Below, piece after piece: positions 1 through 32,183 of a stretch of 32,183 nt of DNA. Origin of the DNA: Clostridiaceae bacterium (GTDB lineage Bacteria > Bacillota > Clostridia > Clostridiales > Clostridiaceae). The notes under the pieces are model-generated. The model was not told where the DNA came from and did no database searches. It was given only the letters and a program-made list of their open reading frames with translations. The stretch lies in the NCBI GenBank assembly GCA_014380625.1, contig JACMJL010000019.1, positions 1-32,183 on the forward strand, in the 5' to 3' direction. Every line of letters starts with the position of its first letter. Position 1 is the first letter of the stretch. A program made the position numbers and the translations under genes.

Positions 1-1391
<1,391 letters not shown>

Positions 1392-1413
1392 TTATTGCCT
1401 CCTATTCAAATAA

Positions 1414-1713
<300 letters not shown>

Positions 1714-1748
1714 TTAAATATATTTATAAGTTAAGTTTATACTTTTTG

Positions 1749-1775
1749 TTAGCACTCGTCAACTATGAGTGCTAA
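1749..1775. promoter_or_regulatory. CIRCE operator (HrcA binding site)
   Basis: A perfect inverted repeat, TTAGCACTC, nine bases, GAGTGCTAA, matches the CIRCE consensus exactly. It lies between the groES promoter and the start codon, which is where HrcA represses class I heat-shock genes in Firmicutes. Confidence 0.97.
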
Positions 1776-1782
1776 TACATTT

Positions 1783-1811
1783 ATAATAAATAATACTTAA
1801 ATTAATATCAA
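1783..1811 (-). promoter_or_regulatory. SigA-type promoter of groESL
   Basis: On the minus strand TTGATA (1806-1811) is followed after exactly 17 bp by TATTAT (1783-1788). Transcription would start just before or within the CIRCE repeat, as expected for an HrcA-controlled promoter. Confidence 0.75.
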
Positions 1812-1920
1812 ACATCACATTATAACTTTATATACCATTTGAGACTATATATTGGTATTTCACTAATCTATATCAATTTCTCATTAAATATCGCCAATTT
1901 ACTCTGAATATCATTTTAAA

Positions 1921-1948
1921 TTGAAAAATTATAAATATTGTATATAAT
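1921..1948 (+). promoter_or_regulatory. SigA-type promoter of the DUF1461 membrane protein gene
   Basis: TTGAAA at 1921-1926 and TATAAT at 1943-1948 are 16 bp apart, about 40 bp before the start codon at 1990. The 1812-1920 stretch between this and the groES promoter shows nothing else recognisable. Confidence 0.65.
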
Positions 1949-1989
1949 TAATATTAATACTATATTTAAAAAGAATTGAGGTGACATTA

Positions 1990-2631
1990 ATGAAAAAATA
2001 TAATTCCGTCTTTGCTGATTTTATAATTTCTATTTTAATTACTTTTATAGTACTATCCATAAGTATAGATTTCACACTAGTGTTCAAGCCGTTGTATTAT
2101 TTTGATATTTCTAATTTATCAATAGAAAGTAGTTCAAATATTTCAAGATCCGATATCCTTAAAAATTATAATTATACTATAAATTACCTTCTAGAAGCTA
2201 AAACCAGTGAATATAATTTACCAACCTTACCTTCATCCCCGGGAGCACAACTTCATTTTTACGAGGTAAAACAATTATTTATTAAAATGACAATAGTACT
2301 AGCAATATCAATGGCAATTGTTATTTTTTATGGATTTTTCATAAAAATAAAACCCCGAATATTAAAATGGAGCTCTATTTTCTTAGTATTAACTTCTATA
2401 GGGATAATTATACCATCTTTAATAAATTTTAATTCTTTTTTTGATTTCTTCCATTCTATCTTTTTTAACAATGGCTACTGGCAATTTGATCCAGTAGAGG
2501 ACCCAATTATAACTATTTTACCTGAGGATTTCTTTTTACATTGTGCAATTTTAATAATTTCACTTTGGCTTTTAAGTAGTTTAATTTTAGCAATTATTTA
2601 TAGAAAAAAGAAAAACCTTAAACTAAGCTAA
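1990..2631 (+). CDS. Integral membrane protein, DUF1461/TIGR01906-like
   Basis: The 213-residue protein has about four hydrophobic segments: near the N-terminus (ISILITFIVLSISI), a pair in the middle (MTIVLAISMAIVIFYGFF and SIFLVLTSIGIIIPSLI) and one near the C-terminus (ILIISLWLLSSLILAIIY), followed by a lysine-rich tail. The loop containing FFDFFHSIFF, W-x-F-D-P and DPIITILPEDFF is the signature I associate with the DUF1461 (TIGR01906) family. Its role is unknown. I prefer the ATG at 1990 over the GTG at 1981 because GAGGTG at 1977-1982 is then at ideal ribosome-site distance. It appears monocistronic and is transcribed away from groES. Family assignment is from recalled motifs. Confidence 0.8.
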   Translation: MKKYNSVFADFIISILITFIVLSISIDFTLVFKPLYYFDISNLSIESSSNISRSDILKNYNYTINYLLEAKTSEYNLPTLPSSPGAQLHFYEVKQLFIKMTIVLAISMAIVIFYGFFIKIKPRILKWSSIFLVLTSIGIIIPSLINFNSFFDFFHSIFFNNGYWQFDPVEDPIITILPEDFFLHCAILIISLWLLSSLILAIIYRKKKNLKLS

Positions 2632-2735
2632 TAAATCTATTATACTTAAGGCACTTTATATACTTATTCTTCGTAATAATAGAATAGTACAAAAAACTTC
2701 AACTTTTGAAACTCTTTTATAATGTTATTTCAAAT

Positions 2736-2766
2736 AAAAACAACCTGGAAAATCCAGGTTGTTTTT
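2736..2766. terminator. Bidirectional rho-independent terminator
   Basis: An 8-bp stem (CAACCTGG with CCAGGTTG) has a 5-base loop. It is flanked by AAAAA on the left and TTTTT on the right, so it works on both strands. It ends both the membrane protein gene and the converging ogg gene, whose stop codon (2765-2767) overlaps the T-run. Confidence 0.9.
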
Positions 2767-3673
2767 ATTTATCCACACTTATATTATTTTCTCTTGCATA
2801 ATAGAATAAATATTGTTGAGCAAAACCTGCTTGATTACCAAACTTGTCAATAGCAAATCCTCGTATTTTCTTTAAGGAAACATCTGGAGCCAAATAAAAA
2901 TACTGCATTGCTCTTTTTACCCAAACATCTACCGGGAAAGCAGAGTATTTACTCATAGAAAACAACATTATACAGTCTGCTACCTTTGGTCCTACTCCTG
3001 TAAACTTCTGAAGTGCCTCATGACAATCTTGGTCAGGTTGAGACTTTATCCAATTAATATCATAACTGTTTTCATAAACTTCTTCACTTTTATTGTTATA
3101 TATCTTATCTACAGTATCTTTAATATATTTAGCCCTAAAACCAGTACTGCAGGCACTAAGTTCCTCTAGTTCTGCAATATGAAGGTCTTGGACATTAGGA
3201 AAAGTATAATAGGTTTTACCTTTATATTCTACTTTTTTTCCCCATTTTTTGCTTATATTTAAAATGCATTTTTTAATCATTGGTATCCGATTATTAGAAG
3301 ATATTATAAAAGATACTATAAGTTCAAAAGGCTCCTGTTGTAACAATCTTATTCCATGTCCGAACTCAACTGCCTCCTTTAAAAGAGGATCCTTGATAAA
3401 TTCCTCCTTCAGTGACAAATAATCTCTTTTTAAATCAAAATAATTCAACCAAATTTCGTTAAATTCTGCTAAACTAGTATTGTAAATAGCTACATCTTCT
3501 CCAATTGCTTGAAGTTCTATAACTCGTTCAAAGGCAACACCTATATAATTTCCATCCTCCTCTAGATTCCACCTAAAACATTGACCACATTCGAAAATAT
3601 GCTTTAAATTAAAGTTTCTTACAGTTCTTAAAATTATGCCATTTTCAATTTCTTCAACTTTTGTAAAATCCAA
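2765..3673 (-). CDS. ogg: 8-oxoguanine DNA glycosylase / AP lyase, OGG1 type
   Basis: This enzyme removes oxidised guanine from DNA and nicks the strand by beta-elimination. The 302-residue protein has the N-terminal OGG domain (FECGQCFRW near residue 27, in OGG1 family style). It then has the helix-hairpin-helix segment FTGVGPKVADC with the probable catalytic lysine at residue 230, and FPVDVWV with the catalytic aspartate at 249. This domain set is characteristic of the clostridial OGG1-type enzymes rather than MutM. The start is a TTG at 3671-3673, preceded at good distance by GAGGTG; no ATG or GTG fits as well. It lies 35 bp downstream of nfnB on the same strand and may be cotranscribed with it. 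Confidence 0.93.
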   Translation of the reverse strand: MDFTKVEEIENGIILRTVRNFNLKHIFECGQCFRWNLEEDGNYIGVAFERVIELQAIGEDVAIYNTSLAEFNEIWLNYFDLKRDYLSLKEEFIKDPLLKEAVEFGHGIRLLQQEPFELIVSFIISSNNRIPMIKKCILNISKKWGKKVEYKGKTYYTFPNVQDLHIAELEELSACSTGFRAKYIKDTVDKIYNNKSEEVYENSYDINWIKSQPDQDCHEALQKFTGVGPKVADCIMLFSMSKYSAFPVDVWVKRAMQYFYLAPDVSLKKIRGFAIDKFGNQAGFAQQYLFYYARENNISVDK

Positions 3674-3708
3674 ATTTTCACCTCTTCTCTATTCACTTAG
3701 GTGGCTGA

Positions 3709-5106
3709 TTATTTTTTTGAAGCCCCTTTAGATAGAAATTCATTAATTGACTTAGCAGCTTTCTTACCCGCTCCCATAGCAAGTATTACAGTTGCTGCTC
3801 CCGTTACTGCATCACCACCAGCATATACCTTATCCTTTGAAGTCAGACCAGTTTGTTCCTCAACAATAATGCATTTTCTCTTATTAATTTCTAGTCCTAA
3901 GGTAGTTGATGATATTAATGGATTCGGTGAAGTACCAAGAGACATTATAACAGTATCTATTTCCAGTACAAATTCAGAATCCTCTATTTCCACTGGACTT
4001 CTTCTTCCAGACGCGTCAGGCTCACCCAACTCCATCTTTACACATTTAAGTCCAGTTACCCAACCCTTTTCATCCCCTAGAACTTCTATAGGATTTACTA
4101 AAAGGTCAAAAATTATACCTTCTTCCTTAGCATGGTGAACTTCTTCTAACCTAGCTGGTAATTCCGCTTCTGATCGTCTGTAAACAATATGAACCTGGGA
4201 ACCCAGTCTTAGAGCAGTTCTAGCAGCATCCATAGCTACATTCCCACCACCAACAACTGCTACTCTTTCCCCTAATTTCACAGGAGTTGAGTATCCTTCT
4301 TTATATGCTTTCATAAGATTTGTCCTAGTTAAAATTTCATTTGCTGAAAATACACCGTTTAAGTTTTCCCCTGGTACTCCCATAAACTTAGGTAATCCAG
4401 CACCTGATCCAATAAAAATTGCCTCAAACCCTTCTTCCTCAATAAGTTCATCTATGGTTATGGTTCTTCCAATAATAATGTCAGTTTCAATCTTTACTCC
4501 AAGTTTTTTAATATTTTCAATTTCATACTTAACCACAGTATCCTTAGGTAATCTAAATTCTGGAATTCCATAAACTAAAACTCCACCAGGTTCATGTAAT
4601 GCCTCAAAAATAACTACATCATAACCTAATTTTGCTAAATCTCCAGCACAGGCTAGTCCTGCAGGACCACTTCCAATTACTGCAACTTTTTTATCCTTTT
4701 TAGGCATGGTACCTGATAAATCTACGTTGTTCTCTCTAGACCAGTCACCCACAAATCTTTCAAGCTTTCCAATTGCTACAGCATCGCCCTTAATACCTAA
4801 AATACACTTACCCTCACACTGACTCTCTTGAGGACAAACTCTACCACAAATGGCAGGAAGGGAGGAGGCTTTAGAAATGATTTTTACAGCCTCCTCCATT
4901 TCGCCAGCTTTAACCTTCTGAATAAACTCAGGAATAGAAATAGCTACAGGACACCTTGGGACACACTGAGGATTTTTGCAATTCAAGCATCTTTTTGCTT
5001 CAATTATAGCCTCTTCCTCTGTATAACCCAAACAAACCTCCTCAAAATTGGTTGCTCTAATTTTAGGAGCTTGCTCTCTAATTGGAGTTCTTTTCATTAT
5101 AGCCAT
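3709..5106 (-). CDS. nfnB: NADH-dependent ferredoxin:NADP+ oxidoreductase, large subunit NfnB (GltA-like)
   Basis: NfnB with NfnA reversibly couples NADPH oxidation to reduction of NAD+ and ferredoxin by flavin-based electron bifurcation in the cytoplasm. The 465-residue product starts with two cysteine-rich motifs (Cys 40, 43, 48, 52 and Cys 87, 91, 97, 101) that fit two [4Fe-4S] clusters. Then come an FAD-binding GxGxxG motif (VAVIGSGPAG, 141-150), a second nucleotide motif VAVVGGGNVAMDAARTA for NADPH, and the closing VYAGGDAVTGAATVI flavin motif. It resembles the small subunit of glutamate synthase, but no large gltB-type subunit is nearby and nfnA is directly upstream. Its ATG overlaps the nfnA stop (TAATG), which implies translational coupling and fixed stoichiometry. 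Confidence 0.93.
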   Translation of the reverse strand: MAIMKRTPIREQAPKIRATNFEEVCLGYTEEEAIIEAKRCLNCKNPQCVPRCPVAISIPEFIQKVKAGEMEEAVKIISKASSLPAICGRVCPQESQCEGKCILGIKGDAVAIGKLERFVGDWSRENNVDLSGTMPKKDKKVAVIGSGPAGLACAGDLAKLGYDVVIFEALHEPGGVLVYGIPEFRLPKDTVVKYEIENIKKLGVKIETDIIIGRTITIDELIEEEGFEAIFIGSGAGLPKFMGVPGENLNGVFSANEILTRTNLMKAYKEGYSTPVKLGERVAVVGGGNVAMDAARTALRLGSQVHIVYRRSEAELPARLEEVHHAKEEGIIFDLLVNPIEVLGDEKGWVTGLKCVKMELGEPDASGRRSPVEIEDSEFVLEIDTVIMSLGTSPNPLISSTTLGLEINKRKCIIVEEQTGLTSKDKVYAGGDAVTGAATVILAMGAGKKAAKSINEFLSKGASKK

Positions 5107-5990
5107 TATTTATCCTCCCCACAGCAGCCACAGCCACCCTCATGCTCATCACTTTTTCTAAATTCTATCTTTGCCTCTTCAGTTTTATATATATTTGCTC
5201 TTCTCATGGCCTCATTAAAATCCACTAAATGCCCATCAAATTCAGGGCCATCTACACAGGCAAACTTAATCTTTCCACCAATACTTACACGGCAAGCTCC
5301 ACACATGCCTGTCCCATCAACCATTATTGGATTTAAACTCACAATAGTCTTAATTCCTAATTGCTTTGTTAATAGTGTTACAAACTTCATCATTATCATG
5401 GGTCCTATGGCAACTACCACATCATATTTTTTACCTTCTTCTAGCACTAACCTCTTAAGAAGGTCTGTAACAAGGCCTTTATATCCATAGGAACCATCAT
5501 CTGTTGCTGGATAAACATTCCCTGCAACAAGTTTCATTTCATCCTCTAATATTAGAAGTTCTTTATTTCTAGAGCCAATTATAACATCAGCCTTAATTCC
5601 TTTTTCATTAAGCCATTTAACTTGAGGGTATACAGGTGCTGTACCAACCCCTCCAGCAATAAACATAATTTTTTTATTTTTAAGTTCATCTTCAGCCTCA
5701 ACCGTAAATTCTGAAGCAGTTCCAAGTGGTCCAACAAAATCAAGGAAGCTATCACCAACTTCGAACTGTGCCATGTGTTTTGTTGAAGTACCTATAGCTT
5801 GGAAAACTATACTAACAGTACCTTTTACTACATCATAGTCACATATTGTAAGGGGAATTCTTTCTCCCTTTTCATCCATCCTAATGATAATAAATTGACC
5901 TGGTTTTGCTGATTTAGCTACTCTCGGTGCTTCTATATCCATCCAGTATGTATCCGGTGCAATTATTTTTTTCCCTGTGATTTTAAACAT
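5106..5990 (-). CDS. nfnA: NADH-dependent ferredoxin:NADP+ oxidoreductase, small subunit NfnA
   Basis: NfnA is the NAD(H)-binding, FAD-containing subunit of the Nfn bifurcating transhydrogenase. The 294-residue protein has a ferredoxin-NADP reductase fold: an N-terminal FAD barrel with RIPLTICDYD (about 44-53), a pyridine-nucleotide segment IMFIAGGVGTAPVYP (about 108-122), and a C-terminal [2Fe-2S] motif with Cys 230, 233 and 245 (GTGMCGACRVSIGGK...FACVDGPEFDGH). The last eight residues form a cysteine-rich tail (Cys 287, 289, 290). A GGAGG site precedes the ATG, and a good SigA promoter lies 50-75 bp upstream. The overlap with nfnB fixes these as a two-gene unit. The same fold occurs in dihydroorotate dehydrogenase electron-transfer and sulfide dehydrogenase subunits, but the pairing with nfnB decides for Nfn. 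Confidence 0.93.
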   Translation of the reverse strand: MFKITGKKIIAPDTYWMDIEAPRVAKSAKPGQFIIIRMDEKGERIPLTICDYDVVKGTVSIVFQAIGTSTKHMAQFEVGDSFLDFVGPLGTASEFTVEAEDELKNKKIMFIAGGVGTAPVYPQVKWLNEKGIKADVIIGSRNKELLILEDEMKLVAGNVYPATDDGSYGYKGLVTDLLKRLVLEEGKKYDVVVAIGPMIMMKFVTLLTKQLGIKTIVSLNPIMVDGTGMCGACRVSIGGKIKFACVDGPEFDGHLVDFNEAMRRANIYKTEEAKIEFRKSDEHEGGCGCCGEDK

Positions 5991-6036
5991 ATATATTCCT
6001 CCATAGGCCCTAAGGCAACTTAAATCTTTTTACTAT

Positions 6037-6064
6037 ATTATATCAGCAAATTCTGACTAATCAA
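6037..6064 (-). promoter_or_regulatory. SigA promoter of nfnAB
   Basis: On the minus strand TTGATT (6059-6064) is followed after 16 bp by TATAAT (6037-6042). TG one base before the -10 gives an extended -10 element (TGATATAAT). No Rex-like palindrome was seen next to it. Confidence 0.75.
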
Positions 6065-6065
6065 T

Positions 6066-6100
6066 AAAAAAGTACGAATATAATTAATTCGTACTTTTTT
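6066..6100. terminator. Bidirectional rho-independent terminator
   Basis: A 9-bp perfect stem AGTACGAAT / ATTCGTACT (6071-6079 and 6087-6095) has a 7-base loop, with A-run before and T-run after. It ends the small gene at 6105 and insulates it from the nfnAB promoter. Confidence 0.9.
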
Positions 6101-6104
6101 ATGG

Positions 6105-6392
6105 TTATTCTTCTATATAAGTAATATTACCATCAAAAATATAATTCAAAGAAGTTTTTGAACCTTCTAGCGCAAACATCATCTTTTCAATTATTGCTTG
6201 TTCTTCTTTGTTAGTGGTTATAGACAACTTATCTTCATCGTTAACCTCAGACTTTAACTGAAATTCATATATAAAATCAGTTATAAGTCTTACCCACTCA
6301 GATATGTCATCAGAATCTATTTTTTCCTTTTTCACGAAATCCTTAAGTGTTTTATCTAATTGTTTTTTTGAATACCTCAATATATTTGCCAT
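6105..6392 (-). CDS. Conserved-looking small protein, function unknown
   Basis: I do not recognise this 95-residue protein. It starts MANILRYSKKQLDKTLKDF, is rich in Lys, Asp and Glu, is predicted mostly helical, and has no cysteines, membrane segment or signal peptide. The start at 6390-6392 is chosen over an upstream in-frame ATG because a strong GGAGGC site lies just before it and a SigA-type promoter (TTGTAA, 17 bp, TATACT) sits at 6423-6451. An upstream start would place the first codons before the transcript. It is a single-gene unit with its own promoter and terminator, between nfnAB and a histidine kinase. Those well-formed signals argue that it is a real gene. Confidence 0.75.
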   Translation of the reverse strand: MANILRYSKKQLDKTLKDFVKKEKIDSDDISEWVRLITDFIYEFQLKSEVNDEDKLSITTNKEEQAIIEKMMFALEGSKTSLNYIFDGNITYIEE

Positions 6393-6422
6393 TTTTTTGC
6401 CTCCTAATTCTAACCCTAATAA

Positions 6423-6451
6423 AGTATAAGTCATATTCAAAAAAATTACAA
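6423..6451 (-). promoter_or_regulatory. SigA-type promoter of the 95-residue protein gene
   Basis: On the minus strand TTGTAA (6446-6451) and TATACT (6423-6428) are 17 bp apart, about 31 bp upstream of the preferred ATG at 6392. Confidence 0.6.
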
Positions 6452-6542
6452 GGAATATGCTAGTCTATCTTGGCCTTGTTATTTTCTTTAATATGCCTAC
6501 CGCAAAAATAGAACTCCCGTCAAAATTTATAATTTATAGATA

Positions 6543-8390
6543 CTATTCTGAATATATATCAGAAAACTCAATATTTATCTTTTCAATATTACTTTCTTGC
6601 TTATTCTCGTATTGTTTATTGAGATTGAGGCTATTGCTATAGGTTTCATCTATTTTTTTTGAAGCATTTTCTGGAAGGTGGATTAAAAATTCTGTACCTT
6701 CTCCATAAATACTTTTAACGTATATTTTTCCGCCGTGCATCTCAACTAGACTCTTAACAAGGGCTAAACCAATTCCAGTGCCTTCATTATTTCTTGCAAG
6801 TGTTTTATCTACCTGGCTAAATCTATCAAAAATAGATGACAATTTGTCTTCCGGAATTCCAATGCCTGTATCTTTAATTGAAATAATTACTTCTTCCTGG
6901 CCTTTGTATATATTAACTTCTATTTTACCCCCTGGTTCAGTAAACTTAATTGCATTTGAAAATAAATTCAGTACTATACGTTCTATTTTATCATCATCAC
7001 AATTAATATATTTTTCTTCAACTTCCGTATCAAATATAATTTCAATATTTTTATTTTTAATATACTCCACTACAGAGGATGTAATATCTTCAACAATAGA
7101 CACAATATCATGTCTTCCTTCATTAAGTGTGTAAAAACCTGCATCAATTTTTGTCATATCCAGAAAATTATTTATCAATCTTAAAAGCCTAAAACAATTT
7201 TGCTTCATTATTGTTAAATAATTCTTAATAGACTGAGTTTCATCTGCATCAATTTTATAAATATAAATATTTAATAGTTGTAAGGAACTCAATAGTATGT
7301 TTAATGGAGTTCTTAATTCATGAGAAATATTAGAAAAAAATTCAGTTTTTAACTTATCATAAGCTTCGGCCTCATCTCTTGCCTTTTTTAATTCCGCCTC
7401 TATAAGTTTTCGTTCTGTTATGTCTTGTAAAACACCATAGCTATAAAGCATTTCTGAATTATTAGTATTCATTGTTTTATATCGATCTTGGAACCACCTA
7501 TAGTTTCCATCCTTACATAAAAGACGATATTCAACATTTCCTATAGTACTATTTGCAAGTAATTCCTGATCTTTAGTACTAAATAGATTTAGATCCTCTG
7601 GATGAACTTTTTCTAAAACTGACGCTCTACTCATGCAAGAAATTTCTTCTAAAGTGTACCCCATTAGTCTTTCAATCACTGGACTAAAATAATCATATTT
7701 TTCTGTTTTTAAATTAAGTCTATAAGCTGCATCTTGTGAATATTCAAGTACATTGCGGAATCGCTCTTCGCTTTCCTCTAACAAACTTTTATTCTTTTGG
7801 AAATATAATATTAATATTACTAATGCTATAGAAAACAAAAGATAACCATCATAATAATATCCAATATGGGCAAACCAATCAACTTGTCTGAGGAAAGGAT
7901 AGTCAATTTTATGTATTCCCCATAAAATAAATAGTGTAGCTAAAAGGTGTTTACCCTTTCTATGCAGATCAGATTTAGATAAAATAAAGCCAGTCCAAAT
8001 TCCAACTAAACCAATAAAAATAAATTCTGGTAGAGTATTTAATATAAAATTAATGTTCATCAATTTACCTAGGACCAGCCATAAACTTGTTAATACTGCA
8101 ATCACTTGCCAAATACAGCTCATTTTTTTATTAATATAATCATAAATACCCCATACTAAAAACATGCTACTAATAATTGTTAACAGATGATAAATTAAAA
8201 ATAAGTAGATAGAATCACCTTGTAGAATAGATATCAACATACTTAAGAACTTAAAAAAGTGAAGAGAATATGCTATAGTCCATAGCTTAAAATACCTTTC
8301 CTTCTCTGAAGAAAATAAATATCCATAAACTATAATTATTATAAATGTACTAAATAATGCGGAAATAATTCCTGAAGTCAACCAATTCAT
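6543..8390 (-). CDS. Membrane sensor histidine kinase with PAS domain (orphan)
   Basis: The 615-residue protein has about six or seven membrane helices in the first 197 residues, a PAS/PAC domain (about 205-325, ending with the typical LQDITERKLIEAEL linker), a HisKA domain with the phospho-acceptor His357 in FFSNISHELRTPLN, and an HATPase domain. The ATPase domain shows the N-box LNLFSNAIKFT, G1 box DTGIGIP and G2 box GTGIGLALVKSLVEMHGG. The last ~45 residues are low-complexity and Asn/Glu-rich. No response regulator is adjacent. Orphan PAS kinases of this build in clostridia include ones that phosphorylate Spo0A, so that target is possible but not shown. The start at 8390 has a GGAGG site. 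Family certain, partner unknown. Confidence 0.9.
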   Translation of the reverse strand: MNWLTSGIISALFSTFIIIIVYGYLFSSEKERYFKLWTIAYSLHFFKFLSMLISILQGDSIYLFLIYHLLTIISSMFLVWGIYDYINKKMSCIWQVIAVLTSLWLVLGKLMNINFILNTLPEFIFIGLVGIWTGFILSKSDLHRKGKHLLATLFILWGIHKIDYPFLRQVDWFAHIGYYYDGYLLFSIALVILILYFQKNKSLLEESEERFRNVLEYSQDAAYRLNLKTEKYDYFSPVIERLMGYTLEEISCMSRASVLEKVHPEDLNLFSTKDQELLANSTIGNVEYRLLCKDGNYRWFQDRYKTMNTNNSEMLYSYGVLQDITERKLIEAELKKARDEAEAYDKLKTEFFSNISHELRTPLNILLSSLQLLNIYIYKIDADETQSIKNYLTIMKQNCFRLLRLINNFLDMTKIDAGFYTLNEGRHDIVSIVEDITSSVVEYIKNKNIEIIFDTEVEEKYINCDDDKIERIVLNLFSNAIKFTEPGGKIEVNIYKGQEEVIISIKDTGIGIPEDKLSSIFDRFSQVDKTLARNNEGTGIGLALVKSLVEMHGGKIYVKSIYGEGTEFLIHLPENASKKIDETYSNSLNLNKQYENKQESNIEKINIEFSDIYSE

Positions 8391-8476
8391 TTATATTCCT
8401 CCAATTTTCTTACTTTCAATATGTTACGTATATTATTCTATAACAAATAAGGCAAAATTAATATATGGTATTTGAA

Positions 8477-8527
8477 ATAAAAAAGCTGCCAATCACGATA
8501 CTTAGAGTTATCCTGTTGACAGCTTTA
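8477..8527 (-). terminator. Rho-independent terminator of the butyryl-CoA operon
   Basis: Read leftward, AAAGCTG (8520-8526) pairs with CAGCTTT (8482-8488), followed by a further T-run. The loop is large and partly paired. It lies 30 bp after the hbd stop codon. Confidence 0.7.
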
Positions 8528-8556
8528 TTATATATGTTAAATAATATAGTTACTAA

Positions 8557-9405
8557 TTACCTAGCGTAACTATGAAAACCTCTACCTGATTTTCTACCTA
8601 ACCATCCAGCTCTTACATATTTTCTAAGTAAGGCATGAGCTCTGTATTTAGAATCTCCAGTTTCTTTATATAAAACATCCATAATAGCAAGGCATACATC
8701 AAGACCTATAAGGTCACCTAGGGCTAAAGGTCCCATAGGGTGATTAGCTCCAAGCATCATTGCCTTATCAATGTCCACTGCCGAGGCAACGTCTTCCGCA
8801 AGAATTCCTACAGCTTCATTAATCATGGGTATTAATATTCTATTTACGACAAAACCAGGAGCTTCAGCAACTTCTACAGGTTCCTTACCGATAGCCACTG
8901 AAACTTCTTTAACTGCATCAAAAGTCTCCTGTGAAGTAGCCATTCCTTTAATTATTTCCACAAGCTTCATTATTGTTGCTGGATTAAAGAAATGCATTCC
9001 TATTACTTTATCAGGTCTATTAGTTGCTGCTGCAACTTCAGTTATTGAAAGCGATGAAGTGTTTGTAGCTAAGATAGTCTCAGGTTTACAAAGCTTGTCT
9101 AATTCAGCAAATATCTGTTTCTTTATTTCCATGTTTTCAACTGCTGCTTCGATAACTAAATCACAATCCTCAGCTAAGGACATATCTGTGGTTCCACTTA
9201 TTCTTGAAAGTAAATCTTCTTTAAATTCTTCTGTAACTTTACCCTTTTCAACTAACTTTGAAAGCCCCTTGTTGATTCCAGCAAGTCCTTTATCAACAAA
9301 TTCATCTTTTATATCTCTTAATATAACTTCATAACCTTTAGCAGCAAATGCCTGAGCAATTCCTGCTCCCATAGTTCCTGCGCCAAGTACAAATATTTTT
9401 TCCAT
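8557..9405 (-). CDS. hbd: 3-hydroxybutyryl-CoA dehydrogenase
   Basis: Hbd reduces acetoacetyl-CoA to (S)-3-hydroxybutyryl-CoA with NAD(P)H in butyrate formation. The 282-residue product has the family length. It starts with the Rossmann dinucleotide motif [19 protein letters not shown] and contains the catalytic segment [17 protein letters not shown] (His within HFFNP), followed by the C-terminal domain with [15 protein letters not shown] and [16 protein letters not shown]. The AGGAGG site and ATG at 9403-9405 are clear. It is the last gene of crt-bcd-etfB-etfA-hbd, the usual clostridial order, 24 bp after etfA. Thiolase is not in this operon. Confidence 0.97.
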
Positions 9406-9429
9406 TTATTTTGCCTCCTAAAAATTTAA

Positions 9430-10443
9430 TTATAGTAACATTTTAGCCTTTAATTGAGCAATTAATTCAGGTACTATCTTAGTATAATCTCCAACTAACG
9501 CAAGGTCAGCAACCTTCATTATTGCAGCTCCCGCATCTTTATTTATAGCAATTATAAAGTCACTATCCTGCATACCAGCTAAATGTTGTATAGCTCCTGA
9601 GATACCTACTGCAATATAAAGTTGTGGTCTAACAGTTTTTCCAGTTTGACCAACTTGCAGGGCTTTATCTATCCAACCATACTCTATTGAAGCACGGGAA
9701 CCTGCAATTGTTCCATCAAGAACATCTGCTAATTCCTGTAGAATTGCAAAGCCTTCTTTGCTTCCAACTCCTCTACCACCAGATATAATTACGTCTGCTT
9801 CTCCAATATCAACAACTTCTTTTGCATGCTTAACAATTTCTAAAACTTTAGTTCTTATATCTGATGCCTGCAAAACTGGAGTAAGTTTTTCTATTTTTTC
9901 TGATGAAATTTTTGTTTCATCTTTAGCCAACTTCTCAAAAACTCCTGGTCTTACTGTAGACATCTGTGGTCTGTGTTTTCCACAAACTATTGTGGCCATT
10001 AGATTTCCACCAAAGGCTGGTCTTGTCATTAAAAGATTATTGTTTTCAGGATCTATATCAAGCCCTGTACAATCTGCAGTTAAACCGGTTCCAAGTTTTG
10101 CAGATATTCTAGGTCCTAGATCTCTTCCTATGAAAGATGCACCTATAAATATAACTTCTGGTTTTCTTTCTTCTACAAGGTCAATAATAACCTTAGAATA
10201 TCCATCTGTACTATAGTGAGCAAGTAATTCACTATCAGCATAGATAACTTTATCTGCACCAAATGCAATTAATTCATTTGCTAAATTGTCTATCTTACTC
10301 CCAAGCAATACTGCTGTCAATTCAACTCCTAGTTTATCGGAGATTTCTCTACCTTTCCCTAAAAGTTCTAATGCAACCTTTTGAAGTTCCCCTTGTCTTT
10401 GCTCAGCAAAGACCCAAACTCCTTTGTAATCTGCTATATTCAT
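9430..10443 (-). CDS. etfA: Electron transfer flavoprotein, alpha subunit
   Basis: EtfA pairs with EtfB and butyryl-CoA dehydrogenase. In clostridia the complex couples crotonyl-CoA reduction by NADH to ferredoxin reduction by flavin-based bifurcation. The 337-residue protein has the N-terminal ETF domain and the C-terminal FAD-binding domain, with the motif run SRASIEYGW, QVGQTGKTVRPQLYIAVGIS, GAIQHLAGMQDS and INKDAGAAIMKVADLALVGD. A GGAGGG site precedes the ATG. It follows etfB after 17 bp. Confidence 0.97.
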   Translation of the reverse strand: MNIADYKGVWVFAEQRQGELQKVALELLGKGREISDKLGVELTAVLLGSKIDNLANELIAFGADKVIYADSELLAHYSTDGYSKVIIDLVEERKPEVIFIGASFIGRDLGPRISAKLGTGLTADCTGLDIDPENNNLLMTRPAFGGNLMATIVCGKHRPQMSTVRPGVFEKLAKDETKISSEKIEKLTPVLQASDIRTKVLEIVKHAKEVVDIGEADVIISGGRGVGSKEGFAILQELADVLDGTIAGSRASIEYGWIDKALQVGQTGKTVRPQLYIAVGISGAIQHLAGMQDSDFIIAINKDAGAAIMKVADLALVGDYTKIVPELIAQLKAKMLL

Positions 10444-10460
10444 CTTTATCCCTCCAAATA

Positions 10461-11240
10461 TTAAATAAAGTGTTTTTCCTTTAATTTTGAAACTGCATAT
10501 TCTGCTGCTTCCTTTGCAGGTTTATTAATAATTTCGCCCTGACCTTTTGTTTCTTTAGTCATTGATTTCTTAACCTGGGTTGGTGATCCTGCAAGTCCAA
10601 GAAGGGCTTTGTCTACATCTATGTCATTTGCACTCCATATCTTTACATCTTTTTTAAAGGTTTCAAATATATATTTAACATTCATATATCTTGGTGTATT
10701 TAATTCCTTAATTGCAGTTAATAAAACTGGGGTTTTTACTTCTATAGTTTCATAACCATCTTCCCAAGCTCTTCTAACCTTTAAAGTATCACCTTCAACT
10801 TCAACTTTTTCTACATAAGTAATCTGTGGAATATCAAGATGCACTGCAATTCCAGGGCCAACCTGAGCTGTATCCCCATCTATTGCTTGTCTTCCTGCAA
10901 ATATAATATCATAATCTAATTTCTTTAAAGCTCCTGCTAAAGCATTCGAAGTAGCTAAGGTATCAGCACCAGCAAAAGCTCTATCAGTTATAAGGATTGC
11001 TTCATCAGCTCCCATAGCTAAAGCTTCTCTAAGTGCCTTTTCAGCCTGAGGAGGTCCCATACTTATTACTGTAACATTAGCACCATGCTTTTCTTTTAAT
11101 ACTAGTGCTTCTTCTAAAGCATTTTTATCATCTGGGTTAATTATTGATGGAACACCTTCTCTAATAAGAGTTCCTGTTTTAGGATCAATTTTAACTTCAT
11201 TTGTATCTGGAACTTGTTTTATACAAACAACTATATTCAT
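10461..11240 (-). CDS. etfB: Electron transfer flavoprotein, beta subunit
   Basis: EtfB carries the NADH-side flavin in bifurcating Etf complexes. The 259-residue protein has the standard start MNIVVCIKQVPDTNEVKID, the nucleotide segments GADEAILITDRAFAGADTLATS and FAGRQAIDGDTAQVGPGIA, and the ETF beta signature near VRRAWEDGYETIEVKTPVLLT. An AAGGAGG site fixes the ATG at 11240. It lies 14 bp after the bcd stop codon, so it should be translated independently even though bcd is interrupted. Confidence 0.97.
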   Translation of the reverse strand: MNIVVCIKQVPDTNEVKIDPKTGTLIREGVPSIINPDDKNALEEALVLKEKHGANVTVISMGPPQAEKALREALAMGADEAILITDRAFAGADTLATSNALAGALKKLDYDIIFAGRQAIDGDTAQVGPGIAVHLDIPQITYVEKVEVEGDTLKVRRAWEDGYETIEVKTPVLLTAIKELNTPRYMNVKYIFETFKKDVKIWSANDIDVDKALLGLAGSPTQVKKSMTKETKGQGEIINKPAKEAAEYAVSKLKEKHFI

Positions 11241-11254
11241 AATAGAGTACCTCC

Positions 11255-12394
11255 TTATTTTAATACGCTAGCTGCGATAACCATTTTCTGAACCTGTGAA
11301 GTTCCTTCATAAATCTCTGTTATTTTAGCATCTCTCATCATTCTCTCTACTGGATAATCTTTAGTATATCCATAACCACCAAATAATTGGACAGCTTTAG
11401 TTGTAACTTCCATAGCAACTTCAGATGCAAAGAGCTTGGCTCTTGCAGCTTCTAATGAATATGGAAGGTTATGATCTTTATTATACGCTGCTAAATAAAC
11501 TAAATATCTAGCCGCTTCTATTTTAACATCCATATCTGCAACCATCCATTGTAAACCCTGGAAAGCACTTATAGATCTACCGAACTGTTTTCTATCCTTC
11601 ATGTAATTTACAGCCTCTTCTAAGGCTCCTTCAGCTAAACCTAAAGCCTGAGCTGCTATACCAATTCTTCCTCCATCAAGAGTTTTCATTGCTATACCAA
11701 ACCCTCTTCCTTCTTGTCCAATTAAATTGGCTTTAGGAACTTTACAATCTTGAAAAATAAGTTCTGTTGTTGATGAAGCTCTAATTCCTAATTTATCTTC
11801 AACCTTACCAATAGAGAAACCTTCAAAGCCCTTTTCAAGTATGAAAGCAGATATACCTTTAGTTCCCTTGCTTCTATCAGTCATGGCGAATACTACAAAT
11901 ACATCTGCAACTCCACCATTAGTTATAAATATTTTTGTTCCATTAAGTATATAGTTTTCTCCATCAAGAATAGCAACAGATTGTTGTCCTGCTGCATCAG
12001 TTCCTGCATTTGGTTCTGTTAAACCAAAAGCACCAAGTTTTTCTCCCTTTGCAAGTGGAATTACATATTTCTGTTTTTGTTCCTCTGTGCCAAATTGATG
12101 AATTAGACAAGCACAAAGTGAAGTATGTGCTGAAAGTATAACTCCAGTAGTACCTCAAACCTTTGATAATTCTTCAACTGCAAGAACTTAAGATAAATTG
12201 TCCCCACCAGCTCCACCATAGGAAACTGGTATTGGTATTCCCATCATGCCTATTTTAGCCATTTTCTCAACAGTTTCCATTGGAAATCTTTCTGTTTGAT
12301 CTATTTCAGCAGCTAATGGTTTAACTTCATTTAGCGCAAATTCTCTAACCATCTCTTTCACAAGCTGTTGTTCTTTTGACAAAATAAAATCCAT
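11255..12394 (-). pseudogene. bcd: Butyryl-CoA dehydrogenase, interrupted by two in-frame stop codons
   Basis: The frame, read through, encodes a complete 379-residue acyl-CoA dehydrogenase. It has LTEPNAGTD, KIFITNGGVADVFVVFAMTD, TLDGGRIGIAAQALG, AVQLFGGYGYTKDYPVERMMRD and the C-terminal EIYEGTSQ with the catalytic glutamate. But codon 69 is TAA (12188-12190, normally Tyr in SYxxAVEELSKV) and codon 80 is TGA (12155-12157, normally Cys in KVCGTTG). No frameshift or other damage is seen; both changes fit single base substitutions to A on the coding strand. The next ATG is at 11884, so re-initiation would lack the N-terminal domain. As written no functional Bcd can be made. The neighbours look intact, so this is either very recent inactivation or sequence error. 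Confidence 0.93.
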
Positions 12395-12410
12395 TTATTT
12401 TACCTCCCCA

Positions 12411-13193
12411 TTATCTGTTTTTAAAGTTTTTTTCTCTCTTTTCAACAAAGGCAGTCATGCCTTCCTTTTGATCTTCTGTAGAGAAGCATTCTCCGAATAC
12501 TTCTGATTCGTATGAAAGAGCGGTATCTATATCTGTTTGCATTCCTTTATTAATTGCTGCTTTACAAAGACTTACAGCAATTGGTGCCTGAGCTGCAATT
12601 ATGTTTGCAAGTGCTTTAGCCTCTGTTAATAAGGTTTCAGGGGCTACTACTTTATTTACAAGCCCAATTCTAAATGCCTCATCGGCTCCAATAATTTTTC
12701 CAGTGTAAATTAATTCTTTAGCCATACCAAGACCTACAATTCTAGCCAGTCTTTGGGTTCCTCCAAAACCTGGAGTTATACCAAGTCCTACTTCTGGTTG
12801 ACCAACCTTGGTTTTTGTGGAGGCGATTCTTATATCACATGCCATAGCAAGTTCACAACCCCCACCTAAAGTAAACCCATTAAGTGCTGCTATAACAGGT
12901 TTTTCAAGGTTTTCTAGTCTCCTAAATACTTGATTTCCAAGTATTCCAAATTTTCTTCCTTGTACAGTAGACATTTCCTTCATCTCAGATATATCAGCTC
13001 CTGCTACAAATGCCTTCTCTCCTGCACCTGTTAATACTACTGCTAAAATTTCCTCATCCTTTTCAACTTCATCAATAACATAATTAATTTCTTTTAATGT
13101 TTCTGAATTTAATGCATTTAAAGCCTTAGGTCTGTTGATTGTAACGATAGCAATTTTTCCTTCTTTTTCAAGAATAATATTAGTAAGTTCCAT
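12411..13193 (-). CDS. crt: 3-hydroxybutyryl-CoA dehydratase (crotonase)
   Basis: Crt dehydrates 3-hydroxybutyryl-CoA to crotonyl-CoA. The 260-residue protein is a typical enoyl-CoA hydratase: the oxyanion-hole segment VAGADISEM, the motif ALNGFTLGGGCELAMACDIRIAS with one catalytic glutamate, and GQPEVGLGITPGFGGTQRL with the second. I place the start at the ATG 13191-13193, because AAAGGAGG lies seven bases upstream; the TTG just before it is unlikely. It is the first gene of the operon, behind a promoter and Rex operator, and 16 bp before bcd. Confidence 0.97.
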   Translation of the reverse strand: MELTNIILEKEGKIAIVTINRPKALNALNSETLKEINYVIDEVEKDEEILAVVLTGAGEKAFVAGADISEMKEMSTVQGRKFGILGNQVFRRLENLEKPVIAALNGFTLGGGCELAMACDIRIASTKTKVGQPEVGLGITPGFGGTQRLARIVGLGMAKELIYTGKIIGADEAFRIGLVNKVVAPETLLTEAKALANIIAAQAPIAVSLCKAAINKGMQTDIDTALSYESEVFGECFSTEDQKEGMTAFVEKREKNFKNR

Positions 13194-13219
13194 CAATCTT
13201 CCTCCTTTAAATTCATCAC

Positions 13220-13237
13220 TTGTTATATTATTAACAA
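13220..13237. promoter_or_regulatory. Rex operator upstream of crt
   Basis: The sequence TTGTTATATTATTAACAA matches the Rex consensus TTGTTAANNNNTTAACAA at all but one fixed base, and the dyad extends two more bases on each side (AC...GT). It lies in the crt leader, 27 bp upstream of the ATG and about 40 bp after the expected transcription start, where bound Rex would block elongation. rex itself is the next gene upstream. Confidence 0.9.
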
Positions 13238-13280
13238 GTGTTCATAAAAATAATTGAAGCAAAAGCTCCATTCACAGAAT

Positions 13281-13309
13281 ATTATATACTTTATGAATTT
13301 ACTTTACAA
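13281..13309 (-). promoter_or_regulatory. SigA promoter of the crt-bcd-etfBA-hbd operon
   Basis: On the minus strand TTGTAA (13304-13309) and a consensus TATAAT (13281-13286) are exactly 17 bp apart. The leader to the crt ATG is about 80 bases and contains the Rex operator. Confidence 0.8.
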
Positions 13310-13355
13310 TATGTTATTAGTTATATTGTCTAAAAATTCTAAAAAATGAGAATTT

Positions 13356-13976
13356 CTAGCTCATCAAACAGCTAAGTGTAAGTAAGCTATCACTTAGATG
13401 AACGTTTTCAATTATAACTTCTTCAGGTACTACCAAATCCATTGGTGCAAAGTTCCAAATACCGTTAACTCCATTATTGACAAGTATGTCACAAACCTTT
13501 TGAGCATTTATTCGTGGAACACATATAATGCCAATATCTATATGCTTTTCTTTTAAAAAGCTATCAAGAAAGTCTATATCTTGTATTTCAATATCTCTTA
13601 TTTTAATACCAATAAGTTTTGGATTTGTATCAAATATAGCTTGAAGATTGAAGCCTAGTTTTTCAAATTTACCATAGTTAGCAACGGCCTGCCCAATGTT
13701 ACCGGCTCCAATAATAATAGTTTTAAATTCCTTTGTTAGTCCTAAAATAATATTCATCTGGTTCAATAATTCTTTAACATTGTACCCATATCCTTGTTGC
13801 CCAAAATCTCCAAAGCAGTTTAAATCCTGCCTAATTTGAGAAGCAGTAAATCCAATGCGTTGGCTTAAATCCTTAGAAGAAATTCTATCTAAGTCGTTAT
13901 TTAATAATTCGGTTAAATATCTATGGTATTTAGGAAGTCTTTTAATCACTGCCATAGAAATTCCATTTTTATTCAT
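13356..13976 (-). CDS. rex: Redox-sensing transcriptional repressor Rex
   Basis: Rex binds DNA when NADH/NAD+ is low and lets go when NADH rises, so it controls fermentation genes. The 206-residue protein has the normal length, an N-terminal winged helix (MAVIKRLPKYHRYLTELL, RISSKDLSQRIGFTASQIRQDL, GDFGQQGYGYNV) and a Rossmann domain with IIGAGNIGQAVANY. The ATG at 13976 follows GAGGTG; a second ATG six codons later would also give a complete domain. It lies directly upstream of the crt operon, which has a near-perfect Rex site. Confidence 0.96.
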   Translation of the reverse strand: MNKNGISMAVIKRLPKYHRYLTELLNNDLDRISSKDLSQRIGFTASQIRQDLNCFGDFGQQGYGYNVKELLNQMNIILGLTKEFKTIIIGAGNIGQAVANYGKFEKLGFNLQAIFDTNPKLIGIKIRDIEIQDIDFLDSFLKEKHIDIGIICVPRINAQKVCDILVNNGVNGIWNFAPMDLVVPEEVIIENVHLSDSLLTLSCLMS

Positions 13977-14057
13977 AGTACACCTCTTATCACACTAATA
14001 TATTATCCATATTTTTATATTTTACCATATTTAAAGAATGTTAACTACAAAACATTT

Positions 14058-15143
14058 TTATTGATCTGAAGTTAACGCATCTGTGGTATCTGATATTATA
14101 ACATTATAATTTGATGTCTTTAAGTTTATTAGATAAGGTTCAATAAGTTCGTTCCCGTCTTTAATAATTTTAATTCTAGGTCTTAAACAGCAATCAGAAA
14201 AATTCTCTACTACTATTCCAACTAAATCATTTGTTAACCTAACACAAGTTCCTACAGGGTATGGGGCAACTATCTTAGAAAATTCTCTAACTACATCTAT
14301 ATCAAAAAATGTGCCTCCACCGCCCATAATGTATTCCATGGCATCAGAAGGTATAACTCTCTTTTTATAAGGCCTATCTGAGGTCAAGGCATCATACACA
14401 TCTGCTACTGCTATTATTCTAGCAAATAAACCTATATCCTTACCTGATGTTTGTTTCGGATATCCCGTTCCATCAAATCTTTCGTGATGTTCTAATATTC
14501 CTAGATATGTTTTTGTATGGGTGCCTAACTTTCCTTTTACATAGTTATACCCATCTTCTGGATGTTTTCTTATAATATTATACTCATCCAAGGTAAGAGC
14601 TCCTGGCTTATCTAAAATCTCATTAGGAGTGAAAATTTTACCTATATCATGCAAAAGTGCAGCTATTCCAAGATTATACATATCCTTGGATTCTAAATTC
14701 ATAGCTAATCCTATAACTAATGAAATTACAGTTACATTTACTGAATGATAATAAGTATAATTATTTGCTACCTTTAAATCTATCATATTAATAATGACAT
14801 CTTTGTTGCTAGTTATATCTTTAACAATGCTTTCAACCAAATCTTCAAGTTCACTAAATGATTTTTGAATTTCTTTATCGTTATCCCTGTTAATATTCAT
14901 CATGGTTTTAACCGATTGAATAGTCCTCATTTTTAAATCTTCGTTTATTGTATCCTTTACATCTATATCTTCAGAGAGCGCATCCTGAATATATAGTCCA
15001 AAGTACCCTAAGCAAGATATTTTATTAATATAATTTAATAGTATTGGGGAACCTTGTCTAAGTAATACTTCCCCCATTTCACCATATAAGGTTTTACCTA
15101 AAATCATGCCATCTCTTAAATGTTCTATAGCTACATATCTCAT
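14058..15143 (-). CDS. HD-GYP domain protein, probable c-di-GMP phosphodiesterase
   Basis: The 361-residue protein is cytoplasmic. The first ~110 residues have no clear family and a helical, acidic linker. The HD-GYP domain follows, with LLHDIGK (HD at 165-166), KHPEDGYNY and the diagnostic HHERFDGTGYP at 219-229, then ARIIAVADVYDALTSDRPYK. These metal-binding motifs are all present, so hydrolysis of cyclic di-GMP (or a related cyclic dinucleotide) is likely. About 75 C-terminal residues form a small beta-rich extension. The ribosome site AAAGGA is weak and 11 bases from the ATG. A SigA-like promoter lies at 15237-15266, so it seems to be a single gene. Confidence 0.9.
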   Translation of the reverse strand: MRYVAIEHLRDGMILGKTLYGEMGEVLLRQGSPILLNYINKISCLGYFGLYIQDALSEDIDVKDTINEDLKMRTIQSVKTMMNINRDNDKEIQKSFSELEDLVESIVKDITSNKDVIINMIDLKVANNYTYYHSVNVTVISLVIGLAMNLESKDMYNLGIAALLHDIGKIFTPNEILDKPGALTLDEYNIIRKHPEDGYNYVKGKLGTHTKTYLGILEHHERFDGTGYPKQTSGKDIGLFARIIAVADVYDALTSDRPYKKRVIPSDAMEYIMGGGGTFFDIDVVREFSKIVAPYPVGTCVRLTNDLVGIVVENFSDCCLRPRIKIIKDGNELIEPYLINLKTSNYNVIISDTTDALTSDQ

Positions 15144-15236
15144 GTTTGCATTTATCCTTTCGAAAATAAAACTAGGTTGCTTTCTATACTATTACACTAA
15201 TAAAAGAATACCATCATTTTATTATAATTGGTACAG

Positions 15237-15266
15237 ATTATAACAAAATATTATTTTAGTTTACAA
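15237..15266 (-). promoter_or_regulatory. SigA-like promoter of the HD-GYP gene
   Basis: On the minus strand TTGTAA (15261-15266) and TATAAT (15237-15242) are 18 bp apart, about 95 bp upstream of the start codon at 15143. Confidence 0.55.
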
Positions 15267-15276
15267 TGTATGCTTA

Positions 15277-15786
15277 CTAACCTTCTTGTAACTCTAATCT
15301 TAACAAATTCAAAGCCTCTATAACTGCCCTATTTCTTACACACTCTCTACTACCAGTTAATTGTAGTTTTTGTGTTTTTACTCTTCCTTTAATACATATA
15401 CCTATATATACAAGACCTACTGGTTTTTCTTTTGTACCACCGCCAGGTCCAGCTATACCGGTAGTTGAAATCCCAATATCAGTTCCTGAAGAAAGAGCTA
15501 CGCCTCGTGCCATTTCCCCAGCAGTTTCATGACTTACAGCACCAAATTTTTCTAAAGTATCCGACCTTACGCCAATTCTTTTAACTTTTGCTTCATTTGT
15601 ATATGTAACCACTCCTTCTAAAAAGACAGAAGAGATTCCAGGATAGTTGATTAATGTTGCAGCAAGTAATCCACCGGTACAAGACTCTGCTGTTGCTATT
15701 GTAAGATTTTTTTTTATTAGAGTTTCTCCTATTAAAAATTCCAATGGTATTTCGCCTGTTACAGCTGATATAATTTCTGATTTCAT
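15277..15786 (-). CDS. pncC: Nicotinamide-nucleotide amidase PncC (CinA C-terminal domain type)
   Basis: PncC converts nicotinamide mononucleotide to nicotinate mononucleotide plus ammonia, recycling NMN from DNA ligase and other reactions. The 169-residue protein is the stand-alone CinA C-terminal domain: TAESCTGGLLAATLINYPG (from about residue 32, with the active serine in SCTGG), YTNEAKVKRIGV, GAVSHETAGEMARG, and GISTTGIAGPGGGTKEKPVGLVYIG. The start at 15784-15786 is chosen because GGAGGC lies directly upstream. A longer in-frame start at 15840 adds 18 residues outside the family and has no ribosome site. Confidence 0.93.
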   Translation of the reverse strand: MKSEIISAVTGEIPLEFLIGETLIKKNLTIATAESCTGGLLAATLINYPGISSVFLEGVVTYTNEAKVKRIGVRSDTLEKFGAVSHETAGEMARGVALSSGTDIGISTTGIAGPGGGTKEKPVGLVYIGICIKGRVKTQKLQLTGSRECVRNRAVIEALNLLRLELQEG

Positions 15787-15932
15787 TTTTAAGCCTCCAA
15801 TTATATTTAAACTTTGATTTATATTAATTTTATTAATCACTTCATTTAAATTTACATTACTAACTATCTATTATTATACATACCTTTTCTTAAATTAAAT
15901 AGCAATCTACATTATTGACAAAAAATTAATAG

Positions 15933-15962
15933 TTGATACCTTCTGCTAAATAATAGTAAAAT
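15933..15962 (+). promoter_or_regulatory. Possible promoter of the ABC-F gene
   Basis: TTGATA (15933-15938) and TAAAAT (15957-15962) are 18 bp apart, leaving a leader of only about 20 bases. A TTGACA at 15915 has no matching -10. No long attenuator leader of the kind found before antibiotic-resistance ABC-F genes is seen. Confidence 0.45.
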
Positions 15963-15986
15963 GGTATAGCAAGGATGGTGACACAG

Positions 15987-17900
15987 ATGATAGTTTTAAG
16001 CTGTAAAGATATCCATAAAGCTTATGGAATTGATACTATATTAGAAAAAATAACCTTTAACATAAATGAAGGTGAGAAAGTTGGCCTTATAGGCTCTAAT
16101 GGAGCTGGTAAATCCACTCTTTTTAAAATATTGATGTCTGACTTAGAATATGATAGCGGAGAGCTTTTTATAGATAAAAGTAAGAAGGTGGGGTACTTAT
16201 CTCAGCATCTTTCACTTGAAAGTTCTAATTCAATTCAAGAAGAATTGCTTAGTGTGTTCTCTGATTTAAGAAATATAGAAAATAAAATTAGTGAACTTGA
16301 GTTAAAAATGGATGAACCCTATGATGATGCTAAAGAAGAATATCACAGTAAGGTCATTAAAGAGTATACCTCACTTTCAGAAGTCTATACTAATAGAGGT
16401 GGATATACTTATCAAGGAGAAATTAACCGTGTACTTACTGGGCTTGGCTTTACACAAGCAGATTTTGATAAAACCATTAATATACTCAGTGGTGGTCAAA
16501 AAACAAGGGTAGCGTTGTGTAAATTATTACTCACTAAACCTGAAATATTACTACTGGATGAGCCTACCAATCATCTTGATTTAGATGCAGTGGAGTGGTT
16601 AGAAGAATATCTGAAAAATTATAAAGGTACAATTATCATAATATCCCATGATAGATTTTTTCTCGATGCTATCACAGAGAAAACTCTAGAATTAATAAGC
16701 GGGCGCATGGATACGTACAATGGTAGTTATACTAGCTTTATTGACTTAAAAAAGAAAAACTTTGAAGTGCAGATGAAAGCCTTTAACCTTCAACAATCTG
16801 AATTCAAAAGACAAGAAGAGATTATTGAAAGGTATCGATCCTTTAATAGAGAAAAGAGTGTCAAAGCCGCAGAAAGTAGGCAAAAGGCTCTTGATAAGGT
16901 TCAGCGAGTTATTGCTCCTGACAAAGAACAAAAAGCTACCAAGATTAAATTTCAAACTCAAATTACCAGTGGTACAGACGTACTTCATGCAGAAAACCTG
17001 TCAAAAAGTTATGGTCAAAAATTGTTATTTAATGATTTGTTTATCGATATGAAGAGAGAAGATAAGTCTGCCCTAATAGGAGAAAATGGAAGAGGTAAAA
17101 CTACACTTTTCAGAATATTAATGGACAATACAGATGCGGATTCAGGCTTCAAGACCCTGGGTAAGAACGTAATAATCGGTTATTATGATCAAGAACAGTC
17201 CAATTTAAATGAAGAAAAAACAATAATAGATGAGGTTTGGGACGATTTTCCAGAGATGAGCACCACCCAAGTAAGGAACGCTTTAGCCGCATTTTTATTT
17301 ATGGGGGATGATGTGTTTAAAGTAATCTCTAACCTTAGTGGTGGAGAAAAGTGCAGGATAAACTTATTGAAACTAATGCTTTCTAAAGCTAATTTCCTTC
17401 TATTAGATGAACCTACTAACCACCTTGACATTATGTCTAGAGAAGCCCTAGAGGACTCTTTATTAAGCTATGATGGTACTATTTTGGTTATTTCTCATGA
17501 CAGGTATTTTTTAAATAAGGTTATAAACAAAATCTATGAACTTAAAATAGAAGGCCTAAAAGAATATCTAGGAAATTATAGTTATTATGTAGAAAAGAAA
17601 AAAAATCCATTAAGATTTCAAGAAGAAGAAGAAAATGAGGGGAAATCAAAAACTCAAATTCAATTAGAAAAGAAGAAAAAGAGAGATGAGGAAAAATCAG
17701 AAAAGGAAGTGGCCTTAAAGCTTAAAAATATTGAAAAAGATATAGCTGATCTTGAGGCTCTGTTATCTAATTTTCAAAAGGATCTCTGCCTAGAAGCAAT
17801 ATACTCTAGTCCTGATAAAAGTTTAGAGATAAACAAACAAATTACAGAAGTACAAAACAAACTTGATGATCTTTATGAAGAATGGGAAGAAATGTTATAA
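15987..17900 (+). CDS. ABC-F family ATPase (ribosome-associated, YdiF/Uup-like)
   Basis: ABC-F proteins have two fused ATPase domains and no membrane part; they act on the ribosome E site as translation factors or antibiotic-protection factors. The 637-residue protein has Walker A GSNGAGKST, signature LSGGQKTR and Walker B LLLDEPTNHLDLD in the first half, and GENGRGKTT, LSGGEKCR and LLLDEPTNHLDIM in the second. A charged interdomain linker lies between them (around QQSEFKRQEEIIERYRSFNR) and a Lys/Glu-rich coiled-coil tail covers the last ~100 residues. I prefer the ATG at 15987, with GGATGGTG upstream, over the ATG at 15975. The short linker suggests a housekeeping rather than resistance type, but I cannot prove this. 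Confidence 0.92.
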   Translation: MIVLSCKDIHKAYGIDTILEKITFNINEGEKVGLIGSNGAGKSTLFKILMSDLEYDSGELFIDKSKKVGYLSQHLSLESSNSIQEELLSVFSDLRNIENKISELELKMDEPYDDAKEEYHSKVIKEYTSLSEVYTNRGGYTYQGEINRVLTGLGFTQADFDKTINILSGGQKTRVALCKLLLTKPEILLLDEPTNHLDLDAVEWLEEYLKNYKGTIIIISHDRFFLDAITEKTLELISGRMDTYNGSYTSFIDLKKKNFEVQMKAFNLQQSEFKRQEEIIERYRSFNREKSVKAAESRQKALDKVQRVIAPDKEQKATKIKFQTQITSGTDVLHAENLSKSYGQKLLFNDLFIDMKREDKSALIGENGRGKTTLFRILMDNTDADSGFKTLGKNVIIGYYDQEQSNLNEEKTIIDEVWDDFPEMSTTQVRNALAAFLFMGDDVFKVISNLSGGEKCRINLLKLMLSKANFLLLDEPTNHLDIMSREALEDSLLSYDGTILVISHDRYFLNKVINKIYELKIEGLKEYLGNYSYYVEKKKNPLRFQEEEENEGKSKTQIQLEKKKKRDEEKSEKEVALKLKNIEKDIADLEALLSNFQKDLCLEAIYSSPDKSLEINKQITEVQNKLDDLYEEWEEML

Positions 17901-17949
17901 AAAGAAAGACACTAAAATTCTAATTTAATGAATTTTAGTGTCTTTCTTT
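17901..17949. terminator. Strong bidirectional terminator
   Basis: A perfect 20-bp stem (17901-17920 with 17930-17949) with a 9-base loop begins right after the ABC-F stop codon and is followed by T-rich sequence. It serves the converging ABC-F and exporter permease genes. Confidence 0.93.
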
Positions 17950-17983
17950 TTTATTTATTTGAGTCAACAACCCCGTCCCCGTG

Positions 17984-20326
17984 TTATTCGTTTATCAGTT
18001 CATAAACCGAAACTTTTTTAATATTTACTGATGAAATAAAGGCAGAAATCATTGCAATTACTGGTATTATAACTAATGCAAGTCCTGCATTAACTATGCT
18101 AAATTCAATATTAAGACTCGATATGCCAACATTTCTCAGAGCTAGTGATATTATTTGTGATCCGAAGAAGGTTTCAAACACAATTCCAATAATACCCCCT
18201 AAAACCGTTACTATTAAAAATCTAAGTGCTAGCTGCCATCTAAGTCTAGCTGAGCTAAAACCCAAGGCTTTATATATGCCTAATTCCTTAATTTCAGCAT
18301 ATACTGTTATTTTCAGAATTAATAAGGTAACAAAGCTTATCATAATAATTGTTATTACCAAAACCACCTTTGAAATTACTGAGAATACAGTTTTCACTGT
18401 GCTAATAGTAATTTCTGTAGCCTTTCTTTTATTTGATATTTCCTCATAACCAACATATTTCTCTTTCATTTCCTTTATAACCTGGTCGAGATTATCATAA
18501 GCTTTTAGCTTCATATAGGCTTCACTTCGTTGAAAATCTGAGAATAAGATTTTAGCTCCAGTCTCCGTTATTCTAACTATAGAACCGTACTCATCAACAG
18601 TTTGAAATATACCTGTAATTATGAATTGTTGCTCTATTCCACTCTTATCTTTAATGCTTACATATTGACCTATATCTTTATTAAATTTCCGCTTTAAAAG
18701 ATCTGATATTGCAACCTCATTATCATGTTTTGGATGTCTTCCCTTTATGGTTGTAATTCCACCGGTATTATCAAAATCTTCTTGAATTTTCAATCTAGTT
18801 GATTCGCCCTCTACTTCTAACTGTTTAGAGGTTTCGTAATATAACCATTCTACAGGGTAATCCTTATTAATGTCTTTAATCAATCTTTCCAAGTCTATCT
18901 GACTCTTAGTTATGAGTTTAATATCAGAGAACTCCATTCCAAGTGTATTGAGAGCCTTGTCACTATTAAAAAACTGATTAAATCCAAAGGTAAAAACCAA
19001 TGAATACGTAAGCAAAGCTGATATACTTATTAAAATAATATAACGTCTTGCTTTAGAAAGCACCTGTTTTATGGCCATACTTAAATCAAGAGGTAGAAAG
19101 CCTATTTTATCAAATGCTACATTTAACCTTGATGAAAAGTATACAGGGGCAATGCCCTTTGTTATCGCCCGAAGGGGACTAATTTTTTTTGTAAGTCTTG
19201 CTGTTAAATAGGAGAAAAGTGTTATGACAAACACAAGTGTAAACAGAATTAGTATTCCTGATATTAGATATAAATTCCCAGTAAAATAGAGACCAGAGGA
19301 TTCCAGTATTATATGTCCAATAATCGGGGTGATAAAAACACCTGCAATAAGACTTAGAAATCCTGAAAGCACAGCCAGTAAAGTATACTGACCTGTTATA
19401 GCAATCTGTACCATTATTGGAGTAAATCCCAAGGCTTTTATTATGCCAATATTTAAATAATCTGCCTCAATAGTTGCTAATATAGCATAACGCATAATTG
19501 TAAGAGAAATTATACATAATATCGCAGCAAAGGTACTCATCACTGATAACACAATCCCTGGCAGTTTGAAAATATTGCTCTTGGTTTCGAAATAAGAACT
19601 TTTAAATACAACATTTGTCCCTGCCTCCAACATAAAACTCTTTCCTAGCTTATTTACTGTAGCCTCATTGTAAACTTTTAAGCGAATCCCCATTTGCAGG
19701 TACTGATGAATATCCTTACCCCCAAGCCTAAGAATCTCCACATTATCTACATTTGAAATAAACACTACTTTAACTCCATTTAGTTTATCACCATATAGAG
19801 GTTCTTCTATAAAACCTGCAATTTTAAAATGTATTTTGTTTGCACCAAATTTATAATCCACAGTATCTCCCGCGGAAAAACCATATTGTTTCTTCAAAAT
19901 ATAAGGAAGATATATTTCCCCCTTTGATAATTTTTCTTTAGGAAGATATTTTGCATCAATAAGCCTCATATTATCAGCTGGAATATACTCTGATAAATGA
20001 TATTGAAATGAGTCTAATTTTTTACCCTTCTGCTCAAATACCCCACCCACATAATAGGTTGTTTTTCGTTGCTTTACAGATAAAACTTCTGATTTACTTG
20101 CGAACCATTGTTGAAATTCCCCCTTAAAGTTAGCCTCTTCAAACCAATAAAGCAAATGTGGTCCCTTCATATTATTGAAAGCTTTGTCGTAAGTTATGCT
20201 CGAATTTTGATTCGTTGATAGGGTAACTGTAAGTATAAGTCCTGCAATAAATACCAAACTACTTATAACTATAGAATAACTCCTTCTATTTTTTAAATTA
20301 CCGAGCATAAATTTTATAATTGCCAT
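17984..20326 (-). CDS. ABC exporter permease, FtsX-like, two-domain
   Basis: The 780-residue membrane protein has a first membrane helix near residues 17-37, a long extracytoplasmic domain (about 40-255), and an FtsX-type block of three or four helices near 260-400. It then has another helix near 425-445, a second extracytoplasmic domain (about 450-640), and a final FtsX block with KELGIYKALGFSSARLRWQLALRFL and three helices. The repeated cytoplasmic motif (NIGIIKALGFTPIMVQ and ELGIYKALGFSSARL) marks the two FtsX halves. This is the build of exporters that move peptides or lipids or send mechanical signals. Its ATG, with GAGG upstream, lies 4 bp after the ATPase stop, so the two are one operon. 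The substrate is unknown. Confidence 0.9.
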   Translation of the reverse strand: MAIIKFMLGNLKNRRSYSIVISSLVFIAGLILTVTLSTNQNSSITYDKAFNNMKGPHLLYWFEEANFKGEFQQWFASKSEVLSVKQRKTTYYVGGVFEQKGKKLDSFQYHLSEYIPADNMRLIDAKYLPKEKLSKGEIYLPYILKKQYGFSAGDTVDYKFGANKIHFKIAGFIEEPLYGDKLNGVKVVFISNVDNVEILRLGGKDIHQYLQMGIRLKVYNEATVNKLGKSFMLEAGTNVVFKSSYFETKSNIFKLPGIVLSVMSTFAAILCIISLTIMRYAILATIEADYLNIGIIKALGFTPIMVQIAITGQYTLLAVLSGFLSLIAGVFITPIIGHIILESSGLYFTGNLYLISGILILFTLVFVITLFSYLTARLTKKISPLRAITKGIAPVYFSSRLNVAFDKIGFLPLDLSMAIKQVLSKARRYIILISISALLTYSLVFTFGFNQFFNSDKALNTLGMEFSDIKLITKSQIDLERLIKDINKDYPVEWLYYETSKQLEVEGESTRLKIQEDFDNTGGITTIKGRHPKHDNEVAISDLLKRKFNKDIGQYVSIKDKSGIEQQFIITGIFQTVDEYGSIVRITETGAKILFSDFQRSEAYMKLKAYDNLDQVIKEMKEKYVGYEEISNKRKATEITISTVKTVFSVISKVVLVITIIMISFVTLLILKITVYAEIKELGIYKALGFSSARLRWQLALRFLIVTVLGGIIGIVFETFFGSQIISLALRNVGISSLNIEFSIVNAGLALVIIPVIAMISAFISSVNIKKVSVYELINE

Positions 20327-20330
20327 ATCC

Positions 20331-21098
20331 TCACCATCCCTTTGATGTTAGCCAGGATAATACTTGCTTTTCTCTGCTTAGCTCAGAATCTGGCATATAT
20401 TTTTCTAAATTTATCTCTCCTTCTATTTGTCCATCATGTAGAAAAATAATACGGTCTGCCCTCACGGCAGCCTTAACATCATGTGTTACCATGAGGATAC
20501 TTTGTCCACTTTTATTAACTTCCGTAAGAATATTTAATATTTCTCTCCCAACCTTTGAATTTAGTGCCCCTGTGGGTTCATCAGCAAACAGTAGATTAGG
20601 CTCATTAATTAGTGCTCTTCCAATAGCTGCACGTTGCTGTTGTCCGCCTGAAACTTGAGAGGGCAATCTGGTTTTTAACTCTTTGATACCAATACTTTCA
20701 AGGAGTGCCATAGCTCTTTTTTCTATTTCTTTTCGTGGATATCTCTTAAGGAGATATCCAGGAACCGTGATATTTTCGTATATGGATAGATTTGATACCA
20801 AATGTATCTGTTGGAATACAAAACCTACTTCACTTCTTCGAAATATTGCGAGTTCCTTTTCCTTAATATTATCTATTCGTCTTCCACCAAAAGACACCTG
20901 GCCAGACGTAGGTAGATCCATACCGCTAAGGTTATATAAAAGGGTAGATTTTCCTGATCCTGAACTTCCCATAATTACTGTAAAAACCCCCTTGTGAATT
21001 TCAAGGTCAATATTACGTAATACATGATTTTGCACTCCCTCACAGGAATAACTCTTACATAAATTTTTTGCCTTTATAATTATTTCAATAATAATCAC
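20331..21098 (-). CDS. ABC exporter ATP-binding protein (MacB/LolD type)
   Basis: This is the ATPase partner of the FtsX permease. The 255-residue protein has Walker A MGSSGSGKSTLL (about 43-54), Q-loop VFQQIHLVSNLS, signature VSGGQQQRAAIGRALI, Walker B LLFADEPTGALNS and H-loop MVTHD, all typical of the MacB/LolD/BceA group. The start is a GTG at 21096-21098 with AAAGGTG before it; an ATG two bases upstream is out of frame and stops at once. A promoter with adjacent direct repeats lies 20-90 bp upstream, after the kinase terminator. Regulation by the neighbouring two-component system is likely. Confidence 0.93.
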   Translation of the reverse strand: MIIIEIIIKAKNLCKSYSCEGVQNHVLRNIDLEIHKGVFTVIMGSSGSGKSTLLYNLSGMDLPTSGQVSFGGRRIDNIKEKELAIFRRSEVGFVFQQIHLVSNLSIYENITVPGYLLKRYPRKEIEKRAMALLESIGIKELKTRLPSQVSGGQQQRAAIGRALINEPNLLFADEPTGALNSKVGREILNILTEVNKSGQSILMVTHDVKAAVRADRIIFLHDGQIEGEINLEKYMPDSELSREKQVLSWLTSKGW

Positions 21099-21115
21099 AT
21101 CACCTTTCCTTATTT

Positions 21116-21185
21116 ATTCTATAAATATATTGTAACTTACCAAATCTTAATTAATCTTTAACAACTGTAATTTAACATCTTAATT
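21116..21185 (-). promoter_or_regulatory. Exporter promoter with OmpR-type direct repeats
   Basis: On the minus strand TTGGTA (21138-21143) and TAGAAT (21116-21121) are 16 bp apart. Directly upstream of the -35 are AATTAAGAT (21144-21152), GTTAAAGAT (21154-21162) and another AATTAAGAT (21177-21185). The first two are 10 bp apart, one helical turn, and the outer two 33 bp, three turns. This is the layout expected for an OmpR-family activator, probably the regulator encoded at 22613-23308. Confidence 0.65.
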
Positions 21186-21195
21186 TTTTCTGAAC

Positions 21196-21229
21196 TAAAA
21201 ATACCCAGAGTATTTTAGATCTCTGAGTA
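21196..21229 (-). terminator. Terminator after the two-component genes
   Basis: Read leftward, TACTCAGAG (21221-21229) pairs with CTCTGGGTA (21202-21210, one G-T pair) over a 10-base loop, followed by TTTTT. It starts 10 bp after the kinase stop and separates the kinase from the exporter operon. Confidence 0.8.
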
Positions 21230-21238
21230 CTTTAATCC

Positions 21239-22609
21239 TTATATAATTTTAATGGAAACTTCAATCACAAATCCCTTATTAAATTTTCCAAAATAGTTTG
21301 AAGCACTAATTTGTCCTCTAGTTTTATCAAGTATATATTTTGAAATATAAAGTCCAAGTCCTGACCCCGCTTCACCACTGTCCTTTGCCTTTTTCCCCCT
21401 GTAGAATTTATCAAAAATAAAAGGCATTTCCTCAGGTAAAACACCCTCTCCGCTATCCTTAAAGCTACACTTTAACATGTCTTTATCTATAAAAACATCT
21501 ATTTCTATATCACTAAAGTTTGCATATTTTGCAGAATTAGAAACAATGTTTTCAAAAACTTGAGCTAGTCTAAATTTGTCTGTAAAAATCTTAACCTCAG
21601 GTATCGGTCCCATTATTCTTATCCTATTTTGATAATGTAATATTAGTGGTTCAATTATATTATTTAATATCTCCCTACTTAAATATTCTGAAGGTGTAAT
21701 TTCTAGTTTCTCTAGATCCGAAATAGCATGTATAAACATATCCTGAGACAACTTCGTAATTTCATCAGTCTTTTGGATAATTACATCTATATATCGATTA
21801 CTACGTTCTGTGTTTTTATCCGGTAGGCTTTTTAAGCACTCCCCATAAGCTTTAATTGAAGCTATAGGGGTTCTAATATCATGTGAAAGCACTGCAACTA
21901 ATTCTTTTTTTGTTCTATCAGCTTCAGCCTCCCGCTGCCTTGAGGTTTTTAACTCATTTCTTAGCATATCAAAAGCCCAAGCAAAGGCGCCAAAGGCATT
22001 ATGCCGCTCCCTAACTAAGGGGATTTCCAGGTTTCCTTTAGCTACCTCTCCAGCAAAATTCTCAAGCTTTTTAAAGGGACGAAGCACATAAACGTATATT
22101 AATACAAAAATTACTAGCATTATAATAATAAACATTACATATAAGGCCCATACCAAGGCAGTAGAGTTGTTTTTTAATGTATCAAAGGCCACCTTCTCTT
22201 CATGTATATCAAGAATTACTAAGGCAAATTTTTTTTCACCCTTATCTATAAAATTTATAGTAAAGGTTTTTTTATCAATATTAACTGATGACAATATGTT
22301 ATTCATTGGGTATTGCTTTCCTATATTGCTTTTGTTCTTACTATCAAAGATCACCTTTCCATCTAAATCATACAGTGAAAGTTCATAATTGTTTTGTTTC
22401 AATGCAAAGGAAAGTGAAGATTCTTCTCCATTTTGTAAAAATCCTTGAGCATTTTTTAAAACATCATTTACCTTAACAATTTTATCACCACTGAGGTTAC
22501 TTGCTTTTTCATTATTAAACAAGGTATTCAAATTCCATGTAATAAATACAGTTAAAGTTAGAGAAATACTACAGAAAAGTAAAAAAGGTATTATTACTTT
22601 ACGCTTCAT
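21239..22609 (-). CDS. Two-component sensor histidine kinase (HAMP, HisKA)
   Basis: The 456-residue kinase has a membrane helix at about 7-27, an extracytoplasmic sensor domain of ~120 residues, and a second helix at about 151-175. A HAMP domain (about 176-230) is followed by HisKA with His243 in VLSHDIRTPIASIKAYG and an HATPase domain with NIVSNSAKYANF, FKDSGEGVLPEEMPFIFDKFYRG and GSGLGLYISKYILDKTRG. Its ATG is 3 bp after the regulator stop. Unlike BceS kinases it has a real sensor domain, so it can probably detect its signal directly. The adjacent exporter is the likely output. Confidence 0.92.
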   Translation of the reverse strand: MKRKVIIPFLLFCSISLTLTVFITWNLNTLFNNEKASNLSGDKIVKVNDVLKNAQGFLQNGEESSLSFALKQNNYELSLYDLDGKVIFDSKNKSNIGKQYPMNNILSSVNIDKKTFTINFIDKGEKKFALVILDIHEEKVAFDTLKNNSTALVWALYVMFIIIMLVIFVLIYVYVLRPFKKLENFAGEVAKGNLEIPLVRERHNAFGAFAWAFDMLRNELKTSRQREAEADRTKKELVAVLSHDIRTPIASIKAYGECLKSLPDKNTERSNRYIDVIIQKTDEITKLSQDMFIHAISDLEKLEITPSEYLSREILNNIIEPLILHYQNRIRIMGPIPEVKIFTDKFRLAQVFENIVSNSAKYANFSDIEIDVFIDKDMLKCSFKDSGEGVLPEEMPFIFDKFYRGKKAKDSGEAGSGLGLYISKYILDKTRGQISASNYFGKFNKGFVIEVSIKII

Positions 22610-22612
22610 AGT

Positions 22613-23308
22613 TTATACCTCAAATCGAAACCCAAAGGCCCAGATAGTTTTAATAAACTCAGGCCTAGAGGGATTTTTTTCAACCTTTTCTCTTAGTCTG
22701 CGGATATGAACGGAAAGAGTATTTATTTCACCCAAACTGTTAAACCCCCAAATTTCATTGTATAAGGTTTCTTTTGAAATAGACTTGTTTTTGTTTTTAA
22801 TTAGGTATGTCAGTAGCTCAAATTCCTTAGCTGGAAAGTCCTTTTCAATTCCATTAATTAAAATCTTCCTAGAGGAAAAGTTTACAGTAATCTGTCCAAA
22901 ACTAAATAGATCAAAGTTTTCGTTAACTTTAGCATCATAATCGTACTTACGGCGAATTTGAGCTTTAATGCGATATAAAAGTTCATTTAAAGAGTATGGC
23001 TTTGAGATATAATCATCTCCACCAATTTCAAGTCCAGTTACTTTATCTTTGTCACTAATTCGAGCACTTAAAAATATGATGGGCACCTTTGAAGTTTTTC
23101 TAATTATATTACAAACTTCAAACCCGATAATATCTGGCAAGTTTATATCAAGTACAACAAGTTTGAAATCATTCTTTTTAATTAATCCAAGAGCAGAACT
23201 TCCAGAAGAACAAATCTTTACTTTTAGGCCATTATCCTCTAAAAAGTCTCGCGTTACTAAAAGCAAACTTTCATCATCCTCTACAATAAGAACATCCCAT
23301 TGTTCCAT
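22613..23308 (-). CDS. Response regulator, OmpR/PhoB family
   Basis: The 231-residue protein has an N-terminal receiver (VEDDE at 9-13, phospho-acceptor Asp54 in VVLDINLPD, LSAR, Lys103 in YISKPY) and a C-terminal winged helix (PAKEFELLTYLIKN, NTLSVHIRRLREKVE, IKTIWAFGFRFEV). The start at 23306-23308 is chosen for the GGAGGAG ribosome site directly upstream; the longer frame to 23353 adds residues not found in the family. It is the first gene of the regulator-kinase operon. The direct repeats upstream of the exporter are its probable target. Confidence 0.93.
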   Translation of the reverse strand: MEQWDVLIVEDDESLLLVTRDFLEDNGLKVKICSSGSSALGLIKKNDFKLVVLDINLPDIIGFEVCNIIRKTSKVPIIFLSARISDKDKVTGLEIGGDDYISKPYSLNELLYRIKAQIRRKYDYDAKVNENFDLFSFGQITVNFSSRKILINGIEKDFPAKEFELLTYLIKNKNKSISKETLYNEIWGFNSLGEINTLSVHIRRLREKVEKNPSRPEFIKTIWAFGFRFEV

Positions 23309-23431
23309 TTTTTCTCCTCCTTTCAACCACCTAAACAAAATCATATATAACATATGTTAGTTGTTTCAATAATATCATTATTCTACAAATAAACATATTT
23401 TCCTTCAAACTAAAAAAGTATATTATCAATA

Positions 23432-23458
23432 ACAATTTTAAAGAAATATCATATTATA
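23432..23458 (+). promoter_or_regulatory. Mother-cell sigma (SigK/SigE-like) promoter candidate of sodC
   Basis: AC at 23432-23433 is followed after 16 bp by CATATTATA (23450-23458), which fits the SigK pattern AC-N16/17-CATAnnnTA; the -10 also fits SigE. A SigA reading (TATAAT at 23455-23460) lacks any acceptable -35. Transcription would start about 25 bp before the start codon, in front of the GGAGG site at 23480-23484. AT-rich sequence makes chance matches possible. Confidence 0.5.
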
Positions 23459-23489
23459 ATTATTGAGGAATATTTTTTCGGAGGAATTT

Positions 23490-23815
23490 ATGAATTATCC
23501 ATATGATTATGAAAATTATATTAATGAAAGAGAAGTACGTGCTAGACGTCAAGTTAGAGCGATTATGAAGGGTGGTCCTTTAGCACCAAATCTAAAAGGT
23601 TTTGTTGTATTTACTGATGTTCCAGGTGGAACCGAAGTATATGCACAGATTACTGGACTTCCAAGCTTTAGACCCGCTTCAGACGGAAAACCTCAAATAG
23701 GACCTTTCGGTTTTCACATTCATCAAAATGGAAACTGTAGCGTAGGTAATCCAGCTAGCCCTTTCATGGCAGCAGGCGAACATTGGAATCCAACAAATCA
23801 GCCACATGGCAACCA
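23490..23815 (+). CDS. sodC: Cu/Zn superoxide dismutase SodC, 5' part (gene interrupted by element)
   Basis: SodC converts superoxide to oxygen and peroxide. This exon-like part encodes residues 1-108 and two bases of codon 109 of a 170-residue protein: copper ligands His76 and His78 in FGFHIHQNG, bridging His97 in GEHWNP, Cys83, and zinc ligand His106. The reading frame runs on into the element for 57 unrelated codons and stops at 23982-23984. The missing 3' part (30962-31167) holds Asp112, His145, Arg162 and Cys165, so this half alone cannot be active. The ATG at 23490 is chosen over the TTG at 23463 because GGAGG lies just before it. There is no signal peptide. The N-terminus MNYPYDYENY resembles spore-associated clostridial SodC-like proteins as I remember them. 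Confidence 0.92.
23797..23815. repeat. attL core (19-bp direct repeat)
   Basis: This copy of ATCAGCCACATGGCAACCA is identical to that at 30962-30980. It contains GCCA-CA-TGGC (23801-23810), a dyad around a non-palindromic CA, the arrangement expected of a large-serine-recombinase crossover site. It encodes the zinc-ligand loop of SodC. Confidence 0.92.
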
Positions 23816-23818
23816 CCT

Positions 23819-25567
23819 CTATAGGGGATTATTTTCAATCTGTGAATTGATTGGTAATTCCCTTTCATTATCCCACTTCCTCATGTCTCTAACTGCCATA
23901 TCTTCAAACATTTTACCTTCTTCAATATCCATAAACATATGTTCCACTGAAACTAGTTTATATTCATTTCGTCTTGAGTCATAATAGCATAATTCTCCTG
24001 ACTCTTCTATTTTCAGCTTTACTTCCTCCTTTGTTCTATTCTCTATAATTGGACTTCCTTCCAAACTATATGTTCCAATATTTACTGCACTAAATATCTT
24101 TTTTAAATCTGCATTTGTCAAATTACTAGTATCTACATTATCCAAGTATTGAATATAGTTTTTAAATTTTCTCTTAACCTCAATTAAATCGTTATCTACA
24201 TTGGTTAATTTATGAAATTCATTTTCGTAAATACTTAGTTCTTTCCTTATATTAGTATTATATTCTTCTAGCTCCTCATCAGTAATTTTTCCTAACCCAT
24301 TTAATCTAAGGTTATTAGTAAAAATCTGTTTTGATTCTTCTATCTTTTGATTTACTTCCTTTAATCTACTTTCTGTATCAAGTGAAAAATAAATATCTAT
24401 ATAGTCCTTTAATGAATTTTCTAAAGTCTCCTTATGTTCTCTAAATCCTTCTATTCTATCCTTACAAAATTGTATCAACGTTTCCTCTGGTATTGAATTT
24501 CTATATTCACACCTTTTAGTACCATACATATCATTATTTTGACATATCCATTCATATCCAATATAAACAACCTCTTGTTTAACCTTTGTTTGCTTCTTTT
24601 TTCTTCTCATAATACCGTTACAATTTCCACATTTACAAACCGTGGATAATAAATTTTTGTCTGAATGTCTATGTTTCTCCTTATATTCTCCTGTCCTTCT
24701 TTTATCAATATCCTGTGCTTGTTCCCATAAGTCATCTGAAATAATCTTCAATGATTCTATTGTATTTATGATCCAATCATGTTGGGGAATATCTTTAATT
24801 AAACTAATATTAACGTCATGATTTTCGCTTTTATGATTGGTCTGAATACCTTTATAAATTGGATTGGTTAAAATATGTTTTATATGTTGTTGCCACCACA
24901 TTCCGCCTTTTTTAGTTGGAACTTCTGTGTCATTCAACCATCTTAATATTTTATTATGCCCCCAACCTTCAACGATATAATGATTATATACTTGCTTTAT
25001 TATCTCCGCTTCCGTTTCATTTACCTGTAAATATCCATCAACTCTATCATATCCATAAGGGCAATTACTTGTCCATTTACCTTGTTTTTGACCTTTTCTT
25101 ATTCCAAATTTAACCGCTACACTTTTGGCTCTACTCTCTTCCTGTGCCATTGATAAAAACATATTTATTATTGCTTCATGTTCATCATAATTTAAATTTC
25201 CATCTTCAAAAACAACCTTTACTCCATAACCCTTAAGCAATTTTAAGTCATTTGCTCCATCTCCAACGTTACGAGCAAACCTTGCTATATTCTTGCAAAT
25301 TACAATGTCAAATTCTCTGTTGGCTGCACACTTCATCATATATTCAAATGCTTTTCTATTCTTTTTTTTAGTTCCTGTGATTCCTTCATCTGCAAAAATA
25401 CCCTCTAAAATTTGTTCCCCTTTTTCTTTACTATAAAGCATACCAACTTTTACAGTGGAATACTCTTTAGTTTTAAATAGTTCTGTGTAATGTTTCATCT
25501 GATTGCTTAATGAATTTTTCTGGTCTAAATCATTGGTACTTACTCTACAATATGCAACTGAACGCAT
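23819..25567 (-). CDS. Large serine recombinase (site-specific integrase/excisionase)
   Basis: This enzyme is expected to integrate and excise the element. The 582-residue protein has the resolvase-type catalytic domain (YCRVSTNDLD with nucleophile Ser10; IARFARN with Arg96 and Arg99; FLSMAQEESRAKSV). It then has a recombinase domain (about 165-290, NCPYGYDRVDG, LTNPIYKG) and a zinc ribbon (Cys 311, 313, 316, 342, 353). A long coiled-coil segment and a C-terminal tail complete it. I prefer the ATG at 25567, with GGTGG just upstream, over the in-frame GTG at 25579. Its stop codon lies 3 bp from the attL core. A SigA promoter is upstream. All catalytic motifs are intact, so the element may be active. 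No separate directionality factor is recognised. Confidence 0.94.
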   Translation of the reverse strand: MRSVAYCRVSTNDLDQKNSLSNQMKHYTELFKTKEYSTVKVGMLYSKEKGEQILEGIFADEGITGTKKKNRKAFEYMMKCAANREFDIVICKNIARFARNVGDGANDLKLLKGYGVKVVFEDGNLNYDEHEAIINMFLSMAQEESRAKSVAVKFGIRKGQKQGKWTSNCPYGYDRVDGYLQVNETEAEIIKQVYNHYIVEGWGHNKILRWLNDTEVPTKKGGMWWQQHIKHILTNPIYKGIQTNHKSENHDVNISLIKDIPQHDWIINTIESLKIISDDLWEQAQDIDKRRTGEYKEKHRHSDKNLLSTVCKCGNCNGIMRRKKKQTKVKQEVVYIGYEWICQNNDMYGTKRCEYRNSIPEETLIQFCKDRIEGFREHKETLENSLKDYIDIYFSLDTESRLKEVNQKIEESKQIFTNNLRLNGLGKITDEELEEYNTNIRKELSIYENEFHKLTNVDNDLIEVKRKFKNYIQYLDNVDTSNLTNADLKKIFSAVNIGTYSLEGSPIIENRTKEEVKLKIEESGELCYYDSRRNEYKLVSVEHMFMDIEEGKMFEDMAVRDMRKWDNERELPINSQIENNPL

Positions 25568-25597
25568 AAATTCCACCACCTTATTGTTTATACCTTA

Positions 25598-25626
25598 ATA
25601 GTACAATAGGGTGTTAATTAAATCAA
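25598..25626 (-). promoter_or_regulatory. SigA-like promoter of the recombinase gene
   Basis: On the minus strand TTGATT (25621-25626) and TACTAT (25598-25603) are 17 bp apart, about 31 bp before the ATG at 25567. Confidence 0.6.
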
Positions 25627-25859
25627 TAAAATTACCTATACTTTCATATACCTTATGGGAAGATATCATTGTCCTAGCTCTATTAGATAGCCTTATTGAT
25701 GCTTTAAATCACGGTAATATTAATCGGTGAATATGTTGTGAATAATAGGTTTGCATTTATGACAAACTGCGAACGAATCGGATAAGAATGTAAATTGCAT
25801 CTTTGAGTTTAAACAGTTTACTTATTGCTATTAGCCGTTAAATAATCTTAATAAACTTC
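25627..25859. other. Non-coding stretch, nothing recognised
   Basis: The region between the recombinase promoter and the coiled-coil gene has no frame longer than about 30 codons with a ribosome site. It holds only short imperfect repeats. A recombination enhancer or small RNA cannot be excluded. Confidence 0.4.
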
Positions 25860-25885
25860 AAAAAAATAAGGCTTATAACAAGCCC
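25859..25885 (-). terminator. Rho-independent terminator of the coiled-coil gene
   Basis: Read leftward, GGCTT (25880-25884) pairs with AAGCC (25870-25874) over a 5-base loop, followed by TTATTTTTTT. It lies 12 bp after the stop codon at 25897. Confidence 0.75.
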
Positions 25886-25896
25886 TATGAATATAT

Positions 25897-26178
25897 TTAT
25901 TTAACTGCTTTTAATCTTGCTATATCTGCATAATTACTACTAGTCACAATCTCAACTGTAGATATATCTTTTCTAAGTGCTTCAACATCACCCATGATAT
26001 GATTTATATTGCTAGCCATGTTGTCATGTTCACTTTTATTAACTTCTGCTTTATGTTCCAATGCTCTTAAAATTACATGGTCTTCTTGCTGTTGCGTTTC
26101 TATCCCGTCAATCTTTGCTTCTATCCCGTCAATCTTTGTTTCCAATCGCTTTAATATTTCTAGTATTTCTTTATCCAT
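25897..26178 (-). CDS. Small coiled-coil protein, function unknown
   Basis: The 93-residue product is hydrophilic and almost wholly helical. It contains the tandem seven-residue repeat KIDGIEA/KIDGIET at about 16-29, in register with a coiled coil, and another heptad-like segment up to DVEALRKDISTVE. There are no cysteines, membrane segments or catalytic motifs. Similar short coiled-coil proteins are common next to clostridial phage and mobile genes, but I cannot give a function. The ATG at 26176-26178 has a perfect GAGGTG site and the gene ends in its own terminator, so it is likely real. It lies between the toxin/immunity cargo and the recombinase and might be a recombinase accessory protein; that is inference from position only. 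Confidence 0.75.
   Translation of the reverse strand: MDKEILEILKRLETKIDGIEAKIDGIETQQQEDHVILRALEHKAEVNKSEHDNMASNINHIMGDVEALRKDISTVEIVTSSNYADIARLKAVK
26100..26141. repeat. 21-bp tandem duplication inside the coiled-coil gene
   Basis: Two adjacent 21-bp units (26100-26120 and 26121-26141) differ at one base and add exactly one heptad of the coiled coil, keeping the frame. Confidence 0.85.
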
Positions 26179-26402
26179 TTAATTTCACCTCTTTATATTA
26201 TTTGATTATATCATATTATTGAAGCATTTTTAAAGGTATTTTTTTATATTTATTTTGAGGTCAATCTCCAATAGTGGGTATACTCCAAATAAGGGAATTT
26301 GTAAAATTAATTAATAAATACCGCCCACTCACTCCTATTTAAAATATTTCAAATAAACAGAAACAAACATTCTTGTTTTCAATAAAATAATTCTTTACAA
26401 AT
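26179..26402. other. Non-coding stretch with one long-range inverted repeat
   Basis: The AT-rich region holds AGTGGG (26273-26278) and CCCACT (26324-26329), which could pair over a ~45-base loop. Otherwise nothing recognisable is present. It presumably carries the promoter of the coiled-coil gene. Confidence 0.4.
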
Positions 26403-26430
26403 AAAAAAGCAAGGTTTTAATCTTGCTTTA
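26403..26430 (-). terminator. Rho-independent terminator
   Basis: Read leftward, AAAGCAAG (26422-26429) pairs with CTTGCTTT (26406-26413) over an 8-base loop, with TTTTTT continuing the stem. It ends the leftward transcript of the toxin/immunity cargo and the small ORFs at 26471-26795. Confidence 0.8.
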
Positions 26431-26470
26431 TGGCTTCAAACTATTATTTACTTACTTTCATTATAAATAT

Positions 26471-26671
26471 TTATGTATTTATATAGTGTACTTGTTGTAC
26501 TTTTTCCTTAATCCAGTTTTGTTTAACCCTTATATCTTTAGACCTATGAATTTCAATAATATCATCTTTGATAATTATTCTAAGGTTTCCTTTATGAAAA
26601 TTTTTATCTTTTAATACTATATCAATTCTCTTCCCCTTATTCACACCTTGAATAACTATGTAATTGTTCAT
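26471..26671 (-). CDS. Small hypothetical protein, doubtful start
   Basis: The 66-codon frame starts MNNYIVIQGVNKGKRIDIV and is basic. Alternating hydrophobic residues suggest a small beta-rich domain. No ribosome site precedes its ATG at 26671, and the first 12 codons overlap the end of a 52-codon frame (26637-26795) in another phase. The two may be one older gene split by a frameshift. It is followed by a good terminator. No family recognised. Confidence 0.4.
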   Translation of the reverse strand: MNNYIVIQGVNKGKRIDIVLKDKNFHKGNLRIIIKDDIIEIHRSKDIRVKQNWIKEKVQQVHYINT

Positions 26672-26795
26672 ATATATGTTTATATTTATACATATCTGAA
26701 TCTATCATAAATTCATTACACTTATGGTAATATGGTACGCTACCCTTAAAATATCTTATATATCGCCTAATAAGGTTAAATAAATTTTCTTTCAT
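26637..26795 (-). CDS. Possible 52-residue ORF, maybe the 5' part of a frameshifted gene
   Basis: From the ATG at 26793-26795 the frame reads MKENLFNLIRRYIRYFKGSV and onward, a helical, basic and tyrosine-rich product of 52 residues, stopping at 26637. It overlaps the 66-codon frame by 35 bases in a different phase. The only purine-rich stretch (AAGG) touches the ATG, too close to be a good ribosome site. It lies 38 bp after the Imm22 gene on the same strand. Confidence 0.3.
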   Translation of the reverse strand: MKENLFNLIRRYIRYFKGSVPYYHKCNEFMIDSDMYKYKHIYEQLHSYSRCE

Positions 26796-26833
26796 CCTTG
26801 GTTATATTACTATTTTTTAAAACTGCAGTCTTT

Positions 26834-27223
26834 TTATTTGTTGTAGTTTACACATCCAATAAAATCAATTTCATTCCCATTATATTCGACATGTTTACAT
26901 ATTCCATCATACTCAAAATCATAAAGGAATATTATACTGTTATATTCTTTTTCAAGTTTATCATTATAATTCTCTTTAAACTTAGGTATTATCTCATAAT
27001 CATTTGAAAATCCTTCAAGTAGCTCTTGAAAATCGCTTAATCCTTCTTCAATCCAATCTACTTCTGAAAAATTTATATCATAATATTGAATTTTAAAATT
27101 TTCTTTAAATTTTGATGAAATTGAGTCTACATCATCTGTATATTTAATTTCCATGAATTTTTTAAAATCCTTTTCATTCGTAAAGTTTCCAAGCCATAAT
27201 GACACATTGTTTTCTTTTTTCAT
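26834..27223 (-). CDS. Imm22-family immunity protein (DUF4284-like)
   Basis: Immunity proteins bind and block a matching polymorphic toxin. The 129-residue acidic protein starts MKKENNVSLWLGNFTNEKDFKKF; the VS-[IL]-WLGNF opening followed by F-K-x-F and later IQYYDINFSEVDWIEEG is the pattern I know from Imm22. The ATG at 27221-27223 has GGAG nine bases upstream. Its start lies inside the 3' end of a toxin C-terminal frame (27174-27398), as expected of an orphan toxin-tip/immunity cassette. No export signal is present, so it acts in the cytoplasm. Assignment is by recalled motif only. Confidence 0.7.
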   Translation of the reverse strand: MKKENNVSLWLGNFTNEKDFKKFMEIKYTDDVDSISSKFKENFKIQYYDINFSEVDWIEEGLSDFQELLEGFSNDYEIIPKFKENYNDKLEKEYNSIIFLYDFEYDGICKHVEYNGNEIDFIGCVNYNK

Positions 27224-27398
27224 TTTCTTTACTCCTATCTATTATCTTAGCATCTTTCCATATTTCAAGTAACTCATCAATATTCAATGAATTGAAAAAT
27301 TTATTAAACTGTCCATTTTTAACTGAAGGAATATCTTTAGATACTAGCCCATAAGGATTACTTACCACCTGGTATGATAACCTTTTAAGAATTAATCA
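27174..27398 (-). pseudogene. Orphan polymorphic-toxin C-terminal stub
   Basis: The open frame from 27398 to the stop at 27174 has no proper start and begins right after a stop codon. It contains YQVVSNPYGL, VKNGQFNKFFNSLNIDEL and LEIWKDAKIID. The NGQFNKFFNSLxxDELxxxWKD pattern is what I recall from linker regions just before HNH-type toxin tips of clostridial polymorphic toxins. After WKDAKI the frame turns to an unrelated Lys-rich run and overlaps the Imm22 gene. So the toxin tip is truncated or frameshifted while its immunity gene survives. Such displaced stubs usually sit downstream of a full toxin gene, here the one at 29271-30650 before the IS110 element came between them. Confidence 0.55.
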
Positions 27399-27506
27399 GT
27401 AGTTCCTACCATAAGTTCCGAATTATTTATCATTTCTATAATTCAAAAGCTTATTTCAACTATTGTTTAATTAGCACACATTTGAGACAATATTCTCGTA
27501 AATAGA

Positions 27507-27688
27507 TAGTGGATTCCGTCCGCCCCCTTGAGGTTTTATCCTCGTCACTAAGACAGTTACCTCTTCTTTATGAGATGTTGCGTATTAGCTGGATGTTGGT
27601 TGTAATTTCAACTCTTCGTATATCTAACCAGGTTGTAACTTGTAAAGAAAAGAGGATTCTATCTAAATTAACAAAAGAGGTGTTATTT
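27507..27688 (+). ncRNA. Candidate IS110 bridge RNA region
   Basis: IS110-group elements encode a structured guide (bridge) RNA in the leader before the transposase. This leader is richer in G and C than its surroundings. TAGTG (27507-27511) pairs with CACTA (27546-27550), and GAGG (27530-27533) with CCTC (27540-27543), leaving a large asymmetric internal loop rich in C. Further on, CTGGAT and ATCTAACCAG, with GTTG...CAAC inside, suggest a second stem-loop. Two stems with open loops fit target- and donor-binding loops. Location is supported by the family; the exact RNA limits are inferred. Confidence 0.5.
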
Positions 27689-28861
27689 ATGTATATCGTA
27701 GGTATTGATATTGGTAAAAACAATCATGAAGCCACTATTATTGATGAAAAAGGTATTATAATAGGCAAATCTATTAAATTTACTAATTCCCATGATGGTG
27801 CTACTAAACTCCTTAATCATATCATTAAGAACATTGGTGATTCACCAGTCTCATTTGGGCTTGAGGCTACAGGGCACTACTGGCTCTCTCTTTATTCATT
27901 TTTATTGGACAAGGGATATACCGTTAATGTTATTAATCCTATACAATCAGATTGCTTTAGAAGTCTCTATATTAGACAAACCAAGAATGACACTATAGAC
28001 TCTTTTATCATCGCTGAAGTTATTCGCTTTGGCAAATACACTAATACTAAGCTTTCCAATGAAAGAACACTTGCATTAAGACAATTATGCCGATATAGAA
28101 ATTATTTATCCTGTGAAGTCGGTGAACTTAAATGTAAAATCATAACAGTATTAGATCAGGTCTTCCCTGAATATGAAAAGCTTTTTTCCGATACTTGAGG
28201 AACTACTTCTAAAAAACTTTTGGAAGAATACCAAACCCCGGAAGAAATTTTAGCTATAGATACCTCTAAATTAGCAGCTATGCTAAAAAAGTTAAGTCGT
28301 GGTCAACTTGGCTATTCCAAGGCCGAAAAGATTCAAGAAGCTGCAAGGAATACCTTTGGTATTAAAATAGCCCAAGACGCCTTTAAATTTCAATTAAAGC
28401 AACTGATTGATCAAGTATTATTCTTAGAAAATCAAATAAAAAATTTAGATGTTGAAATCCAAACTTATTACACTCAATTTGATTGTCACTTAACATCTAT
28501 ACCTGGAATTGGTCCTGTTACTGCAGCCGCTATTCTAAGTGAGGTTGGTGATATTAAGAGATTTAAAGATGCTGCTAGCCTTGTGGCTTACGCCGGGATA
28601 GACCCAACGGTGAAACAGTCAGGTCAGTTCTTATCTAACAATAATAAGATGTCTAAAAGAGGTTCTCCTTATTTGAGAAGAGCTCTATTTCTTGGTGCCT
28701 CAAATGCTATTTTATACGATCCAGTCCTTACTGAATATTATAATAAAAAACGTGCCCAAGGAAAACATCATCTTACAGCAGTAGGTGCTGTCGCACGTAA
28801 ACTAACCTATATCGTCTTTGCTATTATGAGGGATAATAAGGATTATGTAGCTATGACATAA
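27689..28861 (+). pseudogene. IS110-family transposase with one in-frame stop codon
   Basis: Read through, the frame encodes 390 residues. It has an N-terminal RuvC-like DEDD domain (VGIDIGKNNHEATI, FGLEATGHYW, RQTKNDTIDSFIIAEV), a helical linker, and a C-terminal transposase domain (SIPGIGPVTAAAILSEVGD, AYAGIDPTVKQSG, SKRGSPYLRRALFLGAS with the probable catalytic serine). A TGA at 28196-28198 interrupts the frame after residue 169; the phase is unchanged on both sides. The N-terminal part alone lacks the serine domain, so the element is probably inactive unless the stop is a sequence error. The ATG at 27689 has AGAGG upstream; the frame open further upstream to 27509 runs over the leader RNA and is not coding. 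Confidence 0.88.
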
Positions 28862-28894
28862 TCCTTAAATTAATTTCATTGACCAATATTGAAT

Positions 28895-28919
28895 CCGTTA
28901 AAAAATCAAATTCTAACGG
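28895..28919. repeat. Stem-loop at the right end of the IS110 element
   Basis: CCGTTA (28895-28900) and TAACGG (28914-28919) form a perfect 6-bp stem with a 13-base loop, 33 bp after the transposase stop. It could be a terminator without a T-run or part of the element's right end. Confidence 0.5.
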
Positions 28920-28934
28920 TCTATTTCTTATGCT

Positions 28935-29237
28935 TTAAGAATAAAAATAGTTTTCACATTCTTGAAACTTTATTTCAATATCACCTTTGTCCGTTTTATA
29001 CCATTTAGCAAATACATAATACTTACTATATAATTCATATTGATCGTTCTCAATTGCTTCTAGAAGGCCCTCTTTATATTCTTCATCAATTAGCCAACCA
29101 CTTAAATCTTCAACATACATTTTAGTTTTTTCATCTTCAAAATCATTGCCTTCACCTGAATCAATCACAAAGGTTTTTCCCTGAAGTCTAGCCTTTTGTA
29201 AAACAAATTCAATATATGTATCTATCCCATCATTCAT
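28935..29237 (-). CDS. Putative immunity protein for the adjacent toxin
   Basis: The 100-residue protein is strongly acidic (many Asp and Glu, as in GEGNDFEDEKTK and LIDEEYKEGLLEAIENDQYE), has no membrane segment and no recognised family signature. It starts 33 bp after the stop of the WXG100 toxin gene on the same strand with AGGTGTG before the ATG, the usual position of the cognate immunity gene. Small acidic immunity proteins often neutralise basic nuclease toxin tips. The function is inferred from position and charge. Confidence 0.65.
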   Translation of the reverse strand: MNDGIDTYIEFVLQKARLQGKTFVIDSGEGNDFEDEKTKMYVEDLSGWLIDEEYKEGLLEAIENDQYELYSKYYVFAKWYKTDKGDIEIKFQECENYFYS

Positions 29238-29270
29238 ATATAATCACACCTTTCAAAATTATAATTGAAT

Positions 29271-30650
29271 CTATTTTTTCCACAAAATCGTGCCTTCAAT
29301 AAATCTTTTGTTACTAATAGCTCCATCCTTAAGTATTGTTACAAAGTTTCCGTTTAATTCTGTAACTACTACATCGTTTCCCTTTTTATAGAACAAGGCC
29401 GGGCCTTCACCTTTTAACCCATTGGCTAATTTATCCCCAATAGCTCTCCATGAATTCGTCCTTATTTCTTCTGCATTTATATGAATATCTTCAGTATAAT
29501 TTTTAATCCATTCTCTTGCTTTTATATCACTTGGGTCCATTTTAAAATCTTCGCGAAGGTGCTGCGTTAATTTTTGACCTGCTTTTTTATCAGAAATTTT
29601 TAGTTCTAAGTCACTTAGGTTAAATGAATTACCTATTGACTTCTCATAGCTGGTCTCTATTACCGGTTTAACCTTTGGTATAGACTCTAATACTGGATTA
29701 ATTTCTGCTTTACTTGCCGCCTTATTAGCTCCACCGCCTGCTCCCATACCAAATACTACATCTTCAGATACAAATTCTCCTGTTTTTAAACTTTTATAAG
29801 CTCTTACCCCATTTACTGTAACTGCAAAAAATTGTCCTCCAAGTTCTCCACTCATTAAATCTGCAGTTAACTTCCTATCTTCATAACTCATTTCTGGTGG
29901 CATTTGTTTCATATAATTAAATTTAAACAAATTAACATAAGTTGATAAACCAAAAATAGCTGAATATGTTAAATATGAAAAATAATCTCCATTATTCGCA
30001 TATTGGTTTTGAATTTCCTTTCTCAATTCTTCGTTGGTATGGATATAATAATTTGTTACTTCGCTATCCTCTACTTTAATTGTCTCACTCTCAGTATAAG
30101 TTGCATCATTCCAGATTTTTAATACTGGGTCAAGTTCACGGTCCCTTACCTTTTGTATATTTTCACTCTCCAATTTATTTTTAACACTCTGTCGTGCAAC
30201 ATTTGTACCTCTACTAGGACTAAAATGAGACTTAACTTGCTTACTTGTTGTAGACGACAACCGTGGACCATATAAATTAAGTGTTGACTTAGTTATCCCT
30301 TCATTTGTTTGTGTCAAAATCATTGCCTCTGCTAGTTTAAGGTCACCCATTCCAAGGGGATTTGTACTTTGAGCTGCAAGAGCCTTATCTGCTTCCTCCA
30401 TTTTATCAGCAGTCATAAAAAGATTAATATATAAGCCTTCCAATATTCTAACGAAGGAGTCCATTGAAGGACGAATTCTACTATACTCATAAATAAAATT
30501 AGAAGAAGCGGCTCCTTCCCATAAAAGATAAAGACCATTTATTGTTCTATCTAGTTCCTCCGTAATGGATTCAATATTATTACGGTACTTCTTGATAGTA
30601 TTTGCACTGCTTCGTATTTCATTAAAATCATACTTAATAGTATTTCCTAT
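29271..30650 (-). CDS. WXG100-domain polymorphic toxin, start codon apparently degraded
   Basis: An ATG at 30464 opens a 397-residue frame, but the same frame is open upstream to 30704 and encodes an obvious WXG100 domain: DFNEIRSSANTIKKY, ELDRTINGLYLLWEGAASS with W-E-G at 44-46 if counted from 30650. At 30648-30650 there is ATA exactly eight bases after a good ribosome site (AAGAAGG), where an ATG would be ideal; ATG, GTG and TTG are all absent upstream of 30464. The middle (about 100-320) is an unassigned linker. The tip (about 350-459) has a basic helical part (LTQHLREDFKMDPSD) and the strands FYKKGNDVVVTELNGNFVTIL, faintly like colicin D-type tRNA nucleases. Proteins of this build leave the cell by the type VII/Esx system. 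As written, only a form lacking the export domain could be made. Confidence 0.7.
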   Translation of the reverse strand: MGNTIKYDFNEIRSSANTIKKYRNNIESITEELDRTINGLYLLWEGAASSNFIYEYSRIRPSMDSFVRILEGLYINLFMTADKMEEADKALAAQSTNPLGMGDLKLAEAMILTQTNEGITKSTLNLYGPRLSSTTSKQVKSHFSPSRGTNVARQSVKNKLESENIQKVRDRELDPVLKIWNDATYTESETIKVEDSEVTNYYIHTNEELRKEIQNQYANNGDYFSYLTYSAIFGLSTYVNLFKFNYMKQMPPEMSYEDRKLTADLMSGELGGQFFAVTVNGVRAYKSLKTGEFVSEDVVFGMGAGGGANKAASKAEINPVLESIPKVKPVIETSYEKSIGNSFNLSDLELKISDKKAGQKLTQHLREDFKMDPSDIKAREWIKNYTEDIHINAEEIRTNSWRAIGDKLANGLKGEGPALFYKKGNDVVVTELNGNFVTILKDGAISNKRFIEGTILWKK

Positions 30651-30800
30651 AAATAAAACCTTCTTTGCTAATTTAATATTAACATAAAATCTTATAACCA
30701 GTTCTCAATTTTTTAATCTAAATTCATAACTTGTCCTTTTCTCCCTCCTAATCGTGGCAATACTTTAACCTGGCTCTACGCTGTAATATAATATTTAAAT

Positions 30801-30812
30801 ATTATATCATAA
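30801..30812 (-). promoter_or_regulatory. Extended -10 promoter candidate of the toxin operon
   Basis: On the minus strand TGATATAAT (30801-30809) is a perfect TGn-TATAAT element, 150 bp upstream of the toxin ribosome site; no good -35 is seen. Between them lies an AGGAGGG site before an ATG (30725-30727) that codes for only four residues, possibly the remnant of a lost small gene. Confidence 0.5.
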
Positions 30813-30961
30813 ATCCAATCAAATATATTACATTTTAGGGAATCTATGTTTAACTAACACTTATCATGTATCCTTTTTTATTAATGTATGTGTCAATCTA
30901 GCCCATTAAACCCACTGATACAGTGCTTCTATTACTAAAGTTCATAACACCCTTTTATATT

Positions 30962-30980
30962 ATCAGCCACATGGCAACCA
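30962..30980. repeat. attR core (19-bp direct repeat)
   Basis: This copy of ATCAGCCACATGGCAACCA matches attL exactly. The dyad GCCA-CA-TGGC is at 30966-30975. To its right sodC coding sequence resumes in frame. Confidence 0.92.
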
Positions 30981-31167
30981 TGCAGGAGATTTTCCAGTAC
31001 TTTTTTCTAATGGTGGAAGGGCTAAAATGACCTTTTTTACTAATAAATTTAAAATATCTCAAATTATTGGTAAGTCAGTTATGATTCACCAAGGTCCTGA
31101 TGATTACAAAACACAACCTGCGGGAAACTCTGGAATGAGGTTGGCTTGCGGAGTGATTATTGCTTAA
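30962..31167 (+). CDS. sodC: Cu/Zn superoxide dismutase SodC, 3' part (gene interrupted by element)
   Basis: This stretch has no start codon or ribosome site of its own. In the frame of the 5' part it encodes the repeat-overlapping QPHGNH and then HAGDFPVLFSNGG, SVMIHQGPDDYKTQPAGNSG and MRLACGVIIA before the stop at 31165-31167. These supply zinc ligands His109 and Asp112, copper ligand His145, active-site Arg162 and Cys165 (partner of Cys83) of the rejoined 170-residue protein. All catalytic residues are intact and there is no frame damage, so the gene seems functional after excision rather than decayed. Confidence 0.92.
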
Positions 31168-31203
31168 CTTCATTAAGTAATACTTTAAGTGAAACTATAA
31201 CAA

Positions 31204-31228
31204 AGACACTGATATTACTTCAGTGTCT
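31204..31228. terminator. Hairpin after sodC, probable terminator
   Basis: AGACACTGA (31204-31212) pairs perfectly with TCAGTGTCT (31220-31228) over a 7-base loop, 36 bp after the sodC stop. The T-run after it is poor, so termination strength is uncertain. Confidence 0.6.
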
Positions 31229-31700
31229 GATTATTCCCTGCAAGTTTATTTGTCTCTTTTACAATAACTTTATTTTATTATAGTTGTTTTTTTCTATAGC
31301 TTACTTTATCTAAAAAGTTAGACCTATACGACCAAAGTATTGGTTTCACTAGGTTTTATACGTCCAAACTTTGCCCAACTTTGTCCTATAAACATAACTC
31401 CAACAAAAACCATTTTGGCATCAATCGGAGTTTTGCTATTTGCTTGAATTAGCCCTCAAAAGGTACTTTGGTTAGATGTTCTATATTTCATAAACAACTA
31501 GCCTTAGAACCTTCTTTTGAGGGCAGTTGAAGTTTCTAGAGTATGTTTTCCACTAGGAAACTATCTACTCACCGCACAATTGTTATGCATAAAGTTATTC
31601 CGTTCATTCTATTTAGTTTACCTGTAGCTACCTCTTTTATCACTTATTTTTATACAATTAAATTGCCCTTAATTCTGCTGCAAAACAAACAAAATTATAC
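31229..31700. other. Intergenic stretch with a perfect inverted repeat; no gene recognised
   Basis: GCCCTCAAAAG (31452-31462) and CTTTTGAGGGC (31514-31524) are a perfect 11-bp inverted repeat about 50 bases apart. On the minus strand a 43-codon open stretch without start (31327-31455) reads like protein (AKMVFVGVMFIGQSWAKFG) and ends with a stop at 31324; it could be a gene remnant. A plus-strand frame at 31543-31815 has no ribosome site and overlaps the gene at 31701, so I do not accept it. Confidence 0.4.
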
Positions 31701-32174
31701 TTATTCAAATCCAATAACTATCCATTCATCTACTACATCCCAAAAGTCAATATTATATCTAGGTTGGTTATTTGAGAACCATAAAGTAGCATTATTTTTA
31801 TTGCAATTATTATAATCAATAGCAATATACCCACCCATACCGCTTTTGAAAAAGCCAAAAATTGTTTTTAAGTCAATTTTAATTGGTTCTTCTAACTCTT
31901 CAATAATACCCCATTCATCATCATCAAAAAACGTTATAGATTGAATAGGCACTAATCCCATTGACTGACTTGCATAAAAATACAATCCATTATGAGCATT
32001 TTCATAGAATTTTCTAATTGAATTGGGAAATTTACTCCAAACTATCTCTAATTTAGGATTATTAAATTTCTCTTCAGCATCTCCCCCTTCATAATATTCT
32101 ATCTCACCATCTGATGTTTTTATGCAATATAAAATAGAATATTTTCCGTCATATTCTATTAAATCAATAAATTA
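31701..32174 (-). pseudogene. SUKH/SMI1-KNR4-like immunity protein, N-terminus broken or missing
   Basis: The frame is open from just after a TAA (32172-32174) to the stop at 31701 and encodes about 157 residues: DLIEYDGKYSILYCIKTSDG, EYYEGGDAEEKFNNPKLEIV, WSKFPNSIRKFYENAHNGL, and the acidic end FWDVVDEWIVIGFE. The W-x-x-hydrophobic-P-x-S-[IL]-x-x-FY-x-x-x-NG stretch resembles SUKH-superfamily immunity proteins. No ATG, GTG or TTG occurs before the TTG at 31985, which would remove about 60 well-formed residues. A second in-frame stop (TGA) sits at the window edge. The start is thus lost, shifted in frame or altered. It lies outside the sodC element, so it belongs to the host neighbourhood. 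Confidence 0.5.
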
Positions 32175-32183
32175 GTTATCTCA

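What the first reader, a model, noticed from the sequence alone, without database searches (positions are those of the whole stretch)
23490..31167. sodC split by a precise 7,165-bp element whose excision restores a perfect gene
The 5' part of sodC stops at codon 109 and the 3' part resumes 7.2 kb away. Identical 19-bp repeats mark the junctions, and fusion gives a 170-residue Cu/Zn SOD with every metal ligand (His76, 78, 97, 106, 109, Asp112, His145), Arg162 and the Cys83/Cys165 pair. The separated 3' part shows no decay, which argues for recent insertion or regular excision. Interrupted genes rejoined by a serine recombinase are known for sigK (skin) and spsM; I do not know of a described sodC case.
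Basis: partly seen in the sequence, partly recalled or inferred. Interest (0 to 1): 0.93.

Follow-up and report, generated by a model that had tools for sequence, protein, structure and literature searches.

The report
Mobile element splitting a spore-phase sodC
A small mobile DNA element has cut a superoxide-dismutase gene in two inside its active-site code; because that gene looks like one used by the doomed mother cell during spore making, the element may be cut out there to restore the gene, as known elements do in other spore genes, but excision itself has not been seen.

Summary
A Cu/Zn superoxide dismutase gene in a Clostridiaceae draft genome with spore genes is split by 7,165 bp at identical 19-bp repeats that lie in the same codon phase, on the code for the active-site motif QPHGNH. 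The insert carries an open 586-aa large serine recombinase whose gene ends 3 bp from the left repeat, so this is site-specific integration. The exact 19-mer occurs in one uninterrupted relative. New here: sodC genes of this kind share a mother-cell (sigma-K-type) promoter (68 of 108 distinct upstream regions against 22 of 971 control genes), and the split copy has one 32 nt before its start codon. That puts sodC in the class of gene where skin, SP-beta/spsM, gin, vfbin and vrin sit. Programmed excision is plausible (about even odds) but unproven: I recognised no directionality factor, saw no sigma-K-type box on the recombinase strand, and found no second occupied or empty strain. Plain inactivation is the main rival, since 162 of 206 family genomes show no sodC. 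Cargo: a WXG100 toxin-like ORF, an Imm22-like protein and a broken IS110. Best called a new member of the gene-intervening elements, pending excision.

The parts
23432..23457 (+). Mother-cell (sigma-K-type) promoter match AC-N16-CATATTAT before sodC, 32 nt from the start codon
   Evidence: consensus recalled, not from a call
23490..23816 (+). sodC 5' part, 109 codons of homology; frame continues to a stop at 23984
23797..23815 (+). 19-bp repeat, left junction (attL core)
23819..25579 (-). Large serine recombinase, 586 aa, Resolvase + Recombinase + zinc ribbon, no stop inside
25897..26178 (-). 93-aa coiled-coil-like ORF with relatives in 64 of 200 family genomes; role unknown
26834..27223 (-). 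Imm22/DUF4284-like protein
   Evidence: PF14112, 87.3 bits
27509..28861 (+). IS110-family transposase with one in-frame stop (two ORFs, same frame)
28935..29237 (-). 100-aa ORF directly downstream of the WXG100 ORF; possible immunity protein (inference from position only)
29271..30704 (-). WXG100 toxin-like ORF (stop to stop; ATG form 29271-30464)
   Evidence: PF06013, 51 bits
30962..30980 (+). 19-bp repeat, right junction (attR core)
30964..31167 (+). sodC 3' part, 67 codons and stop

Best explanation
A 7.2-kb integrative element without recognised phage structural genes, run by its own large serine recombinase, integrated into a 19-bp attB-like site made by the QPHGNH code of a mother-cell-expressed sodC. 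In vegetative cells sodC is expected to be silent, so the insertion costs little. During sporulation the recombinase, probably with a directionality factor not yet identified, most likely excises the element in the terminal mother cell and restores sodC there, while the forespore keeps the element. Shown: the insertion, the repeats, the open recombinase, the promoter class by sequence. Inferred: vegetative silence, excision, its timing, the directionality factor, and SodC acting in the spore envelope.
For: Identical 19-bp repeats in phase at both breakpoints. Open 586-aa recombinase whose gene ends 3 bp from the left repeat. Of 119 distinct PHGNHAGD sites 2 match the 19-mer fully, the uninterrupted sodC of L045 and the window's own right junction, and 31 match 17 or 18 of 19. 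Mother-cell promoter box: 96 of 145 sodC upstream regions against 3.7 expected in shuffles, duplicates and the window included; 77 of 119 distinct regions, window left out, against 33 of 1190 control ORFs; with one start-choice rule for both, 68 of 108 against 22 of 971; named and unnamed loci agree, 43 of 72 and 44 of 71. The window's copy has the box. Host has Spo0A and SpoIVA. Both halves free of stops and of all but one change at invariant columns. By the passages I read, skin, SP-beta in spsM, vfbin, vrin and gin split mother-cell genes, and yin splits a sporulation gene.
Against: No excision product and no empty strain seen. No directionality factor recognised; the 93-aa ORF has relatives in 64 of 200 family genomes, and the four wider regions I fetched around such relatives carry no match to the window recombinase. 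No sigma-K-type match on the recombinase strand; seven loose sigma-E-like matches there, none just upstream of the recombinase or the 93-aa ORF. No sodC match in 162 of 206 family genomes, and it is decayed or truncated in a few others, so losing it is tolerated. Only one occupied genome found. sigma-K and sigma-E boxes share CATA (recalled), so the class is 'mother cell', not surely sigma-K. Not every Bacillota sodC is of this kind: YojM of B. subtilis is reported inactive and a Parageobacillus one is a predicted lipoprotein (PMC10432803, PMC13068155, passages).
Confidence: 0.5

Rival explanations
1. The element is an ordinary recombinase-borne integrative element that inactivated a dispensable gene; excision is rare or random and serves only the element's transfer.
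For: No sodC match in 162 of 206 family genomes; large serine recombinases are known to target and disrupt coding sequences (PMC10083194, passages); no sporulation control recognised in the element.
Against: The target gene carries a mother-cell-type promoter shared by many relatives, the class of gene in which programmed excision is known; recombinase open; halves undamaged.
Confidence: 0.42
2. The element is now trapped: the directionality factor was lost or the inside rearranged, and sodC is a recent dead gene.
For: IS110 inside with an in-frame stop shows decay of one element part; no directionality factor recognised.
Against: Recombinase of 586 aa has no stop; sodC halves intact. Known directionality factors of such elements are all different from one another (PMC10747680, passage), so failure to recognise one means little.
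Confidence: 0.07
3. Assembly artefact joining unrelated DNA.
For: Draft genome of 338 contigs, 81% complete.
Against: Both junctions lie inside one contig, at one shared 19-mer, with a recombinase at the edge; the 19-mer is too short to mislead normal assembly (judgement). G+C 30.2% against 32.4% upstream and 29.5% downstream.
Confidence: 0.01

Closest known systems
gin element in gerE, Bacillus cereus ATCC 10987 (PMC5595907, passages read)
   Same: Element without phage genes, serine recombinase, short shared sequence at the junctions, inside a mother-cell sporulation gene.
   Different: gin is 28.6 kb with three recombinases and a shown directionality factor GirX; here 7.2 kb, one recombinase, none recognised; excision shown only for gin.
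skin in sigK, B. subtilis and C. difficile (PMC5025042, passages)
   Same: Large serine recombinase with the same three Pfam domains, gene next to the target-gene junction; mother-cell gene split.
   Different: Prophage-like; target is a sigma factor; C. difficile has the directionality factor CD1234 under sigma-E and SpoIIID.
SP-beta in spsM, B. subtilis 168 (PMC4191935, passages)
   Same: Sigma-K-dependent spore-envelope gene split; excision restores it in the mother cell.
   Different: An active phage much larger than 7 kb (size recalled) using SprA and SprB; here no convincing phage structural gene.
yin in yabG, Clostridium botulinum V73 (PMC10747680, passages)
   Same: Clostridial sporulation gene split by a recombinase-borne element reported from one strain.
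   Different: Prophage-like, with a predicted directionality factor and shown excision.
fdxN element recombinase XisF (NCBIfam NF041201)
   Same: Best NCBIfam match of the recombinase, 110.6 bits.
   Different: Far below its cut-off of 375 bits; not a member.

Membership tests
Sporulation gene-intervening elements (skin, spsM/SP-beta, gin, vfbin, vrin, yin) | Insertion splits a coding sequence with short identical repeats at the junctions | tested here: met
Sporulation gene-intervening elements (skin, spsM/SP-beta, gin, vfbin, vrin, yin) | Element encodes a serine recombinase | tested here: met
Sporulation gene-intervening elements (skin, spsM/SP-beta, gin, vfbin, vrin, yin) | Target is a mother-cell sporulation gene | tested here: met
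   By promoter class only: 68 of 108 sodC upstreams against 22 of 971 controls; window copy; no expression data
Sporulation gene-intervening elements (skin, spsM/SP-beta, gin, vfbin, vrin, yin) | Recombination directionality factor, in some cases under mother-cell control | tested here: inconclusive
   None recognised; known ones differ from each other
Sporulation gene-intervening elements (skin, spsM/SP-beta, gin, vfbin, vrin, yin) | Excision during sporulation restores the gene | not testable with these tools
   needs reads or PCR
Large serine recombinases | Resolvase, Recombinase and zinc-ribbon domains | tested here: met
   PF00239, PF07508, PF13408, each over its cut-off
Prophage | Structural or packaging genes | tested here: not met
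   Eight element proteins given to PHROGs (the IS110 ORFs were not given): integrase and DNA-invertase families for the recombinase; the 93-aa coil has weak matches to head or lysis families (E 0.0036 and worse), and to Pfam XhlA at 21.4 bits, below its cut-off of 34.7; I read these as coiled-coil noise
XisF fdxN recombinase | NCBIfam equivalog cut-off 375 bits | tested here: not met
   110.6 bits

The most novel reading that the evidence does not exclude
Cu/Zn superoxide dismutase of this kind is a mother-cell, spore-envelope gene in much of Bacillota, and in this lineage its activity is gated by programmed DNA excision of a 7-kb element that carries a WXG100 toxin-like gene and immunity-like cargo: an enzyme gene, not a regulator, put under irreversible mother-cell rearrangement at its own active-site code.
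Probability: 0.42. Interest if true: 0.7.

Novelty: new member of a known kind. Interest (0 to 1): 0.52.

Why it matters
If excision is shown, it adds a metal-enzyme gene to the short list of split sporulation genes and suggests why these elements settle there: the gene is needed, if at all, only in a cell that dies. The wider result, a shared mother-cell-type promoter before sodC, gives a testable answer to why strict anaerobes keep a Cu/Zn superoxide dismutase: for the spore.

Tried and rejected
Named genome scan with the recombinase: 52 pattern stretches, none a relative; IMG/VR with the recombinase: no stretch; IMG/VR with the sodC alignment: 47 stretches, no relative; IMG/VR with a 3'-half pattern: 0. 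Two distant recombinase hits that I followed (Paenibacillus cellulosilyticus, 31.5% identity; a 6.4-kb 'phage' record, 30.8%) do not lie in sodC by the ORF lists I read; the other records were not followed.

Partial sodC genes looked at as possible further cases: G212 and G473 run off a contig end. G168's second copy and G254 are decayed by frameshift or stop, with no match to the window recombinase in the stretches fetched; G168 also has a full-length copy. G246 has only a 3' half that begins at the same codon; a CATAATAT box stands directly before it, with gerQ-like and hydrolase-like ORFs upstream (names by eye), which points to a deletion, and the 19 kb fetched hold no match to the window recombinase. 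That it breaks at the same codon is unexplained and could be an old element site. G695 and G633 break elsewhere. G754's match starts 87 bases from one end of its contig, and the weak G275 and G328 matches are below the cut-off; these three were not fetched.

Dyad symmetry of the att arms: attP is highest at the central CA of the 19-mer (12 of 24), and attB is jointly highest there (9 of 24, tied with one other centre). But 12 of 24 or more occurs in 2.1% of random pairs and twelve centres were tried, so this is only suggestive. An 84% inverted match between the recombinase upstream region and the right end (I20) was dropped as one of 72 pairs. The 93-aa ORF as directionality factor was not supported.

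Full report
What is there. The window is contig C216 of a 4.37-Mb, 338-contig draft genome, 81% complete. No same-genus genome was among the 58 relatives returned. The family contains the genome behind locus L032, whose sodC is identical to that of Clostridium hydrogenum, so it is Clostridiaceae. It has Spo0A (five matches, four over the whole profile) and SpoIVA, so it should form spores (inference).

The split. Two pieces match Cu/Zn superoxide dismutase, 23490-23816 and 30964-31167. Aligned apart with 20 of the 44 relatives caught, they meet at QPHGNH. Identical 19-bp repeats at 23797-23815 and 30962-30980 lie in the same codon phase; the lengths give 170 codons and a stop. The 3' half keeps 31 of 31 invariant columns and the 5' half 25 of 26; intact relatives, left out one by one, differ at 0 to 3 of 52-55.

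The element. A 586-aa large serine recombinase with all three domains ends 3 bp from the left repeat. In the family search 165 of 206 genomes, the own one included, have some match, as expected for so common a protein family, but the listed rows other than the window's own are only 27-37% identical. The rest is an Imm22-like protein, a WXG100 toxin-like ORF with a small ORF behind it, an IS110 transposase broken by one in-frame stop, a 93-aa coiled-coil-like ORF and short ORFs. PADLOC gave no match for the four proteins given. PHROGs gave no convincing structural or packaging gene for the eight given; the 93-aa ORF has weak, below-cut-off matches to phage-type coils. By content I call the element non-phage.

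The target. Of 119 distinct PHGNHAGD sites, 2 match the 19-mer fully (the uninterrupted sodC of L045 and the window's own right junction), 8 match 18 and 23 match 17. The element uses a site that protein function keeps much the same, which could give it many hosts (inference).

The new point: sodC looks like a mother-cell gene. In 145 upstream regions, window and duplicates included, 96 hold AC-N16/17-CATAnnnT, against 3.7 expected in dinucleotide shuffles. After removing the window and identical regions it is 77 of 119 against 33 of 1190 other ORFs from the 80 named loci. With one start-codon rule for both and the box 15-60 nt from the start it is 68 of 108 against 22 of 971, Fisher p about 2e-59. 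Split by source, 43 of 72 named and 44 of 71 unnamed distinct regions have it (the two sets overlap). Left out: 7 of the 80 named loci, where no usable region was caught, regions with under 150 bases upstream, and starts with a low Shine-Dalgarno score. The sequences are related, so the p-value overstates independence, but they span Clostridia and Bacilli (names). The window copy has the box at 23432-23457, 32 nt before ATG. The sigma-K consensus is recalled; sigma-E shares the CATA box, so 'mother cell' is the safe reading.

Literature. Mn superoxide dismutase at the spore surface of C. difficile, and a role of SodA in coat cross-linking in B. subtilis, are in print (PMC3789822 and PMC3533761, passages). 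I saw nothing on sodC as a mother-cell gene in the listings or in the passages read of six papers from them (PMC3789822, PMC5025042, PMC3533761, PMC10432803, PMC1976550, PMC13068155). Two of these show other kinds of SodC in Bacilli: B. subtilis YojM, reported inactive, and a predicted Parageobacillus lipoprotein; so the claim is for sodC like those collected here, not for every one.

Is it unique? Sod_Cu searches in 58 relatives, 206 family genomes, 225 order, 391 class and 398 phylum genomes, overlapping sets, the last two sampled, show no second case that I could recognise; most partial genes were looked at (see Tried and rejected). sodC is present in 44 of 206 family genomes, the own one included.

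Mechanism. Integration by the recombinase at the sodC site is as good as shown. Excision in the mother cell is the best-supported guess because the target class is right and the recombinase and both gene halves are open; it lacks a directionality factor and any excision data. The closest proven case is gin in gerE (PMC5595907), also without phage genes. The broken IS110 shows that not everything in the element is kept in order. I put programmed excision at about one half and plain inactivation at about two fifths.

Noticed in passing
window 11255-12414, - strand: The acyl-CoA dehydrogenase gene of the butyrate operon seems broken: only a 209-aa C-terminal ORF and a 68-aa ORF, though DNA similarity covers the whole stretch. 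Frameshift or sequencing error.
   Followed up: partly
G000: C234, C207, C229, C2, C297 (L212-L216): Five Spo0A C-terminal matches in one genome, four over the whole profile; an unusual number, or a mixed assembly.
   Followed up: no
sodC upstream regions, loci: Shared mother-cell-type promoter before sodC across many Bacillota; many Clostridium copies also show TGTAAC at the -35 (read by eye), which resembles the SpoIIID motif quoted in PMC5025042.
   Followed up: partly
L185:8400-9250: Orphan sodC 3' half beginning at the same codon, directly after a CATAATAT box and a gerQ-like ORF; no 5' half was found in that genome.
   Followed up: partly
window 29271-30704 and 28935-29237, - strand: WXG100 toxin-like ORF with a small ORF behind it, cargo of the element.
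   Followed up: partly
window 31701-31985, - strand: 94-aa ORF with a weak SMI1/KNR4 match (E 0.037, below cut-off), possibly another immunity-type gene beside sodC.
   Followed up: no
L191 (MT838016.1): A 6.4-kb record named as phage holds ORFs that look like bacterial chromosome (polyphosphate kinase 2-like and YqfC/YqfD/YlbJ-like sporulation ORFs, by eye) beside a large serine recombinase.
   Followed up: no
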